A stretch of 64,000 nucleotides of DNA from Thermincola ferriacetica (GTDB lineage Bacteria; Bacillota; Thermincolia; Thermincolales; Thermincolaceae): the NCBI RefSeq assembly GCF_001263415.1, contig NZ_LGTE01000003.1:1-64000 (forward strand), written 5' to 3'. Below, piece after piece: positions 1 through 64,000 of this stretch (position 1 is its first letter; every line of letters starts with the position of its first letter). Position numbers and translations under genes: made by a program. The notes below the pieces were generated by a model. The model was not told where the DNA came from and did no database searches. It saw only the letters and a program-made list of their open reading frames with translations.

Positions 1-137
1 GCCGGGGCCGGCTTCGCTTCTACGACGGGCGCCGGCTGCACCTCTTCGGCCGGGGCCGGCTTCGCTTCTACGACGGGCGCCGGCTGCACCTCTTCGGCCG
101 GGGCCGGCTTCGCTTCTACGACGGGCGCCGGCTGCAC
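1..137. repeat. 48-bp in-frame tandem repeat
   Basis: Units begin at 1, 49 and 97. The first two are identical and the third matches until about 137. The period is 48 bp (16 codons), so unit loss or gain keeps the frame. The array continues beyond the left edge. Near-perfect DNA identity suggests recent expansion or homogenisation. Confidence 0.92.
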
Positions 138-377
138 TTTCTCATCTGGTGCCTGCTTGGCCTCGTCAGTAGCTTTCTGCTTAGGGTCGCCGGTCGAAGC
201 TGACTGAACTTGGTCCGCAGAGTCAGATAGTGTTATACTTTCGTGCACTGGCACCGGATGATTAATACCCATCGCTTCTGCCTCAGCGGCAAAGGTTTGG
301 GGCATTATGGTCTGCGGCATGACACCATAACCCATAACTACCAAACCTAACGCCAGTACAGTGATCAACCTTTTCAG
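1..377 (-). CDS. Secreted Pro/Ala-rich repeat protein, 3' part outside window
   Basis: The reading frame runs off the left edge, so only the N-terminal part is visible. The best start is CTG at 377, about 7 nt after a GGGGGAG ribosome site; it gives the signal-peptide-like start MKRLITVLALGLVVMGYG. A TTG at 368 in the same frame is the alternative. After a polar linker the protein enters at least three copies of a 16-residue unit, EVQPAPVVEAKPAPAE, encoded by 48-bp repeats. Such alternating Pro/Ala/charged stretches usually act as extended spacers across the cell wall or spore layers. No catalytic domain is visible and I do not recognise the family. Export is inferred from the N terminus. Confidence 0.6.
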   Translation of the reverse strand, partial: MKRLITVLALGLVVMGYGVMPQTIMPQTFAAEAEAMGINHPVPVHESITLSDSADQVQSASTGDPKQKATDEAKQAPDEKVQPAPVVEAKPAPAEEVQPAPVVEAKPAPAEEVQPAPVVEAKPAP

Positions 378-549
378 TTTTCACTCCCCCTTTCCGCAAA
401 AATTTTTTCGGGATGCGGGGCAATAACAAAACCTTAGCATATATCATTATAACTTAGGCAACTAGGCCTTTTCAGCAAGTAACATCTGTATGCTCTAGCA
501 TCTAACCTCCAGTCCGGTAAAATATTAACAGAGAACTGCCAAAGGGTCT

Positions 550-807
550 TTAGATAACTTCAATGATTGAAGGTCCTACAGGAGATTTCAAACCTGCATC
601 GGTAATAACGGAATCAATCAAATCTACATCATTGATCAGATTGACCCCCGTTGGGAATGTGTTCAGGTTACCGGCCACCTGTCCAACACTAATATTTGCT
701 TTAGCCATATATGTCCATGAATCAAAAACGCCTTTACCCTGTGATAAGTTAGCATTATTGCGCAACTGGTTTATTTGATTAAAACCTGTAATAATGGCTA
801 CAGCCAT
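550..807 (-). CDS. GerPA/GerPF-like small spore germination protein
   Basis: This 85-residue protein has the layout of the gerPA/gerPF family: an N-terminal hydrophobic strand (AVAIITGFNQI), a central Asn/Gly/Ser segment and a C-terminal acidic motif NDVDLIDS. That motif resembles the family's DPDVxDQ. The GerP proteins act in the spore coat and help germinants reach the inner receptors. Two paralogues lie divergently at 939 and 1205, and a GerPC-like protein lies at 2144-2584. The ATG follows GGGAGGG by 8 nt, and a sigma-K-type promoter lies at 844-870. The family call rests on motif pattern and context, not on an alignment score. Confidence 0.6.
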   Translation of the reverse strand: MAVAIITGFNQINQLRNNANLSQGKGVFDSWTYMAKANISVGQVAGNLNTFPTGVNLINDVDLIDSVITDAGLKSPVGPSIIEVI

Positions 808-843
808 AGGTCTTTCCCTCCCTAAAATTAATGAACCTAATTA

Positions 844-870
844 TAGTCTATGCCGGTAAAATTATATTGT
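844..870 (-). promoter_or_regulatory. Sigma-K-type promoter for the gene at 550-807
   Basis: On the minus strand the -10 reads CATAGACTA (852 to 844), matching CATAnnnTA. An AC -35 core (870-869) lies exactly 16 bp upstream. This fits late mother-cell transcription of a spore coat gene. Confidence 0.6.
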
Positions 871-885
871 GCTTTAGACCCAATC

Positions 886-913
886 ACGAATTTAGTATTT
901 CAGACATAACTTA
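886..913 (+). promoter_or_regulatory. Sigma-K-type promoter for the 939-1982 operon
   Basis: AC at 886-887, a 17-bp spacer and CATAACTTA at 905-913 match the sigma-K consensus AC-N16/17-CATAnnnTA. It lies back to back with the divergent sigma-K-type promoter at 844-870. Confidence 0.62.
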
Positions 914-938
914 ATAAATAAAAGGCAGGTGATAAACT

Positions 939-1208
939 ATGATGGTGGGTTCCCTGCAAATTAATATCAATACATTACGAATAGCTGATGTCGATACCGG
1001 TTCTGCTGTAGCAATTGGCAGCAATTATTTTAATGACTGGCGAACCCATAGCAAGGTGAACAGCGGTTTCGGCAGGCTATCCGGAGACTGTAATGCTTTT
1101 CATGATCTTATAGCAAGTGTCGAAGACCCAGATTCTGTTGATATGTTCAGCAAAGAGTTTATAGGCGAATCTTACGGACACCCATTATTAGAAAGGAGCC
1201 AAAAATGA
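939..1208 (+). CDS. GerPA/GerPF-like small spore protein
   Basis: This is an 89-residue paralogue of its two small neighbours. It has an N-terminal beta-strand region, then an FNDW motif, SKVNSGFGRLSGD, and the acidic SVEDPDSVDM near residue 70. That order (Gly/Asn turn, S-K, S-F-G...GD, DPD-x-x-D) is what I recall for gerPA/gerPF proteins. The first of two adjacent ATGs follows AGGCAGGTG. Its stop overlaps the next start (ATGA at 1205-1208), so the pair is translationally coupled. The upstream sigma-K promoter implies mother-cell expression. The tryptophan in the middle is shared by all three paralogues and may mark a subfamily. Confidence 0.6.
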   Translation: MMVGSLQININTLRIADVDTGSAVAIGSNYFNDWRTHSKVNSGFGRLSGDCNAFHDLIASVEDPDSVDMFSKEFIGESYGHPLLERSQK

Positions 1209-1441
1209 AGACGGAAATATATATAGGCAACTCTCATTTAACAGTTGCTCAGAATAATGCCGTACTAAATTACGGCGAAAGCAGCCTTCAGGGATGGCGA
1301 ACACGGTCTAAAACCAATTATTCTTTTGGGCGGGTTAACGGAGACGGCAACTTGATTGGCAGCCGCCTCAATTTACTGAGTGACCCGGATATCTTCGACA
1401 TGACTGTTAAACCGCTAAATTGTCAGGTGAAAAAGGGGTAA
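1205..1441 (+). CDS. GerPA/GerPF-like small spore protein
   Basis: The 78-residue protein is the clearest GerP-like member of the three. LNYGESSLQGW is followed by RSKTNYSFGRVNGDGN and then SDPDIFDM, which parallels the N-x-G-D, SxSFNTGD and YDPDVVDQ blocks of GerPA/GerPF. The ATG lies inside the overlap with the upstream gene, and GAAAGGAGCC just before it is a good ribosome site. The Hsp20 gene starts 7 nt after its stop, so the three genes form one operon. A structural or coat-permeability role is inferred from family and context. No enzymatic motif is present. Confidence 0.62.
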   Translation: MKTEIYIGNSHLTVAQNNAVLNYGESSLQGWRTRSKTNYSFGRVNGDGNLIGSRLNLLSDPDIFDMTVKPLNCQVKKG

Positions 1442-1448
1442 TTTGCCT

Positions 1449-1982
1449 ATGAACAGTTTTAATCCTTTTGATGGTCAAAATTTTAATCCCTTTGATGTAT
1501 TAAAGGAAAGAAATATACCTAGTGTTTCTATGTGGTTTGAACAAATGAAACAATTCCCATGGCTGGAAAAATACATAAACGATATACTGGGACCCAATTT
1601 TTGGCGTCAAATTACCGGAGGAAAACAGCAATCTTTTTCCTCCAAAACAGAAGTATTCGAAACTTCCGACGAAGTTATTGTTAAATTACCGATACCGGGT
1701 CTCGAAAAAACGACGGATATAAGGGTTAAGTTAAGCGGAGTAACTTTGTGGATTGAAGCAAGTCCACCGGCAAATATTGTTGAACTTGACCATGACAGGA
1801 TAAAACTGCACAAGGATGCCGAACCTGTCTCGCCGCGGAAAATATCGCACACTGTGAAATTACCGGCACCGGTAAATTATCTTGATGCTAAAGCCATCTA
1901 TAAATCCGGCACTCTGGAAATTAGATTGCCTAAGGAATTCAATTCGGAAGACACGCATGATATCAGAGTAAATTTTCTGTAA
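1449..1982 (+). CDS. Hsp20/alpha-crystallin family protein
   Basis: The protein has an aromatic, Asn/Phe-rich N-terminal arm (repeated FNPFD) and then an alpha-crystallin domain from about residue 65 to the C terminus. The domain includes the typical ETSDEVIVKLPIPGLEK and a closing SGTLEIRLPKE strand. Small heat-shock proteins bind unfolding proteins without ATP; spore-coat relatives of the CotM/CotP type exist. Position at the end of a gerP-like operon with a sigma-K promoter argues for a spore-associated form. I prefer ATG 1449, 10 nt after AAGGGG; TTG 1443 is an in-frame alternative that adds two residues. A strong terminator follows. Confidence 0.85.
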   Translation: MNSFNPFDGQNFNPFDVLKERNIPSVSMWFEQMKQFPWLEKYINDILGPNFWRQITGGKQQSFSSKTEVFETSDEVIVKLPIPGLEKTTDIRVKLSGVTLWIEASPPANIVELDHDRIKLHKDAEPVSPRKISHTVKLPAPVNYLDAKAIYKSGTLEIRLPKEFNSEDTHDIRVNFL

Positions 1983-1993
1983 CACAGGTAAGA

Positions 1994-2035
1994 AGGAAAA
2001 AGTTCACCCATTTAAAAATTGGTGAACTTTTTCCT
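1994..2035. terminator. Hairpin terminator after the Hsp20 gene
   Basis: A perfect 15-bp stem (1994-2008 with 2021-2035) has a 12-nt loop. A/T tracts at the stem base allow it to work in both directions. It ends the 939-1982 operon. Confidence 0.8.
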
Positions 2036-2065
2036 GTACAAAATACTGTCGCTCGCTGGCCAGCC

Positions 2066-2109
2066 ACTGTAATGGTGAAACAAGGCAACGATTGTTTCAC
2101 CATTACAGT
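2066..2109. repeat. Perfect 18-bp inverted repeat, 8-nt loop
   Basis: 2066-2083 pairs perfectly with 2092-2109. There is no T-tract, so it is not a normal terminator. The arm carries GGTGAAACAA, a motif that recurs at the ends of the dispersed repeats near 14.4, 37.8 and 57.0 kb. It lies between convergent genes. Confidence 0.85.
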
Positions 2110-2143
2110 AGTCATCACTGGACATGGCAACCGGTCATAAATT

Positions 2144-2584
2144 TTATTGAGCCCTGTAGCTCATTCTCACTTTTGGAATATAATTTTTTTTGACCTCCAT
2201 TCCCTGCACTTGCTCCGTTTCTTTATTTTCCCCTTGTTTAACTGATTGCTTGTTTTCATGCAGCGCCTTTTTTTGGCTTTCCCCCTCTTGAGATTCCATT
2301 TTAATCACTTTGCCGCCGTAATTTAGTCCCACGCTTAGCACTCCGCTCAATTCTTTAACATCAATTGCATCCAGGTTTATTTCGAACTTATCTGTATGCA
2401 TATGTTCTATTATTACCTTCTCTATGGTCCAGCACTTATTTTCTATGACATTACGTAATTTCTTTTGTTCCTTTTCCAAGTCAGTTAATCTTTCACGTAG
2501 TTCGGCCAGGCCATTTGCTTTGGAAAATGCGGGTGAATTGTTTTTATGCGGTTTAAATATGTTGTTTAAGTAATCCCAGAGCAA
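2144..2584 (-). CDS. GerPC-like spore germination protein
   Basis: The 146-residue protein has a predicted coiled coil (about residues 25-50, LAELRERLTDLEKEQKKLRNVIENK). It is followed by TIEKVIIEHMHTDKFEINLDAIDVKELSGVLSVGLN split around an acidic strand. The ELSGVLSVGLN block parallels GerPC's L-x-GTLNIGLNP, and GerPC also has the preceding coiled coil. The C-terminal third is charged and low in complexity. The TTG start lies 7 nt after GGGGGG. A sigma-K-type promoter lies at 2675-2701. Together with the three GerPA/PF-like genes this suggests a rearranged gerP locus. The call is moderate because the family is short and divergent. Confidence 0.6.
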   Translation of the reverse strand: MLWDYLNNIFKPHKNNSPAFSKANGLAELRERLTDLEKEQKKLRNVIENKCWTIEKVIIEHMHTDKFEINLDAIDVKELSGVLSVGLNYGGKVIKMESQEGESQKKALHENKQSVKQGENKETEQVQGMEVKKNYIPKVRMSYRAQ

Positions 2585-2674
2585 AAAACAACCCCCCGAA
2601 TTAATTTTTAACTACCAATATTTTGCCTAAAATAGCAACTTCTTCGGCACATCTTTTATTTCTTTTACATATTA

Positions 2675-2701
2675 TATAGTATGCACTTTTGAGAAGTATG
2701 T
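2675..2701 (-). promoter_or_regulatory. Sigma-K-type promoter for the GerPC-like gene
   Basis: CATACTATA (2683 to 2675) matches CATAnnnTA. AC at 2701-2700 is 16 bp upstream. The leader to the start codon is about 85 nt. Confidence 0.5.
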
Positions 2702-2726
2702 GCTCATAACCTACCAGAGAAAATAA

Positions 2727-2748
2727 AAGAGACCCTTGCAGGTCTCTT
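2727..2748 (-). terminator. Terminator after the SleB-like gene
   Basis: An 8-bp stem AAGAGACC/GGTCTCTT has a 6-nt loop. On the minus strand it is followed by TTTTATTTT, a normal intrinsic terminator for the gene at 2766-3542. Confidence 0.75.
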
Positions 2749-2765
2749 ATGTATTGGAGCTCAAA

Positions 2766-3542
2766 TTATTTTGCAAAAACATGGTTACCGATTTTTTTGG
2801 TGATTATACGTGACCAAACCCATTTACTTGTTGCGGTAGAAGGATTCCAGTAATAAAGAGCCCCACCCGTTGGATCCCAACCACTCAAAGCATCCTGAAC
2901 CGCTTTATAGGCCGTCTGGTCCGGACGCAAATTGATCTGCCCGTCAGCCACACAACTGAAAGCCAGTGGTTCATAAATAACTCCGGCTATTGAATTGGGG
3001 AAGTTTGGGCTTTTTACCCTGTTCAGAATAACTGCAGCTATAGCCACCTGCCCCTCGTAAGGTTCGCCCCTTGCTTCAGCATAAACAACTCTGGCCAGCA
3101 GGTCCAGGTCAGAACGTGATGCACTCCTGGATACGGTAACGGTAGGACGGCTGAACCGCTGAGGAATTGTTAAAACTTGTCCCACATATAAGGTATCCTT
3201 CCAGTAATTGCTGGCAGACTTAATCGCCTCAACGGTGGTACCAAATCTTTTGGCAATCAGATACAGGGTATCACCTTTCTGCACCACATAGCGGTTACCG
3301 GAACTAACTGACGAACTAACAGGTATGTTTAACCTCTGGCCAGGGTAAACGGTATTACTGGTTAAACCGTTACTGGCTTTAAGAGCTGCAGCCGATACGC
3401 CGAAGCGTTGCCCTATCAAGTAAAGGGTATCACCCTTCTTTACCGTATATGACACGGCTGCCTCAGCTTTGAATACAAAAAAGCCTCCCAATGTAACCGC
3501 CAACAACAATACTGCTAAAGTCAACGCAACAGACCGTTTCAT
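2766..3542 (-). CDS. LysM-containing SleB-type spore cortex-lytic/cell wall hydrolase
   Basis: The 258-residue protein starts with a signal peptide or membrane anchor (MKRSVALTLAVLLLAVTLGG). Two LysM peptidoglycan-binding domains follow, at about residues 31-75 and 83-128, each with YxVxKGDTLYLI. The C-terminal hydrolase domain (about 148-258) begins LLARVVYAEARGEPYEGQ, the signature of SleB/CwlJ-type lytic enzymes with its catalytic Glu in the AEARGE motif. It acts on peptidoglycan outside the membrane, probably on cortex or wall remodelling. The ATG follows AAAGGAGG. Expression is probably set by c-di-AMP through the riboswitch at 3562-3690, as for many wall hydrolases. Confidence 0.9.
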   Translation of the reverse strand: MKRSVALTLAVLLLAVTLGGFFVFKAEAAVSYTVKKGDTLYLIGQRFGVSAAALKASNGLTSNTVYPGQRLNIPVSSSVSSGNRYVVQKGDTLYLIAKRFGTTVEAIKSASNYWKDTLYVGQVLTIPQRFSRPTVTVSRSASRSDLDLLARVVYAEARGEPYEGQVAIAAVILNRVKSPNFPNSIAGVIYEPLAFSCVADGQINLRPDQTAYKAVQDALSGWDPTGGALYYWNPSTATSKWVWSRIITKKIGNHVFAK

Positions 3543-3561
3543 AAAATTTCCTCCTTTCTTA

Positions 3562-3690
3562 ACGCCTCCGGAGTTAGCTGACGGGTTCGGGTGGAAAGGA
3601 CAACCCTACACATAAGTGAACCTTATGCGATTCACCCCTGGCTGGAATAGCCTTAACTGGTTCCTCCGTACCTAAAATGGATTCGGCTTG
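3562..3690 (-). promoter_or_regulatory. c-di-AMP riboswitch (ydaO-yuaA type)
   Basis: Read on the minus strand, the leader carries the ordered conserved blocks of this class: GGAGGAACCA, GGGGTGAATC, a variable hairpin, TAGGGTTGTCCTTTCC, and CCGAACCCGTCAGCTAAC closed by a CTCCGGAGGCG end. The ribosome site AAAGGAGG follows within about 15 nt and no terminator lies between. Translational control is therefore likely, though the expression platform is inference. A TATAAT-like box lies just upstream, near 3703-3708. Riboswitches of this class typically turn wall-hydrolase genes off when c-di-AMP is high. Confidence 0.93.
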
Positions 3691-3955
3691 ACAGGGACAA
3701 GTTAATTATACCCTCTTTTGGCAGGGAACAGGATACCTTAAATATTCCCATAATAGCCAACAAATACCTTACAGCCAAAAAATAAAGAATTAGCTATTTA
3801 AACTGAGGAAAAGGGTTTCGTCTGAATTTTTGTTCTTCTTTTCATTTTGAAACTTTCTCCGACTAACCACCGTCAGTAAACAGTATAATATCTTTAAAGG
3901 CCGGAAACATGCTATAATAAGACTAAAATGATAGTTTTGAAGGAGGAAGTGTATT

Positions 3956-4195
3956 ATGGAATTGGAAGTCAGGCTCTTTGCAGGGTTGCATAGATATGTG
4001 GAGGGTACGAAAAGCGGCGAACCTTTTACTGTCCATGCAGGCGAAAACGCTACCATCACTGATCTGCTTAAGCAACTTGGCATACCGGAAAAAGCGGCCT
4101 TTGTTACCCTGGTTAACGGAAGCGCTTCGCCCGCCTCAACAGTTTTAAAAGATAGAGACAGGGTGGGCATTTTCCCGCCTGTAGGAGGAGGTTAA
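3956..4195 (+). CDS. MoaD/ThiS-family sulfur carrier protein
   Basis: The 79-residue protein has a ubiquitin-like beta-grasp pattern (ELEVRLFAGLHRY, then ATITDLLKQLGIP, then DRVGIFPPVGGG). It ends in the Gly-Gly tail that is adenylated and thiocarboxylated in MoaD and ThiS. The close match of DRVGIFPPVGGG to MoaD favours molybdopterin or tungstopterin synthesis over thiamine. No moaE, moeB or thiamine gene is nearby, so it stands alone. The ATG follows AAGGAGGAAG, and TATAAT lies at 3913-3918 without a clear -35 box. A role as sulfur donor for a tungsten cofactor is inference. Confidence 0.82.
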   Translation: MELEVRLFAGLHRYVEGTKSGEPFTVHAGENATITDLLKQLGIPEKAAFVTLVNGSASPASTVLKDRDRVGIFPPVGGG

Positions 4196-4231
4196 AGTAC
4201 AAAGTAAATCTGTTTTACCGGAACTGCAACG

Positions 4232-4744
4232 TCAATTAAGTTCCATTTCAACTATTTTATCGCTCTCCAGGCTTTTCTTCACGTCAATAATGCGCTGGTT
4301 TCGTGAACCACGAAAAGCCAGGTTCAAGTCTTTTTCCGCCTCAATAAAGGGGCCGTCAATAATGATATCTGAAAGCTCGATTAATTTTTTCACATTTTTG
4401 TCGCGTTCCGATAATGCAAGCAATTCTTCCCAAGTGTAACCGGTAAAGGTTAATATATTTAACCCCCGGTCTTTTAATTTACCTGCCAGTGCGGCAAAGC
4501 CGGCTGCCTGTAAAAAGGGGTCACCCCCTGAGAATGTTACCCCTTTGACCAAGGGGTTTTTAACTATCGTGGATACTATTTCATCAATATCAACTTCTTG
4601 CCCTCCATCGGGATCCAGAGCGTCGGGATTATGGCAACCGGGACATCTTCTCGGACAGCCCTGGGCAAAGACTACCGACCGCAGGCCCGGACCATCGACC
4701 ACACTTTCCTTTGCCAATCCTGCCAGACGTATTTTCATAACCAT
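4232..4744 (-). CDS. nrdG: Anaerobic ribonucleotide reductase activating enzyme
   Basis: This is a 170-residue radical-SAM protein of the normal NrdG length. The cluster motif is C30-x3-C34-x2-C37 (GCPRRCPGCHNP) and the SAM-binding GGDP is present (TFSGGDPFLQ). It uses SAM and a [4Fe-4S] cluster to make the glycyl radical on NrdD. The ATG at 4744 follows AGAGGTG. It is not adjacent to nrdD. Two small plus-strand genes and about 690 bp separate them, so it must have its own promoter. A few NrdG relatives activate other glycyl enzymes, but NrdD nearby makes this call strong. Confidence 0.93.
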   Translation of the reverse strand: MVMKIRLAGLAKESVVDGPGLRSVVFAQGCPRRCPGCHNPDALDPDGGQEVDIDEIVSTIVKNPLVKGVTFSGGDPFLQAAGFAALAGKLKDRGLNILTFTGYTWEELLALSERDKNVKKLIELSDIIIDGPFIEAEKDLNLAFRGSRNQRIIDVKKSLESDKIVEMELN

Positions 4745-4842
4745 TTGTCACCTCTTTGCTTGTTACCATCCATTAAGATATAATAAATATACGTGCAATT
4801 ATAAATAAAAGGCGGCAAGAAACACGCAAACGGAGGAAAATT

Positions 4843-5088
4843 ATGCTTACAAAATTTGTTTTACCTACGGCAATCATTTTAGGGCTAATAACTTCTTTCT
4901 ATCAGTTACGCAAAACCAGGGACAGGTCCTTCCTGCCCAGCCTGTTGATTTTTATTGTCCCCTTTGTCGTTGATATATTGTCCGGGGAGCTCGATATGCC
5001 GGCAGACAGACGTCTGATACCTGTAAAATTAGCCTTTATTGCCGCCGGGTGGATAGCTTGGACAATCCCTTACCTGAAAAGAAAATAA
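4843..5088 (+). CDS. Small membrane protein of unknown function
   Basis: The 81-residue protein has two or three hydrophobic segments (about residues 5-21, 31-46 and 60-75). A short polar, acidic loop (SGELDMPADRR) lies between them, and the C terminus is basic (YLKRK). The ATG follows a good GGAGG site. I do not recognise the family. It is transcribed alone, divergently from nrdG, and is closed by a terminator at 5140-5170. Confidence 0.65.
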   Translation: MLTKFVLPTAIILGLITSFYQLRKTRDRSFLPSLLIFIVPFVVDILSGELDMPADRRLIPVKLAFIAAGWIAWTIPYLKRK

Positions 5089-5139
5089 ATCACAAGGGTT
5101 TAGACTTTTTCAGAGTCATTGGTGCCAAAAGCCCGATAC

Positions 5140-5170
5140 AAAACTGCCCGGCTTTTTACCGGGTAGTTTT
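5140..5170 (+). terminator. Terminator after the small membrane protein gene
   Basis: A 12-bp stem (5140-5151 with 5159-5170, one G-U pair) has a 7-nt loop and is followed by ATTTTGTCTT. Confidence 0.8.
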
Positions 5171-5219
5171 ATTTTGTCTTAAAACATTTGTACAGGGAAA
5201 AGACCGTTGTACAACGTGC

Positions 5220-5247
5220 ACACTTTTTTTGTACGCCGCATAATATA
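5220..5247 (+). promoter_or_regulatory. Sigma-K/E-type promoter for the YjcZ-like gene
   Basis: AC at 5220-5221, a 17-bp spacer and CATAATATA at 5239-5247 fit the sigma-K consensus. Sigma-E shares a similar -10. Confidence 0.5.
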
Positions 5248-5294
5248 CAACATCAAAAATTAGAAATTGATCAAAACTCAAAGGAGGGATAGTC

Positions 5295-5378
5295 ATGGTA
5301 GACGGTTGCGCAGGGTGGAACCCCAGAGCAGCTTTTATCCTTTTCCTCATTTTAATCCTGTTGTTCTATGGTAATTAA
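5295..5378 (+). CDS. YjcZ-like 27-residue sporulation membrane peptide
   Basis: The short gene has a strong AAGGAGGG site 5 nt before its ATG. It encodes a Gly/Trp/Asn-rich head followed by one transmembrane helix (AAFILFLILILLFYGN at the end). That layout is typical of the YjcZ/SscA family of tiny spore-associated membrane proteins. A sigma-K-type promoter lies at 5220-5247 and a terminator follows within 15 nt, so it is a complete one-gene unit. The role is probably in spore coat assembly or the forespore membrane, by family only. Confidence 0.7.
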   Translation: MVDGCAGWNPRAAFILFLILILLFYGN

Positions 5379-5391
5379 CCCTGACCCCCAA

Positions 5392-5420
5392 AAAAGGCTG
5401 CACAAAAAGCGCAGCCTTTT
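5392..5420. terminator. Bidirectional terminator between the YjcZ-like gene and nrdD
   Basis: A 10-bp stem AAAAGGCTGC/GCAGCCTTTT (5392-5401, 5411-5420) lies between the convergent gene ends. T-runs occur on both strands. Confidence 0.85.
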
Positions 5421-5436
5421 CCCTTTCCGTCAGGTC

Positions 5437-7464
5437 CTATTCCCTTTCCAGTAACCTGTGCGGCACCCTGTCGTATAATTCGGCCCGTTTGGCATCGTTA
5501 AACCTATCGACGGTGCTGAGATAACCCGTTATCCGTCTGACCCTTTTTATATCTATCGAACCGCACATGGGACACTCATCTTTATTAATCACTCCTATAT
5601 AACTACAGCTCATGCAGAAATCTACGGGGAAATTTATACCGGCATAACCTATATCGCTGTTTTTCATGTGCCTTAAAATATCTTCTACGGCCTCCACGTT
5701 GTGAATCGGCGGGGCAGAAAATTCCACATAACTTATATGCCCGGCATTGCAGTATTTATGGTACGGCCCTTCGATACTTATCTTTTGGAAGCAACTGATG
5801 TCCTGACCGACAGGTACATGGAATGAGTTAGTGTAGTATTCTTTATCGGTTACTCCCGGAATTATTCCATATTCTTTACGATCCAAGCGAACAAACCTGC
5901 CCGACAGGCCTTCAGCCGGAGTAGCCAGCAAAGTATAATTTAAATGGAAGCGTTCTGTCGCCTCGTCCATTTTTTCCCGCATATGGGCAACAATCTGCAA
6001 CCCCATCTCCTGGGCTTCCGCAGATTCACCATGATTTTTGCCGGTTAGTACTTTTAAAGTCTCAGCCAGGCCAATAAAACCTACGGACAAAGTCCCGTGT
6101 TTGATAGCCGGTTCTATTTCGTCACAGGGTTTCAAGTTTTCAGAATCCAGATAAAGGTGTTGTCCCATCAAAAACGGCATGTCTTTAACTTTCAGCCTGG
6201 CCTGAACCCGATACCTGTGGTACAACTGATTTATGCATAATTCCAGGATACGGTCCAATTCACGATAGAATTTGTCAATGTTGGTGCCCGATTTAATAGC
6301 TATACGGGGCAAGTTAATAGTGGTAAATGAAAGATTACCACGTCCTTCTGTCACCTCGGGACCGTTAACATTGGACATAACCCTGGTACGGCAGCCCATG
6401 TAAGAAACCTCACATCCATAGGGGCTGTTAAAAGAAGAATCCATAAAGCTGAAAGTAGGATTTAAGCGGCGGGAGGCAACCCTTATGGCCAGTTTAAATA
6501 AGTCGTAATTGGGATCCCCTTCATTTAAGTTAATTCCTTCTTTAACTCTGAAAATAATATTGGGGAATATCGGGTTTTCTCCCCGGCCCAACCCTTTTTC
6601 ATAAGCCAAAAGCAGGTTTTTTACCACCTTCCGGGCTTCAGGCGATGTGTCAGTACCAATGTTCAAACTGGAAAAAGGAACCTGAGCGCCGGCCCTGGAA
6701 TGCATGGAATTCAGATTATATATAAAGGCTTCCATAGCCTGGTATACTTCGTCGTCAGAGGCGTCTTTCACAAATTGAGCTATATCGCGGTCAAAAAAGG
6801 CAAAAGACTGCCCTCCATGCATATCGTTCTGAGAGCTTTGCAGTATTATGGCAGCTAATGCTGTTGCTGAAGTAGGCCTTTTTGGCGGCCTGATATAGCC
6901 ATGTCCGTTATTAAATCCTTCGCGCAGCAGCCTTCCGAGAGGAATCTGTATGCATGTAAGCGTTTTACCATAAAAATCCAAGTCATGTATGTGTATATCA
7001 CCGTTAATATGTGCCTGGGCCTGCTCTTCCGGAATCATCCTGGACAAGTAAAAGTTTTTGCTGGCCGCACTGGCAATTTGCAGCATTTTTGCTGAAGGGG
7101 AATTACTAATGTTGGCGTTTTCCCTGTTGGTTTCACGCAATATTTCCTGAACAGCGTCCATCAGTTCCGACCTTGCTTCCCGTATTCTGGTACGGTGAGC
7201 TCTATACAAAATATAAGCTTTAGCCGTCTTAGCATGCCCGTTTTCGATCAATATTTTTTCTACAGCATCTTGCACATCTTCTACAGAAAAAAGTTGGCCG
7301 TTATATTTTTGCTTTAAATACTTTAATACCTCCAGGGTTAATTCCATTGCAATCTGCCGGTCTTCGCCACCCACAGCCTGAGCTGCTTTAAAAATTGCAT
7401 CAGTAATTTTCGTTTCATTAAAATCAACTACTCTTCCATCTCGCTTTTTAATAGAAGTAAACAT
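5437..7464 (-). CDS. nrdD: Anaerobic (class III) ribonucleoside-triphosphate reductase
   Basis: The 675-residue protein has an N-terminal ATP-cone (about residues 1-95), the allosteric site for dATP/ATP. A ten-stranded barrel follows. Near the C terminus are the zinc site C617-x2-C620...C631-x2-C634 and the glycyl radical motif RRITGYLS with Gly647. It reduces NTPs to dNTPs without oxygen, normally with formate as reductant, after activation by NrdG. It lies 24 bp downstream of nrdR in the same operon, so it is probably repressed by NrdR when dATP is abundant. The ATG is 9 nt after GGGGG. Confidence 0.96.
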   Translation of the reverse strand: MFTSIKKRDGRVVDFNETKITDAIFKAAQAVGGEDRQIAMELTLEVLKYLKQKYNGQLFSVEDVQDAVEKILIENGHAKTAKAYILYRAHRTRIREARSELMDAVQEILRETNRENANISNSPSAKMLQIASAASKNFYLSRMIPEEQAQAHINGDIHIHDLDFYGKTLTCIQIPLGRLLREGFNNGHGYIRPPKRPTSATALAAIILQSSQNDMHGGQSFAFFDRDIAQFVKDASDDEVYQAMEAFIYNLNSMHSRAGAQVPFSSLNIGTDTSPEARKVVKNLLLAYEKGLGRGENPIFPNIIFRVKEGINLNEGDPNYDLFKLAIRVASRRLNPTFSFMDSSFNSPYGCEVSYMGCRTRVMSNVNGPEVTEGRGNLSFTTINLPRIAIKSGTNIDKFYRELDRILELCINQLYHRYRVQARLKVKDMPFLMGQHLYLDSENLKPCDEIEPAIKHGTLSVGFIGLAETLKVLTGKNHGESAEAQEMGLQIVAHMREKMDEATERFHLNYTLLATPAEGLSGRFVRLDRKEYGIIPGVTDKEYYTNSFHVPVGQDISCFQKISIEGPYHKYCNAGHISYVEFSAPPIHNVEAVEDILRHMKNSDIGYAGINFPVDFCMSCSYIGVINKDECPMCGSIDIKRVRRITGYLSTVDRFNDAKRAELYDRVPHRLLERE

Positions 7465-7488
7465 CTACAGGCCCCCTTAAGCTAACCA

Positions 7489-7944
7489 TTAATTCTTTTT
7501 CAACAATTTCTCCAGTTCCTGAATAAAATTGTTTACATCTTTAAACTGGCGGTATACCGAGGCAAATCTGACATAAGCTACTTCGTCCAAATTCCGCAGC
7601 CGTTCCATTACCATTTCGCCGATTTGCACCGAACCTACCTCCATTTCCATCTTGTTGCGCAACTCTTTCTCGATTTCTTCTACCACTTTTTCCATCTCCG
7701 TGAGTGGAATCTGTCTTTTTTCACAGGCTTTGATTATACCGCCGAGAATTTTCCCCCTGTCGAACACCTCCCGCCTACCGTCTTTTTTTACAACAATCAG
7801 CGGTATTTCATCCACTTTTTCATAGGTCGTAAATCGACGGTTACATTCGCCACATTCCCGCCTCCTGCGGATGGCATTTCCGTCGTCTGCCGGCCTGGAG
7901 TCTAAAACCCTGCTTTCAGAAAAACCACAAAAAGGACACCGCAT
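7489..7944 (-). CDS. nrdR: NrdR transcriptional repressor of ribonucleotide reductase genes
   Basis: The 151-residue protein starts [18 protein letters not shown]. It has the four-Cys zinc ribbon (CPFC...CGEC) over the first 40 residues and an ATP-cone at about 45-135. It binds NrdR boxes when loaded with dATP/ATP. I chose ATG 7944, preceded by GGTGGG at 7 nt, over an upstream in-frame TTG because the family begins exactly MxCPFC. It is the first gene of the nrdR-nrdD operon. Candidate boxes lie upstream, so the operon is likely autoregulated. Confidence 0.95.
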
Positions 7945-8032
7945 TTTCCATCCCACCAAATTGTCAGAATAGTGTTTCGCAGGAATATAATGGTCCCGTA
8001 TAGAATACCAATGTTAATTCCCCAAGAATCAT

Positions 8033-8084
8033 TCACTATACAATATCTTGGGGCATATTTATTATATAACACTATATATGGTAT
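8033..8084. promoter_or_regulatory. Candidate NrdR boxes upstream of nrdR
   Basis: ACACTATATATGGTAT (8069-8084) is close to the NrdR-box consensus acaCwAtATaTwGtgt. A weaker partner, TCACTATACAATATCT, lies at 8033-8048. The centres are 36 bp apart, a little more than the three helical turns usually seen, so the second box is less certain. Confidence 0.4.
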
Positions 8085-8127
8085 AGTCAAGGAAAAATAT
8101 GGTGGCAGCATATTAACAAAAAATTTT

Positions 8128-8158
8128 AAGAGCACGGTAAAATATCTTCCGTGCTCTT
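8128..8158. terminator. Terminator after the YpiB gene
   Basis: A 10-bp stem AAGAGCACGG/CCGTGCTCTT (8128-8137, 8149-8158) is flanked by T-runs on both sides. Confidence 0.8.
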
Positions 8159-8159
8159 T

Positions 8160-8687
8160 TTAACCAAAAAATTTTTTATACAAATCAGATAAATAATAAA
8201 ACCTGTCCCGATCCCTCTTGTCCAAAGCATCGTCAATTTCAGCCTGTAATTTCAACCTTTTTTCTTCCTTCAGAAATGCTATTCTGTTTAGTTCGCTCTC
8301 TAATTTTTTTAGCCTCTCGGAAAAATCAACCTCCGGCTCTTCGGCCAACTGTTCAATACAGGGACAACATATTAATTCCCGGTCAAAGGCAAGTCTGATA
8401 TATAGTTCTTCCGGCGGGTTGTTAATTAAAACCTCTGTTACTTCAGCCACATTTTCGTAATAAATGCCGTTTATTCGGCATAGGAAAGACACCGTAGGTG
8501 CACCTTCTGCCGAAATAATCAGGGCATTTGGTAAATACCTCACATCATCCACAAAATGACTTATCCGCAGCAACTGTTCTTCATGGAAAAGCAGTTGCAG
8601 AATTTGGTATGTATCAGGTCTTTTGAGCTGATTTTTTTCCATAAACCAGGCCAAAAACTTCTTTTTTCTAGCCATAATTTCGTCCAT
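8160..8687 (-). CDS. YpiB/UPF0302 family protein
   Basis: The 175-residue protein has the N-terminal UPF0302 domain (about residues 8-110). It contains KKKFLAWFMEKNQLKRP and HFVDDVRYLPNALIIS, which parallel B. subtilis YpiB. The C-terminal segment is charged and helical and ends EIDDALDKRDRDRFYYLSDLY, an IDEAL-type motif. The cellular role is not well defined. I placed the start at ATG 8687, four nt after GGGTGG; the longer frame upstream lacks a ribosome site. It is a single-gene unit with a terminator. Confidence 0.75.
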   Translation of the reverse strand: MDEIMARKKKFLAWFMEKNQLKRPDTYQILQLLFHEEQLLRISHFVDDVRYLPNALIISAEGAPTVSFLCRINGIYYENVAEVTEVLINNPPEELYIRLAFDRELICCPCIEQLAEEPEVDFSERLKKLESELNRIAFLKEEKRLKLQAEIDDALDKRDRDRFYYLSDLYKKFFG

Positions 8688-8798
8688 ATTACCACCCGAT
8701 TGGTTTAAGTTTGTTAAAACAATAAATATCAACCTTTATTAGACAAGGACGTAAAAAATCCTTTTAAATTATGGGTGGTAATTAATGGTGTAACATAA

Positions 8799-8889
8799 AG
8801 TCCACCGGGAGCCACTACCGCCAGCGCAGATTCACCGCCATATAAAAATGCGGTAAACCGCCGGTTCTTCCGTAGTGCGCCGGTGGACT
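8799..8889. other. Nested stem structure downstream of the CooS-like gene
   Basis: Three nested helices are visible: AGTCCACCGG/CCGGTGGACT (8799-8808, 8880-8889), CACTAC/GTAGTG (8813-8818, 8872-8877) and ACCGC/GCGGT (8834-8838, 8850-8854). There is no T-tract. The element could be a structured RNA, an mRNA-end protector or a palindromic repeat unit. The remaining 8688-8985 stretch shows nothing else. Confidence 0.55.
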
Positions 8890-8985
8890 ACCTGGCTGTT
8901 AGACTTCAAGTCTGCTTCCAGTTAACTTTTAAGCCCGTTTTAGATTAACTACCAGACATTACCGGTCTTAATTTTTGTCAATCAT

Positions 8986-10899
8986 TTAATCTAATCCCAA
9001 TTTAGCCCGCTTTTTAAGAATATGGTTTTCAATACCTTTTGCTGCTTCTACCGGATCATCTCCCAATGCAACCTTACCGCCCGTATATCCTTCCAACTGC
9101 TCAGTTAGAAGCTTGACTAATTCGGGGCCTCCTGCTACGGGAGGAGTAGGTGACAAATGGGTATAAAGCCCGTAAGCTAAAGCGAACATCCCGTCAATGG
9201 TAGCTTTTTGTTCCAAATACTGGGGGGCGGTTACTGCGATAGGCAAATCTGCTGAATCAACCCCAAGGTGATTTGCCAAGGCCGTCGTCAACATGGAAAT
9301 CCTCCCGGTATCTGTACAGGTACCGAAACTCAGAACCGGCGGAATATTCAGGCTCCGGCATATTTCCTGTAATCCCGGGCCCGCCATATTAATGGCGTCA
9401 AGGTTACACAGCCCGGCTACTTCCAGGCCATGATTACCACACCCGCCACTGACAATCATGATGTCTTTTTTAATTAATTCCTTGGCCAAATTTACGGTCA
9501 TATAATCATGGGGACCAGTAGACAATGTGGTACAGTTGACCAAGGCCACAACACCTTTAATTTTTCCCGCTTTAATGGCGCTGACCAGCGGATCGGGAGT
9601 ACCTCCGAGGGCCTTTAAAACTGCTTCCGTCGAAAAACCGGAAATAGCCTTGGTTATTTTTTGCGGCACTTTGGGAGTTACTTTACCTTTACGTGCCTTA
9701 AAATTGCCAATGGCCAGATCTATCAATTGATTGGCAATATGTGCAGCTTCCGGCGGCTTGTAATCGAAGTTTTTATCTACTCCGGGAATCCTCACCAGGT
9801 CATTGACACTGACTAATGTAACACCGTACTTTTCCTCATAAGGTTTCAGGTAAGGTGGTGAACAGTTTTCATCCATGGCAAAAACATCAATGGCGCCCGT
9901 TGCCAAGGCAGGCTCGATAGCTAACCAGTTGCCGGTTAAGCCCCGAAAAACCTCATCCATTGGTAGACGCTGTAGCATTTCCTGCCCTGTTTCAATGGAA
10001 CCGATAACCCGCAGCCCTCTCGCGCCGGCTTCCCTCGCCCGCTGCTGGACCTGCGGGTTTTTGGCAGCCAGGTAGGTAGCCATGCCGACCCATGGCTCAT
10101 GACCGTTAAAGACAATGTTCACGTATGCAGGGTCTAAGATCCCCAAATCAACTTCCACTTCATGGGGCATCGGTGTGCCAAAGAGAATATCCTGAACCAT
10201 TTCCAGCCCGATCTGTGCTCCGTAAATGGTAGCAATCCCCAAACGTAATGCTTTTCTGGCCATAGACAAGAAATCTCCATCCACATTGGTTAAGCAACTG
10301 GCTACAGCATCTTTAATTTCATGTAAGGTACCCGCAGGGTAAATGGCCAAATCCTGCCATTTTTTCTGCCTGGGTGGGGGCGCGAAGGCAGCAATAATTT
10401 TACTGGGCTCATCATAACCACGGTGTAGTTCATACATCAGGAAGTCTGCCAACCACGAAGCTACCTGTTCGGGACTACCGTTAGTACTTACCCCACATTG
10501 TCCGGCAAACCAGAAAAGCTTGTCACGGTCAGTAATTTTAAACGGTGTCTTGCCTTCAACGGTGGACTTTAAAGTTCTGAAAGCTTCATAGGCATGGTGG
10601 GCATAGGTTGACGCGCCCATGGCATTTCGGAGCAGCATATCCCGCATGGCCATCGCGTCGGGGGTAATGCCACATACCCCAAGCATAGCCCCTGCTTGGT
10701 CGGAAATACGGCAGGGACCGTTAGTACATAGTTGGCAACTGACCCCCGCTGAACAAAAACCACACCTGATCTTCTCCTGAGGGTCAAACCGGTCAAAGGT
10801 ATTGCTCATGCCGTCTTTATGCAGGCGCTCGTACATTTCCTGAACCGAGTCATGAACACTTACCCGATCACCTGTACGATGCCTAACCATTCGGGCCAT
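8986..10899 (-). CDS. cooS: CooS-family protein with altered C-cluster (divergent CO dehydrogenase)
   Basis: The 637-residue protein is full length for the catalytic subunit of Ni-Fe CO dehydrogenase. The N-terminal B/D-cluster cysteines are present (CGFCSAGVSCQLCTNGPC, about 46-63). For the C-cluster I see His267 (NGHEP), Cys346, Cys456 (VNCTT), Cys487 (SGGCG), Cys528 (GTCTDTGR) and Lys565. The usual GxCCTGxE motif reads GSIETGQE: Glu303 sits where the cluster cysteine belongs. The substrate may therefore not be CO. No cooF, cooC or acetyl-CoA synthase gene is adjacent. ATG 10899 is 7-8 nt after AAGGAGG; an ATG 6 nt further upstream is too close to that site. Confidence 0.88.
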   Translation of the reverse strand: MARMVRHRTGDRVSVHDSVQEMYERLHKDGMSNTFDRFDPQEKIRCGFCSAGVSCQLCTNGPCRISDQAGAMLGVCGITPDAMAMRDMLLRNAMGASTYAHHAYEAFRTLKSTVEGKTPFKITDRDKLFWFAGQCGVSTNGSPEQVASWLADFLMYELHRGYDEPSKIIAAFAPPPRQKKWQDLAIYPAGTLHEIKDAVASCLTNVDGDFLSMARKALRLGIATIYGAQIGLEMVQDILFGTPMPHEVEVDLGILDPAYVNIVFNGHEPWVGMATYLAAKNPQVQQRAREAGARGLRVIGSIETGQEMLQRLPMDEVFRGLTGNWLAIEPALATGAIDVFAMDENCSPPYLKPYEEKYGVTLVSVNDLVRIPGVDKNFDYKPPEAAHIANQLIDLAIGNFKARKGKVTPKVPQKITKAISGFSTEAVLKALGGTPDPLVSAIKAGKIKGVVALVNCTTLSTGPHDYMTVNLAKELIKKDIMIVSGGCGNHGLEVAGLCNLDAINMAGPGLQEICRSLNIPPVLSFGTCTDTGRISMLTTALANHLGVDSADLPIAVTAPQYLEQKATIDGMFALAYGLYTHLSPTPPVAGGPELVKLLTEQLEGYTGGKVALGDDPVEAAKGIENHILKKRAKLGLD

Positions 10900-10977
10900 A
10901 ATCATTCCTCCTTAACAGATTTTCTAAAAGAACAAACGTTTCTATTGAAACCTTTAAGGAAACTTTTGTTGATATCC

Positions 10978-11027
10978 GGAAATCATGTTTTGAGGTTATC
11001 CAAATTTTACCTCAAAGCATAATTTCC
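10978..11027. other. Long imperfect hairpin upstream of the CooS-like gene
   Basis: GGAAAT, ATG and TTGAGGT on one arm pair with ACCTCAA, CAT and ATTTCC on the other, separated by small symmetric internal loops. The loop is about 12 nt. No T-run follows. It lies about 80 bp before the start codon and could be an operator or a leader structure. The rest of 10900-11100 shows no gene. Confidence 0.5.
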
Positions 11028-11100
11028 TAGATATTCAGAAAGTAGTGTACCTCCACAACAGCACTTTATACCATTAAAGAAAACTATTTTGGCAAAAATA

Positions 11101-11132
11101 AAAGGCTTCAGCCTCTCCAGGCAGCAGCCTTT
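11101..11132 (-). terminator. Terminator after ylmC
   Basis: AAAGGCT/AGCCTTT (7 bp) is followed on the minus strand by TTATTTTTG. Confidence 0.65.
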
Positions 11133-11157
11133 CCATACGTTTGATATATCCTGGCCT

Positions 11158-11418
11158 TTAATATTCTTCATACCGGGTATCATTAAAATCATTGAGTTCA
11201 ACCAATATCACATCTAACCCCATTTTTTTTATCTTATGCCATGGAATCACTATATCATCATTTTTACCCAGCAACCCGAGAACCTTATTACCTCCCGGTA
11301 AAATAATGGATTTTATCTTGCCCTGGTCCAGATCAAATTCAATATCTCTGATTAGCCCCAATTTTTTGCCGTTGTAAACGTTGATGACTTCCCTCAAGCG
11401 CAAATCAGATACCTTCAT
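11158..11418 (-). CDS. YlmC/YmxH-family PRC-barrel sporulation protein
   Basis: The 86-residue protein is one PRC-barrel domain, starting MKVSDLRLREVINVYNGKKLG. It contains GLIRDIEFDLDQGKI and closes VIPWHKIKKMGLDVILVE. Members are widespread in spore formers, often next to sporulation genes; the molecular role is not established. ATG 11418 fits the family start; GTG 11421 is nearer the GGAGG site and is possible. The gene lies about 50 bp after the SDH-type protease gene and is probably cotranscribed with it. Confidence 0.85.
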   Translation of the reverse strand: MKVSDLRLREVINVYNGKKLGLIRDIEFDLDQGKIKSIILPGGNKVLGLLGKNDDIVIPWHKIKKMGLDVILVELNDFNDTRYEEY

Positions 11419-11471
11419 CACGGCCTTCCACCTCCTCACTCTATTATATGTGAGGGGTTGTCAATATGTTA

Positions 11472-12305
11472 CTATCTATCTTGTCTGTCTTTATTTTGAT
11501 TGTAAGGTACGGGAATATACTGGACCGACGGTCTCCGTTGCGTCGGCTGAGGGTAAAGTTCCATTAACCGGTAAATTTCAATGGGCAAATCATTGGTCAC
11601 CCGCAGGCCCATCTCTTTCAATGTATCGTAAGTTATCGGGTAATCATGGGTCCAGCGGCCCTCCGTAAGTATTTTCGCTAATTCCCGTCCTTTTTCTTCT
11701 CCCAGGTTGTCTTTTAATAAACCGTACACAAAATCCTCTACCTGCTTTAATGCCTTTTTGGCCACATCGGCCAGGATAATGGTTTTGTCGTCGATTTCAT
11801 TTCTTTCTTTTTCTTCCAACACTTTCACGATTGATGCCGCCGGGTATTCTCCAATCTGGGGGTCAACAGGGCCAAGGACAGCATTTTCATCCATCACAAT
11901 TTCATCGGCCGCCAAAGCAATTAACGTTCCCCCAGACATGGCATAGTGGGGAATATATACAGTAACTTTAGCCCGGTGTTTTTCCAGAGCATGCGCTATC
12001 TGCTCCGATGCCAGTACCAAACCCCCGGGGGTGTGCAAAACCAGGCTGATGGGCATATCCTGCGGAGTAAGTCGGATAGCTCTCAAAACCTGTTCTGAAT
12101 CTTCTATGTTTATAAAACGGCCAAATAATATTCCCAGCAAATTAAAAGACTCCTGCCGGTGAATAAGTGTTATTAACCTGCACCCCTGTTTCCTTTCTAT
12201 TTCATGGATGAGATTGTACCTGGCTCTGGTAATCTTCTGTTGATTAATAATCGGGATAAGTGACATAACTATAAATATTGCCCAGAATAAATCAAAAAAC
12301 GACAT
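11472..12305 (-). CDS. SDH-family ClpP-like membrane serine protease
   Basis: The 277-residue protein has one N-terminal transmembrane segment (residues 2-20). A ClpP/crotonase-fold domain follows, with LVLHTPGGLVLAS (oxyanion region) and HYAMSGGTLIAL, where the Ser is the likely nucleophile. VMDENAVLGPVDPQIG follows it. That pattern matches the serine dehydrogenase proteinase (SDH) family, which is close to SppA and NfeD-type proteases. It probably cleaves membrane or membrane-near peptides. It lies between spoIIR and ylmC, so a sporulation link is plausible but inferred. The ATG follows GAAGGAG. Confidence 0.85.
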   Translation of the reverse strand: MSFFDLFWAIFIVMSLIPIINQQKITRARYNLIHEIERKQGCRLITLIHRQESFNLLGILFGRFINIEDSEQVLRAIRLTPQDMPISLVLHTPGGLVLASEQIAHALEKHRAKVTVYIPHYAMSGGTLIALAADEIVMDENAVLGPVDPQIGEYPAASIVKVLEEKERNEIDDKTIILADVAKKALKQVEDFVYGLLKDNLGEEKGRELAKILTEGRWTHDYPITYDTLKEMGLRVTNDLPIEIYRLMELYPQPTQRRPSVQYIPVPYNQNKDRQDR

Positions 12306-12331
12306 CTCTGTTACTCCTTCAATCTCACGTA

Positions 12332-12366
12332 TTAATTAAGACCCTGCAGAACAGAGTCTTAATTAA
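12332..12366. terminator. Terminator after spoIIR
   Basis: A perfect 11-bp stem TTAATTAAGAC/GTCTTAATTAA (12332-12342, 12356-12366) has a 13-nt loop. The AT-rich stem base provides the weak tract. It separates spoIIR from the SDH protease gene. Confidence 0.65.
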
Positions 12367-12396
12367 GGCAACCTACAATGGCATGTTTTTACTCAA

Positions 12397-13164
12397 TTAG
12401 TAGTTTTTAGCAGTTATACTGCTTTTGCCAAATTCATTGCGCAAAATCTCAAGAATTTTGAACTTTACCTTTACTTCAGTCTCAAATTCCTGTTTATCTT
12501 TATTCTTTTCTGTATTGGTAATGTTATCCCCTTTATGGCCGGGTATTTCTCCCGGCAAGGTCTCTGCAGGCATTTCCTTTGAACCGCTGATAAAACAAAG
12601 GGGAGGAAATAATACACACCACCAGTTGGCTCCCGCACCTTCGCCTAAAACTATCCGTACAGCCTGGTATTCACCGGCCGGCAGGGTAATACTGCCGTAG
12701 GTTTTGGCGGGAAAAGTAAATTTACCCAGTAATGCCTTCACTTTGTATTGGGCTCCCCAACGATAAACCTCCTGTTGGGCAATTTCCTGCATTTCGTCGA
12801 GGTATTGGGCAGAAATTTTTCGGGCTTCAGCCGCGTTTTTCGCCTGTTCAAACTTGGGTGTCATATAGTTGACAATTACATCCCTGACCCTGCGCTTTAA
12901 GGCCTGATCCCTGACACTGTCGCTATTGGCAATAACATGAAAACGAATCAGGTTATTCTGGTTATAGGCCTGCACGTAAAGCTCGCCCGCATCGTTAAAC
13001 CCACCGGCTGCAGCAATACCTAAAAAGAAACCGCCCATCAGTACGCCGAAAGCTGCCACAGCCAGGGCTTTCCGCGGGGTCCAACCGGCCGCATACCCTT
13101 CGGTACAGTCCAACAATGTTCTCTTTGCAACCTTATTACATTCTTGTGTTTTTATACTCCGCAT
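12397..13164 (-). CDS. spoIIR: Stage II sporulation protein R
   Basis: The 255-residue protein has an N-terminal membrane segment (about residues 32-52). The SpoIIR core follows, with NNLIRFHVIANSDSVRDQALK, the signature of the family, then GEGAGANWWCVLFPPLCF. It is made in the forespore, secreted to the intermembrane space and triggers SpoIIGA to process pro-sigma-E in the mother cell. The Lys/Glu-rich tail after residue 200 is longer and more variable than the core. It lies directly downstream of sigG. Its targets SpoIIGA and SigE are encoded just upstream, so the whole signalling route is in one locus. Confidence 0.95.
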   Translation of the reverse strand: MRSIKTQECNKVAKRTLLDCTEGYAAGWTPRKALAVAAFGVLMGGFFLGIAAAGGFNDAGELYVQAYNQNNLIRFHVIANSDSVRDQALKRRVRDVIVNYMTPKFEQAKNAAEARKISAQYLDEMQEIAQQEVYRWGAQYKVKALLGKFTFPAKTYGSITLPAGEYQAVRIVLGEGAGANWWCVLFPPLCFISGSKEMPAETLPGEIPGHKGDNITNTEKNKDKQEFETEVKVKFKILEILRNEFGKSSITAKNY

Positions 13165-13222
13165 TTTGATGTCTACCTCCTTAACAATGGCCAGTGACCA
13201 AATTCCGTTGCTCCGAGGGTAA

Positions 13223-13996
13223 CTACATATATTTTCTCATGTGTTTTAGGGCCGCTTTTTCCAAGCGGGAAACCTGCGCCTGGGAAATTCCTATTTCTTC
13301 GGCAACTTCCATTTGGGTCTTTCCTTCAAAAAACCTCAGGGTCAAAATCAGTTTTTCCCGTTCATTCAGTTTCCTCATGGCTTCCCTTACCGAAATGCCT
13401 TCCAGCCAATTTCCGTCGAGGTTTTTCTCATCGCCGATCTGGTCCATCACATAGATAGGATCACCACCGTCGTGATAAATGGGTTCAAATAATGAAATGG
13501 GTTCCTGAATAGCATCTAACGCAAAAACTACTTCTTCCCGCGGCATTTTCAGTTCACTGGCTATCTCGTTAATGGAAGGTTCACGAGAATACTTATTAAC
13601 CAAAGCGTCTCTAACCTGCAAAGCCTTGTAAGCTACATCTCTGAGGGAACGGCTTACCCTGATCGGATTATTGTCTCTTAAATACCGCCGGATTTCTCCA
13701 ATAATCATAGGCACTGCATAGGTTGAAAACTTCACATTCTGGCTTAAGTCGAAATTATCAATGGCTTTCATCAAGCCTATGCACCCTACCTGAAAAAGAT
13801 CGTCAACATATTCTCCTCTGTTTGTAAACCGTTGAATCACACTGAGTACCAGTCGCAAATTGCCGTTTATTAATTTAGTCCGAGCTGATTTATCCCCGGC
13901 TTGCATCTGTTCGAAAATCTTGCGCATTTCACTACTGGACAAAACCGGAAGCTTTGAAGTATTTACACCGCATATTTCTACTTTGTTTATCATCAT
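13223..13996 (-). CDS. sigG: RNA polymerase sigma-G factor (forespore)
   Basis: The 257-residue sigma-70 family protein begins with the N-terminal block VEICGVNTSKLPVL that marks SigG. It has region 2 (DLFQVGCIGLMKAIDNFD, FSTYAVPMIIGEIRRYLRDN), region 3 and region 4 (GKTQMEVAEEIGISQAQVSRLEKAAL). It drives late forespore genes such as the small acid-soluble proteins and germination receptors. A sigma-F-type promoter lies at 14045-14073, matching the known control of spoIIIG by sigma-F. The ATG is 11 nt after GGGAG. SigE is encoded about 850 bp upstream across a repeat-rich gap. Confidence 0.96.
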   Translation of the reverse strand: MMINKVEICGVNTSKLPVLSSSEMRKIFEQMQAGDKSARTKLINGNLRLVLSVIQRFTNRGEYVDDLFQVGCIGLMKAIDNFDLSQNVKFSTYAVPMIIGEIRRYLRDNNPIRVSRSLRDVAYKALQVRDALVNKYSREPSINEIASELKMPREEVVFALDAIQEPISLFEPIYHDGGDPIYVMDQIGDEKNLDGNWLEGISVREAMRKLNEREKLILTLRFFEGKTQMEVAEEIGISQAQVSRLEKAALKHMRKYM

Positions 13997-14044
13997 ATCT
14001 GTGCCGTCTCCCTTCCAGGTTTGCAGTATTCGGTTTTTACTAGG

Positions 14045-14073
14045 ATTATTGCCAAAAGAAAATGGGTTTATAC
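14045..14073 (-). promoter_or_regulatory. Sigma-F-type promoter for sigG
   Basis: On the minus strand GTATA (14073 to 14069), a 15-bp spacer and GGCAATAAT (14053 to 14045) fit the sigma-F pattern (GYATA, then GG-x2-A). The leader to the ATG is about 45 nt. Confidence 0.65.
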
Positions 14074-14079
14074 ATTTAA

Positions 14080-14430
14080 TTGCCGCTGCACCGGTGGATC
14101 AACCGTTGCTCCGGGGTTACGGCCAGCAACCATCTACCACAAAGGACTCAGAGGACTCAGAGAACACAGAGAAAAACTGGGAAAAAACCGAACAAAAAAA
14201 TTACCAAGAAACTAATCAAAATTTCATTGTTTAGACAAGCTATATACTTTGCTTTTACCATTAATTCTCCGTGTCCTCTGTGGATTCTCTGTGGATTCTG
14301 CGGTTTAAATAATTACGTTCTCGGGATTGAGGCGTCCGTGCCGGAAACAGTGATTTGAAGCCCTCACTGTCGTTAACACTGTCTATCTGCCCTCCACCAA
14401 GTCGCAACTTATTGTTTCACCGGGAGCGGC
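14080..14430. repeat. Dispersed noncoding repeat, interrupted copy
   Basis: The left part (CAACCGTTGCTCCGGGGTTAC near 14100) and the right part (GGCGTCCGTGCCGGAAACAG at 14331 through CGCAACTTATTGTTTCACCG near 14422) correspond closely to 37640-37840. About 220 bp separates them here against about 80 bp there, and the extra DNA is the ACAGAG-type element at 14136-14306. No gene is seen in 13997-14852. Confidence 0.75.
14136..14306. repeat. ACAGAG/CTCTGTG inverted element, first copy
   Basis: The left arm has repeated GGACTCAGAG and AACACAGAGAAAA. The right arm has CCGTGTCCTCTGTGG and TTCTCTGTGG. The arms are roughly inverted around an AT-rich centre. A second copy lies at 46977-47302. The element is noncoding. 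Confidence 0.7.
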
Positions 14431-14522
14431 GGCTAAGTGTGATCGCCGACTGACTACAGAGCGGCCTGTATTAAGGTTCGGTCTGTAGAAGGAAGGGTGG
14501 GTGCGGTGCTAAAGCTACCGTC

Positions 14523-14847
14523 AAGGAGCGACTGCGCCCGCAAAACCGCTGCAAGGTAGGCAGGGGGTTGCCGCATATCCGAAAATGGAAATATTCCGTA
14601 TAAGGTTGGTTTGCACGGCAAACCTCTTAAAAAAATATCAGGGCTTCCGTAAAGGAAGCCCTATTTGCCCGTGTCCTATTATGTAACTTTATCTTCAATC
14701 TGAAGGGCTGTCTAAAGGCAGCCCCTTAAGGAGCGAATGCGCCCGCAAAACCGCAACCGGGCAGGTAGAGAGTTCCCGCATGTCCGAAGATGGCGAAGAC
14801 CGCTGTGCTACGAAAAAGAAACTGCCGCTGTAAAAGTAAAACAACCG
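14523..14847. repeat. Degenerate direct repeat pair between sigG and sigE
   Basis: AAGGAGCGA-x-TGCGCCCGCAAAACCGC occurs at about 14523 and 14727. Each copy is followed by an AGGCAG/GTT-CCGCAT-TCCGAA-ATGG block. The second copy continues (GCTGTGCTACGAAAAAGAAAC) in near identity with 37560-37640. Confidence 0.72.
14640..14662. terminator. Terminator-like hairpin upstream of sigG
   Basis: A 9-bp stem AGGGCTTCC/GGAAGCCCT (14640-14648, 14654-14662) has a 5-nt loop. On the minus strand it is followed by GATATTTTTTT. It probably ends the spoIIGA-sigE transcript. A second hairpin, GGGCTG/CAGCCC, lies at 14705-14724. Confidence 0.7.
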
Positions 14848-14852
14848 TTGCC

Positions 14853-15581
14853 TTACTCCATTTTATGTATCTCTTTGCGCAGTCTTTTCAAAATACGCTT
14901 TTCCAATCTGGATATGTACGACTGGGAAATGCCCAGCATATCGGCAACTTCTTTTTGCGTCTTTTCGGTCCCGTCAATTAAGCCAAATCTTAATTCCATT
15001 ATCCTGCGCTCACGCCCGTTAAGTTTCTGCAACGCCAGAGCCAGCAACTTACGGTCAACCTCTTCTTCTATAAATTTATAAATAATATCGCTTTCCGTAC
15101 CCATAACATCAGACAACAAAAGCTCATTTCCGTCCCAGTCAATGTTGATGGGTTCATCAAAGGAGACCTCAGCCCTGGTTTTATTGTTTCTGCGCAGGTA
15201 CATGAGTATTTCGTTTTCTATGCAGCGGGAAGCATAAGTGGCCAGTTTTATCTTTTTGGCCGGGTCAAAAGTATTTACAGCTTTAATTAATCCGATTGTA
15301 CCGATAGAAACCAGGTCCTCAATACCAACCCCGGTGTTTTCAAACTTCCTGGCAATATAAACAACCAGCCGCAAGTTCCGTTCAATCAAAACACTTCTTA
15401 CTGCCGCATCGCCGGTGGCCAGCTTGGATATAAGATAGTTTTCTTCGGCATTAGATAAAGGTGGCGGCAAAGCTTCGCTGCTTCCCACATAATGAACTTC
15501 TGCCCGCAGCCCAAGCCTCAGCAGGAGCTTGATCAGCATCAGCCGCAAGTTCCATTTTACTCGCAATAACCGATTACCCAT
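14853..15581 (-). CDS. sigE: RNA polymerase sigma-E factor precursor (mother cell)
   Basis: The 242-residue protein begins with a hydrophobic pro-sequence (about 1-29) ending near [14 protein letters not shown], the conserved region cut by SpoIIGA. Region 2 follows ([37 protein letters not shown]) and then region 4 ([25 protein letters not shown]). Active sigma-E directs the early mother-cell programme. The gene starts 15 bp after spoIIGA, its own protease, giving the conserved spoIIG operon. The ATG follows GAGGAAAGCTG. Confidence 0.97.
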
Positions 15582-15596
15582 CAGCTTTCCTCCTAA

Positions 15597-16529
15597 CTAA
15601 GCTGAAATTTCCTCTAAAATATCCGGATGCAACAAAGCTTTGTATTTCCCGTCCGGACTTAACGTCTTGTTGTAGATTCCCACAATTACGTTTTTCCGGG
15701 TATAGACCTGTTCCCCCTTTCTGACTTCTATTTGGTCCGGTCTGAAACCGACCAGCATTCCGTTGCTTCGCCCCAATGAAGTAAAAGGAATAACCCGAAA
15801 CCTGGCCGACCAGAATTGGTCTGTTATGCCTCCGGCAATTTTGGCCAAATCCGGTTCTTCCGCTTCAAAGTAATCGCGCATTTCGGCCGGTAAATATTCA
15901 CTTATGGCCGCATACTCCACTACCAGGACGGGCGTCAGAGAAATAGGGTCCTGCAGTTGATTACCCGTATCCAGTAAAGCCTCGACTTCAATCTGCCGGT
16001 TGCCAAAAAGCACCTTCACCGGTACCTTTAACACTCCATGCAACCCATTTTTTTTAAAGAAAGGGAGACCCCATTTTATTAGCATACCCGCCACAATGGA
16101 AGTAAAAATAATGCTAATACCAAATTTAGACTGAATTAAAGACGCAAGACCGGTGAATAACTGGGCGCTCAAACCCGAAGAATTGAGCAAAAATATAATA
16201 CCAAAAAATATGCCCCCAATACTGAAGGACACCAGGAAGAAATATAGCATTCCGAAAATAAAATCTTTTGCCGTTAGTGGGAAAAAGACGGTAAGAAACA
16301 TAATTGTGCCAAAAACCATTTTTATGCCAAAGGAATACAGAAAAGCCAAATTGGGATAAGCCGCGGCTGCTGAATACAGGGCTCCAATGGCAGCGCCCGT
16401 AACTAATCTGAGTTTCCCAGCCCTCAAACGGGCTATCCTGTTGGTACCCCACAGAATTATCAGATTCATAATAAAACTTATGGCAAAAACTAAATCAGGA
16501 TATACATAGATAACAGTTTTGGAGGACAT
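15597..16529 (-). CDS. spoIIGA: SpoIIGA, sigma-E processing aspartic protease
   Basis: The 310-residue protein has five N-terminal transmembrane helices (about residues 5-135). The cytoplasmic C-terminal domain contains ALLDTGNQLQDPIS, with the catalytic Asp near residue 187. This domain dimerises as a retroviral-type protease and cleaves pro-sigma-E when SpoIIR signals from the forespore. I chose ATG 16529, 8 nt after GGAGGT, over an upstream in-frame start. The unusual promoter at 16613-16646 has the long spacer known for spoIIG. Confidence 0.95.
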   Translation of the reverse strand: MSSKTVIYVYPDLVFAISFIMNLIILWGTNRIARLRAGKLRLVTGAAIGALYSAAAAYPNLAFLYSFGIKMVFGTIMFLTVFFPLTAKDFIFGMLYFFLVSFSIGGIFFGIIFLLNSSGLSAQLFTGLASLIQSKFGISIIFTSIVAGMLIKWGLPFFKKNGLHGVLKVPVKVLFGNRQIEVEALLDTGNQLQDPISLTPVLVVEYAAISEYLPAEMRDYFEAEEPDLAKIAGGITDQFWSARFRVIPFTSLGRSNGMLVGFRPDQIEVRKGEQVYTRKNVIVGIYNKTLSPDGKYKALLHPDILEEISA

Positions 16530-16612
16530 GGCAAAGCACCTCCGCAACAAACCCGGTTATCATATTAGCAGTATATGCCAGGAATAAGCCCTATATGACA
16601 AGTTATATGCCC

Positions 16613-16646
16613 ATTATACTACGACTTACCCGGCAAAATCTGTCAC
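16613..16646 (-). promoter_or_regulatory. spoIIG-type promoter with 22-bp spacer
   Basis: GTGACA (16646 to 16641) and TATAAT (16618 to 16613) are separated by 22 bp. The B. subtilis spoIIG promoter has the same over-long spacing and needs Spo0A to be used. Clear 0A boxes were not found by eye. Confidence 0.5.
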
Positions 16647-16667
16647 ATAGGCTGCACCCACAAAAAA

Positions 16668-16704
16668 AACCTCCGTCAATTTACGTCCGAAATTGACAAA
16701 GGTT
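16668..16704 (-). terminator. Terminator upstream of the spoIIGA promoter
   Basis: AACCT...GTCAATTT pairs with AAATTGAC...AGGTT and ends in TTTTTTTT on the minus strand. It ends the transcript of the zinc-finger gene at 16735-17022. Confidence 0.8.
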
Positions 16705-16734
16705 TGATTTCAGCCCATAATTTTGGACAATTAG

Positions 16735-17022
16735 CTAAAAAATAAGATTTTTTAAATGTAGGTAAGTAAGTATGGCAAATAATAACGCTGTTAACAAAGA
16801 GGCAATAATAAATAACCTTTTGAACCCCCCGGAAGGTTTAAAAAGATAAAAAAACATTCCGGATGCTTGTTCCAGCTCCTCCTGCCGGACCTGCAAAGCT
16901 TCCATCCGGGCAGCACATTCGGGGCAAACCTGTAAATGCTCGTCGATAATTTCTTTTGTATCGGGAGTAAGCTTATTGTCCACGTAATCGAATAACAGAT
17001 ACCGACATTCTTTACAGTTCAC
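16735..17022 (-). CDS. Anti-sigma-like zinc-finger (zf-HC2) membrane protein
   Basis: The 95-residue protein begins MNCKECRYLLFDYVDNKLTPD. It has the His-x3-Cys-x2-Cys zinc site (EHLQVCPEC) of ZAS-type anti-sigma factors in residues 1-45. A helical linker follows, then one C-terminal transmembrane helix (about 72-90). Such proteins hold an ECF sigma factor at the membrane. No ECF sigma gene is adjacent, but sigE and sigG lie close. The GTG start at 17022 is about 9 nt after GGGAGGG; a longer upstream frame with extra cysteines lacks a ribosome site. The partner is unknown. Confidence 0.75.
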   Translation of the reverse strand: MNCKECRYLLFDYVDNKLTPDTKEIIDEHLQVCPECAARMEALQVRQEELEQASGMFFYLFKPSGGFKRLFIIASLLTALLFAILTYLHLKNLIF

Positions 17023-17201
17023 CCCTACATCCCTCCCACAAAAACACCAACCATTCTCTTGCTTGTGACAACCGGCCGAAAAGTTTTCCATACCGTTGGC
17101 AGGTAAATTGAGCAAAGCTTTTCATGCATTCTGTCGCAAAATAATCCTATCATAAACTCTTTATGCGGGTTAGATAATTTCCATGCATAATTTATTCAAA
17201 A

Positions 17202-17228
17202 ATACCCTCTACATAACGTAGAGGGTAT
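17202..17228 (-). terminator. Terminator after ftsZ
   Basis: A perfect 11-bp stem ATACCCTCTAC/GTAGAGGGTAT (17202-17212, 17218-17228) has a 5-nt loop and is followed by TTTTTG on the minus strand. It marks the end of the dcw transcript. Confidence 0.85.
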
Positions 17229-17238
17229 GGTACCTCAA

Positions 17239-18294
17239 TTATTTTCTCCGTAAAAAAGCGGGAATATCTAATTCATCTACAGCCGTAAAAGGTTTAATAT
17301 CTATACCGGCAGTATCGCTGGAAATGCCCCGGCGGGGGTTCCTGTTATCGAAACCTGTGGCAATTACTGTGACCCTAACTTCATCCTGCATATTGTCGTC
17401 TATTACCGCACCAAAAATTATGTTGGCTTCCGGGTCAGCAGCATTGGCAATGATTTCGGCTGCCTCATTTACTTCAAAAAGCCCCAAACTGGTTCCGCCG
17501 GTAATGTTAAGCAATACGCCGCGTGCTCCTTCGATGGAAGTTTCCAGGAGCGGGCTGGATATAGCCAGTTTCGCAGCTTCCGCAGCCCTGTTTTCCCCGG
17601 AGGCAATGCCTATTCCCATAAGCGCTGAACCTGTGTCAGTCATAATTGTCTTTACATCGGCAAAATCCAGGTTTATCAACCCGGGTACGGCAATGAGGTC
17701 CGATATGCCCTGTACACCCTGCCTTAGCACATCATCGGCGATACGAAACGCTTCAACAATGGAAGTATGTTTGTCAATCACCTGTAATAACCTGTCGTTG
17801 GGTATCGTAATAAGGGTATCGACTTTTTCTTTCAGGTTGTTTATCCCCGCTTCAGCCTGTGTAAGACGTTTCCGCCCCTCAAAAGTAAAAGGCTTGGTCA
17901 CTACACCTACAGTCAATGCCCCTACTTCCTTGGCTACCTCCGCTACAATAGGCGCAGCGCCTGTTCCGGTTCCACCGCCCATACCGGCAGTAACAAACAC
18001 CATATCGGCGCCCTTCAGGGCTTGTACAAGTTCTTCCCTGTTCTCTTCTGCCGCTTTCTGCCCAATTTCAGGATTTGCGCCGGCCCCTAATCCCTTGGTA
18101 AGTTTAGCTCCTATCTGAATTTTTTGCGGCGCCTGGGACAGGTACAAAGCCTGGGCATCGGTGTTTACGGTTATAAATTCAACTCCTTTCAGGCCAGCTG
18201 ATATCATCCGGTTAACAGCATTATTTCCTCCGCCACCTACCCCAATAACTTTTATGTTGGCGAACTGGTCCAATTCCATATCAAATTCGAGCAT
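17239..18294 (-). CDS. ftsZ: Cell division GTPase FtsZ
   Basis: The 351-residue tubulin homologue has the GTP signature GGGTGTG at residues 106-112 and [16 protein letters not shown] near the N terminus. The T7 synergy loop and the acidic C-terminal tail peptide ([12 protein letters not shown]) that binds FtsA are present. It polymerises into the Z-ring at mid-cell and at the polar sporulation septum. The ATG follows AAAGGAGG. It closes the dcw cluster, 63 bp after ftsA. Confidence 0.98.
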
Positions 18295-18357
18295 GCTCCG
18301 AAAGACCTCCTTTAAAACTTTGAAATGCTCATGATGCAGTTATTTTCCGGAAAACCT

Positions 18358-19554
18358 TCATACGAACTTTTTAAAAATCCGGATAATTCTCGCAAGGAAC
18401 CCCATTGATTCATCTTTAACACTGGCCGTCTGTTGCAAACCTGCAACATTTTGGGAGTGACACAAAACCAAGCCAAGGGAACAACTGTAACGGGAGTCGC
18501 CCAAGTAAATTCCGTCATTGTGGCCCAGACACACAGGTACTTTTAGATATTCATGGGCTCTTTCCAGAAAACCCGGAACTTTGGTAACACCACCGGTAAA
18601 AATCAAACCTTTTCGCACCCTGTCATTGTATCCCGACTGCAGAATTGCCTGTTTAATTAAATCAAATATTTCAGTAATGCGGGAGTCAATTATTTCAGTA
18701 ACAAACTGCCTGTTAATTTTCTTTGGTCCGTCACCTTTCAGCCCCGGAATGGTGAAAACTTCATGAAAATCATCCCGGTTTAAAGAACCGAACTGCAATT
18801 TAATTTTCTCAGCCAATTCCTTGGGTACCTGTAACCCAAAAGATATGTCCGATGTTATGTAATCTCCTCCAATGGGTAAGCTTGTCAACCAGCATAATCC
18901 CCGCTCGTCGAAAATACCAATTTCCGTTAAGCCGGCACCAACATCCACTAAAGCGACACCGGCGTCTTCCGGTGATAAAGCTGACCCGGCCGTAGCAACA
19001 ATACCGGCGTTTACGGAATCAACCTTCAGTCCAAGCCTATTAGCCAGATCCAGCCTTTCTTGCAGCAAATCAGGCGGCGCCAATATGAGCATCGTTTCCA
19101 CTTCCAGTAGGCGCCCTCTCAACCCAACCGGGTTAGGGGTATAGTTCCCATCAACAAAAAAACTCCGGGGTACTGCACAGATTGTTTCTTTTCCCGTTGG
19201 AACGATATTTTGGCGAGCCAATTCCAGAACACGTACCACGTCCCACTCGGTTACCCGGTGACTGGATCTACTTATCAACAAAGAACCCGTACTTAATATA
19301 CCCTGCACTTCCGGACCGGAAACGTTAACAATTATGTCCCGTATTTCGGTCCTTCCCGCCTCTTCAGCGAGACGAATTGCATTTTCCAGGGACTTTACCG
19401 CCCTGTCTATATCTATAATACGGCCTTTTTGCACCCCTTGGCTGGGGTACTCAGCCATGGCTTTAATCACAAAGTTATCTGTACTGTCGGCAACAGTTAT
19501 CTTTATCCCGGAAGTCCCAATGTCAATTCCGACCAGCACATTTGGCAGGGACAA
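18358..19554 (-). CDS. ftsA: Cell division protein FtsA
   Basis: The 398-residue actin-like ATPase has VGIDIGTSGIKI (phosphate 1), ALVDVGAGLTEIGIF (phosphate 2) and IFTGGVTKVPG (adenosine). The C-terminal amphipathic helix (FLARIIRIFKKFV) tethers the Z-ring to the membrane. TTG 19554 is 7 nt after GGAGG and gives MSLPNVLVGIDIG; a longer frame upstream would run through the tandem repeats at 19567-19641 and is unlikely. It is followed by ftsZ. Confidence 0.96.
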   Translation of the reverse strand: MSLPNVLVGIDIGTSGIKITVADSTDNFVIKAMAEYPSQGVQKGRIIDIDRAVKSLENAIRLAEEAGRTEIRDIIVNVSGPEVQGILSTGSLLISRSSHRVTEWDVVRVLELARQNIVPTGKETICAVPRSFFVDGNYTPNPVGLRGRLLEVETMLILAPPDLLQERLDLANRLGLKVDSVNAGIVATAGSALSPEDAGVALVDVGAGLTEIGIFDERGLCWLTSLPIGGDYITSDISFGLQVPKELAEKIKLQFGSLNRDDFHEVFTIPGLKGDGPKKINRQFVTEIIDSRITEIFDLIKQAILQSGYNDRVRKGLIFTGGVTKVPGFLERAHEYLKVPVCLGHNDGIYLGDSRYSCSLGLVLCHSQNVAGLQQTASVKDESMGFLARIIRIFKKFV

Positions 19555-19566
19555 CCTTCCACCTCC

Positions 19567-19641
19567 GTATGGGAAATTATTTACATATGGGAAATTACTT
19601 AACATATAGGAAATTACTTAACATGTGGGAATTTACTTAAA
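19567..19641. repeat. Four 18-19 bp tandem repeats upstream of ftsA
   Basis: The units at 19567, 19585, 19604 and 19623 share the core ATGGGAAATTACTTAAC with small changes. They lie in the 138-bp gap between sbp and ftsA, just before the ftsA ribosome site. They could be regulator-binding iterons. Confidence 0.88.
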
Positions 19642-19692
19642 AGGAAAATTCCACATAGAAATCAAATTCCCTCTTTTTACTGGTGAATTTTT

Positions 19693-20022
19693 TTATTTTT
19701 TCAATATATGGCGTCTTATTATGGCCAAATTTTGGAAAAGTCTGACGCCGAAGGCAAAAATGGCAGCCGTGTATAACGCCACCCCCAGCCTTTCGCCAAT
19801 ATAGGCCAAACCCGCCGCCAGTAATGTATTGCTAAAAAATCCCGTAATAAAAACAACATCGTCAAACTTTTTTTCCAAACCGGCCCGCGCCCCGCCAAAA
19901 ACCGAGTCAAGAGCCGCCAGCACAGCTACGGACATATATTGCACATAGGCCTGGGGCATGCTGATAGGAACAATAAGCCCGATAATCAGCCCCAAAGCCA
20001 ATCCCAAAACAGGTAGCCACAC
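19693..20022 (-). CDS. sbp: Small basic protein (Sbp, DUF1290)
   Basis: The 109-residue membrane protein has three hydrophobic segments (about residues 2-20, 28-45 and 60-95) around GLIVPISMPQAYVQYMSVAVLAALDSVFGG split by a short loop. It is typical of Sbp proteins found before ftsA in Firmicutes. It ends with a basic tail (RRHILKK). The function is not established; its place in the division cluster is conserved. The GTG start lies 2 nt after the stop of the DUF881 gene. Confidence 0.88.
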   Translation of the reverse strand: MWLPVLGLALGLIIGLIVPISMPQAYVQYMSVAVLAALDSVFGGARAGLEKKFDDVVFITGFFSNTLLAAGLAYIGERLGVALYTAAIFAFGVRLFQNLAIIRRHILKK

Positions 20023-20024
20023 AA

Positions 20025-20729
20025 TTAATCACCCTCTTTTACCGATTTGGAATACTGAAATACCACAGGTCCGTCGTAAGCAGGTATTTCTACTTTTTGT
20101 TTTTGTTGCACATCCGCCTGTAAGCCCCAAAACCTCAGGGTCTCCAGGATACCTCCCTTTATTTCCAGGGAGCTTTGCAGAGCCTTAGGGTCACCGGTAG
20201 CCAAGATTGTAATCGGGGGTACAATCTTTTTCGTATTTACCAAAATAGTAGTACCTGCACACCTGATCTCCGAATTGGCAAGCAACCTTTGGCCATTAAT
20301 CGAAATAGCTTCAGCTCCGCCGGCTCTTAACTCATTCACTACTTTCAGCAAATCTTCTTCATGTAAAATATATAAATTCGGGTCTTCGCCCGGTTCCAGT
20401 TTTTTCGGGCTATCATTTAGAACTACTTCCACACCGGGCCCTTCTACCGGGGTAAGACCGGCCACCATGCGGGCCTTATCCAGTTCGTCGCTGATGGCTT
20501 TGCCGGCCCCGCCCTTCCGGCCCGTTTGTTCCAATTTTTTTCTTAAATCCGATACCTCGATAAGCAGGCTATCTCTTTCCTCCGTAACATCTTTGAGCCG
20601 GGCTGTTAATTCCTGCGCCCTGCTGATAGGTGCGTTCTGTTGGATATCTTTGGTAGTACGAAACTGTACGGCCAGCATCATGCCTAAAACGAGGAGCACA
20701 ATGGCCACATACAGTTGACCTCTTTTCAT
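20025..20729 (-). CDS. DUF881 (YlxW/YlxX-like) membrane protein
   Basis: The 234-residue protein has one N-terminal transmembrane helix (residues 5-22) and a coiled coil (about 38-70). The DUF881 domain contains EGPGVEVVLNDSP, LLKVVNELRAGGAEAISINGQRL and ITILATGDP. It faces outside the membrane. Many Firmicutes carry two such genes near ftsQ; only one is here. The role is unknown but probably linked to division or wall synthesis. The ATG lies 36 bp after ftsQ. Confidence 0.88.
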   Translation of the reverse strand: MKRGQLYVAIVLLVLGMMLAVQFRTTKDIQQNAPISRAQELTARLKDVTEERDSLLIEVSDLRKKLEQTGRKGGAGKAISDELDKARMVAGLTPVEGPGVEVVLNDSPKKLEPGEDPNLYILHEEDLLKVVNELRAGGAEAISINGQRLLANSEIRCAGTTILVNTKKIVPPITILATGDPKALQSSLEIKGGILETLRFWGLQADVQQKQKVEIPAYDGPVVFQYSKSVKEGD

Positions 20730-20765
20730 TGGTGCATCCCTTACCTTTCTCTGCTATTAAAATTA

Positions 20766-21512
20766 CTACGGCTTGGAGTAAAATTTTACAACAGGTTTGT
20801 TATGATAACTCAGATCAATATACTGAATTTTTTGTTGAAATTTTTGGCTTGCTACCTGCCTGTAGATTTCCAGTTTTTCTGTCGCGTTTTCCGTATTTCC
20901 CAAACGTACCTCTACCCCATCAATGGTATACATAATTATGTTTTCCGGATCAGCACAGTTAATTTCAGAAACAATGGTGGAAATTTCAGGGGGCATAATG
21001 GCCAAATAATCAAGCGCACTCCTTAGCCCCTCCGACTTTATTTTTTGGCCGGTCTTAATTTTACCAAACCGGACTCCGGTAATTATCGGCAAATTTATTT
21101 TTTCTATGCTGTCTACAGGGTATAAAAATACCCCCTCACTATCGATTACATAAAATCCGCCGTCTTTGGGCAGTAAGCCTTGTCCAACCCGTTCCTCCAG
21201 GTCTATTTTAATTTTCCCCGGCAGCAAACGCTTGACCGTTACCTTTTTCACCAAAGGATGCAGCAAAATTCTCTTTTCGATTTCGTCTATTTTTAACTTG
21301 AAAGTATTGGTTCCCAATGTAATGCCTGAAAGATTGACAATCTCCTGGGTTTTAAGTTGCTTGTTCCCGTCTACGATAATCCGGGAAACAGAAAAAAAAG
21401 AAGAGTTTAAAAGAGCATAAATTCCACAAATTAAAAGTAAAATAAAAAAAAGTCCCTGCAAAGGCAAACTTTGTCTGGTATGTCGAGGCCTTCCCGAACG
21501 TATGTTAGGCAC
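20766..21512 (-). CDS. ftsQ: Cell division protein FtsQ/DivIB
   Basis: The 248-residue bitopic protein has a transmembrane helix at about 22-40. A POTRA domain (SFFSVSRIIVDGNKQLKTQEI to VTVKRLLPGKIKIDLEER) and the FtsQ beta domain (DGGFYVIDSEGVFL onward) follow. It links early and late divisome proteins together with FtsL and FtsB-like partners. I chose GTG 21512, 6 nt after GAGGTG. It follows murA as in other dcw clusters. Confidence 0.92.
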   Translation of the reverse strand: MPNIRSGRPRHTRQSLPLQGLFFILLLICGIYALLNSSFFSVSRIIVDGNKQLKTQEIVNLSGITLGTNTFKLKIDEIEKRILLHPLVKKVTVKRLLPGKIKIDLEERVGQGLLPKDGGFYVIDSEGVFLYPVDSIEKINLPIITGVRFGKIKTGQKIKSEGLRSALDYLAIMPPEISTIVSEINCADPENIIMYTIDGVEVRLGNTENATEKLEIYRQVASQKFQQKIQYIDLSYHNKPVVKFYSKP

Positions 21513-21592
21513 CTGGATCACCTCACGGTTATATTATACCAAAACTGAAAGGAAAAATATATCACAACTTGTCCGTGCCTAAACCAAAAAAA

Positions 21593-21607
21593 GCAGCTTC
21601 CTGCTGC
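21593..21607 (-). terminator. Short terminator-like hairpin after murA
   Basis: GCAGC/GCTGC with a 5-nt loop is followed by a T7 run on the minus strand. The stem is short, so read-through into ftsQ is likely. Confidence 0.5.
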
Positions 21608-21611
21608 CAAT

Positions 21612-22868
21612 TCAAACACTGTTCACCCGCATTATCCGTGCCCCTAGCGCGGAGTATTTTTTTTCCAAATCCTCATAACCTCTGTCAATGTGCCATATGT
21701 TTTCTATTACTGTGGCATCTTCCGCAATCAGGCCAGCCAGTACCAAAGCTGCTCCCGCCCGTAGATCCGTAGCTTCAACAAAGGTCCCGCTTAGCTTTGA
21801 GGTGCCTTTTACAATAGCTGTACGTCCCTCGATTTTGATATCAGCTCCCATCCGGCGAAGTTCATCAACATGCTTGAACCTGTTTTCAAAGATACTTTCT
21901 GAAATTATACTTGTCCCCTGCGCCACAGTCATTAGAACCATTAACTGCGCCTGGACATCGGTGGGAAACCCAGGATAAGGTAAAGTTTTGACATCTACGG
22001 CTTTGAATTTCCCGTCGCTGGCTACTTTGATCCAGTTCTGGCCCACCTGAATGTCTGCTCCTGCTTCACGCAATTTAGCAATTACTGAATCCAGATGTTC
22101 GGGGATAACATTTTCCACAACAACTTCGCCAGCCGTAATTGCCCCGGCTATCAGGTGGGTAGCTGCCTCAATACGGTCAGGAATTACGGTATGTTCGGCA
22201 AGCTCCAATTCCCCTGCGCCCTCAATTTTAATCACATCAGTTCCGGCGCCGCGCACCTTTGCTCCCAGGCTGTTCAAAAAGTTTTGCAAGTCAACAATTT
22301 CCGGTTCTTTTGCCGCATTTTTGATTACCGTCTGGCCGCGGGCCAAAACAGCTGCCATCATCAGATTTTCTGTGGCTCCGACACTTGGAAAATCCAGGTG
22401 TATTTCGGCGCCTTTCAGGCAATTTGCTCTGGCCTCCACAAACCCATGTTTTTCCGTAATTTCCGCCCCCAGAGCGGCAAAACCTTTTAAATGCAGGTCC
22501 ATAGGTCTTGACCCGATGGCACACCCTCCGGGATAAGCAGCTCTCACGTGGCCGAATCTGGCTAACAGGGGGCCCATAACCAGGTTGGAAGCCCGCATAC
22601 GGCGCATCAAATCTTCGGAAATTTCCTTCGAGCAAACGCGGCTGTTATCTAGCTTCAGGGAAGAACCCCGGCATTCTATCACAGATCCCAGATACTTGAG
22701 AACCTCTTTCATCACATCGATATCCTTGAGCTTTGGAACTTCATGAATCAAACAGCCCTTATCGGTCAGTAAACTGGCAGCCAACACGGGAAGTGTGGCG
22801 TTTTTTGCTCCGCTTACCCTGATCCTGCCATTAAGCCGCTTGCCTCCGATGACAATGAACTTCTGCAA
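21612..22868 (-). CDS. murA: UDP-N-acetylglucosamine 1-carboxyvinyltransferase
   Basis: The 418-residue EPSP-synthase-fold enzyme has VSGAKNATLPVLAASLL at the N terminus and the catalytic loop YPGGCAIGSRPMD with Cys116, the fosfomycin target. It transfers enolpyruvate from PEP to UDP-GlcNAc, the first step of muropeptide synthesis. It lies between murB and ftsQ; some spore formers carry two murA copies and a second outside this window is possible. The ATG follows GGAGGTGAC. Confidence 0.97.
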   Translation of the reverse strand: MQKFIVIGGKRLNGRIRVSGAKNATLPVLAASLLTDKGCLIHEVPKLKDIDVMKEVLKYLGSVIECRGSSLKLDNSRVCSKEISEDLMRRMRASNLVMGPLLARFGHVRAAYPGGCAIGSRPMDLHLKGFAALGAEITEKHGFVEARANCLKGAEIHLDFPSVGATENLMMAAVLARGQTVIKNAAKEPEIVDLQNFLNSLGAKVRGAGTDVIKIEGAGELELAEHTVIPDRIEAATHLIAGAITAGEVVVENVIPEHLDSVIAKLREAGADIQVGQNWIKVASDGKFKAVDVKTLPYPGFPTDVQAQLMVLMTVAQGTSIISESIFENRFKHVDELRRMGADIKIEGRTAIVKGTSKLSGTFVEATDLRAGAALVLAGLIAEDATVIENIWHIDRGYEDLEKKYSALGARIMRVNSV

Positions 22869-22888
22869 TTTGTCACCTCCAGTTTCGG

Positions 22889-23797
22889 CTACTCCCCTAC
22901 TACCTGTACTTCCAATTCCAACATAACATTAAATTTTTTATAAACCGCGTTTTTGACCTGTTCAATCAAGGTCAAAACATCGTGGGCAGTAGCGCTGTCC
23001 AGGTTTAGAATAAAATTGGCGTGCTTTTCGGACACCTGAGCGTCTCCAACGGTCAATCCCTTGCAGCCGGCTGCATCTATCAACATCCCTGCAGAAGTCC
23101 CGGCCGGGTTTTTAAAAACACTGCCGGCATTAGGTTTGCCTACGGGCTGCAATTGCCTTCTCTTTTCCAAAAACTCAGTCATGCGTTTCTTTATTTCCAC
23201 AGCAGGAGCTCTTGCTAACAAAAATACAGCTTTTGTGACAATGAAATTCTTTTGGAGTATGTTGCTGTACCGGTACCTAAAATCCAGGTCTCTTCCCGGC
23301 AAAACCAACAGTTCGCCGTCGGAGTCAAGAACATTCACCTCCTTAACAACCTCACCGATACTTTTGCCGTGTGCACCGGCATTCATAACAATGGCCCCGC
23401 CCACGCTTGCCGGAATGCCGACAGCAAATTCCAGGCCGCTCAAAGCATGGTCGGCAGCGACCCTGGCAACAACCGGCAACAGAGTTCCTGCAGGAGCAAA
23501 AATTAAATTCTGTTCCTCGTCAACCTTAATTTCCCCTGCGGCCATTTTTATGACCAGCCCCCGGATACCTCTGTCCTTGACCAGCAAATTAGAACCATTG
23601 CCCATAACTAAATATGGTATCCCATATTTTTTGGCAAGTTTTATAGCGGCCCAACAGTCTTCAATATCTTCCGGAATAAGCATGAGGTCTGCCGGCCCGC
23701 CTATCCGCCAGGTGGTATGTAATGACATCGGTTCGTTTACGAGGATTTCACCGGATATGAGATTTTGCAGTTCCTCTCTGAACCTGCAAATGCTCAT
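22889..23797 (-). CDS. murB: UDP-N-acetylenolpyruvoylglucosamine reductase
   Basis: The 302-residue FAD enzyme is of the shorter Gram-positive type. It has the FAD-binding VMGNGSNLLVKDRGIRG, SGLEFAVGIPASVGGAIVMNAG split over residues 110-135, and the catalytic RYRYSN. It reduces the enolpyruvyl group to lactyl, giving UDP-MurNAc. Its ATG directly abuts the murC stop (TAA-ATG), so the two are translationally coupled. Confidence 0.96.
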   Translation of the reverse strand: MSICRFREELQNLISGEILVNEPMSLHTTWRIGGPADLMLIPEDIEDCWAAIKLAKKYGIPYLVMGNGSNLLVKDRGIRGLVIKMAAGEIKVDEEQNLIFAPAGTLLPVVARVAADHALSGLEFAVGIPASVGGAIVMNAGAHGKSIGEVVKEVNVLDSDGELLVLPGRDLDFRYRYSNILQKNFIVTKAVFLLARAPAVEIKKRMTEFLEKRRQLQPVGKPNAGSVFKNPAGTSAGMLIDAAGCKGLTVGDAQVSEKHANFILNLDSATAHDVLTLIEQVKNAVYKKFNVMLELEVQVVGE

Positions 23798-25177
23798 TTA
23801 CTTTCCCTCTTTCAACCGTCTGACCAACTCAACCCCTACGGCCCATATGTTCCCTGCTCCAAGGGTTAGAACCAGGTCGCCCGACCTGGTATTAGCCAGC
23901 AAAAATTCGAGAATATCTTCTTCAGTCTTTAAAAAATAAACCGGCGCCGTAGTATGTTTTTTGACTTCATCGATGATCAGTTGGGCGCTGACCCCGGCAA
24001 TAGGTTTTTCGCCGGCGCTGTATATTTCAGTAATAATGATAATATCAGGACCATGGAATGCTTCACCAAATTGTCTGTACAGGAATTTGGTCCGAGTAAA
24101 CCGGTGAGGTTGAAACACACTGATTATCCTTGTAAAACCTGCCTTTTGGGCGGCTTGCAAAGTAGCTTTCAGTTCGGTAGGATGATGGGCATAATCATCA
24201 ACAACAGTTATGCCTTTTACCTGTCCTATTAATTGAAACCGCCTTCCCACACCGGTAAAGCTGGCCAGAGCATCTGCCACCTGCTCGAAGCTTAAACCTA
24301 CCAGCCGACCAACAGCCAAAGCGGCCAGGGCATTGGCTAAATTATGCTCGCCGGGAACATTAAGCCGTAACTTGCCCAAATATTCGTTCCTGTAAAAAAC
24401 GTCTACAGAACTTTGCGTACCCTGGCATAATACATTTCGACCTTCATATTCAGCCGGCACTCCAATACCGTAGCTGATAAAAGGCTTCTTTAATTTGTCG
24501 GCCAGAACCTTTACTTTGGGACTGTTGAAGCATAAAATGCAAAAACCTTCGTCGGGAATTTTTTCGGTAAACTCCTGGAAGGCTGCATCTATTTTCTCCG
24601 TTGAGCCATAATAATCCAGGTGATCGTCTTCAATATTGGTTATTACTTCAATATAAGGAGACAGCTTCAAAAAAGACCCGTCACTTTCGTCCGCCTCAGC
24701 CACCAGGTATTCTCCCTTACCCAGCTTGGCATTGCTACCTATATCGAATAATTCCCCTCCGACGACTACCGTAGGATCCAGGCCGTTTTTTTCCAGCACA
24801 AGCGCAATCATTGAAGTAGTGGTCGTTTTTCCATGAGCTCCAGCTACTGCAATCCCTTTTTTCTCTGCCATTAAACCGGCCAGCACATCGCCCCGGTGTA
24901 GTATCTTCAATCCCTTCTTCCTGGCTTCCGCCAGTTCCTCGTTATCCGGGGATATTGCGGAGGAAACTACTACGACTCTAATTTCTTCCGATATATTTTC
25001 CCGACTATGGCCGAGATAAACCTTTGCCCCAAGTTCTTTTAATTGAGAAAAAGTGCGGCTGCTCTTGATATCAGAACCACTTACTCTCATACCTTTTTGC
25101 AGCAAAATTCTTGCTAAACCGCTCATCCCGGCGCCGCCGATACCGATAAAGTGAAATTGTGTCTGGTCCTTACCCAA
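23798..25177 (-). CDS. murC: UDP-N-acetylmuramate--L-alanine ligase
   Basis: The 459-residue Mur ligase has an N-terminal Rossmann-like domain (FHFIGIGGAGMSGLARILL) and the ATP loop AGAHGKTTTTSM. The central HPTELKATL block and a C-terminal domain follow. It adds L-Ala to UDP-MurNAc. The TTG start has a rather distant AGGAG (12 nt). The 132-bp gap to murG holds a direct repeat GGACAAGTT and a CATACTATA box, so an internal, possibly sporulation-specific promoter is possible but unproven. Confidence 0.96.
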   Translation of the reverse strand: MGKDQTQFHFIGIGGAGMSGLARILLQKGMRVSGSDIKSSRTFSQLKELGAKVYLGHSRENISEEIRVVVVSSAISPDNEELAEARKKGLKILHRGDVLAGLMAEKKGIAVAGAHGKTTTTSMIALVLEKNGLDPTVVVGGELFDIGSNAKLGKGEYLVAEADESDGSFLKLSPYIEVITNIEDDHLDYYGSTEKIDAAFQEFTEKIPDEGFCILCFNSPKVKVLADKLKKPFISYGIGVPAEYEGRNVLCQGTQSSVDVFYRNEYLGKLRLNVPGEHNLANALAALAVGRLVGLSFEQVADALASFTGVGRRFQLIGQVKGITVVDDYAHHPTELKATLQAAQKAGFTRIISVFQPHRFTRTKFLYRQFGEAFHGPDIIIITEIYSAGEKPIAGVSAQLIIDEVKKHTTAPVYFLKTEEDILEFLLANTRSGDLVLTLGAGNIWAVGVELVRRLKEGK

Positions 25178-25309
25178 TGACTTGTTCAGCTCCTTCCCGG
25201 CAAAAACCTTATCGTATCAACCGAAAGCTCTACCCTATAGTATGCAGATATTGATTAGAGGGTGAATGAACTTGTCCTTTTTAATGATACAACTTGTCCA
25301 ATCGAAGCT

Positions 25310-26416
25310 CTATTTTAAAAGGTTTTGCGCTAATTTGACTATATTTTGCAAGGCATCTGGCCTTCCCAGTGCCTTTGACTTTTCCGCCATTTTATGCCAA
25401 AGTTGTATATCCTGGCGTAGGAGTTCAACGTTTTCGATAATCTTACGCCCCGTCAATTCGGCGTCTTTAATCATAACTGCCGCACCCTTGTCCACAAGGG
25501 CTCTCGCATTGTATTCCTGGTGGTTTTCCGCCGCGTAGGGATATGGAATTAAGATGCTTGGAATTCCTTTGGCTGTAATCTCGGCTATCGTAGTGGCGCC
25601 GGCCCGGCATACAATGAGGTTTGCGGCGGCGAGGGCCGCGGGCATATTATGCAGATAAGGCCTAATGATGATATTGTTGAGCTTGGCCGGGTCCAAGCCC
25701 CGCAGCTTCAGCCTGTCATTTAATTCGTGATAACCCGATTCGCCGGTGACCAGCAATAGCCGGACACCCGCATGGTTATGGAAATGTTCCAGAACTTCCA
25801 CCATGGCCAGGTTGATAGACCTGGCTCCTCTGCTGCCGCCAACAACCAAAACATTGAACCGGTCGGGTGCAAAACCCAGGTCTGTTCCATCCTCCGGCCT
25901 GGCATTAAGGATTTCCGGCCTGACAGGCAGACCGGTGACAACAACTTTCCCGGGATTTTTAAAATACTTGACCGATTCCGGAAATGTGGTTGCCACCCGA
26001 TTAACTAGTCGGGCCAGCAGTTTATTGGTTATGCCGGGGAAAGCATTTTGTTCATGAATGAGCGTCGGAATTTTTTTCAGTACAGCCGCCAGAACTACAG
26101 GGCCGCATACATAACCTCCGGTGCCGATAACAATGTCAGGCCTGAATTCGTCCATAATCTGCATGGCCTGAAAAAAACCTTTGGTCACTTTAAGCAAAGA
26201 AGAAAACAACCGCACCCCTATTTTCCTCGGCAGCCCTTCAACCGTAACAGTTCTGAAAGGAACCCCGGTCTGCAGGACAATCCCTGCTTCCAGGCCTTTG
26301 GCCGTGCCCACATAAAGGACTTCAGTACCCGCTTCGGCTTCCTGAAGGCCTTTGGCTATTGCCAAAGCCGGATATATATGACCCCCTGTTCCTCCCCCGG
26401 AAACGATAACCTTCAT
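25310..26416 (-). CDS. murG: UDP-GlcNAc:lipid I N-acetylglucosaminyltransferase
   Basis: The 368-residue GT-B enzyme has the membrane-facing N-terminal SGGGTGGHIYPALA, the LIHEQNAFPGITN motif and the UDP-GlcNAc site CRAGATTIAEITAKGIPSIL. It converts lipid I to lipid II on the inner face of the membrane. It follows ftsW by 11 bp. Confidence 0.97.
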   Translation of the reverse strand: MKVIVSGGGTGGHIYPALAIAKGLQEAEAGTEVLYVGTAKGLEAGIVLQTGVPFRTVTVEGLPRKIGVRLFSSLLKVTKGFFQAMQIMDEFRPDIVIGTGGYVCGPVVLAAVLKKIPTLIHEQNAFPGITNKLLARLVNRVATTFPESVKYFKNPGKVVVTGLPVRPEILNARPEDGTDLGFAPDRFNVLVVGGSRGARSINLAMVEVLEHFHNHAGVRLLLVTGESGYHELNDRLKLRGLDPAKLNNIIIRPYLHNMPAALAAANLIVCRAGATTIAEITAKGIPSILIPYPYAAENHQEYNARALVDKGAAVMIKDAELTGRKIIENVELLRQDIQLWHKMAEKSKALGRPDALQNIVKLAQNLLK

Positions 26417-26427
26417 TTGTTATCCCC

Positions 26428-27531
26428 CTAACGGACTGAGCCATACTTGGAAATATTGAGCAAAATACCTACACCGATTAAGGTAAAGATCAGGGATGAA
26501 CCGCCAAAACTGATCAGTGGCAGCGGAATTCCCGTTACCGGCATGGAGCCGGTAACCACGCCAATGTTTATGATGGCCTGCAGCGCTACCATTGTAGTGA
26601 TGCCTACGGCCAGCAAACTGGAAAAGGAATCAGGCGAACTTAGGGCAATCCGGAAACCCCGCCATACAAAAAGTATGAAAAGCAGCAACACCAGACTTCC
26701 GCCCAAAAATCCCAACTCCTCACCCAATACGGCAAAAATAAAATCAGTGTGTTGTTCGGGCAAATAGAAAAACTTCTGGTGGCTTTGCCCCAGGCCCAAA
26801 CCAAAGAGTCCTCCGGAACCCAAGGCATATAGTGACTGAATAATATGAAATCCGCTGCCCAACGGGTCTGCCCAGGGATCAAGAAATGCCAGGAACCGCC
26901 GCAGTCGGTAAGGTTCAAAAGCTATTGCCAGGCCGACTGCCCCTATCCCCGCCAGGGCCAGAGCAGATAAGTGCCTAGCCTCGGCTCCCGCTGCAAACAA
27001 CATGACGAAAACTGTGCCGGCCACAGATACTGCTGTCCCCAGGTCTGGTTGCAGTAATATAAGACCGCAGGCCAAACCGAGAATCAACAAATTGGGCAGT
27101 AGTCCCTGGGAAAATTTTTTTATCTTGTGTTTTTGCACTGATAACCCATAAGACATAAAAATTACCAGGGACAGTTTAACCATTTCTGAAGGTTGTATCG
27201 TAAACGGTCCTAAACCAATCCAGCGTTGCGCGCCTTTAACGGTTTTCCCAATGCCAGGCAGGAGTACCATAACTAGCAATGAAAAAGCCAAAACCAGAAA
27301 AGGAATCGCCATTTTCTTGTACTTCCAGTAGTCTATCCCCATGGCCAGCATCATAGCACCAATCCCGACGCTGGCCCATAAAAGCTGTTTCTTGAGGTAA
27401 TAATATGTATCGTGCAACCTTTCATGGGCTGTAACCTGGCTCGCGCTGTAAACCATAACGATACCTATAACCAGCAGTAAAATTGTGGCCATAAACAGCA
27501 AAAAATCCGGTGATTTTTTACGCAGGGTCAA
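26428..27531 (-). CDS. ftsW: SEDS peptidoglycan glycosyltransferase, FtsW/SpoVE type
   Basis: The 367-residue integral membrane protein has about ten helices. It carries the SEDS signatures GPFTIQPSEMVKLSL, LLQPDLGTAVSVAG, the HTDFIFAVLGEELGF loop and GIPLPLISFGGSSL near the end. With its class B PBP partner it polymerises septal peptidoglycan. In spore formers the copy in this cluster may be SpoVE for the cortex; FtsW and SpoVE cannot be told apart here. The TTG start is 7 nt after GGAGG. Confidence 0.93.
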   Translation of the reverse strand: MTLRKKSPDFLLFMATILLLVIGIVMVYSASQVTAHERLHDTYYYLKKQLLWASVGIGAMMLAMGIDYWKYKKMAIPFLVLAFSLLVMVLLPGIGKTVKGAQRWIGLGPFTIQPSEMVKLSLVIFMSYGLSVQKHKIKKFSQGLLPNLLILGLACGLILLQPDLGTAVSVAGTVFVMLFAAGAEARHLSALALAGIGAVGLAIAFEPYRLRRFLAFLDPWADPLGSGFHIIQSLYALGSGGLFGLGLGQSHQKFFYLPEQHTDFIFAVLGEELGFLGGSLVLLLFILFVWRGFRIALSSPDSFSSLLAVGITTMVALQAIINIGVVTGSMPVTGIPLPLISFGGSSLIFTLIGVGILLNISKYGSVR

Positions 27532-27535
27532 AGCG

Positions 27536-28900
27536 CTACCTCCTTAAACTCAGGACAACCTCCTTGAATTTTTCCCCGCGTTGTTCGAAATCTTTGAACA
27601 TGTCCCAGCTTGCGCAGGCCGGTGACAGCAGAACTATCTCTCCGGGATTGGCAACTTCAGCAGCTTTTCTCACCGCTTCTTCCAAAGTATGAGCACGGTA
27701 GATATTACTGAAACCGACTTTATTCATGCTCTCTATAATCTCGTCGGCACACTCGCCCAAAACCACCAGCGCCCTGACCTTTTCCCTGACTTTGGCCGCA
27801 AAAGCAGTGAAGTCACTGCCTTTATTGCGGCCTCCCGCAATTAACACCAGGGGTTGATCATAAGAATCCAGGGCCTTCATGGCTGCATCCGGATTTGTGC
27901 CTTTCGAATCATTAATATACACCACTCCGTCGATTTCAGCAACATGTTCCATCCGGTGCGGGACACCCCTGAAGGTACGCAAGACTTCCGCTATAACCTC
28001 CGGTTCCACGCCCAGGGCTGCTGCCGCCGCCGTGGCCGCCAACGCATTTTCCAGGTTATGGTTGCCCCGAATAAAAATATCTTTAACCGAACAAACATCT
28101 TTGGAGCCCTGGCCCAGGTCAATAATAATTCTGTCCTGCCGGACATAGACCCCTTTTTCTAACTTATGCCGGCGGCTGAAAAATATAACCTGGGCTTTAA
28201 CCTGTTCTGCCCAAGCAGCCACCTTCGGGTCATCAAAATTCAGTACCGCAAAATCTTCGGGGCCCTGGTTTTCAAAAATTCGCGCTTTGGCCAAAATATA
28301 ATTTTCAAAGGTGCCATGCCTATCCAAATGGTCAGGCGTAAAATTCAGAATGATGGACACCTTCGGTTTAAACCGGTGGATGCATTCCAGTTGAAAACTG
28401 CTTACTTCGGCAACAATAATGTCTTCCCGTGCATATTTTTCAACCTCCGCCACCAGCGGCAGCCCAATATTGCCCCCGACCAATACCCGCCGGCCCGCGG
28501 CCTTAAAGATTTCCCCGGTCAGAGTCGTGGTGGTGGTCTTTCCGTTGGTGCCGGTAATGGCCACGACCGGCGACCGGGCAAACCGGTATGCCAATTCCAG
28601 TTCACTAAGCAAAGGTACTTTGCGTTCCAACGCCTGCCGCAGGGGTTGTTCCGTTAAAGGAACTCCTGGGCTGGTGACAACCATGTCAAAGCTATCAGGC
28701 GTCACCTCGGGGTACGCCCCCGCTGCAACAGTCACTTTCTTTGGCAGGCTGTTTACAGCCTGCCCCAGGTCCTGCCTCGCTTTTTTGTCAGTGATGGTTA
28801 CAGAAGCTCCCTTGCCCGCCAAAAAGCCAGCCACCGCCAATCCGCTTTTGCCAATCCCTACCACCAGTACTCTCTTATTTTTTAAGTTTAAAGCTTCCAT
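27536..28900 (-). CDS. murD: UDP-N-acetylmuramoylalanine--D-glutamate ligase
   Basis: The 454-residue Mur ligase has an N-terminal Rossmann domain (VLVVGIGKSGLAVAGFLAGKG), the ATP loop AITGTNGKTTTTTL, and the carbamylated-Lys/His region LNFTPDHLDRH. The C-terminal domain contains INDSKGTNPDA. It adds D-Glu to UDP-MurNAc-L-Ala. It lies between mraY and ftsW with short gaps. Confidence 0.97.
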   Translation of the reverse strand: MEALNLKNKRVLVVGIGKSGLAVAGFLAGKGASVTITDKKARQDLGQAVNSLPKKVTVAAGAYPEVTPDSFDMVVTSPGVPLTEQPLRQALERKVPLLSELELAYRFARSPVVAITGTNGKTTTTTLTGEIFKAAGRRVLVGGNIGLPLVAEVEKYAREDIIVAEVSSFQLECIHRFKPKVSIILNFTPDHLDRHGTFENYILAKARIFENQGPEDFAVLNFDDPKVAAWAEQVKAQVIFFSRRHKLEKGVYVRQDRIIIDLGQGSKDVCSVKDIFIRGNHNLENALAATAAAAALGVEPEVIAEVLRTFRGVPHRMEHVAEIDGVVYINDSKGTNPDAAMKALDSYDQPLVLIAGGRNKGSDFTAFAAKVREKVRALVVLGECADEIIESMNKVGFSNIYRAHTLEEAVRKAAEVANPGEIVLLSPACASWDMFKDFEQRGEKFKEVVLSLRR

Positions 28901-28913
28901 ACCAATTCACATC

Positions 28914-29882
28914 CTAACCTGACTCATACATTCCTAGTATTCCCAAAACAGCCCCTGCCACAGCCAGCAGCCAGAAAAAAATAACTATTTTCCATTCCGA
29001 CCAGCCCTTCAATTCGTAATGATGATGTAAAGGACTCATCAGAAAAACTCTTTTCCCGGTAGTTTTAAAAGAAATAACCTGAATGATTACGGACAAAGTA
29101 TCCAGCACGTAAACAATACCAATAATCGGTAAAAAAAGTTCTGTTTTAGTGACCACAGCCAGTCCCGCCAGCGCTCCTCCCAAAGCAAGGGAACCTGTAT
29201 CTCCCATAAACACTTTGGCCGGATGAGCGTTATACCTTAAAAACCCGATACAGCCACCGGCAACAGCCGCTGCTACAACAGCAACCCCTGTTTTACCCAT
29301 CATTAGAGCGACTATTATATACGCAACCGCCGCCACAGCCGTAACTCCGGCTGCCAATCCATCCAGCCCATCGGTAAGGTTTACAGCATTAGTTGTGGCA
29401 ACTATGACCAAGGAACCCAGCAGCAGATAAAGGGGCACCCCCAAATTCACCCGGAGCTGGCCACCGAAAGGAATAATCAGGTCCGTTCCCCGGTTTAACA
29501 CAAATACTGCTACAGTGAGCATCAAAGCTGCCGAAAAAAATTGGCCGACCAGTTTATGCCGGGCCCTAAGCCCCAGGTTTCTTCTCATAACCACCTTAAT
29601 ATAGTCGTCGATAAACCCTAATAAGCCGAAAAGGGTTAAGCCTGCCAAGACTAATAAAACATCGCCCGTCTTATCCGCAATGAGCAGAGAGGCAGCTCCG
29701 ATGGCCGTAAGAAACATTATTCCCCCCATGGTGGGAGTGCCGGCTTTTTTCAGGTGCTTTTGCGGGCCTTCGGCCCGAATATATTGCCCGAATTTTAATT
29801 TGTGTAAAACAGGAATCAGTATTGGCCCCAACATTATAGAAATTAGTAGTGAGACCCCTAGTCCTGATACTACTTTTTCCAC
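28914..29882 (-). CDS. mraY: Phospho-N-acetylmuramoyl-pentapeptide-transferase
   Basis: The 322-residue membrane enzyme has about ten helices. It shows the catalytic GFIDDYIKV (Asp-Asp), the nucleotide-binding NAVNLTDGLDGLAAG, FMGDTGSLALGG and the MSPLHHHYELKGWSE loop. It makes lipid I from UDP-MurNAc-pentapeptide and undecaprenyl phosphate. GTG start 29882 follows GGGGGAG. Confidence 0.97.
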   Translation of the reverse strand: MEKVVSGLGVSLLISIMLGPILIPVLHKLKFGQYIRAEGPQKHLKKAGTPTMGGIMFLTAIGAASLLIADKTGDVLLVLAGLTLFGLLGFIDDYIKVVMRRNLGLRARHKLVGQFFSAALMLTVAVFVLNRGTDLIIPFGGQLRVNLGVPLYLLLGSLVIVATTNAVNLTDGLDGLAAGVTAVAAVAYIIVALMMGKTGVAVVAAAVAGGCIGFLRYNAHPAKVFMGDTGSLALGGALAGLAVVTKTELFLPIIGIVYVLDTLSVIIQVISFKTTGKRVFLMSPLHHHYELKGWSEWKIVIFFWLLAVAGAVLGILGMYESG

Positions 29883-29903
29883 TTTCTCTCCCCCTACCCC
29901 CGC

Positions 29904-31280
29904 TTAGGCGCAGGTAATTCCTTCCACAATTTTTTCCATTTTCATTCCCCGCGAACCTTTTACCAATACCAGGTCGCCGGCTTTCAATATATTATTAAGA
30001 ATCTCCAATGCCTCATTGTTATTTCTACTCACATAAATATTTTTCCTATCCATACCCGCCGCTTTAGCCGCTTCTGCAATGTGCAGTGCTAATTCCCCAA
30101 CAGTTACCAGGATATCAATTTTTAAATTTTGCACAGTTTCTCCTACTTCGCGGTGTCCCTGTACTGTCCGTTGTCCCAATTCATACATATCCCCTAAAAC
30201 GGCAACTTTTTTCCCTGCACAGGGCATCTCGGCAAGTATGCGGACAGCAGCTTTACTTGATGCAGGATTGGCATTATATGTATCATTGATTATTTTCAAG
30301 CCATTGCAGTCAATAATCTGCAGCCTCATACCGCTAAGCACAACATTATGCAAACCTTCCATGCACATTTCCCACGAAAGCCCTTCCTGCAAACCGACTG
30401 TAATGGCCGCCAGGGCATTATATATGTTGTGCCTGCCAGGTACCGGCAGGTGGAAAACCTTTGCAATCTTGTCGCGTATTACGGTGAAACTCGCACCGGC
30501 GCCCATGTTACATTTTATGTTGTCGGCATAGACGTGATTGGAATGATCCATACCATAGAATATTACTTTTGCCCTCGTCAGGTGCGCATACTTTCGCTGC
30601 CAGGGGTCGTCACCGTTCAAAACTGCATACCCGCCGACAGGAATATGCGGCAGCAGCTCAGTTTTCGCCCGGGCAATATTTTCCACTGTTCCCAATCGCT
30701 CCAGGTGGGTTTCGCCGATATTTGTTATTACTCCGGCGGTAGGACAGGCAATCCGGGCCAGGAAATCTATTTCCCCGAGCCCACGCATGCCCATTTCCAC
30801 AACCACGGCGCCATGAGACTCGTCCAAACCCAAAAGGGTCAGGGGAAGCCCAATTTCGTTGTTAAAATTACCCAATGTTTTCAGAACCCGGTATTTTGTC
30901 TCCAACAAAGCAGAAATCATATCCTTGGTGGTCGTTTTACCGTTGCTGCCTGTTACGGCTACAACCGGCCCGGAAAACTTCTTTCTGTTATACCGGGCAA
31001 GTTGTTGCAAAGCTGTCAGAGTATTATCGACCAAAAGGATATCACCGTCGGGAAGGTCTTGCTGCATCCGGCTCACAATTACCCCATGCGCCCCAAGCTG
31101 CAAAGCCTGCTCTAGAAACTCATGGGCATCAAAACGCTCTCCTTTTAACGCCACAAAAAGGCTGCCCGGAACTATCTGCCGCGAATCGGTACAAACCTGT
31201 GTATAAACGCGGTCCGCATTTCCTTTTACCATGCGTGCCTTGATAGCGCCGGCAATTTCTCCGAGTGTCATTTTATACAT
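29904..31280 (-). CDS. murF: UDP-MurNAc-tripeptide--D-alanyl-D-alanine ligase
   Basis: The 458-residue Mur ligase has the ATP loop AVTGSNGKTTTKDM, VVEMGMRGLGEIDFLARI, and the C-terminal NDTYNANPASSKAAV and VLGDMYELG motifs specific to MurF. It adds D-Ala-D-Ala to complete the pentapeptide. The ATG at 31280 lies 8 nt after GAGGT. Confidence 0.97.
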   Translation of the reverse strand: MYKMTLGEIAGAIKARMVKGNADRVYTQVCTDSRQIVPGSLFVALKGERFDAHEFLEQALQLGAHGVIVSRMQQDLPDGDILLVDNTLTALQQLARYNRKKFSGPVVAVTGSNGKTTTKDMISALLETKYRVLKTLGNFNNEIGLPLTLLGLDESHGAVVVEMGMRGLGEIDFLARIACPTAGVITNIGETHLERLGTVENIARAKTELLPHIPVGGYAVLNGDDPWQRKYAHLTRAKVIFYGMDHSNHVYADNIKCNMGAGASFTVIRDKIAKVFHLPVPGRHNIYNALAAITVGLQEGLSWEMCMEGLHNVVLSGMRLQIIDCNGLKIINDTYNANPASSKAAVRILAEMPCAGKKVAVLGDMYELGQRTVQGHREVGETVQNLKIDILVTVGELALHIAEAAKAAGMDRKNIYVSRNNNEALEILNNILKAGDLVLVKGSRGMKMEKIVEGITCA

Positions 31281-31291
31281 AGTTCATTACC

Positions 31292-32779
31292 TCAGGAAAA
31301 CTTTTCTTTTAATATTTCTATAGCGACCTCACGGTCGTCAAATGGTAGCACCTTTGTCCCGATAATCTGGTACGTTTCATGTCCCTTACCGGCTATAACC
31401 ACCACGTCACCCGTTTTAGCCATGTTCAGGGCATGCCTAATAGCCTCTTTCCTATCCTCGATAACGGTATAATTTTCTGGCCCGATAATAGGTTTGACGC
31501 CTTCCTCAATATCTCTCAGGATTTCTGCCGGGCTTTCGCTGCGGGGGTTATCAGAAGTTAGTACGGTAAAATCACTGAGTTTCGCCGAAACTTCACCCAT
31601 GATAGGACGTTTTGTCCGGTCCCGGTCTCCCCCGCACCCAAAAACCGTGATCAGTCTGCCTTTCGTAAACTCCCTGGCTGCACTAAGTACATTTTCCAAA
31701 CCATCCGGTGTATGAGCATAATCAACCAGCACAGCGAAAGGCTGGCCTGCTTCCACTTTTTCCATCCGACCCGGTACACCTTTTACCTCCTCCAGAGCTT
31801 CCTTGATTACCGGCAAAGCAATATTTTCGCCCAGACCGGAAGCTACCGCCGCCAATGAGTTGTAAACATTGAACAGGCCTGTCAAGTTTAGCTTCAAATC
31901 AACGGAACCCCTGGGAGTAACAGCGGTGAAGATGACCCCATCGGACCGCAAGTCAATTTTCTCTGCCCGCACATCAGCGGCTGACTGTATTCCGTATGTA
32001 ATCACCTGACCATGTGTAACTTCCAGAAAGCTCTGCCCTTTGGAATCGTCAATATTAATTATGCCATACTTATTTCTGCTCTTCCTAGAATTTTTTCCTA
32101 AATTAATGAATAATTTTTGTTTGGCCGCCAGGTAGTTATCCATAGTCTCGTGAAAGTCCAGGTGGTCCTGGGTGATGTTGGTAAAGATGGCCTGGTCATA
32201 TTCGCAGCCCGCTACCCTGTTCAATTCCAGGGCGTGGGATGACACTTCCATCACAGCGTAATCTACTCCCGCATCAACCATTTCTGCCAACAAAGCCTGC
32301 AAATCCAGAGATTCCGGCGTAGTATTGGTTACCGGAAGCACCCGGTCAATGATTTTATTTTTAATAGTCCCGATTAATCCTACTTTCTTACCGGCCTTGA
32401 CGAGTATGTTTTCTATGAGATGAGTAGTGGTGGTTTTCCCATTGGTACCGGTTACGCCGATAATATTCAGCTTATCGCCAGGATAATCGTAGAAAGCCGC
32501 CCCCATATAGGCCAGTGCTTCCCGCGTATCCTCCACCGTTACCACTGTAACAGAAGACGGTACGGTAATAGGTTTTTTCGCAATTATAACGGTCGCCCCG
32601 TTTTCCACCGCATTTTGGGCAAACAAATGGCCGTCGGTCTTGTACCCTTCTATGCATATAAAGGCAAAGCCAGGCTGCACTTTCCGCGAATCATAAGCCA
32701 GCCCCTCAATTTGCACCGTCAAATCTCCCTGCACCCGGGCGCCGTAAATATTCTTCAGCAGGTCCGTTAATCGTCGCAT
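31292..32779 (-). CDS. murE: UDP-MurNAc-L-Ala-D-Glu--2,6-diaminopimelate ligase
   Basis: The 495-residue Mur ligase has the ATP loop VTGTNGKTTTTHLIE, DYAVMEVSSHAL and TNITQDHLDFHETM. The substrate-selecting DNPRSE near residue 405 is the meso-diaminopimelate type; Lys-specific enzymes differ here. The wall therefore contains meso-Dap. A 196-bp gap with hairpins separates it from spoVD, so it may have its own leader. Confidence 0.97.
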   Translation of the reverse strand: MRRLTDLLKNIYGARVQGDLTVQIEGLAYDSRKVQPGFAFICIEGYKTDGHLFAQNAVENGATVIIAKKPITVPSSVTVVTVEDTREALAYMGAAFYDYPGDKLNIIGVTGTNGKTTTTHLIENILVKAGKKVGLIGTIKNKIIDRVLPVTNTTPESLDLQALLAEMVDAGVDYAVMEVSSHALELNRVAGCEYDQAIFTNITQDHLDFHETMDNYLAAKQKLFINLGKNSRKSRNKYGIINIDDSKGQSFLEVTHGQVITYGIQSAADVRAEKIDLRSDGVIFTAVTPRGSVDLKLNLTGLFNVYNSLAAVASGLGENIALPVIKEALEEVKGVPGRMEKVEAGQPFAVLVDYAHTPDGLENVLSAAREFTKGRLITVFGCGGDRDRTKRPIMGEVSAKLSDFTVLTSDNPRSESPAEILRDIEEGVKPIIGPENYTVIEDRKEAIRHALNMAKTGDVVVIAGKGHETYQIIGTKVLPFDDREVAIEILKEKFS

Positions 32780-32888
32780 AATTATCCCCCCTGGTCGTAC
32801 ATTCCCACAAATTTCCTACAAGTTTTATTATTAACGGGAATATAACTGTTTATCCTCTATATTTTTGCGCTGTCTCAGGAACAAAGTA

Positions 32889-32922
32889 AGGTTGGAGCAT
32901 GACGATTCCCCTGCTCCAACCT
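32889..32922. other. 11-bp perfect hairpin in the murE leader
   Basis: AGGTTGGAGCA pairs with TGCTCCAACCT around a 12-nt loop. There is no T-run directly after it on the minus strand. It may be a leader or attenuator structure before murE. Confidence 0.6.
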
Positions 32923-32941
32923 GATTTGTGTTTAAAAAGAG

Positions 32942-32967
32942 TTGCCTATGTCCTTAAACATGGGCAA
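32942..32967 (-). terminator. Terminator after spoVD
   Basis: TTGCCTATGT pairs with ACATGGGCAA (one mismatch). On the minus strand CTCTTTTT follows. It suggests partial termination inside the dcw cluster. Confidence 0.7.
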
Positions 32968-32975
32968 TGTCTTTT

Positions 32976-35096
32976 TTACGGAAAAGGCTCGGGCGCCGGT
33001 GGGAGGAAAATCACTTTGACTGTCGTCCCGGCTTTCACCTTGGTTCCGGGCTCTATTTTCTGGCTGGCGGCTACCCCTGACCCCTCCGGGTTCATTTTTA
33101 GCCCCAAGGCCCCTAACAGCTTACCGGCTTCTCTCATGGTTAAACCCGTTAAGTCGGGTACTGTCACCTCCGTACCCTCTGGAACACTCTTGGCTTCCGG
33201 GCCAACATAAAGTATCACCGGGGTTTTTTCCAGCACTTTGGCGCCGCCTTTAGGCTGCTGGTTCAAAACCCATTGGCCGGAACCTTCTAAATTGCTTGCC
33301 AAACCTGCCTTTCTCAGAATATCCTGGGCTTCAGTCAAAGGCATGTTAATTAAATCAGGTACTATAACTTCTTTACGTTTTTCTTTTTCTTCCAGTTCAG
33401 TTTTGCTGACCCGCGGCCTGACGTTCAGGTAACGAAGTACGTCGCGGGCCACGTTTTTAAATACGGGTGCAGCAATCTGACCGCCGTAATAGGTTCCTCC
33501 CTGTGGTTCATCAATAACCACAAGTATTGCCACCTGTGGGTTTTCAACAGGGGCAAACCCTGCAAAGGATGCAATGTATTTGCCGGAGGAATATCCGCCT
33601 TTACCGGCTTTTTGGGCAGTACCGGTCTTGCCGGCGGCAGGGTATTCTTCCATATAAGCATTTTTTCCGGTACCCTGACTTACAACCTTCTCCAGAATCC
33701 CAGCCAACTGGCGAGCCGTTGACCTGGAAATCACCTGGCGCACTGGTTCAGGTTCAATTTTCCGGACCAAATGCCCTTGACTGTCCCGGATTTCTTTGAC
33801 CAGTTGGGGCTTCATGAGTACCCCGTCGTTAGCAACTGCCGATATAGCGGTAATCAGTTGAATCGGCGTCACCGAAATAGATTGCCCGATAGATATGGTG
33901 GCAAGGTTAATGTTCTTGACCTGTTTTTCCGGGATAACAATTCCTTTGGCTTCTCCGACCAATGGTATGCCGGTCTTTTGCCCAAAACCAAAAGCCTTTA
34001 TATACTTGTAGAAGCGTTCCCTCCCCAGATCAAGCCCAACCTGAATGAATCCAGGGTTACAGGAGTTTTGGGCCACTTCTTCAAAGGACTGGGAACCATG
34101 AGCTCTGGGATACCGCCAACACTTTATCCTTTCACCGGATACTACGGCATAGCCGGGGTCATAGAACCTGCTTTCCGGTTTCACAACCCCCTCTTCCAGA
34201 GCAGCGGCGGCTGTAATAACTTTAAAAGTGGAACCCGGTTCATAGTTCAGCCAAATGGCCGGATTTCTCCAACTGGTTTGCGGATATTCGCCATATTTAT
34301 TCGGGTCAAAATCCGGCCGGTTGCCCATAGCCAGAATGCCGCCCGTTTTGGGTTCCATTACTATAATGGTGGCGCTTTTCGGGTTATAGGTTTCTACGAT
34401 ATTATCCAATTCACGCTCTACGAAATATTGAATAGTTTCATCTATGGTCAGCACCAGGCTGTTTCCGGGCTGTGGCGGTTTGTACTGATGCAGGGCCTGC
34501 GGTATTTCCCGGCCCAGGGAATCCTTTTCGACCAAGATTCTCCCCGGAACACCGGCCAGTTCTTTTTCCATTGTAACCTCAATACCGTTCAGACCATAGT
34601 TATCAATACCCACAAACCCCAATACATGAGAGGCAAGGTTGCCGTTCGGATAGGACCGCTGACTTTCTTCCACAATATCTATCCCTGGCAGTTCCAGCTT
34701 TTTGATTTTTTTGCTAATTTCCGGATCAACTTTTCTCTGGATATATACAAAGTTGCTTCTTTTCGTTATTTTCTTATATATCTCCTCATATTTAAGGCCG
34801 AGAATCTCGGCCAGCTTTTTCGCGGTTTCTGCAGGTTTTTTTATTTCCGGCGGAATGGCGTAAACTGTATCCGAACTGATGCTGATCACCAGTTCCTTTC
34901 CGTTCCGGTCGTAAATGGTCCCTCTTTTCGCAGGTACTTTAATATCGTCCATCCTGTTTTCCAGGGCCTCGGTGCTAAGTTTATCCCCGTTAACAAACTG
35001 AATCCATGCTAACCGACCAATCAAAAATAGCAGGAATGCTCCCATGATCAAGAATAGCTGGGTTATACGCTTTCTCATTAAAACATTGGTGGTCAC
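32976..35096 (-). CDS. spoVD: Class B penicillin-binding protein with two PASTA domains, SpoVD/FtsI type
   Basis: The 706-residue transpeptidase has an N-terminal membrane helix (about 10-30) and a PBP dimerisation domain. The transpeptidase domain has catalytic Ser289 (EPGSTFK), SxN as QNSCNPG, and KTGTAQKA. Two C-terminal PASTA domains (from about residues 580 and 645) follow. The PASTA tail favours SpoVD or PBP2b over plain FtsI. Only one class B PBP lies in the cluster, so it may serve both division and cortex synthesis. The GTG start at 35096 lies 25 bp after ftsL. Confidence 0.93.
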   Translation of the reverse strand: MTTNVLMRKRITQLFLIMGAFLLFLIGRLAWIQFVNGDKLSTEALENRMDDIKVPAKRGTIYDRNGKELVISISSDTVYAIPPEIKKPAETAKKLAEILGLKYEEIYKKITKRSNFVYIQRKVDPEISKKIKKLELPGIDIVEESQRSYPNGNLASHVLGFVGIDNYGLNGIEVTMEKELAGVPGRILVEKDSLGREIPQALHQYKPPQPGNSLVLTIDETIQYFVERELDNIVETYNPKSATIIVMEPKTGGILAMGNRPDFDPNKYGEYPQTSWRNPAIWLNYEPGSTFKVITAAAALEEGVVKPESRFYDPGYAVVSGERIKCWRYPRAHGSQSFEEVAQNSCNPGFIQVGLDLGRERFYKYIKAFGFGQKTGIPLVGEAKGIVIPEKQVKNINLATISIGQSISVTPIQLITAISAVANDGVLMKPQLVKEIRDSQGHLVRKIEPEPVRQVISRSTARQLAGILEKVVSQGTGKNAYMEEYPAAGKTGTAQKAGKGGYSSGKYIASFAGFAPVENPQVAILVVIDEPQGGTYYGGQIAAPVFKNVARDVLRYLNVRPRVSKTELEEKEKRKEVIVPDLINMPLTEAQDILRKAGLASNLEGSGQWVLNQQPKGGAKVLEKTPVILYVGPEAKSVPEGTEVTVPDLTGLTMREAGKLLGALGLKMNPEGSGVAASQKIEPGTKVKAGTTVKVIFLPPAPEPFP

Positions 35097-35120
35097 ATGA
35101 GTTCAACCCCTCAAAATATA

Positions 35121-35660
35121 CTAATTGGATGCCGTAGTTGCCTCGGCCTGCGCTACCCTCCCCGTCCAGTTGGCCAGCAGCCTACTCAATACGTCTATAA
35201 GAGCCATCGGTCTGTGTTTTTCTTTTTGTGGTTTGAGTTGCTCTTCTTTTTGAATTTTTTGCGCCGGTACCTGTTCTTTACCAACTGAATCTTTTGATTC
35301 GACAGCTACAAATTGGACTCCTGCAGATGTATCCGGTTTAACCATACCAAGTTTTTCCGTAGCTACTGCTTCAATTCTCTCTAAGGACTGCAATTGGGCT
35401 ATTTTCATTTCTAATGCCTGGTTCTGTAGCTCCATTGCCTTTATCTGTTTTTTCATTTCCACAATTTTGTACCCTGTAGCAGCAATTTGGGCGTACTTGG
35501 TGGCAAGCAGCAAAAATACAGTGAAGGCTATCATCATGATGCCAGTATAAACCAACCTGGACTTGTTCCGCATCCGGCGAACTTTGCGGGTGCGCCGCGG
35601 GCGAACAGCCGTTTGTTCCTGGTAGCGGTAATAATCATGACTTTCTCTTGCCAATATCAA
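35121..35660 (-). CDS. ftsL: Cell division protein FtsL
   Basis: The 179-residue bitopic protein has a basic cytoplasmic head (RPRRTRKVRRMRNKSR), one transmembrane helix at about 36-55 and a leucine-zipper coiled coil at about 65-100 (KIVEMKKQIKAMELQNQALE). An ERIEAVATEKLGM end motif follows, common to FtsL. The Lys/Gln/Glu-rich C-terminal tail is longer than usual. It forms a complex with FtsQ and a DivIC-type partner. The TTG start at 35660 follows GGGGAGG by about 10 nt. Confidence 0.85.
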   Translation of the reverse strand: MILARESHDYYRYQEQTAVRPRRTRKVRRMRNKSRLVYTGIMMIAFTVFLLLATKYAQIAATGYKIVEMKKQIKAMELQNQALEMKIAQLQSLERIEAVATEKLGMVKPDTSAGVQFVAVESKDSVGKEQVPAQKIQKEEQLKPQKEKHRPMALIDVLSRLLANWTGRVAQAEATTASN

Positions 35661-35662
35661 AG

Positions 35663-36622
35663 TTATTCAGCCTCCCCGTTTTTTAGAACCAAGCGTTCTG
35701 CCACCCTGAGCTTTGCACTGCGCGCCCTGGGGTTTCTTTCAATCTCTGCCGTCGAAGGTTCAATGGGTTTATTGGTAATAATTTTGAGCATAGGAACGGT
35801 CCCGCAGGTACAAACAGGAAATTCCGGAGGGCAAACGCATTCTTTGGCCAAATCCCTGAACATTTCTTTGGTTATCCTATCTTCCAGGGAATGGAAAGAA
35901 ATGACACAGATTCTCCCTCCGGGCGCCAACACCTCTATTGCATCCCGCAAAGCGGATTTAAATTTACTTAATTCATCGTTAACGGCTATTCTTAACGCCT
36001 GAAACGTCCTCTTAGCAGGGTGCGGGCCTTCTTTCCGGGCCCCCGCCGGAACAGCGTTTTTAATAATTTCCACCAACTGCCCGGTCGTCGATATTTCTTC
36101 CCTGGCCCGGGCTTCCACAATGAATTTGGCAATCCTTCTGGCCCAACGTTCTTCGCCATACTCCGAAATAATTTTGGCCAACTCGTCTTCCGTGAGGCCG
36201 TTCACCAAAATACGGGCTGTAACCGGTTCCAGGGGGTTCATACGCATATCCAGCGGAGCGTCTACTTTATAACTGAATCCGCGTTGAATCTGGTCAAGCT
36301 GGTAAGAAGAAACTCCCAGGTCAAAAAGCACCCCGTCCACCCGGTATATTCCCAGTTCTTCCAGAATATCTCTGATGCGGTTAAAATTACTGTGCACCAA
36401 ACGGTAGTTGAACCCTATATTTTTTAACCGCTTTTCAGCCGCTGCTATAGCATTGATATCCTGGTCTATGCCTACAAGAAATCCGTTTGGTTGAATTTTT
36501 TTCAAAATTTCTGCCGAATGTCCTGCTCCTCCTAACGTGCAATCAACATATACGCCATCGGGCTTTATATTCAGGTGGCTGATACTCTCATCCAACATAA
36601 CCGGCACGTGATGAAAATCCAT
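35663..36622 (-). CDS. rsmH: 16S rRNA (cytosine1402-N4)-methyltransferase
   Basis: The 319-residue SAM-dependent enzyme has [13 protein letters not shown] at the start and [14 protein letters not shown] as SAM motif I. It also has [20 protein letters not shown] split by a short turn, [16 protein letters not shown], and a Cys-rich end ([13 protein letters not shown]). It methylates C1402 in the ribosomal P-site. It lies between mraZ and ftsL as is usual. Confidence 0.97.
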
Positions 36623-36645
36623 CTATGTTCACCTTCCGGAACTTT

Positions 36646-37083
36646 TTAGATTCCCAAATCAAAATCCACAATTTTTTCCGCCAGCTCCTCGTAGGTCGAT
36701 TCAGATTGCCGGCTGTATTTTTCCCACTCTTCCCTGCTCCAGATCTCTACCCTGGTGGAAACGCCGATAACAACTACCTCTTTGTCCAACCTGGCATGAC
36801 TTCTGAGATTGGCGGGGAGTAATATTCTGCCCTGTTTATCTACCTCGCATTCGGTAGCCCCGGAAAAGAAAAACCTTACAAAGGCCCGGGCATCAGCCCT
36901 GGTAAAGGGAAGTGATTTCATCTTTTGTTCCAAAAGCCGCCATTCTTCCATGGGATATAAAAACAAACAATTATCCAGGCCCTTGGTGGCAATGAACTTG
37001 TCACCAAGCCCTTCCCTGAATTTGGCCGGAATAATAACCCTGCCTTTAGCATCAATTGTGTGTTGAAACTCTCCCATGAACAT
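36646..37083 (-). CDS. mraZ: Transcriptional regulator MraZ
   Basis: The 145-residue AbrB-fold protein has two SpoVT-like halves, each with the DxxGR motif ([16 protein letters not shown] at about 8-23, [15 protein letters not shown] at about 82-96). It binds repeats upstream of its own operon and represses dcw transcription. ATG 37083 gives [11 protein letters not shown] and lies 8 nt after AGGTGG. A matching operator is at 37135-37159. Confidence 0.96.
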
Positions 37084-37134
37084 GACGGTTTCCACCTACT
37101 TAACACACCCGCTGGGAAATAAAAGGCTATTCCC

Positions 37135-37159
37135 CCACTTCCCTCCACTTTATACCACT
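37135..37159 (-). promoter_or_regulatory. MraZ operator: three AGTGG repeats at 10-bp spacing
   Basis: On the minus strand AGTGG occurs at 37159-37155, 37149-37145 and 37139-37135, exactly one helical turn apart. This matches the direct-repeat MraZ binding sites in front of mraZ in other bacteria. Confidence 0.8.
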
Positions 37160-37297
37160 CTATTCTCTATATTCGTAAAAAATCCTGCTAAACTTTATAC
37201 CAAAATAAAAAATTTTTCCGTGAAATCTCTTTTTTTCTCGCGATTTTTCGTTCTAGCTCCGTTTTACACAATATATAGTGCCCCCTCCACTTTGGCT

Positions 37298-37368
37298 GCA
37301 CAATTTGTTGTGCATTCGCAATGCAAAGGCGGTCGGCATCCGACGACCAGTGGTCGGTAGTTACCGCC
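37298..37368. other. Cluster of four hairpins
   Basis: GCACAA/TTGTGC (37298-37313), GCATT/AATGC (37312-37324) and GGCGGT/ACCGCC (37328-37368) enclosing CCGAC/GTCGG (37340-37357) follow each other. No open frame of quality covers the region, which is probably a structured RNA or a palindromic repeat. Confidence 0.55.
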
Positions 37369-37422
37369 GCAATGACCATGGGCGTTGATTTGGTTTTATT
37401 GGCCGCTTTAAGATAAAAAGTA

Positions 37423-37530
37423 TTGACACAACGAAAAATGGTTATTCTACTTGTAGGTAGAATATTTACTGACGTTCGCGAGGATGTCAGGCAGAATACT
37501 ACCAAACCCCGCTTTTAATGCGGGGTTTTT
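37423..37530 (+). ncRNA. Candidate small structured RNA with promoter and terminator
   Basis: TTGACA at 37423-37428 has a weak -10 (TCTACT, 17 bp on). It is followed by GGTAG/CTACC enclosing CTGAC/GTCAG, then a textbook terminator AACCCCGC/GCGGGGTT with a T5 run at 37505-37530. TATTCTAC/GTAGAATA offers an alternative fold. No ribosome site or open frame lies inside. The transcript would be about 75 nt. Confidence 0.4.
37505..37530 (+). terminator. Strong terminator
   Basis: AACCCCGC (37505-37512) pairs with GCGGGGTT (37520-37527), followed by TTT. No protein gene lies directly upstream on this strand, which points to a short untranslated transcript. Confidence 0.8.
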
Positions 37531-37554
37531 CCTTTTCTCCAGTCTTTACGTCGG

Positions 37555-37850
37555 GAAGGCAGGTAGTTCCCGCATGTTTGAAGATGGCGAAGGGTGCTGT
37601 GCTACAAAAAAGAAACTGCCGCTGTGAAAGTAAAACAACCGTTGCTCCGAGGTTACGGGCAGAGACAGTGTAAACTCCGTTCAGTTGAAATCGCTGAACC
37701 CGGCCAAATCGCCATCCATGACTCGTGGCCGGGTTTCCGGCGTCCGTGCCGGAAACAGCGATTTCAAGCCCTCACTGTCGTTAACACTGTCTACCCGCCC
37801 TCCACCAAGTCGCAACTTATTGTTTTACCTCCACAGCGGCTATTTGTTTT
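37555..37850. repeat. Dispersed noncoding repeat, uninterrupted copy
   Basis: 37560-37650 matches 14750-14850 almost base for base. 37740-37840 matches 14331-14425. A palindromic CCGGCCA...TGGCCGGG pair lies near 37700-37730. No gene is visible in 37084-38139, which holds only the MraZ operator, structured elements and this repeat. Confidence 0.8.
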
Positions 37851-37936
37851 CCTGGCAAGGTTTTGCAGCACAAAGCTCCGGAGTAGCCGGGACACCCCAC
37901 CCACCCTAATCATTACGATTATTCTCTTTATGTCAG

Positions 37937-38050
37937 GAGGGCATATTATTCTGGAGCGGGGACTAAAATCGTTCTCCGGCCCGCAATCCACGAAGTGGGA
38001 GCGGTTGCCGGAGGAGATTTCGTCCGGGAGCGGAAGAATAATATGCCCTC
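37937..38050. repeat. Long inverted repeat (114 bp)
   Basis: GAGGGCATATTATTCT (37937-37952) pairs perfectly with 38035-38050. The inner segments GGAGCGGGGACTAAAATCG and GAGATTTCGTCCGGGAGCGG also pair imperfectly, so the whole could fold into one long hairpin. A T6 run follows on the plus strand. Confidence 0.7.
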
Positions 38051-38129
38051 TTTTTTCAATTTCGCCCAGAGCAGAGGAATCATTTAACCTCCGCTTAGTT
38101 CCATGATGAGGTTTGGTGCGCAGCAAGCA

Positions 38130-38151
38130 GGGGCTGTCTTTAGACAGCCCC
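38130..38151. terminator. Hairpin at the end of the YdjM-like gene
   Basis: A perfect 10-bp stem GGGGCTGTCT/AGACAGCCCC (38130-38139, 38142-38151) overlaps the stop codon. No clear T-run follows, so termination is uncertain. Confidence 0.5.
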
Positions 38152-39102
38152 CGATTTCTTCTTGCGCCTAACCGGCTTTTTTATTTGCAGTTTTTCTTCA
38201 ATGATTTCCCCATTCCCGTCTAACTGTACGACCACCCCGTGAACACCGCCTAAATTGGCCAGGTGTACGTCGCTCCATTCAACAGTATAAGTCTGGTCGG
38301 CTTTTCTGGTCACATTATAAAAAGGAAATCTTGACCGTTTAAGAAATATATCTACATAATCAGAATCGCGGGATGATTTTACACAGCGGTGAAAGGCGCC
38401 GGAGCAAAACTCCTCCTTGCTCAGAATCTCTTTGCGCCGGGTATCAACGCAAAAATGAATGTACCTGTTCCTTTCTTTAACTATAACATCCCAGAGAAAA
38501 GGACTGACGGCCGAAGGAAGAACGAAGACAGCCGCTCCTTTATCCGGCCCCAATTCCTCCAATACAATCTTCCGCGCTTTTCTTTTTTGCCTGACCCGGT
38601 AAGCCAGATAGGATATAACAACGGCGAACGAAGCCAAATAAGAAAAGGCGGAATTTTCCGGGACCTGATAGCCAAGATAAACCCCGGCTACAAGGCCGGA
38701 AATTACGACCGGGTCAAAAAACCAGATCAAGTCCAGGCTGTATTTCTTTGATTTAAACGGGTAAAACAAAGGCAGCCCCCAGGGGGTAAGGATATCCATG
38801 GCCAGGTGGGATAACAATCCTGCTCCGACCATGGCTAAAACCGTAGCCCAATCATGCACAGGCGTAAAAAGACGGACACCAATGGAAATTAACAACCCCA
38901 AGACTACCGTACCCAACAAAGAATGGGTAATCTCCCGGTGGTACTTGTAAAACGCCTTCGGCCCCTTCAAAAAGGTGATAATATCAAAATCATGGGCTAC
39001 ACTACCAACAATTGTTGCCACGTAGCCAAGGAGCCTATACTTTTTGCCGAAACTCAGACCGGCAATCATAGAACCCAGCAGACCGTGCGAAACCAAATCC
39101 AC
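38140..39102 (-). CDS. YdjM-like (DUF457) inner-membrane metal-dependent hydrolase
   Basis: The 320-residue protein starts MDLVSHGLLGSMIAG. It has several transmembrane helices in the first 180 residues with the family's polar motifs GSVAHDFDI, HREITHSLLG and SHLAMDILTPWGLPLFYPF around them. These His/Asp residues probably bind metal. A soluble C-terminal part of about 140 residues is less conserved. The physiological substrate is unknown for the family. GTG 39102 is 8 nt after AAAAGGG; a GTG 9 nt upstream overlaps that site. Confidence 0.82.
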   Translation of the reverse strand: MDLVSHGLLGSMIAGLSFGKKYRLLGYVATIVGSVAHDFDIITFLKGPKAFYKYHREITHSLLGTVVLGLLISIGVRLFTPVHDWATVLAMVGAGLLSHLAMDILTPWGLPLFYPFKSKKYSLDLIWFFDPVVISGLVAGVYLGYQVPENSAFSYLASFAVVISYLAYRVRQKRKARKIVLEELGPDKGAAVFVLPSAVSPFLWDVIVKERNRYIHFCVDTRRKEILSKEEFCSGAFHRCVKSSRDSDYVDIFLKRSRFPFYNVTRKADQTYTVEWSDVHLANLGGVHGVVVQLDGNGEIIEEKLQIKKPVRRKKKSGAV

Positions 39103-39204
39103 TTTATGCACCCTTTTAATCCTATACCCAAGATAAGGACTGTAACTTTATAATGAAAGTATAGCATAGAGCCGCCTTTATTTCATCTGCCATTTTGTAA
39201 CGAA

Positions 39205-40008
39205 TTAAAGGGGAAGGAGTCGTCTTTTCCTTTGACTGAAAACGGCAATCTTATCATAGCCAATTTCTAACAATAACTGTTTCGCTTCAGGAAAACACGC
39301 TCCCACCTGCTCCGGAGTATGAGCGTCAGACCCCAACGTGACAGGCACCCGTCTTTTAAAGCACTCACGCAGGAAAACTGCCGATGGATATATCTCTCCA
39401 ACAGGAGCCCTTAAGCCCGCGGTATTAATCTCAATGCATATGTCGGCGTCGGCAAAGCATTTGGCCAAGCGTTCATATATGTATGTAATATCCTTCCGCG
39501 GGCGAAAATTCAGTTTTTTGACCAGGTCCGGGTGAGCCAGTATGTCAAAATGGCCGGAAGCGGCAGCCTTTTCCAGCAAGTTAAAATATTCAGCGTAGAC
39601 TTCATCAATGTCTCTTTTTTGATATTCATCAATAAACCGGGGATTATCAAAACCCCATCTGCCCAAGAAGTGGATGCTCCCTAATACATAATCAAAAGGA
39701 AAGGCATTGATGATTCTTTTAAGTTCCGCTTGGCAGTCCGGGTCAAAATCCGCCTCAATACCAAGCTTTATATTGTAAGGATAAAATTGCTTCTGCAATT
39801 TTTCTACCGCCTTAACGTATATAGGCAGCTCTTCCTCAGCCATGGCAATGGAAGGGTCCCTTTCAGCCGCCGGAAGAAAATACATGGGTATATGGTCCGC
39901 AACGCCTATTTCCACTATACCCTCCCTTTTGGCTTTTAAGACATATTCCTCCATCTCCCCTTCGGCATGACCGCACATTTTAGTGTGCATATGATAATCT
40001 ATCAGCAT
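39205..40008 (-). CDS. PHP-family phosphatase, histidinol-phosphatase-like
   Basis: The 267-residue PHP-domain protein has the metal ligands DYHMHT, H20 (CGHAEG), ADH (VADHIPMYF), GIEADF, LGSIHFLG, LAHPDL and a final GSDAHTPEQVG. This arrangement matches HisJ/HisK-type histidinol phosphatases. No other histidine biosynthesis gene is near, so the true substrate could be another phosphomonoester. The ATG follows GGAGGT, 2 bp after the VWA gene, so it is the last gene of the MoxR-VWA-PHP set. Confidence 0.85.
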   Translation of the reverse strand: MLIDYHMHTKMCGHAEGEMEEYVLKAKREGIVEIGVADHIPMYFLPAAERDPSIAMAEEELPIYVKAVEKLQKQFYPYNIKLGIEADFDPDCQAELKRIINAFPFDYVLGSIHFLGRWGFDNPRFIDEYQKRDIDEVYAEYFNLLEKAAASGHFDILAHPDLVKKLNFRPRKDITYIYERLAKCFADADICIEINTAGLRAPVGEIYPSAVFLRECFKRRVPVTLGSDAHTPEQVGACFPEAKQLLLEIGYDKIAVFSQRKRRLLPL

Positions 40009-40010
40009 TA

Positions 40011-41450
40011 TTATACCTCCGCTTCCAGTAGTTCCCTGCTGAAAAAAATATACTGCGCAAAGCCCCGGACTTCTTTTCCTTCTTTTTCAGCGCCATCAAC
40101 AATTATCGCCCATGTAAACAGCCGGCCGCTGTTTTGCAGGTGACTAAATTTTTCCAGGGTCTCAGTATTTACCGTACCTAACCCATCGCTGATAAAAAGC
40201 ATATCCAATTGGTCTTTTGCGTGATTGGCCGCTATCTTCATTACCTCTTCCAGAGGCCGGTTAAAATCTGTAGTCCGGGTGCCAAAAAAGGTCAGTAATA
40301 TATTTAATATATCACTTTCACCGTAAAATCCTTTAAGGCAACTAATCGTTTCGATGGTCTCGTGGTCGCCAAACAAGATCACTATGCAATCACGCCTGCT
40401 CAACCGGGCCTGTTCCAATACTTTAATGGCGATAGCCTTTGCTTTTTCCTCTTTTGGCCCCTGCATAGACCCCGAACAATCAACACAAATTACCAGTGGT
40501 CCACGCTGCAGCCGGTCACTGAAATCCAGCATCCACAACTGCTGTTCGATTAGCCTGGCATAAAACCTTCTTTTGCTGGACGGATGAAAAAAGTCCCGCC
40601 ACTGCTCTGTTAATAAAAATTCTATCACCCCCCCGGTACAAACCCCCTGTAAACCCCCTTCACCCTCTGCTATACAGGGAATCGCACCCGACCATTTTAA
40701 AGTTTGCGCCCGGTTGGCAATGTTTTTTAACTTCTGATTACCCGAATACCTGGCCATATAAACCAGGTATCCCCGGAGGCCATTGGAAAGAAAGTGCTTA
40801 CTTTTTTCCCCGTACACCAAATCACCTGCCACCGGCACCTGAAACCCTTGCTGAAATTCTTGTCCCAATCGGGAAGCAGAGCCGGAAAACCACAGTCGCA
40901 TCAGCTCGGCCAGCAAAGAACGTTGTACCCGTAAAGCCTTCTCCAGTTCCCTTACTGTGCGCATGTATGCCCGGTAAAGCAAATGGCTGGAAGGCAATTC
41001 CCTGTTGGTACCATACCTTCCCTTTCCCAGGAAATCAGCTTGTGTTTTGAGCCGGTTGACAGTAAAACTTACGGATTTTACCTTTAGGGCCACATCAATT
41101 AATTCAGGCGGTAAAACCTTTACTATTAGAGCCAGAATTTGAAAAGCAGCAAAAAGAGACTTTTGCCTGCCGCCTCTAGTCACCTGGCGTAGCTGCTGGA
41201 ACTCCCGACTTTGTAACAGCCTGTTTATAACGAGGATGTTTAACCTGGCAGCAGCGGGAACCAAGTGCATGGGTGAAACCTCTATGGTACCGGAGTAAAG
41301 CAGCCAGAATAATTCAGGAATCAGTTCGGGACCGAACGGTTTCGTCTGAAATTCCGCCAGAATTTCCTGCCAGCCAGGCCATTGGGACAATGTTTCCCAA
41401 AATATATCCCAGTGATAGGGAGTTAGGTTTAAGGCCTGTTCACGATTCAT
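40011..41450 (-). CDS. VWA-domain protein partnered with MoxR ATPase (ViaA/CoxE-like)
   Basis: The 479-residue protein has an alpha-helical N-terminal two thirds. The C-terminal von Willebrand A domain (about 315-470) has an intact MIDAS motif: VDCSGSMQG, the Thr in GTRTTDFNRPL, and ISDGLG. VWA proteins of this type act with MoxR-family AAA+ ATPases in the maturation of metalloenzymes or complexes (ViaA-RavA, CoxE-CoxD). The start overlaps the end of the MoxR gene by 11 bp, so the pair is coupled. The client is unknown; the CooS-like protein or NrdD are possibilities only. Confidence 0.85.
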   Translation of the reverse strand: MNREQALNLTPYHWDIFWETLSQWPGWQEILAEFQTKPFGPELIPELFWLLYSGTIEVSPMHLVPAAARLNILVINRLLQSREFQQLRQVTRGGRQKSLFAAFQILALIVKVLPPELIDVALKVKSVSFTVNRLKTQADFLGKGRYGTNRELPSSHLLYRAYMRTVRELEKALRVQRSLLAELMRLWFSGSASRLGQEFQQGFQVPVAGDLVYGEKSKHFLSNGLRGYLVYMARYSGNQKLKNIANRAQTLKWSGAIPCIAEGEGGLQGVCTGGVIEFLLTEQWRDFFHPSSKRRFYARLIEQQLWMLDFSDRLQRGPLVICVDCSGSMQGPKEEKAKAIAIKVLEQARLSRRDCIVILFGDHETIETISCLKGFYGESDILNILLTFFGTRTTDFNRPLEEVMKIAANHAKDQLDMLFISDGLGTVNTETLEKFSHLQNSGRLFTWAIIVDGAEKEGKEVRGFAQYIFFSRELLEAEV

Positions 41451-42579
41451 AGCGCTGAGTTCCTCCAGCGGCAGCCAGATTTTTCAAAACCGTTGTCATC
41501 AAGCTGTCAATGTTGTCAACCCTGCTGCCGATTTCCCTGGCCAACTCCAAATCGCTGCCATAAACATGCAACAAGCTTTGTAATTCCTGTTTCAGTTCCA
41601 TCAATCTGGCGCCTTTTTCGGTTCCCTTGGCGAAATGCCAATTACCGCCCGTTAAATCGGCATAAATTTCCCAGGCTTCGGCAGTAATGCTCTCAAGGCG
41701 TTCAAGGACCGGTTTTTGCAAAACCGTCCATATCTCGGCGAATATTTCCCGGTCTCGCGGCGTGTTCCAGAAAATATCCCTTAATATATATAAATCTTCC
41801 AAACAGGCCCTTGTCCTGCCTTCCAGCAGAGCCTCAGCCTTAACTACTAAACAACTTTGCCGCACCCGGCGGTCCGAAACAGCCACCCCCTTTTGGCGGA
41901 CCCCCATAACAATGGCTACCAGCCTTGATATAACTTCCAGGGGCAGTTCTATGTCCAAAACCCGGTTTTGTAGAAAAATAATGTCCTCAATGGACATGAG
42001 TGGAGTTTTATTTGCACCGGGTTCTAAGTTAATTAAATTTTTCAGCTCCTGGGCAGTACTCAGATACCCAAGCTCGTACCTCAACAAAAACCGGTCATAA
42101 AAAGCACTTAATTCACCCGTGGTTTCCACCGGCAATGAATTAGACGCCCCAACCAGCATCATCAACGGTACCTCCGTTAGCCTGGTACCGTTTAAAATTT
42201 TCTTTTCGTTAATAATATTCAAAGTGGCATTCAGGCATCCACTGTTGGAATTAAAAACTTCATCGAGAAACCCAATATGAACATCCGCCAACCGGCCATC
42301 CAACACCCGGACAAATTCATCCTTTTCTAACCCTTGCAAGGAAATAGGGCCTATTATTTCATCGGGCCGCGTAAACTTGGTCATCAGATAGGAGAAATAT
42401 TTGACTCCCGCAATCTTTTGGACCATGCTGTTCACCAACAAGCTTTTGGCTGTTCCCGGAGGTCCAATGAGCAGGACATTGCTTTTCGTTAGAAGCCCTA
42501 AAAGCAAACCCCGTATTACATCGTCACGCTGCCGGAATTCCTGTTGCAGCGCTTGTACTATATCAGTTAACGGTCCCAT
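41440..42579 (-). CDS. MoxR/RavA-family AAA+ ATPase
   Basis: The 379-residue AAA+ protein has Walker A GPPGTAKS (about residues 39-46), Walker B IGFLDEVF, the MoxR-type FTRPDEIIGPISL and sensor NSLPVE motifs. A helical C-terminal lid follows. It probably remodels a partner complex together with the VWA protein it is coupled to. ATG 42579 lies 9 nt after AAGGAG and gives MGPLTDIVQAL; an upstream in-frame ATG has no ribosome site. Confidence 0.9.
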   Translation of the reverse strand: MGPLTDIVQALQQEFRQRDDVIRGLLLGLLTKSNVLLIGPPGTAKSLLVNSMVQKIAGVKYFSYLMTKFTRPDEIIGPISLQGLEKDEFVRVLDGRLADVHIGFLDEVFNSNSGCLNATLNIINEKKILNGTRLTEVPLMMLVGASNSLPVETTGELSAFYDRFLLRYELGYLSTAQELKNLINLEPGANKTPLMSIEDIIFLQNRVLDIELPLEVISRLVAIVMGVRQKGVAVSDRRVRQSCLVVKAEALLEGRTRACLEDLYILRDIFWNTPRDREIFAEIWTVLQKPVLERLESITAEAWEIYADLTGGNWHFAKGTEKGARLMELKQELQSLLHVYGSDLELAREIGSRVDNIDSLMTTVLKNLAAAGGTQRYES

Positions 42580-42697
42580 GGCAAATCGCTCCTTGTCCAT
42601 TATCATTAGTTAATATGAATCAAGGAGCAATAATTTATGATTTCAGCTCTCCAGACCAGTTTTTGGTACCGCTTTATTATAGCTTGGCAAGAGATAA

Positions 42698-42732
42698 GGC
42701 TTCCACCTTAAGCGTAATGCTTTGGGGAAGCC
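42698..42732. terminator. Hairpin after the MetE-like gene
   Basis: GGCTTCC (42698-42704) pairs with GGAAGCC (42726-42732), with an inner AAGC/GCTT. The T-run after it is weak, so this is a possible terminator only. Confidence 0.45.
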
Positions 42733-42737
42733 ATAGT

Positions 42738-43814
42738 TTAGAACCCTTCGCGGAATTTTTCGGATACCCGAACGGTAATGTCGTAAACTTTGTTGGCCAG
42801 TTCTTCCGTCAAAATCCCCGTTCCGCAGCTAGGCGTAATCAGAGACTGCCTTAATAATATGTCTCTGTCTAAACCTTTTCCTTCCAATGCCTGCAGCCGT
42901 TCTCCCAGCAAAGAAGCAAGGGTTTCCGCCGATTCCTGGTACAGTTTCTCCGATGTGGGAACGATTCCCCAGGCGAGAATACCGCCACGGTCCATATACT
43001 GTTTCAGTTCACTGCTGTAACTGGCCAACGATACGAAGTATTCATAAGCATCAAAACTGATAATTTCCAGGTTGCTTTCCATTAAAATGGTCCAGTCCAT
43101 ACCGGCGCAACTATGTACCCCTACAGCCGCACCTGCCGAATGGATCTGTTCAAATATGGCATTAAGTTCATCTATTATTTCCTCCCGTTTTAGAGTTACA
43201 TGGGTAGACATGCCGCAGGCATACAACCCCGGGTCGTCTACGAAAATTATTACCGGCAGCCCGAACTCAGCCAATTCCCTGGCCTGCAGCTTCCCCTGCA
43301 TGGACAACACTTTTATTAGCACATCCCTGATTTGCGGGTCGTAATAGGCAGCCCGCCTGTTTTGGTCTGTCAAAGCAAACCCCACCGATAACAGGCCACT
43401 GATTTGCCCCTTCAGGCACCTGGCCGAGCCGGTACCTTTTTCCGTGAGATATTTGTGGAAATCATAATACCCCTTGGCTGAATCCGGCGGAAAAGCAAAA
43501 TACTGCAGCGCCTTATCGTCTCCCTCGGCCGCTGCGAGGTATATGGCGTAAAACTCTCCCAGCCTGGCAGCCCAATCCTGGTCATCGGTATTAAAGTAAT
43601 ATTTTGCACCATGCACACTAATGAGCCCCACTTTGGTTAAAGGCCCGATAAACTGGTTTATAAAACCTTCCTGCTCCCCTGCCCTGGGCAACTGGGCCCA
43701 GTGCGGAATATCCGCAAACTTCTTCATTATAAATTCTGTAGCTTCTCTCGGATCGGTTAATGGTAAACTGCCGATACCGGTCGGCAGGCCTGAATAATCA
43801 AAACCTAAATTCAT
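42738..43814 (-). CDS. Core-MetE/UROD-superfamily zinc methyltransferase
   Basis: The 358-residue protein resembles the C-terminal catalytic half of cobalamin-independent methionine synthase. It has PTGIGSLPLTDP at the start and the zinc ligand motif His-x-Cys (VGVHSCAGMDW). A final Cys lies in LITPSCGTG. The N-terminal folate-binding half of MetE is absent. Short core-MetE proteins in anaerobes take the methyl group from a corrinoid protein. Methionine synthesis or another methyl transfer is therefore possible. It is a one-gene unit with a palindromic operator at its promoter. Confidence 0.75.
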   Translation of the reverse strand: MNLGFDYSGLPTGIGSLPLTDPREATEFIMKKFADIPHWAQLPRAGEQEGFINQFIGPLTKVGLISVHGAKYYFNTDDQDWAARLGEFYAIYLAAAEGDDKALQYFAFPPDSAKGYYDFHKYLTEKGTGSARCLKGQISGLLSVGFALTDQNRRAAYYDPQIRDVLIKVLSMQGKLQARELAEFGLPVIIFVDDPGLYACGMSTHVTLKREEIIDELNAIFEQIHSAGAAVGVHSCAGMDWTILMESNLEIISFDAYEYFVSLASYSSELKQYMDRGGILAWGIVPTSEKLYQESAETLASLLGERLQALEGKGLDRDILLRQSLITPSCGTGILTEELANKVYDITVRVSEKFREGF

Positions 43815-43860
43815 CTCCTGGCTCCTTTCATATCGTCTTTGGTATAAGTTTTCTTACATG

Positions 43861-43900
43861 CATTAATATTAATGTTAGCCTTTTTAGAAAGAAAAATCAA
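43861..43900 (-). promoter_or_regulatory. Promoter with palindromic operator for the MetE-like gene
   Basis: TTGATT (43900-43895), a 17-bp spacer and TAACAT (43877-43872) form a plausible sigma-A promoter. The perfect palindrome CATTAATATTAATG (43861-43874) covers the -10 and start region. Confidence 0.5.
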
Positions 43901-43982
43901 GTTACTCTTGATAAAAGGATTTTCCCTGTCTGCTGCGAATAATTTAACGATGGAATAAAAATATATATGGCGGTGATAAACG

Positions 43983-44345
43983 GTGAGGGAAATACTTAGG
44001 TTAATGCAGGCTCTGCAGTATGCCCTGGAAGGGTTGGTTTACCTGGTTAAGGAACAGAAAAACACCCGCCTTTTAATGGTTATAATGGCTTTAACCCTGA
44101 TAATTTGCCCTTTGTTGGGTTTTTCGGGTTTCCAGACAGCAGTAGTCTTTCTAGCCGTCACCATAACAGCCGTTGCCGAAATAATTAATACTGCCATCGA
44201 AATCACCCTGGACCTTATCTGCAACGGCAAATTTCACCCCAGAGTAAAAATCGCCAAAGACACGGCCAGTTGCGCTGTCTTATTCTGTGTCTTCGCTTCT
44301 GTAGTTGTTTTCCTGATTATTCTTGCCCAAAACATATTCGCTTAA
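43983..44345 (+). CDS. dgkA: Diacylglycerol/undecaprenol kinase family protein
   Basis: The 120-residue membrane protein has three helices. It carries the family signature AEIINTAIEITLDLI (Glu/Asn/Glu/Asp catalytic set) and KIAKDTASCAVL. Gram-positive members phosphorylate undecaprenol to recycle the lipid carrier for wall synthesis. The GTG start is preceded by GGCGGTGATAAAC. The end overlaps nagA convergently by 4 bp. It is the only plus-strand gene between 5.4 and 47.3 kb. Confidence 0.9.
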   Translation: MREILRLMQALQYALEGLVYLVKEQKNTRLLMVIMALTLIICPLLGFSGFQTAVVFLAVTITAVAEIINTAIEITLDLICNGKFHPRVKIAKDTASCAVLFCVFASVVVFLIILAQNIFA

Positions 44346-45526
44346 GCAGAGTAAACAATCTTCCCACCAACTATCGTCATCAGCGGGCGAAACTTTTTGT
44401 CAAATACAGTTATATCTGCATCGAAGCCAGGTAACAGGCTTCCTTTTTTGTTGGCCAATCCCAGCAGCCGGGCAGGATTCAGGGAAGCCATGCCCACCGC
44501 TTCCTCGACAGTTAAACGCACCTGCTCAACCAAATACTTTATTCCTTCAAGCATAGTAATGGCGCTGCCTGCCAAAGCCCCTGTCAGCAGCCTGGCTGTA
44601 TTGTTTTCTACCACCACTTCCATGCTGCCCAACGGATAAGTTCCGTCCTTCATGCCTCCTGCGCTAATACAATCGGTAATGACCGTAATTAATTCCGGTC
44701 CCTTTAATTCATAAGCCAGGCGAAAAGCCAGCGGGTCCACATGGTGGATTTCCGGTATGATACTCAGGTGCAGGTTTTCCAATAACAGCCCTCCACCCAC
44801 AGTCCCGGGTTTGCGGTGGTGAAATCCCGCCATAGCATTGTAAAAGTGGGTGATACCCCTAACCCCCCACTGCATTGACTGTTTTAACATCATGTGATCA
44901 GCTTCCGTATGACCTGCAAAAACAAGGACTCCACTGCTGGCGGCTTCCCGGACCACCCTTGCAGCTCCGGCCATTTCCGGAGCAAGAGTAATCAACCGTA
45001 AGCTACCGGCGGCCATCCGGTTTAAAGTTTGAAAATACTGCTCATCAGGCTCGGTAATAAACCTGTCGTCCAATGCCCCTTTCCAGGCCCGGTTTACAAA
45101 AGGTCCTTCCAGGTGTACGCCCAGGACACAGGCTCCATAGCCGTCCTGTTTTTTAATAAACCCGCCCAAACTTTTGACACATTCAGTCAGCTTCCCTCGC
45201 TCCAGGGGAACCAGGGTAGCCAATAAAGAAGTGGTTCCGCCGCTGGCGTGAAATTCCGCCACAGTGCGGAAGGATTCCTCTTTTCCGTCAGCAAAATCAG
45301 CTCCGCCCCCGCCATGTACATGCAAATCTATGAACCCGGGGCAGATGAACCCGTCAGCAAAGGCAATGACCTGACTCTTTGCAACGCCTGCCGGTGAGAA
45401 CCCCGGTCCGCGGCCGGTAATTTTCCCTTCGGCAAAAGAAACAAACCCCTCTTGCACACCGTCCATAGGATCTACTATGTTACCGTATAATACAGTTGCC
45501 TGTTGAGCACTCGCTGTATTTGCCAT
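44342..45526 (-). CDS. nagA: N-acetylglucosamine-6-phosphate deacetylase
   Basis: The 394-residue amidohydrolase has PGFIDLHVHGGGGADFADG (metal ligands), LGVHLEGPFVN, AGHTEA, THFYNAMAGFHHR and VTDCISAGG with the catalytic Asp. It deacetylates GlcNAc-6-P to GlcN-6-P, feeding amino sugar back to wall synthesis or glycolysis. nagB is not adjacent. The ATG follows GGGAGG, 1 bp after sfsA. Confidence 0.95.
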   Translation of the reverse strand: MANTASAQQATVLYGNIVDPMDGVQEGFVSFAEGKITGRGPGFSPAGVAKSQVIAFADGFICPGFIDLHVHGGGGADFADGKEESFRTVAEFHASGGTTSLLATLVPLERGKLTECVKSLGGFIKKQDGYGACVLGVHLEGPFVNRAWKGALDDRFITEPDEQYFQTLNRMAAGSLRLITLAPEMAGAARVVREAASSGVLVFAGHTEADHMMLKQSMQWGVRGITHFYNAMAGFHHRKPGTVGGGLLLENLHLSIIPEIHHVDPLAFRLAYELKGPELITVITDCISAGGMKDGTYPLGSMEVVVENNTARLLTGALAGSAITMLEGIKYLVEQVRLTVEEAVGMASLNPARLLGLANKKGSLLPGFDADITVFDKKFRPLMTIVGGKIVYSA

Positions 45527-45527
45527 G

Positions 45528-46238
45528 CTAACCTCCCAAAACGGGGATTTCCCTTCCCAAAACTATTTGTGTCTTTTGCACCACACACCTGAAGGCGTGC
45601 AACTCAACACCGCACTCGGCAGCCAATTGCAAGTTTTCGGCAAAAACGGGGTCTGTCTCGGCATTGGGGGCAAATGTTTCCGCATCAGGCCTTTGCACTA
45701 CAAAAATTACCATACCTCTTAATCCCTGCCGTACCGCCTGAACTAATTCTTGCAGGTGTTTGGAGCCCCGTTCGGTAGGAGCATCGGGAAACATGGCCGT
45801 ATTACCTTTAACCAGGGTAACAGACTTTGCTTCAATAAAGGTTTCTTCCCACCTGCCCCTGCCTGCATCAACAGAAACTTTAAAGTCAAAGCGGCTTTTC
45901 CCGAAGGTTACTTCTTTTTTTAGGTCCGTCAATTCTTGGCCCTGCCAAAAAGGCAGGTTGCCTTTTTTTAAAGCCTCCATAATGATTAAATTCGGGACCC
46001 TGGAATCAACCGATACCAAAGTCCCGTGAAAATCCACCAGCAGCAAATCATATTTAGTAGTCCTTTCCGCTTTAAGACTCTCCGCCAGGTATACCCGTCC
46101 CCCAGCCGTGAGCAGTTCCTGCATCCGGCCCGAATTAGGAACATATACCTTTTCCTTTTTTTCGTGCACCAGAACCAGGGCGCTGAACCTGCTGGTTCTC
46201 TGCAAAAAAATACCTTCAACTAAAGCCGGCAGACGCAA
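45528..46238 (-). CDS. sfsA: SfsA family nuclease-like protein
   Basis: The 236-residue protein has the typical SfsA order: a FLQRTSRFSALV OB-like N terminus, VYVPNSGRMQELL, SRVPNLIIMEAL, and a restriction-like core (FGKSRFDFKV, EETFIEAKSVTLV, AMFPDAPTERGSKHL). Named for sugar fermentation stimulation, the family is now thought to bind DNA or act as a nuclease, but its role is unsettled. The TTG start is 6 nt after GGAGGT. It is probably cotranscribed with nagA. Confidence 0.93.
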   Translation of the reverse strand: MRLPALVEGIFLQRTSRFSALVLVHEKKEKVYVPNSGRMQELLTAGGRVYLAESLKAERTTKYDLLLVDFHGTLVSVDSRVPNLIIMEALKKGNLPFWQGQELTDLKKEVTFGKSRFDFKVSVDAGRGRWEETFIEAKSVTLVKGNTAMFPDAPTERGSKHLQELVQAVRQGLRGMVIFVVQRPDAETFAPNAETDPVFAENLQLAAECGVELHAFRCVVQKTQIVLGREIPVLGG

Positions 46239-46239
46239 A

Positions 46240-46566
46240 TTAATTACCTCCGTTGTCCCAATCGTCCAAGTTCCATATGGGAACCCGGTCTTTGGCTGTT
46301 TCTACTGCTTCCCTTCCCAGGCCGTGCAACGTGACCACATAAAAATATACAATACCCAAAACAAGGCTGGCCGCATGCATAACCACCAGAATCATGGGCA
46401 CTGAATGATAGGAAACATTATCGCCGATGCGAATTAACCCTTGCAGCAAAGAAATGGTAGTATAATCGCCCATGGTCTCAGCAATTTTCAAAGCCGCGGA
46501 AACAGAAAGATATTCCATAAAAATGATCAGTAAAGGAATTAAGTGCCAGCCGAACTTTTTTGACAT
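46240..46566 (-). CDS. Membrane protein of unknown function
   Basis: The 108-residue protein starts MSKKFGWHLIPLLIIF. It has hydrophobic segments at about 8-28 and 55-80 with a soluble tail ending in an aromatic, acidic motif (PIWNLDDWDNGGN). I do not recognise it. ATG 46566 follows AAAGGG. Its end lies 1 bp from the sfsA start, so the sfsA-nagA genes may belong to the same transcript. Confidence 0.6.
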   Translation of the reverse strand: MSKKFGWHLIPLLIIFMEYLSVSAALKIAETMGDYTTISLLQGLIRIGDNVSYHSVPMILVVMHAASLVLGIVYFYVVTLHGLGREAVETAKDRVPIWNLDDWDNGGN

Positions 46567-46661
46567 AATACCAGCCCTTTGCAACAAAATTAGACAAATC
46601 TACCTAATTTCATTATAATTCCTGTACACACCTGTGGCAACATGCAACCGATTAAAACCTA

Positions 46662-46907
46662 TCAAAGTGGTATCCTTTGAACACCGAGTCTGATATCCTC
46701 CCCGCAATTGGGGCAGGAAACCAGGTGGATACAACGAGCCACATAACCATCATTGTTCACCATATGGAATAAATCATGCTCCTCGTAAGGACTGTACGGG
46801 CCAAGATAATTATCCAGACTGCCGCCGTCCTCCATAATTTCCGCACACCTGGGACAGCGTAGTGATAAGGTTGTTAATCCGTTGCAAACAGGACAGCCAT
46901 ACTCCAT
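46662..46907 (-). CDS. Small zinc-ribbon protein of unknown function
   Basis: The 81-residue protein has three CxxC pairs (CPVC at 5-8, CPRC at 18-21, CPNC at 66-69), enough for one or two zinc sites. The middle is acidic and Tyr-rich (NYLGPYSPYEEHD). Similar short proteins occur in spore-forming anaerobes, but no function is known to me. The ATG follows GAGGAGTTGGTTTC. Confidence 0.6.
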   Translation of the reverse strand: MEYGCPVCNGLTTLSLRCPRCAEIMEDGGSLDNYLGPYSPYEEHDLFHMVNNDGYVARCIHLVSCPNCGEDIRLGVQRIPL

Positions 46908-46976
46908 GAAACCAACTCCTCGATTATTTTAAATTTATCTTTCCTCCAAACCTGGAATTAGTTGCATAAATACGCG

Positions 46977-47302
46977 AACCACGGAGTACACAGCGCAGCC
47001 AAGCTGCAATCAAAATTTAAAAGACCAGAAACCCATGATAAAACTGAAAAAATGACGCAGAGATAAAAAAGAAAGGTACTCTCAGGCACTACTTAACGGT
47101 CTGAGAACACAGAGAAAAACATAAAACCAAGAAACAACATAAAAAAATCAACAAATCAAAATAAAAAGTAGTCGTTTTCGTTTCTATATAATAACGGCTT
47201 TTAATCAAGATGAGAGCCCATAAACTGATTGCTAAAATACCACATTCCTTTCGCTATACTGTGTGTTTTTTCTCTGTTTTCTCTGCGTCCTCTGCGGTGG
47301 CT
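46977..47302. repeat. ACAGAG/CTCTGCG inverted element, second copy
   Basis: The left arm has ACCACGGAGTACACAG, GACGCAGAG and GAACACAGAGAAAA. The right arm has TCTCTGTTTTCTCTGCGTCC and TCTGCGGTGG. Read inverted, the arms correspond to each other and to the copy at 14136-14306. The 46908-47382 gap holds no gene. Elements of this look are common intergenic repeats in environmental bacteria. Confidence 0.7.
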
Positions 47303-47382
47303 ATTTAAGCGTTTAGACAGAAAAAGGTATTTCAGTAAATTATGTAGAAAATAAATACCAGTAACTAACCGGCGGTGAAGTT

Positions 47383-47991
47383 ATGGTGAATATTTTCAGA
47401 AACCTGGTCATCACTTTATTTACCGGCTTTTTAATCTTGCTTTATACCCCCCTTATCCAATATGCCGCTTCTCCACTTATCGTAAAGGACCCGCTCCAAA
47501 AAGCCGATGCCATAGTGGTGCTGAGTGGAGGCTGGAAAGCAAAAGGGGTACTCGGCACGAGTACCCTTGAACGTTATCAGTATGGCATTAAACTATTTCA
47601 GAAAAAATTTGCTCCAGTTATAATATTCTCCGGCGGTAATCTGCTTGGCAGGCCCGCGGAAGCCGATGCTATGGCAGATATGGCTTTATCGGCCGGCTTC
47701 CCTTACGAAGCTGTTATTTCTGAAAATGCCAGCGCATCAACCTATGAAAACGTTCTGTTTACAACAAAAATATTGCAGGAAAAGCGCCTCAAATCAATTA
47801 TTTTGGTCACTTCACCATACCATACTTACCGGGCCAAAAAAATGTTTGAGGATAAGCAAGTCAAAGTAACCGCCGCCCCTGTTCCCAACGGCGAATTTGA
47901 GAAAGCCAATGGCCTGGAGCGGCTCAAACTCGCCAAAAACATCGTACTGGAATACGGTAAACTGCTGGTTTACGAAGTATTCAAAATATAG
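47383..47991 (+). CDS. YdcF/SanA-family (DUF218) membrane-anchored protein
   Basis: The 202-residue protein has one N-terminal transmembrane helix (7-28). The DUF218 fold follows: DAIVVLSGGW, FSGGNLLGRPAEADAM, ENASASTYENVLF and ILVTSPYHTYRAKKMF. Relatives (SanA, ElyC, YdcF) affect envelope integrity or undecaprenyl-linked steps, mostly without a known reaction. It is convergent with the glycan locus and 3 bp from its end, so a shared terminator is not obvious. The ATG follows GGCGGTG. Confidence 0.85.
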   Translation: MVNIFRNLVITLFTGFLILLYTPLIQYAASPLIVKDPLQKADAIVVLSGGWKAKGVLGTSTLERYQYGIKLFQKKFAPVIIFSGGNLLGRPAEADAMADMALSAGFPYEAVISENASASTYENVLFTTKILQEKRLKSIILVTSPYHTYRAKKMFEDKQVKVTAAPVPNGEFEKANGLERLKLAKNIVLEYGKLLVYEVFKI

Positions 47992-47994
47992 CGG

Positions 47995-50415
47995 TTAAAT
48001 CGCCGACCGGTAGTTTTCGATTTTATGGGCATAAGTTGCGGCAATCTCTTCTGCGGTTTTATCATTGTTTGCCTCGCTTAGCACCCGGAACACCGGTTCC
48101 TCGTGGTCGGGCAGAATCAAGGCCCAGCCGTTTTTGTGATAAATTTTAATGCCATCTATCAACTCCACTTGCTCCCCTTTAATCTCTTCTATTAAACGGC
48201 GCATAACCGTGCCTTTGGCTCCCCACGGGCACTGCACCAACTGCTTATGCAGGTGCGGCTGCGGAATGGCCCGTAGTACTTCAGAAAGTTTTTTATTCTG
48301 CATGGCCAGAAACTCAATCAACTTGATACCCATATATACCCCGTCAAAATAAGGCTGAAAGAGACTGTCCTTGGTAACTTCCATCATGGCACGGGGGTTA
48401 GCCCTGGTACGAACTATTTCACCGTTATATTGTTCCGCAATGCGTTCAATAATCGAAGGCGCCGTTATGGGAACACCCAACATCCTGCTCTGCCCCGATT
48501 TAAAAACAATGTAGGTCCACAGGCACAGCAGATTCTCATCAGTGATAACCTGTCCGTCATCACTTATGAAGACAGCCAGATCGGCATTACTGTTCAGGTA
48601 AATGGCCAAATCCATACTATTTTGCAGGACCAGGGACGACAGACTTTCCGGAGAATAATCCTCGAAATGCACGGTTGTTAACCGGCAGCCCAGTTTTTCC
48701 AACACTTCCGGCAGGGAGCAGTTGGTGTTTTTACTGTCATAGGCCAGCAATACTTTGTACCGGCGTGCCCTGATCTGTTCTACCGCTACACTTTGCAACA
48801 TTGTATCTATGTAACCGTCGCACAATCCGGTCATGTATCTTATTTCCCCTAACTGTCGGGGAATTGCCCGGCGGAAATCTTCCTGGTAAAAAGCATTTTC
48901 GATTTTCCGCTCAACATCCTTGCCGATATTGATGCCGTTTTCGTCCAGGATTTCTATAAGAATTTTATGGTTGGCAACGGGCGGGAGCATCCGGATATGC
49001 AATCCTCCTTTGGCCGCCAATTGCTTAACGGCAAACCTACTGACCGGCGTCCGGCAGATGCCGATATCATGCACTGTAATCCCTGCAGCCAGGAGACCGG
49101 CTTTAATGGCCTTCTTCATAACCTGTGAAGCCGAGTGATAATCTGACCCTACGACTACCCTGGTGTTCACCGGTATGGACGCCCCGTAAGCTAAAGCCAG
49201 TTTAACTGCCATATCCGGTGTAACCTCAACGTTAACAATACCGCTGATGCCGTTGTACGCAAACAGGTTACGTCTGTATACGTCACTCCAAATCAATGAA
49301 GTATTTACCACCGAGTTGTCTTCCACAATTTTTTCCGGCCATAATTTCACCTGGGGTTTAATCATGACCCTGTTACCCAGGAAACAATCGTCTCCAATCA
49401 CTGCCCCTTCAAATACTGAGGTGTTGGACTGCACCCTGTTATGATGGCATACTACCGCGCCTCTGAGTTCCACATTTTGGTCAATATAATTGTAATCCCA
49501 AAGAATACTTCTTTTGATAGAAGCTTTATTCCTAATAGTATTATTGTTTCCGATTATGGTATACTCTCCCAGTTCCACATCCTGGTCTATATAACAGTTA
49601 TCGCCTATATAAACTGGGCGCCCGGTAAATTTTACGCCAGGATGGATTTCCGTGTTTTCACCGATCCATAAACCATCTTCCACCATGCGCACTTTCAGCG
49701 GCACATTTACCAGACCGTCCAGCAAATCGAAATGAGTCTGCCGGTACTGTTCCAGACTTCCTATATCTGACCAGTAACCCGTGGCAATATACCCATAAAG
49801 TTCTCTGCCTTTTTCCATCAACAGCGGAAACAGGTCTTTACTGAAGTCAAAGAAAATATCTTTATCAAAGTAATTGAAAATTTCCGGCTCAATGACATAA
49901 ATTCCTGTGTTTACCGTGTCACTGAATACTTCCCCCCAACTGGGTTTTTCCAGGAAGCGGATTATTTTCCCACTATCATCGCACATTACTACCCCGTATT
50001 CCAGAGGGTTTGCCACCTTAGCCAGGACCAGGGTGACGATGCCCTTTTTCTCTTTATGGTAAGCAACAGCTTTGGTCAAGTCATAATCAGTTATACCGTC
50101 GCCGCTGATAACCAAAAAGGTTTCGTCAAGAAATTCAGCGGCATTTCTCACGCTTCCTGCCGTTCCCAGCGGAATGGTCTCCTCAAAGTAATGCAATTGA
50201 ACTCCGTATCGTAAACCATCGCCAAAATATTCTTTGATTTTATCCGGCAGGTATTGCAGTGTGACGGCTATCTCCGTAATCCCGTGCTTCCTTAGTAATT
50301 CGATGGCATACTCCATCACCGGCTTGTTCAGTACCGGCACCATCGGTTTTGGTTTGTTGCAGGTCAGCGGCCTCAGCCGCGAGCCCTGCCCCCCAGCCAT
50401 AATAACAGCTTTCAT
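47995..50415 (-). CDS. Sugar nucleotidyltransferase fused to degenerate phosphomannomutase domain
   Basis: The 806-residue protein has three parts. Residues 1-230 are a nucleotidyltransferase (MKAVIMAGGQGSRLRPLT, NKPVMEYAIELL, SGDGITD). Residues 245-370 are a left-handed beta-helix of hexapeptide repeats (YIGDNCYIDQDVELGEY). The rest resembles phosphomannomutase, but the active loops are lost: where TASHNP and DGDADR are expected it reads LPPVANHK and NSNADLAVF. It probably makes a GDP- or UDP-type sugar donor, with the last domain regulatory or structural. ATG 50415 fits the family start. It is the last gene of the glycan set. Confidence 0.82.
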   Translation of the reverse strand: MKAVIMAGGQGSRLRPLTCNKPKPMVPVLNKPVMEYAIELLRKHGITEIAVTLQYLPDKIKEYFGDGLRYGVQLHYFEETIPLGTAGSVRNAAEFLDETFLVISGDGITDYDLTKAVAYHKEKKGIVTLVLAKVANPLEYGVVMCDDSGKIIRFLEKPSWGEVFSDTVNTGIYVIEPEIFNYFDKDIFFDFSKDLFPLLMEKGRELYGYIATGYWSDIGSLEQYRQTHFDLLDGLVNVPLKVRMVEDGLWIGENTEIHPGVKFTGRPVYIGDNCYIDQDVELGEYTIIGNNNTIRNKASIKRSILWDYNYIDQNVELRGAVVCHHNRVQSNTSVFEGAVIGDDCFLGNRVMIKPQVKLWPEKIVEDNSVVNTSLIWSDVYRRNLFAYNGISGIVNVEVTPDMAVKLALAYGASIPVNTRVVVGSDYHSASQVMKKAIKAGLLAAGITVHDIGICRTPVSRFAVKQLAAKGGLHIRMLPPVANHKILIEILDENGINIGKDVERKIENAFYQEDFRRAIPRQLGEIRYMTGLCDGYIDTMLQSVAVEQIRARRYKVLLAYDSKNTNCSLPEVLEKLGCRLTTVHFEDYSPESLSSLVLQNSMDLAIYLNSNADLAVFISDDGQVITDENLLCLWTYIVFKSGQSRMLGVPITAPSIIERIAEQYNGEIVRTRANPRAMMEVTKDSLFQPYFDGVYMGIKLIEFLAMQNKKLSEVLRAIPQPHLHKQLVQCPWGAKGTVMRRLIEEIKGEQVELIDGIKIYHKNGWALILPDHEEPVFRVLSEANNDKTAEEIAATYAHKIENYRSAI

Positions 50416-50511
50416 GTCTCCCACCATCCCTTTCTTTTTTCTCCCTAAAGGCTAAGCAAAACAGAAGTAAAAGCTTTGGAAAAAACTCTTCAAGGGCTGT
50501 CAGCATGTTTT

Positions 50512-53346
50512 TTAAGAAATATAACCGGTGGCCCTGGCTAAACGGAGAATCTCATGGTAAACCTCCATAGTATCCCGGGCAATTATATCCCAATTATAAA
50601 TTTTGGTAACCTTATCCCAGGCATTGTTGTCTAATCTTTTGGCCAGGGCTTCATCCTTCAACAGAGTTACTATATAGTGGGCCAGAGCCCGGAAATCACC
50701 GGGGTAAAATTTCAGTCCATCCACTTCATGTTCTATTACTTCACCTAGCCCGCCGGTTTCCGATACTATGACGGGCGTGTGCGCCGCCATTGCTTCCAGA
50801 GCAACAATGCCGAAAGGTTCGTAAAGGCTTGGAAAAACGGCCACATCAGCAGCGTGCAGGAGTTTATTCCGCGTATCGTCATCAGTGAAACCCGTAAAAA
50901 ACACTTTACCGGCAACCCCCAGTTGGTCAGCCAGCCACTTGAGATGGTCACCGTACGGTCCTTTGCCGGAAATAATAAACTTGGCATTTGGATATTGATT
51001 TAACACAACAGGAACGGCTTCCAGCAATACCTGCACTCCTTTTTCCGGAACCAGTCGCCCCACGAAATAGACGATTTTTTCTTCCGGCAGAGCGTACTTG
51101 TTTCTAAAACCCGGCTCTATAATCGCTGGGGTTATATTGGCCACGTCTACGCCATTTGGAATTATCCTTATTTTATCCCCCGGCAACTGGAATATCTGCG
51201 CTATTTCGGCAGCCATGTACTTACTGCAGCATATTACCTTCCAGGCCTCGTAAGTCAACCCCCATTCCACATCGTTAATATACCTCTGCATATCATTGTG
51301 CAGGCCATGATTACGCCCATACTCAGTAGCATGCACCGTCGCCACCAGCGGGATATTAAATTCATGTTTCAAGGTCTTACCGGCATGGGCTACCAGCCAG
51401 TCATGGGCATGTATCAAGTCAAACTTGCCAACACTCTTTATAACCTGGGCCGCTTTTTCGGCCATGGCTTCGTTCATCTTAAAAACCCAGCGCAAAAAGT
51501 CTTCCTGTTCGCCGGGAATGTGGTCAAGCCTGTAAACGTGCACTCCTTCCACCACTTCGTAATCCTTGCAGCCCGGAACATGGCAAGTAATTACATGCAC
51601 TTCCTGGCCGTGTCTGACCAAAGCCCTGGACAGATCGTAAACATGCCGCGCTAAACCGCCCACAGTTTTAGGCGGAAATTCCCAGGACAGCATAAAGATT
51701 CTGTCGTGTCGCAGGAATATATTTCTGGTGCGTAAAGGAAAGGGAATAATTTTTGAGCTGTGATGGGAATACATACGGTAGTCTATATTGCTGAAAATAC
51801 TGTCTTGCGCTTCTAAGGCGCTGATTTCTTCTTCATTGAGGCGTTCTTCTTTGATGGCCCAGTAAAGACGGTTAAACTTCGCGATGTGGTCCCTGGTCCT
51901 TCTTACGGCGTAATCTACCGCTGTCTGCATTTTCATAATAAAGGCCCAGTCGCTGCTTTGAGCCAGCAGTAGTTCCCTCGCAGCCTGGTTTAAAGCCCGT
52001 TTATATAAGCCGCCCGCCTGCGGGAACATATTAGCGAGTTCCAGCATCCGCTCCTCGGCCTGGTGAAGATGCCTGTAAATCCAATCGTTGGCCGGGTCAA
52101 GCCAAACCTCGTTAAATCCCTTGTGTCCCCAACTGGACATGGGTAGCTTTGCCACCTGGTTGTTCGGGTATTTATTTAAGTATTCCCAGGGAGTAATTGT
52201 TTTGAAAGTGTCCTGGTCGTAACAAATTTTTCTCAGCAGAAAATCCAGCCACTGCGGACCTTCGTACCACCAATGGCCGAAAAGTTCCGCGTCATAGGGA
52301 GCAACTATGATAGGCTCACGGTCCATGTTCGCCGCCAGATGTTCAATTTGCTTTTCCCGGTTAAACATAAAATTTCCGGCGTGTTCAGCCGCTTTATCCC
52401 GGGCAATATCCGGCTGATAAGGCTCTTTGTAATTTGTTTTGCCGGTAATCCGGTAATATTTAATACCGGTATCTATGCGAATACGGTTTTGAAAAATATA
52501 CGGGCCTATATAATCAATATCCAAGTCGTAGCCAACATCGCGGTAAAATTCCCGGTAATAAAAATCTCCCGGGTAACCCGTCTGCATATCCCAAACCTGT
52601 CGGGAGGTTTCCACATCGCGCCCGAAAGCCGCCACTCCGGCAGGAGTGTACAAAGGCGCATGTACCCCATAATATGGTCTGGGCGTGGCATAAAGCAGGC
52701 CATGGGTATCCACAAAGAAATACTTGATACCGAATTCCTTCAGAATCTCATCGACGCCGGGGTTAAAACCACATTCCGGCAGCCATATACCCCTTGGTCC
52801 TGTGCCAAATACAGAAACAAATAGGTCTACAGCTGTTTTAACCTGGGCCCGTACAGCCTGCTTGGTAAGCATAAGGGGCAGGTAACCATGGGTAGCACAG
52901 CTGGTAATGATTTCGACCTTGCCCGAATCCCTCAGTTGCTTAAACGCTTTAACCAAATCCATCCGATATTTGTCAACATAGGTTTTTCGGATGCCCTTAA
53001 ATTTTTCCAGATACATTTGGGCAACCCTGTGATACTCAGGCTGCCCCTCTGTTCTTATTACTTCTTTCTCGGCCAGTTCAATCAGTTTATGCAAACGTTT
53101 TAAATACCGGTGCTGCAGCATAGGATCCGTCATCATACAAATTAACGGCGGTGAAAGAGATATGGTAATACGAAAATCAACATTATCCCTGATTAAGCCG
53201 TCAAAAACATCAATTAATGGTATGTATGATTCCGTAAGGGCTTCAAAAAACCAGTTTTCTTCCAGGTAGGTATCTTCTTCCAGATGCCTTACATAAGGTA
53301 AGTGGGCATGAAGAACCATTGCTAAATAACCTTTGGCCACGGGCAT
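50512..53346 (-). CDS. GH57/DUF1957 alpha-glucan branching domain fused to GT4 glycosyltransferase
   Basis: The 944-residue fusion starts with a GH57-type domain (about 1-530). It has the substrate His (VLHAHLPYVRH), the nucleophile Glu191 in WLPECGF and Asp352 in APYDAELFGHWW, all typical of GH57 branching enzymes. The second half (about 545-940) is a GT-B glycosyltransferase of the GT4/glycogen-synthase type, with SWEFPPKTVGGLARH, GRLVPEKGVQVL and EPFGIVALEAMA. It could elongate and branch an alpha-glucan in one protein. The ATG follows GGAGGAGG. Its neighbours supply the nucleotide sugar. Confidence 0.9.
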   Translation of the reverse strand: MPVAKGYLAMVLHAHLPYVRHLEEDTYLEENWFFEALTESYIPLIDVFDGLIRDNVDFRITISLSPPLICMMTDPMLQHRYLKRLHKLIELAEKEVIRTEGQPEYHRVAQMYLEKFKGIRKTYVDKYRMDLVKAFKQLRDSGKVEIITSCATHGYLPLMLTKQAVRAQVKTAVDLFVSVFGTGPRGIWLPECGFNPGVDEILKEFGIKYFFVDTHGLLYATPRPYYGVHAPLYTPAGVAAFGRDVETSRQVWDMQTGYPGDFYYREFYRDVGYDLDIDYIGPYIFQNRIRIDTGIKYYRITGKTNYKEPYQPDIARDKAAEHAGNFMFNREKQIEHLAANMDREPIIVAPYDAELFGHWWYEGPQWLDFLLRKICYDQDTFKTITPWEYLNKYPNNQVAKLPMSSWGHKGFNEVWLDPANDWIYRHLHQAEERMLELANMFPQAGGLYKRALNQAARELLLAQSSDWAFIMKMQTAVDYAVRRTRDHIAKFNRLYWAIKEERLNEEEISALEAQDSIFSNIDYRMYSHHSSKIIPFPLRTRNIFLRHDRIFMLSWEFPPKTVGGLARHVYDLSRALVRHGQEVHVITCHVPGCKDYEVVEGVHVYRLDHIPGEQEDFLRWVFKMNEAMAEKAAQVIKSVGKFDLIHAHDWLVAHAGKTLKHEFNIPLVATVHATEYGRNHGLHNDMQRYINDVEWGLTYEAWKVICCSKYMAAEIAQIFQLPGDKIRIIPNGVDVANITPAIIEPGFRNKYALPEEKIVYFVGRLVPEKGVQVLLEAVPVVLNQYPNAKFIISGKGPYGDHLKWLADQLGVAGKVFFTGFTDDDTRNKLLHAADVAVFPSLYEPFGIVALEAMAAHTPVIVSETGGLGEVIEHEVDGLKFYPGDFRALAHYIVTLLKDEALAKRLDNNAWDKVTKIYNWDIIARDTMEVYHEILRLARATGYIS

Positions 53347-53359
53347 TTCCTCCTCCGGG

Positions 53360-53872
53360 TCATGGTACTGATTGCGCGTTAGATTCCAGGTTAACTTTTT
53401 TGAATAAATTATAGCTGCTCAATGTTTCTACCTTAACCAATTCTGACCTGTCAAGCAGGTCGGCCCAGACTAACCCGCTGCCGTCGGCCAGAGAATCTCT
53501 TGGCGTAGTCACAGTATTTGACCTTAATATAGTAATAAAGCGTCCATCGGGAGTAATAACTCCCAAATCCACACAATAAGAAGTATTCGCCTTCATATGA
53601 TGCAGGTACCAGTTATCCGCCATTGCATGGATAGCTATATCAAAATAGCTGTGAGCATTTCTTCCGTTAAAGTTGATCCCTGTTACATCGTAGACCCGCA
53701 TAATGAGCGGGACTTCTCCCCAGGAACAGTTATATTCCTCAGCCAGAACACTGCGCTGCTTTTCGGAAAATTCCCAGTAGGCAAATAAACAATAGGGGTC
53801 TCTTATTAGTAATACTAAGTGATTCTTGTTATAATTGTGCGGAAAATAACTGTCCGTGCTGTGTGAAAGCAA
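53360..53872 (-). CDS. DUF4912 protein
   Basis: The 170-residue protein has the DUF4912 pattern: HLVLLIRDPYCLFAYWEF, LIMRVYDVTG, a conserved Tyr/Asp/Trp centre (YFDIAIH, NWYLHH) and YCVDLGVITPDGRF. The fold is probably an immunoglobulin-like beta sandwich that may bind glycan. It lies just before the GH57-GT4 gene, a pairing I recall from other clostridia. TTG 53872 is 6 nt after GGGGGAG; a GTG 18 nt upstream lacks a ribosome site. It is the first gene of the glycan operon. Confidence 0.8.
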   Translation of the reverse strand: MLSHSTDSYFPHNYNKNHLVLLIRDPYCLFAYWEFSEKQRSVLAEEYNCSWGEVPLIMRVYDVTGINFNGRNAHSYFDIAIHAMADNWYLHHMKANTSYCVDLGVITPDGRFITILRSNTVTTPRDSLADGSGLVWADLLDRSELVKVETLSSYNLFKKVNLESNAQSVP

Positions 53873-54177
53873 GTTCCTCTCCCCCTTCACCGTTAACCGC
53901 GTAAATATCCTTATGCCGCGGTACTCAAAGCATTTAGCTTACTTAGTAAAACTTTTCTCCTCTTAAGAAAATTTTCCTTCAGAAAAATGGTAAAAAATAC
54001 TGTAATCACTAATAGTCATAATAGTGTGAAAATTACACGGGGCAGTCAACAACATCTCATGCGGTAGGCCCACGCTGATAATTTTATGCAGTAAGGGTGA
54101 AAAAAATCCGGTAAATCAAAAAACTGAAGAAAAAGACTGGCCGTAAATTTTTCTGACCTTGAATTATGTAAAAAAAA

Positions 54178-54199
54178 AGCATGCCTTGTGCGGCATACT
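54178..54199 (-). terminator. Terminator in the leader region before the glycan operon
   Basis: An 8-bp stem (one G-U pair; 54178-54185 with 54192-54199) is followed on the minus strand by nine T residues. It lies about 330 nt downstream of the promoter at 54530-54559 and 300 nt upstream of the DUF4912 gene. Confidence 0.8.
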
Positions 54200-54314
54200 T
54201 TCTGAAGGACTGTCCCTGCTTAAAAAACAAGGTTTTCAAGCTCAGGACCTGCAAGGCTGTTTTCATATATTTCACAAAACCCTGATAACGATGAAGATGT
54301 TTTCTTACACATTC

Positions 54315-54410
54315 CTTAGTCCATTTCAACCATAACTCCTTTATAAACCGGACATTCCGGAGCATGGTCTGCGCCCCTGTCTTTCAACAAGTTTGCCATC
54401 AGCAGATAAG
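54315..54410 (-). promoter_or_regulatory. Candidate c-di-GMP-I (GEMM-like) aptamer
   Basis: On the minus strand GGCAAAC (54397 to 54391) is followed by a 6-bp hairpin capped by GAAA (54385 to 54382), then GGCGCAGACC (54375 to 54366). Further on come CTCC/GGAG and GTTATGGTTG (54336 to 54327). This order follows GEMM-I (GGCAAACC, GAAA tetraloop, GACGCAAAGCC, receptor with UAUGGUUGCC). The core differs at a few normally fixed bases, and P1 is not obvious. It may be a variant, a cGAMP type, or a chance likeness. No convincing gene lies in 53891-54565. Confidence 0.42.
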
Positions 54411-54529
54411 CATATGCAGTTATTACCTGCTACAAGTTCAGAAACAGACTAAAGCTCATGTCACGATACCTTTGAATCATGGTTAAACGTCGGCTCCAAT
54501 CTACGGTTTGTCCAATGCTTTGTTATTAT

Positions 54530-54559
54530 ATTGTAGCATGCCCCGGTAAAGCATGTCAA
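54530..54559 (-). promoter_or_regulatory. Strong sigma-A promoter of the 54.5 kb leader
   Basis: TTGACA (54559 to 54554), an 18-bp spacer and TACAAT (54535 to 54530) lie on the minus strand just after the patatin gene. Transcription would run through the candidate aptamer to the terminator at 54178-54199. Confidence 0.75.
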
Positions 54560-54565
54560 TATTTG

Positions 54566-55549
54566 TCATAATTTCAACGCTGTCAACCGCTCACACAGGC
54601 GGTCTATTTCCCGGCTTTGCCCTTGAATAAGCGTTTCCGCCAACAACTGCAATACACGAAGGTTTGTATTGCTTGCATCATCCAGGTCATCATTGCCCTC
54701 GTCGAGCCTGGTCTGAAAACGATAGTACCTTTTCTGACCGTTTCTGTCTGGCAGCAACTGCTGCAACTGGTAGTCGATGGTGTCGCTTACTCCGTCAAAA
54801 ACCACGTTCAGAATAGGCTGCGCCCACCGGAACAGGCCCCATCCCTTTACCTCTTCGTAGGGAAGCGGGCGGGTCAGCTCTCCAGTGCCCAGTGAAACCA
54901 GAACAAAGTCCTCGGCCCCGGGGAACATCCTGATAGCCTCCGCATAAGCACACAGGGCCGGGTTATTGGCAAATACGCCGCCATCAATCAATGCGTAATA
55001 GTCCAGCCCGTCATCGGTAATAATCTGTACCGGCTCGAAATAGGTCGGCGCTGCCGATGTAGCCCGGGCCACAGTTTTCATGGGAAAATCGTACTCCGGT
55101 TTCTCTTTGGCGTATCGGCTCTTAAAGAAAAAGGGTACCCTTCTTTCTATTTCATAACTGGGCACCAGCACCTCTGTCAGCGCATCCTTCAGCCTGGTCG
55201 TTCCGAAATACCGGTCAAGCACACTTTCTATACCGTCAGCCGGATACTTCTCCTCGACAATACTGCCCATAGCCCGGATGCGGTGCCATACGGACCGGGA
55301 AAAAATAACCGGCCCCTCGGTTTTATATAACCGGACCAGGTCTTCCGCCCGGTAAGCCGGCTGCCCCGTATCATCAGGTCTGGTCAGCCCCAGGGCCAAA
55401 ATGCCGCCGGTAGATGTGCCGGCAATCAAATCGAACATCTGACATATGGGTTTACCGGTACGCTGTTCGATTTCAGCCAGAATCAGGGCCGGGATGATGC
55501 CCCGGATGCCCCCGCCGTCAATGGACAGGATTTTTATGGTTTTGGACAT
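54566..55549 (-). CDS. Patatin-like phospholipase
   Basis: The 327-residue protein has the patatin oxyanion motif DGGGIRG (11-17), the nucleophile elbow GTSTG with Ser46 and the catalytic Asp189 in LIDGGVFANNPA. It is intact for a lipid acyl hydrolase. A CBASS effector (CapV) has the same fold, but no cyclic-nucleotide synthase is nearby, so a housekeeping lipase is the simpler reading. The ATG follows GGAGAGAT. No transmembrane segment is seen. Confidence 0.9.
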   Translation of the reverse strand: MSKTIKILSIDGGGIRGIIPALILAEIEQRTGKPICQMFDLIAGTSTGGILALGLTRPDDTGQPAYRAEDLVRLYKTEGPVIFSRSVWHRIRAMGSIVEEKYPADGIESVLDRYFGTTRLKDALTEVLVPSYEIERRVPFFFKSRYAKEKPEYDFPMKTVARATSAAPTYFEPVQIITDDGLDYYALIDGGVFANNPALCAYAEAIRMFPGAEDFVLVSLGTGELTRPLPYEEVKGWGLFRWAQPILNVVFDGVSDTIDYQLQQLLPDRNGQKRYYRFQTRLDEGNDDLDDASNTNLRVLQLLAETLIQGQSREIDRLCERLTALKL

Positions 55550-55695
55550 ATCTCTCCTCCCACTAATTGTCGATTTCCATCAATGTCATTACCTTCTTCA
55601 ACACCATGAGTGCAGCATCAAAAAAAGTAATGCCCCAGCCAGCTCCGACTTAAAATAAACCATTCCTTGCCTGTTTTATTACCTTTGAGTTGACG

Positions 55696-56334
55696 TTAAA
55701 TAAAATACCTGATTCCGCCCCACAAAAAATCCAACGCGAGCCCCAGGAGAAATAGACCACACACCGCTATAATTCCCCGGTACACCCTGTTGCTGATAAA
55801 CCGCCGTCCCCCGGCGACAGCGCCCGAAACCAGTGTATACCAGGCAAAGTCTGCCAATATATGCCCTACAAAAAACAAAGCCACGCCAGCCAATCCAAAC
55901 TTCCGGGCCATCGTCAGGTAACCCAGCCCGATAGTCGCCCACCAGAGCGACCAGTAAGGGTTGGAAAGGCTGGTGAGAATTCCGGCCATAACAGGACCAA
56001 ACCCCTTCTGTTCCCCTGTTCCCTCCAGGTTTAAGGAAATAGTACCCCTTACTGCATTCTTCACCATATCAAAGCCCATGAAAAATAGGAAACCCCCGCC
56101 GGCAATCCCAATCACTGCTGTAACTGCCGGTTTCTTTATAACCAAATTGAGGCCAAGAATCATGCCAGTAACCAGCACCAGTTCCAAAACAGCATGACCG
56201 AGAACCAAAAGAGGACCGGCTTTCGCTCCCCGACGCAGGCTTTCATTTATGGTGACCGTCAATAAAGGTCCCGGCATCATGGCACCCGAAAAACCTACTA
56301 TAAAAGCAGTTAAAAATATACCCGGTATACCCAA
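55696..56334 (-). CDS. LysE/RhtB-family amino-acid exporter
   Basis: The 212-residue membrane protein has six predicted helices. The family start is TAFIVGFSGAMMPGPLLTVTI (Gly-x-x-Pro-Gly-Pro motif) and TSLSNPYWSLWWATIGLG sits in the middle. It probably exports an amino acid or a small amine; the substrate cannot be told from sequence. The TTG start follows AGGAGGTAGGAG. It stands alone between patatin and carbonic anhydrase. Confidence 0.87.
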   Translation of the reverse strand: MGIPGIFLTAFIVGFSGAMMPGPLLTVTINESLRRGAKAGPLLVLGHAVLELVLVTGMILGLNLVIKKPAVTAVIGIAGGGFLFFMGFDMVKNAVRGTISLNLEGTGEQKGFGPVMAGILTSLSNPYWSLWWATIGLGYLTMARKFGLAGVALFFVGHILADFAWYTLVSGAVAGGRRFISNRVYRGIIAVCGLFLLGLALDFLWGGIRYFI

Positions 56335-56380
56335 GACTCCTACCTCCTACCGTCCTTCGTATTAGTTTCAGTTAAAGGGG

Positions 56381-56938
56381 TTACCCCTCAGTATTTGGGG
56401 CATATCCGTTCACCACTACTCTGATTTCCCCGTTGTCCGGGCAAAAAAGCAGCCCGTGCACAGGAACTTCGCGGGGAATTAAAGGCGAACGCCGAATGGT
56501 TTCGACAGCATGCCGAATGTTTTCTTCCGTATCATTAAAAGAGCCGATCCAGGCAAGGATATTCATGTTTTGAAGTTCTTCTTCCGGCACCCCCGCTTCC
56601 CGCATGCGGGTAATCAGAACCCCTTCTTCCACAGTGGCCATACCACAGTCCAAATGGCCAATCACAAGGATTTCTTTTACCCCCATCAGGTAAACCGCCG
56701 CCGCCAGACTTCGAATAACATCCGTACAACCGTCTCTGATAGTATTGCCGGCATTTTTAATAATTTTGGCATCGCCTCTGCGAATTCCGAGAGCAGGCTC
56801 CAGGAATTCCACCAGTCTCGTATCCATACAGGTAAAAATGGCCACTTGCTTTTTGGGTTTACTGGAAACCTTCTTTATCAAATCCTTATACTCACTGACA
56901 AAGAGCTTATTGGCGGCCAGAATTTCCTTTAAAATCAA
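56381..56938 (-). CDS. Beta-class carbonic anhydrase
   Basis: The 185-residue zinc enzyme has the ligand and dyad motif Cys-x-Asp-x-Arg (TCMDTRL) and the second ligands His-x2-Cys (GHLDCGM). KNAGNTIRD lies between them. It interconverts CO2 and bicarbonate. TTG 56938 is 7 nt after AAAGGAGG; the frame continues upstream for 12 codons without a ribosome site. In an anaerobe that fixes or releases CO2 this helps supply bicarbonate. Confidence 0.92.
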   Translation of the reverse strand: MILKEILAANKLFVSEYKDLIKKVSSKPKKQVAIFTCMDTRLVEFLEPALGIRRGDAKIIKNAGNTIRDGCTDVIRSLAAAVYLMGVKEILVIGHLDCGMATVEEGVLITRMREAGVPEEELQNMNILAWIGSFNDTEENIRHAVETIRRSPLIPREVPVHGLLFCPDNGEIRVVVNGYAPNTEG

Positions 56939-57011
56939 ACTGCTGCCTCCTTTACCAAGGTTTTCGAAATACATAAAAATATATATTCAATTTTCGCAGT
57001 TCTATTAGCAC

Positions 57012-57190
57012 GGTAACGGTGAAACAATAAGTTGATTTTATTATACTATATGTTCTTTTTTAGTGAAACAAAAAAGCCGTTAAAAGTAGCTTCCGCTATC
57101 TTTTAACAGCCAAAAAGTAATTTAACAAAGCGGCTGGTGGCCCAATATAACCAATGGAACGGTAAAACAACCGTTGTAACAGCAACTCAT
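57012..57190. repeat. Degenerate dispersed-repeat ends and a terminator
   Basis: GGTGAAACAATAAGTTG (near 57013) is the inverse of CAACTTATTGTTTCACC near 14.42 kb. GGTAAAACAACCGTTG (near 57160) matches the other end motif near 14.84 and 37.63 kb. Between them lies a strong hairpin, listed separately. Confidence 0.6.
57076..57111 (-). terminator. Terminator of the DUF2318/ABC operon
   Basis: GTTAAAAG(A)TAGC pairs with GCTACTTTTAAC on the minus strand, extended by GGC/GCT, followed by TTTTTTG. It lies 100 bp after the last permease gene. Confidence 0.8.
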
Positions 57191-57210
57191 TTCTTAAAGG
57201 TGAATGTTGA

Positions 57211-58374
57211 TCAAATAAACCGTAAAGCTTCAGTCGGGTCAAGCTTAGATGCTTTAGAGGCAGGGTAAAGGCCGGCAATTAGCCCAAGCGCTATTGCTCC
57301 TACCACGACGGCGGCTCCGAAAAAGAGGTTCCAATAAATCTCCAGTTCAAAAGTGTTGAACAGGGGGGCAATCAGGATGGCCACGCCCATACCCGCCAGG
57401 TAACCAATAATACCACTGATACCGCATACTATACCCGCTTCTGTCAAAATTATCCGACTGATATGAGCCTGCCTGAACCCGATGGCCCTGAAAATACCTA
57501 TTTCACGGGTCCTTTCGTTTACTGAGGCCATCATGGTAGTGGTAATAATAAGAGCGGCAATTATGACCATTACAAGTGATACCACCAACGAGAACTTGCT
57601 GAATTTACCCACCAACTCCTGCCGGGCCTCAGCGGCTTCCTTAACTATGCTGACCCTTGCTCCAGGTACCTTTTTGGCAATTGCCGCCGATATGCTTGCC
57701 GCTACCTGCTCATCTTTTACGGTGGTTATTTCAACAAAACTGTAACTGTTCTGTTTTCCTAATACTTTACGGGCATCCTCTATACTGAGAAAAATAATCC
57801 CGTCTTCTTCTTCCCCGGTTTCTGCCAGTATTCCTGACACAGTAAAAGTCTGCTCATTTAATTCAACAGTCTTACCAACAACTAAACCCAGCTTTTCGGC
57901 GGCCTTGGCCCCGACAAGAACCTCGCCGGGTTTATCGGGGCGGCCTCCAGCGCTTATTTCCCACCAGGATTTTATCTTCCATTCACTGGGAAAATCAACG
58001 CCCACGGCAAGAACCTTTATGCCGTTGATTTGGGTAACGCCCATAACCTTGGGAGCGACCACTTTTATTTTAGCGGCATCATTTATAGAATTAATTTTGT
58101 CCAAAAGGTCCGGCGGCAGTTCTTTTACGTTATAAGAAACACCTGTAACAACGGGAATACCGCCTACCGAGAATGAAACGGTATCCGTTTGGGGGGTTAT
58201 AGCCAGCTTTAACCCTGTTTCTTCGATTTTTTTGTTGATGCTTTTCTCCATGGCGCCGGTTAAAGTAAACAGGGTTACAATGGTGGCAATCCCGAAAACC
58301 ATGCCAAATACCAGGAATAACATCCTGGATTTCCGACGCTGCAGGTTCTTTAATGCTATATCTGTCAACTGCAT
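57211..58374 (-). CDS. FtsX/MacB-type ABC transporter permease
   Basis: The 387-residue protein has one N-terminal helix (about 17-40) and a large extracytoplasmic MacB-like domain (about 45-260). Three C-terminal helices hold the ERTREIGIFRAIGFRQ coupling motif and PTEALR at the end. It pairs with the ATPase upstream and resembles the permease at 59217-60374, so the transporter is probably a heterodimer. Such MacB-like systems often do mechanical work on the outside rather than classic transport. It is the last gene of the DUF2318 cluster. Confidence 0.88.
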   Translation of the reverse strand: MQLTDIALKNLQRRKSRMLFLVFGMVFGIATIVTLFTLTGAMEKSINKKIEETGLKLAITPQTDTVSFSVGGIPVVTGVSYNVKELPPDLLDKINSINDAAKIKVVAPKVMGVTQINGIKVLAVGVDFPSEWKIKSWWEISAGGRPDKPGEVLVGAKAAEKLGLVVGKTVELNEQTFTVSGILAETGEEEDGIIFLSIEDARKVLGKQNSYSFVEITTVKDEQVAASISAAIAKKVPGARVSIVKEAAEARQELVGKFSKFSLVVSLVMVIIAALIITTTMMASVNERTREIGIFRAIGFRQAHISRIILTEAGIVCGISGIIGYLAGMGVAILIAPLFNTFELEIYWNLFFGAAVVVGAIALGLIAGLYPASKASKLDPTEALRFI

Positions 58375-58412
58375 TAGCCTTCCCCCTAATTTCTTAACGC
58401 ACCTTTATTGCC

Positions 58413-59111
58413 CTAGACAGCCATTTTCTTCCCTGGGTGCTTGGTCTCATCAAGGACTCCGTCCCGTATAAAGATGGCCCTTTTGACATGAGACAAGAAC
58501 TCGGGGTTATGGGTAACCATAATGATGGTCTGCCCGTCACGGTTAAGAAGTTTAAACAGTTCCATTATTTCCTCGCCTGTCTTAGTATCAAGTGCACCGG
58601 TAGGCTCATCGGCGAATAGGATTGGCGGTTCGTTAACTATCGCTCTGGCAATAGCTACCCGCTCCTGTTCACCTCCGGACAACTGGTTGGGAAGCCTGTT
58701 TTTCTTGCTACCCAAGCCTACCTTTTCAAGAACACGCTCAGCCATGGTCACCTGTTCCCGGTTAGATTTCCCGGTGATGGCCAGGGGTAACATGACATTT
58801 TCAAGGGCAGTCAAGTAAGGTATGAGTTGGAACTGCTGAAATACAAAGCCCAGATACTCACTGCGGAAATCCGCCCGTTTTTCATTAGGTAGACTATAAA
58901 CGTCTATATCATCAATTATTACCTGGCCGGAAGTCGGCGGATTCATAGCCCCCAGTATGGTGAGAAGAGTACTTTTACCGGAACCGGAAGGCCCCATTAA
59001 AGCAATAAACTCCCCTTCCTGCACTTCAAAAGTTATACCTCCCAGCGCTACAACTTCACCTTCCCCGCCGTTATATACCTTTTTAACGTTATTTACCCGA
59101 ATCAAACTCAT
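58413..59111 (-). CDS. ABC transporter ATP-binding protein (LolD/MacB type)
   Basis: The 232-residue ATPase has Walker A GPSGSGKST, the signature LSGGEQERVAIARA, Walker B ILFADEPTGALD and the H-loop THNPEF. The subfamily is that serving FtsX-like permeases. ATG 59111 follows AAGGGGG and gives MSLIRVNNVKKVY. It sits between the two permease genes and energises them. Confidence 0.95.
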   Translation of the reverse strand: MSLIRVNNVKKVYNGGEGEVVALGGITFEVQEGEFIALMGPSGSGKSTLLTILGAMNPPTSGQVIIDDIDVYSLPNEKRADFRSEYLGFVFQQFQLIPYLTALENVMLPLAITGKSNREQVTMAERVLEKVGLGSKKNRLPNQLSGGEQERVAIARAIVNEPPILFADEPTGALDTKTGEEIMELFKLLNRDGQTIIMVTHNPEFLSHVKRAIFIRDGVLDETKHPGKKMAV

Positions 59112-59216
59112 TAAGCAGTCCCCCTTAAAATTCATGGACTAACACCTAAGCCCCCAGCATACTATGACTTTCCAAACGTCCACAGCACTTCAACCTTTAC
59201 ACGCAACAAGCTTAAA

Positions 59217-60374
59217 CTACATATAGCGAAGGGCTTCCACAGGGTCCTGGCGAGCTGCCTGCAAGGCAGGCAGGAAGCTGGCCAGCAGACCGACAATTAT
59301 GGCAATTACCAGAGAAGCAAGCCCTGTCTCGTATTTCCAGGAAATAATTACTTCCATCTGGGCAATTACCGGTGCAGTAAATTTAGCAGCTGCCATACCG
59401 ACCAGGTACCCGGCCAACCCCCCTATTATGCTGATAATGCCGGCTTCCATAAGAATTATAGCAACGATACTGCTTTTTCTGAATCCTATCGCTCGAAAAA
59501 TGCCAATTTCTCTGGTTCGTTCGTTAACGGAAGACATCATCGTGGTCAGGACAACCAGGGAACCTATCACAAGCACTATGATGGAAACGGAAATTCCCAA
59601 TTGGCTGAACCTGTCCACAAAGTCCTTCCTGGCCTGCACCGCCTCCCTGATAGCCGTAACTTTGGTGTTTGGCAGTTTTTCAGATATCTGCCTGGTTATC
59701 TCTTCGATAGGGCATGTATAACAAAGTGCAGCAACCTCTACAAAGCTGACCGCATCCTTTTTTCCTGTCAGCGCCTGCAAGGTCGATAAATCCATAAAAA
59801 TCACCGAATCCTCCTGGTTCCCCGTTGGCTCCAGCACCCCGGCAATCTTATACCGGCTCCCGCCAATCTCCAGTTGGTCTCCCGGTTTCTTCCCGAGCGC
59901 CCGGGCAGCTTCAGACCCGAGGAGGATATCTTTTTCATTCTCCGGCTTGCTACCGTTTATCTTCCACCATTTTTTCAACCTGAGTTCAGCGGGGAACTGT
60001 ATACCCATGACCAGCCTTTTCTTCTTTTCAACTTCCAGGGAATCCAGGAGCTTAGGAGCTACAGTAGCTATGTTCTCCTTATTTTTTATTGTTCTGATTT
60101 TGGCCACATCGTCCATTGTCATCAGGTTTACGCTGCCGCCCACATCAGAAGCACTGACGCCTTCATAAGACATACTTAGGGAGTCTGATTGCGGCACCAC
60201 CGTCATGTTCGAACCGATTTGGTCAAACTTGTCCGCAATTTCCTGCTCCATGGCAGTAGTTATTGTGTACAATGTAACAATCGTTGCGATACCTATGACC
60301 ATCCCGGCGATCAAGAAAGCCATTTTGGTTTTTCTGCGCCGAAGGTTATTTATTGCAATATTGTGCAGCTTCAC
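59217..60374 (-). CDS. FtsX/MacB-type ABC transporter permease
   Basis: The 385-residue paralogue of the permease at 57211 has the same order: helix at about 17-40, periplasmic-type domain, ERTREIGIFRAIGFRK and three C-terminal helices ending DPVEALRYM. Its outer domain carries a CYTC motif near residue 220 that the paralogue lacks, perhaps for redox or metal contact. The GTG start follows AAAGGCGGTG. It is the first permease after the Cys-rich protein. Confidence 0.88.
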   Translation of the reverse strand: MKLHNIAINNLRRRKTKMAFLIAGMVIGIATIVTLYTITTAMEQEIADKFDQIGSNMTVVPQSDSLSMSYEGVSASDVGGSVNLMTMDDVAKIRTIKNKENIATVAPKLLDSLEVEKKKRLVMGIQFPAELRLKKWWKINGSKPENEKDILLGSEAARALGKKPGDQLEIGGSRYKIAGVLEPTGNQEDSVIFMDLSTLQALTGKKDAVSFVEVAALCYTCPIEEITRQISEKLPNTKVTAIREAVQARKDFVDRFSQLGISVSIIVLVIGSLVVLTTMMSSVNERTREIGIFRAIGFRKSSIVAIILMEAGIISIIGGLAGYLVGMAAAKFTAPVIAQMEVIISWKYETGLASLVIAIIVGLLASFLPALQAARQDPVEALRYM

Positions 60375-60402
60375 TTAAAGCACCGCCTTTACAAGCTAAC
60401 CT

Positions 60403-60963
60403 TTATTGAATCCGGTATAATGGACCTCCCTGGTAACCGTAACTGGCAATGATTTGTCCCTGGCTATCTATGATATCTATTTGTATATGGCAACCGTAAT
60501 CGGTAGCTTTAGCCTTTATACCTGATACGGCTGCGGCATTTTGGGCACTATCCTGCCGATATTTCTGCAAAGCCTGTTTTTCTAACGCCAGGAGGTTGTT
60601 TGCTGCGGTACTTCCGCCCATTTGTTGGCAGCACTCACTCCCACTATCAGACAAGCTGCAGGCGCCGCCGCTGCTGCCGCTACCTGCCTGTGCATAATTA
60701 TCCAAAGGGGTAAACGAAACCCCGGAAACATTGTACTGTTTAGGAAAAGCCCGCGTACCGTTTATAACAGGATAACCCTTAATGATAAAGCCTGCAATTC
60801 CTGCAACTGCGACAAATCCAACGATACCAACCAAGGCCCGGGAATAAAGCCTTTCCCTCTTGTTAAGCCTTAGCAACTCTTCACTTATTTCTTCAAAGTG
60901 CCTATGATCTCCCGGCCCCGGTTCAGCGCAATCTGCATGAGCAGGCTTTTCGGTTTCGGCCAT
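60403..60963 (-). CDS. Membrane-anchored Cys-containing protein of unknown function
   Basis: The 186-residue protein has a soluble head, one transmembrane helix (about 43-62) and an outer domain. That domain has a Ser/Gly stretch, the motif CSLSDSGSECCQQMGG near residue 101-116 and a later single Cys (YGCHIQIDI). The cysteine cluster could bind metal or pass electrons. I do not recognise the family. Its place between the DUF2318 protein and the permeases suggests it is part of the same complex. Confidence 0.65.
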   Translation of the reverse strand: MAETEKPAHADCAEPGPGDHRHFEEISEELLRLNKRERLYSRALVGIVGFVAVAGIAGFIIKGYPVINGTRAFPKQYNVSGVSFTPLDNYAQAGSGSSGGACSLSDSGSECCQQMGGSTAANNLLALEKQALQKYRQDSAQNAAAVSGIKAKATDYGCHIQIDIIDSQGQIIASYGYQGGPLYRIQ

Positions 60964-61080
60964 TTGTTACACCCCCGTGAGGTATAAAACCAAATATTAG
61001 TTACAGCAGGTTGGCAATTATTACCGGACTGAAAATAACACTGCACTGGAAAAAGTTGCGGTAATGTGCATCATCTTTTT

Positions 61081-61668
61081 CTAAATTGGCCGTGGCTGCC
61101 AATTTTTCAAGACTTGCATATCAATGACCATTTTGTTACCGTCTGCCTGGTATTTAACAGTTTCCGGTGGGTACTCCGGACAGCCGCCTGAAATTCCCTG
61201 CAAATTCTCCAGAGACCACCTAGTGCCGCAGGCGTTGCAGACCAACTCTTCCCCTTCAATGTGGAACCTGGTACCACTGCACGGTTCACAAAGGCTTCTT
61301 GCCAGAACCACGTTTCCTTGCGGAGAAACATAGGCCACCAGGGGAAGGTAATTAAACGGAGTCCCATTATTCAAAGTAAAAGATATTCCGGGAACGTTGA
61401 AAGTAACTATCTTGTTGTTCTTGATGTCGTCCATATTAACAACCACTTTTGTATCGGTTATTTCAGGTTTAATCTCGGTCATTTCTATAGACTGGTTGGT
61501 GTAATCTGTTGCGCCAACATTTACTGTTCCTTCAATCCCTTGCGGCTTCCTTAAAGCAAAGAAACCAACAGCAGCCACAATAATAACACCTACACCAATA
61601 AGAAACATCGTTGAGGCCTTTCTTGATTTTTGCTCAGTAAATTTCGCTTTTTTATCTGCTCTGCTCAC
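61081..61668 (-). CDS. DUF2318 membrane Fe-S-type protein
   Basis: The 195-residue protein has an N-terminal membrane helix (about 20-38) and the DUF2318 core. The core has NVPGISFTLNNG, YVSPQGNVVLARSLCEPC, then VCNACGTRWSL and SGGCPEYPP. The CxxC pairs and the final Cys are expected to hold an Fe-S cluster or other metal. In Campylobacter-like bacteria a DUF2318 protein is encoded with P19/FTR1 iron uptake genes and FtsX-type ABC genes. P19 and FTR1 are not visible here. The GTG start follows GAGGAGG. Confidence 0.82.
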   Translation of the reverse strand: MSRADKKAKFTEQKSRKASTMFLIGVGVIIVAAVGFFALRKPQGIEGTVNVGATDYTNQSIEMTEIKPEITDTKVVVNMDDIKNNKIVTFNVPGISFTLNNGTPFNYLPLVAYVSPQGNVVLARSLCEPCSGTRFHIEGEELVCNACGTRWSLENLQGISGGCPEYPPETVKYQADGNKMVIDMQVLKNWQPRPI

Positions 61669-61689
61669 AAAAATACCTCCTCAAACATT

Positions 61690-61718
61690 ATTCTACTACA
61701 CCTTTTAGTACTACTAAA
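61690..61718 (-). promoter_or_regulatory. Promoter with BlaI-type operator before the DUF2318 gene
   Basis: A weak TTTAGT (61718-61713), a 17-bp spacer and TAGAAT (61695-61690) hold GTAGTAC-N7-TGTAGTA between and across the boxes. The half sites match those in the blaI promoter at 63251-63288. Confidence 0.55.
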
Positions 61719-61780
61719 CATATAATAATTTTTATTAATTTTAAAGTCAACTGCTAATTTGATGTTGTAATTATTTTTCA

Positions 61781-62782
61781 TTAACAAACCAGATACAGCA
61801 GCAGTAAACTGCTGCCTGCCACTGCAATCAGGGGAAGCAGAATTTTACTCAATCCTGTCTCCCTGTATGCATCGCGGTCTATGATTCGGGTAATCCTTCC
61901 TTCCAAAGCGCCTTCGCCGGCCGCAAAATTAGGATAAGGCATAAAGTTATCCAGGGCTATGGAAGCCCAAATATTCTTCGGTGACATGCGCCAAACTTTT
62001 ATAAGGGCGCCCGCCAGGGCAAGCGGTTTCCCTGATAAGGCTATGGTTATATCATCAGTGGCATGCTCTTTTTCCTGGGACAGATCCCGGAAGAGCCAGT
62101 ACATTACCGGAGTGAAAAACATTACGTCTCTTAAAAAGACGGTAATCCAGTTTAAAATTGAGTCAGACCTGATGATATGAGCAAGTTCATGGGCCAATAC
62201 CGCTTCCAGTTCATCTTCATCTAGGTTGTCAATAAGTCCCTGGGAAAGAACAATTACCGGCTTTTTAAAACCAAAGGTAAAAGACCGGGCAAACCGATCC
62301 CTTGTGACAAGTACCCTTGGTACCGCAATATCTGCTTTATGGCATAGCCCTTTTAAGATTTTGAACAACACCGGGAAATTTTCCGGCAAGGCAAAACCAT
62401 AACGCCGAATCATCCTGTTGCAGGCTATCAGGCTGACAATAGCCTTAAAGATGGCCAGGGCGCCTGTAAGAAGAAACAGCGGCGTTATATAAGTGGCTAA
62501 GACATTTCCCATGGAACAAAGCCACTGGTTTATCATATTAAATGTCTTATGGTTATAATCAACAGTTAAGATACACTGCTGGTACCGAGTAGTTTGCAGT
62601 ATAATAAACGCGCCAAAGGGAAGCAACAGGGGAATAAACAGCATGTATACCTTTGCCCTGGCATTTTGAAACCTCGGCATCCTAAATAACTGCTTTATCA
62701 GGACATAGGAAAAAAGAGTTCCGAATAATACATATAAAATAAAGGGGTGGGCTACCTGGGAAACAAATAGTTTGAAATCCAT
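61781..62782 (-). CDS. M56-family (BlaR1/MecR1-like) membrane metalloprotease
   Basis: The 333-residue protein has several transmembrane helices (about 10-28, 35-60, 95-125 and at the C terminus). The zinc protease motif AVLAHELAHIIRSD lies near residue 203. The penicillin-sensing domain of BlaR1 is absent, so the signal is something else. It is expected to cleave or inactivate the BlaI-type repressor encoded directly upstream. The ATG lies 2 bp after the blaI stop. Confidence 0.9.
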   Translation of the reverse strand: MDFKLFVSQVAHPFILYVLFGTLFSYVLIKQLFRMPRFQNARAKVYMLFIPLLLPFGAFIILQTTRYQQCILTVDYNHKTFNMINQWLCSMGNVLATYITPLFLLTGALAIFKAIVSLIACNRMIRRYGFALPENFPVLFKILKGLCHKADIAVPRVLVTRDRFARSFTFGFKKPVIVLSQGLIDNLDEDELEAVLAHELAHIIRSDSILNWITVFLRDVMFFTPVMYWLFRDLSQEKEHATDDITIALSGKPLALAGALIKVWRMSPKNIWASIALDNFMPYPNFAAGEGALEGRITRIIDRDAYRETGLSKILLPLIAVAGSSLLLLYLVC

Positions 62783-62784
62783 TT

Positions 62785-63219
62785 TTACTTAGCCCCCTTG
62801 GACCGCCTTTCCCTGATAAGCTTCTCCAGTTCGGCGATCTTATTTTCATCCTCCGAGCTAATCCTCTCAACTAAATGGGATATCGCAGGTTCAGCAAATT
62901 CTTCTAACAGCCCGTCAAGCACTTCACTGACAACTTGCTTGGAAAATTCCTCCTGGGATACTGTGGGCGTATAGACATAAGCATTACCCAAAGGTTCTTT
63001 AGTGAGCAAATTCTTCTCCGCCAACCTGCCCATAATGGTCATTACAGTAGTATAGGCTATCTCTCTTTGTAACCGAAGCGCTTCATATACATCCCTAACA
63101 GTAGCCTTGCCTTCTTTCCAAATAATTCCCATAATATCGGCTTCTAAATCACCCAAAACCTTTTTCAGCCCCATTTTATGAGGTTTGAAATCTGAAATCA
63201 GGCTCTTGAAAAACTTCAC
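62785..63219 (-). CDS. BlaI/MecI/CopY-family transcriptional repressor
   Basis: The 144-residue protein has the winged-helix domain with LGDLEADIMGIIWKEGKATVRDV and REIAYTTVMTIMGRLAEKNLL, then a helical dimerisation end. The repressor dimer binds TACTACA-type palindromes and is removed by its M56 partner. GTG 63219 lies about 8 nt after GGGAGG; ATG 63225 is almost on top of the site. Its operators lie at 63251-63288 and probably also at 61690-61718. Confidence 0.93.
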   Translation of the reverse strand: MKFFKSLISDFKPHKMGLKKVLGDLEADIMGIIWKEGKATVRDVYEALRLQREIAYTTVMTIMGRLAEKNLLTKEPLGNAYVYTPTVSQEEFSKQVVSEVLDGLLEEFAEPAISHLVERISSEDENKIAELEKLIRERRSKGAK

Positions 63220-63250
63220 CCTCATTCCCTCCCTATATATCTGTAAGAAC

Positions 63251-63288
63251 ATCATACTACATATTGGTACTACAGTCAATAGTAGTAT
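63251..63288 (-). promoter_or_regulatory. blaI promoter with overlapping operators
   Basis: TTGACT (63279-63274), a 17-bp spacer and TATGAT (63256-63251) form a strong promoter. TACTACA-type sites (63255-63269) and the dyad TACTAC-N8-GTAGTA (63268-63287) cover the spacer and both boxes, so repressor binding would block polymerase. Confidence 0.75.
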
Positions 63289-63365
63289 TTGGTTTATGAC
63301 TGTCCGTCATATTTTCGCATATCCCACATAAGAGTTATTGTAACCTCTTAAACCGGAGGTAAAAT

Positions 63366-64000
63366 ATGACTGTTTTGTTGAAACTGAGCGCCGGCATGGC
63401 CCTGTTGCTGTTTGGCATGCAGTTTATGAAAACGGGTCTGGAAAATGTAGCCCAACGCCGAATGCGGCAGGCTCTGCATACCCTTACCCGAACCGCGGCT
63501 ATGGGTACCCTGGCCGGCACCATAATTACCATGTTAGTTCAAAGCAGCACTGCGATTACGGTAATGACAATAGGTTTGGTAAATGCCAGAGTTATCAGCT
63601 TTACCCAGGCCCTGGGCATTGTCCTGGGCACTAATATAGGTACATGTATAACAACGCAAATCATTTCCTTTAACCTGAATGACCTGGCCCTCCCCGCTAT
63701 CGGATTAGGCGCCATCATCATGACCTGGAGTAGGAGGAAGGGCTGGTATTACCTGGGGCAGTCAATTGTGGGGTTTGGTATCGTGTTTTTGGGCATTGGC
63801 GTAATAACCGGCTCCATGGAGCCCCTAAAAAATTCTTCCTTGTTTAACACCGTAATGCATTCGCTGGGGCAATCGCATCTCCTGGCACTTCTGGCAGGTA
63901 TAACAGTTACAGCGTTAATCCACAGCAGCAGCACGACCACCGGTATTATCATTGCTTTGTCTCACCAGGGACTGATAGACTTGCCCATGGCAATAGCCAT
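63366..64000 (+). CDS. Na/Pi cotransporter family protein, 3' part outside window
   Basis: The first 211 residues are visible. Hydrophobic helices are separated by the duplicated family motifs QSSTAIT (about residue 58) and HSSSTTTG (about 193), with GTNIGT after the first. Both are typical of the NptA/PhoU-linked Na/Pi transporters. It probably imports phosphate with sodium. The ATG follows CCGGAGGT and the leader has a small AAGAG/CTCTT hairpin. It is divergent from blaI. Confidence 0.92.
   Translation, partial: MTVLLKLSAGMALLLFGMQFMKTGLENVAQRRMRQALHTLTRTAAMGTLAGTIITMLVQSSTAITVMTIGLVNARVISFTQALGIVLGTNIGTCITTQIISFNLNDLALPAIGLGAIIMTWSRRKGWYYLGQSIVGFGIVFLGIGVITGSMEPLKNSSLFNTVMHSLGQSHLLALLAGITVTALIHSSSTTTGIIIALSHQGLIDLPMAIA

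Follow-up and report, generated by a model that had tools for sequence, protein, structure and literature searches.

The window (the whole stretch of Thermincola ferriacetica DNA analysed here, 64,000 nucleotides long) carries on its minus strand a frame of 637 amino acids, read from an ATG at 10899 to a stop at 8986. A second in-frame ATG lies upstream at 10905; because the ribosome-binding site AAGGAGG is spaced 7 nt from the ATG at 10899 and only 1 nt from the other, the former is preferred. This is the start chosen in the original prediction, which did not name the strand. The protein scores 480 bits with PF03063 (Prismane family) and 809 bits with TIGR01702 (cut-off 478), the model through which such genes are annotated as CO dehydrogenase (CODH). 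The features of the locus are collected in Table 1.

Table 1. Features of the cooS locus and codons of the cluster residues (window coordinates).
Feature	Position	Strand	Evidence
cooS-V-like gene (structural group D-1), 637 aa	8986..10899	-	ORF; PF03063, TIGR01702; best PDB match 7b7q
Ribosome-binding site AAGGAGG	10907..10913	-	read directly in the sequence
UPF0302 (ReoY-like) gene, immediate downstream neighbour of cooS	8160..8732	-	adjacency in 7/7 genomes
C46-X2-C49 (type III D-cluster) and C55/C58/C63/C76 (B-cluster)	10672..10764	-	aligned to CooS-V C38, C41, C47, C50, C55, C68
His267 codon (CooS-V His259)	10099..10101	-	alignment
Glu303 codon (CooS-V Glu295, CODH-II Cys295)	9991..9993	-	alignment
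Asn345-Cys346 codons (CooS-V Asn337-Cys338)	9862..9867	-	alignment
Cys456 codon (CooS-V Cys449)	9532..9534	-	alignment
Cys487 codon (CooS-V Cys480)	9439..9441	-	alignment
Cys528 codon (CooS-V Cys521, persulfide carrier)	9316..9318	-	alignment; role from PMC9311411
Glu563-Gln-Lys565 codons (CooS-V Glu556, bridging Glu, HCP Glu494; Lys558)	9205..9213	-	alignment

The gene is solitary. Its neighbours are spoIIR, an SDH-type Clp-fold protease, ymxH, the UPF0302 gene, nrdR and nrdD, and no linked cooC, cooF or acs is present at the locus. The original prediction had read this absence as fitting a protein that does not oxidise CO. The observation stands for the locus, but not for the genome, in which three CCTG-type CooS proteins (contigs C5, C9 and C1) and an acetyl-CoA synthase (ACS), adjoining the C1 copy, are encoded elsewhere together with a class III hybrid-cluster protein (HCP); the missing neighbours therefore show only that the window gene lies outside those clusters. 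Wherever a genome of the order has both genes (seven of seven), the D-1 cooS is directly upstream of the UPF0302 gene. The pair lies between ymxH and nrdR in the window and, in the relatives, between two genes that we take from their sequences to be prs and ctc, so that the two have remained adjacent despite relocation. This adjacency is suggestive of a link between the two genes, although simple inheritance could explain it. A second UPF0302 copy is found in the host on contig C14. Apart from UPF0302 and the synteny at the level of the order, no conserved operon partner was seen across the compared D-1 loci, and the HypA/HypB/COG1063 association reported for D-1 (PMC6344411) was not found among their recurrent neighbours.

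No Rfam family was found near the window cooS. A leader RNA upstream of the gene was considered and rejected, as the strong hairpin there, an 81-nt palindrome at 10965-11045 (z -6.9), belongs to a dispersed, REP/MITE-like repeat family of about 20 genomic copies, the majority 86-96% identical. A single-copy strong hairpin (8790-8930, minus strand; -57.5 kcal/mol, z -4.6), with no match in Rfam, lies between cooS and UPF0302. Elsewhere in the window, a c-di-AMP riboswitch (RF00379, 90.9 bits) at 3549-3698 on the minus strand precedes a LysM/SleB-like cell-wall hydrolase gene at 2766-3542.

The motif GSIETGQE places Glu303 in the column of the C-cluster cysteine, as the original prediction had proposed. 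In the alignment this column is cysteine in all three CCTG-type CooS proteins of the host and glutamate in CooS-V of Carboxydothermus hydrogenoformans. The placement that the original prediction gave for His267, Cys346, Cys456, Cys487, Cys528 and Lys565 likewise agrees with H259, C338, C449, C480, C521 and K558 of CooS-V. To these can be added four D-1-diagnostic features that the prediction had not listed: Glu563, Asn345, Tyr99, which occupies the position of the acid-base histidine, and the CX2C type III D-cluster motif (C46/C49). Residue by residue, the protein agrees with the definition of group D-1 (PMC6344411). The original prediction had also named a cysteine able to reach the same site as an observation that would speak against it. 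The only cysteine without a counterpart in CooS-V is Cys135, which belongs to the N-terminal helical domain and lies apart from the cluster motifs, and hence no cysteine substitutes for Glu303. Glutamate fills this column in 41 of 42 rows of D-1-type relatives, the exception (L020) being frame-shifted there. Judging from this conservation across the in-frame relatives, and from their grouping in one clade, Glu303 is neither a chance substitution nor a sequence error.

A sequence search of the PDB gave CooS-V (7b7q) as the best match, with 972 bits (E 7.7e-292), while the next chain scored 420 bits. The two proteins, from different hosts, are 66.6% identical (416 of 625 residues), and every cluster residue checked is the same. 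In a tree of 59 sequences the Glu-bearing proteins, CooS-V and the window protein included, form one clade (support 99/97), separate both from the other CooS proteins and from the HCPs, and the change from cysteine to glutamate is a single one in 100% of the bootstrap trees. An AlphaFold2 model of the window protein (pLDDT 83, pTM 0.87) has the two CooS-V entries as its top fold matches in the PDB (TM 0.96, rmsd 1.6-1.7 Å). Three further CooS-like proteins, L122 (G036:C4:42109-43983), L126 (G043:C1:136138-137994) and L127 (G041:C41:17113-18930), have cysteine at the position of Glu303 and already carry Asn345 and Glu563; the HCP-like Asn345 and Glu563 can thus exist without the Cys-to-Glu change. 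Taken from sequence comparison and modelling, the window gene very probably encodes a CooS-V type hybrid-cluster protein (Ni-CODH clade D, structural group D-1), orthologous to CooS-V.

Compared with the Ni,Fe-CODHs of clades E and F (CODH-II, CODH-IV and the D. vulgaris CODH), the window protein has a similar fold (TM about 0.92), the B-cluster, five of the six C-cluster ligands and Lys565, but is only 31-36% identical to them. The sixth ligand is changed from cysteine to glutamate, which leaves the five cysteines and one histidine of a functional Ni,Fe-CODH incomplete; further changes are Gln to Asn before Cys346, His/Ser to Glu563 and the acid-base His to Tyr. With HCPs (classes I and III) it shares the Prismane family and the hybrid-cluster ligand set (His, Glu, Glu, Cys), including the two glutamates, as follows from its ligand identity with CooS-V and the published comparison of HCPs (PMC6344411). 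It differs from them in its CODH-type N-terminal cluster motifs and length and in belonging to a separate clade, and it does not pass the curated HCP models (TIGR01703, 48.1 bits with a cut-off of 360.8; NF003658, 50 bits with a cut-off of 367).

The reading of such proteins as holders of a hybrid cluster has good support and is already in the literature on the family. Group D-1 was defined, and its HCP-like active site pointed out, by Inoue et al. in 2019 (PMC6344411). Jeoung et al. (2022, PMC9311411) established by structure, spectroscopy and assays that CooS-V contains a Ni-free Fe/S/O hybrid cluster and catalyses neither CO oxidation nor CO2 reduction, and termed the change of Cys295 to Glu a synapomorphy of the CooS-V subclade. 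The cluster changes its structure with its redox state, being [4Fe-3S] when reduced and [4Fe-2S-S*-2O-2H2O] when oxidised, and upon oxidation a persulfide on Cys521 shuts the substrate channel (PMC9311411). Since the window protein has the ligand set and predicted fold of the Ni-free, CO-inactive CooS-V at 66.6% identity, a hybrid Fe/S/O cluster and a loss of CO oxidation are expected for it too, in line with the hybrid-type cluster suggested in the original prediction. The protein would be a homodimer built on the scaffold of a CODH. A [2Fe-2S] D-cluster would lie between the two subunits, each of which would contain one [4Fe-4S] B-cluster; the site of the Ni,Fe C-cluster would be taken by a redox-morphing hybrid cluster with His267, Glu303, Cys346, Cys456, Cys487, Cys528 and Glu563 as its ligands. 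By transfer from CooS-V, it would contain no Ni and would not oxidise CO; its cluster would be [4Fe-3S] when reduced and an oxo form when oxidised, and Cys528 would carry the persulfide that gates the substrate channel. The protein may then work as a low-potential reductase, in which electrons would pass from the D- to the B- and on to the hybrid cluster, and a small substrate would be reduced at open iron sites. At this level of identity to CooS-V, the redox potentials and substrate range of the window protein may differ from those of its orthologue.

One relative has lost most of this site. In HGW-Firmicutes-14 the D-1 protein (L026:7001-8911; also G035:C21:59432-61342) is 68% identical to the window protein and carries the substitutions C346S, C456G, C487S, C528S, N345G and E563D, while His267, Glu303, Lys565 and all B- and D-cluster cysteines are retained. 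It departs at 27 of 169 otherwise invariant columns, compared with 0 to 10 in the other relatives. Its frame is intact, and its divergence from the window gene is 0.18 at second and 0.55 at third codon positions. No intact D-1 copy was found in that genome. The form was seen in a single genome, and a search of nine family members gave no second close homologue of this kind. The protein may represent a scaffold that outlived its catalytic cluster, or decay that has only begun. The loss of four cysteines and the bridging Glu with an intact frame may be a newer result.

Three other readings of the window protein were weighed. A functional Ni-CODH with Glu303 in the role of the cysteine is scarcely credible: the high TIGR01702 score and the retention of the remaining C-cluster ligands would be expected of such an enzyme, but CooS-V, with the same ligands, has neither Ni nor CO activity, and in CODH-II the exchange C295E leaves an enzyme deficient in Ni and inactive towards CO (PMC9311411). 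A physiological hydroxylamine or NO reductase acting against nitrosative stress, as proposed for HCPs, is improbable. The active-site residues are those of HCPs, and CooS-V does turn over hydroxylamine, which reoxidises its cluster in crystals. The turnover is very slow, however (kcat 0.13 per s), with a kcat/KM of 20 per M per s, below the 450 of R. rubrum CODH; NO reduction was assayed and was undetectable, and the potentials of the hybrid cluster lie about 300 mV below those of E. coli HCP (PMC9311411). In addition, the upstream regions have no FNR-, HcpR-, NsrR- or CooA-like site in common, and the host already possesses its class III HCP. Of the two substrates offered as examples in the original prediction, hydroxylamine is thus borne out for CooS-V, slowly, and NO is not; neither is established for the window protein. 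By analogy, hydroxylamine would at best be a slow surrogate substrate.

A redox sensor or regulator, with the morphing cluster as a switch instead of a catalyst, seems unlikely, although several observations fit it. A sensor-type role has been proposed for clade D (eLife 2026), the gene is solitary and its chromosomal place varies, the HGW-Firmicutes-14 homologue keeps its B- and D-cluster cysteines without the catalytic-cluster ligands, and the ReoY-like UPF0302 gene adjoins the D-1 cooS in the order of the host. The strong conservation of the cluster ligands and the lysine in the other relatives fits catalysis at least equally well, however, and the window protein has no DNA-binding or signalling domain. 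A reductase is perhaps the probable function, in preference to a sensor.

The distribution of D-1 bears on the question of CO. According to the 2022 paper, the CooS-V group is present only together with other CODHs (PMC9311411). Starting from the D-1 relatives, the Prismane-family proteins of 30 genomes were listed in full, and the CooS members were confirmed in the low-count genomes. D-1 is the only CooS found in 13 of the 30 (G001, G007, G010, G016-G019, G021, G024-G026, G029, G030), which is an upper estimate as the genomes, mostly MAGs, carry no completeness figure; weight is carried by the two isolates among them, Anaeromonas gelatinilytica (G019) and [Clostridium] viride (G021). ACS was seen in none of these 13, and HCP is present in 10. 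This count contradicts the published statement and may be a newer result. Inoue et al. (PMC6344411) point to genetic data from Methanosarcina acetivorans by which a D-1 protein might take part in CO oxidation. Because many D-1 genomes show no other CODH and no ACS, CO metabolism is an unlikely role for the window protein.

More speculatively, the D-1 CooS proteins, that of the window included, may act independently of CO as low-potential reductases or redox switches, also in fermentative Firmicutes that have neither another CODH nor ACS, and at least in the lineage of HGW-Firmicutes-14 selection may have maintained the scaffold once the catalytic cluster was gone. A gene labelled as CODH through TIGR01702 should not be counted as evidence of CO metabolism, and if neither another CODH nor ACS exists in many D-1 hosts, what D-1 does is independent of CO.
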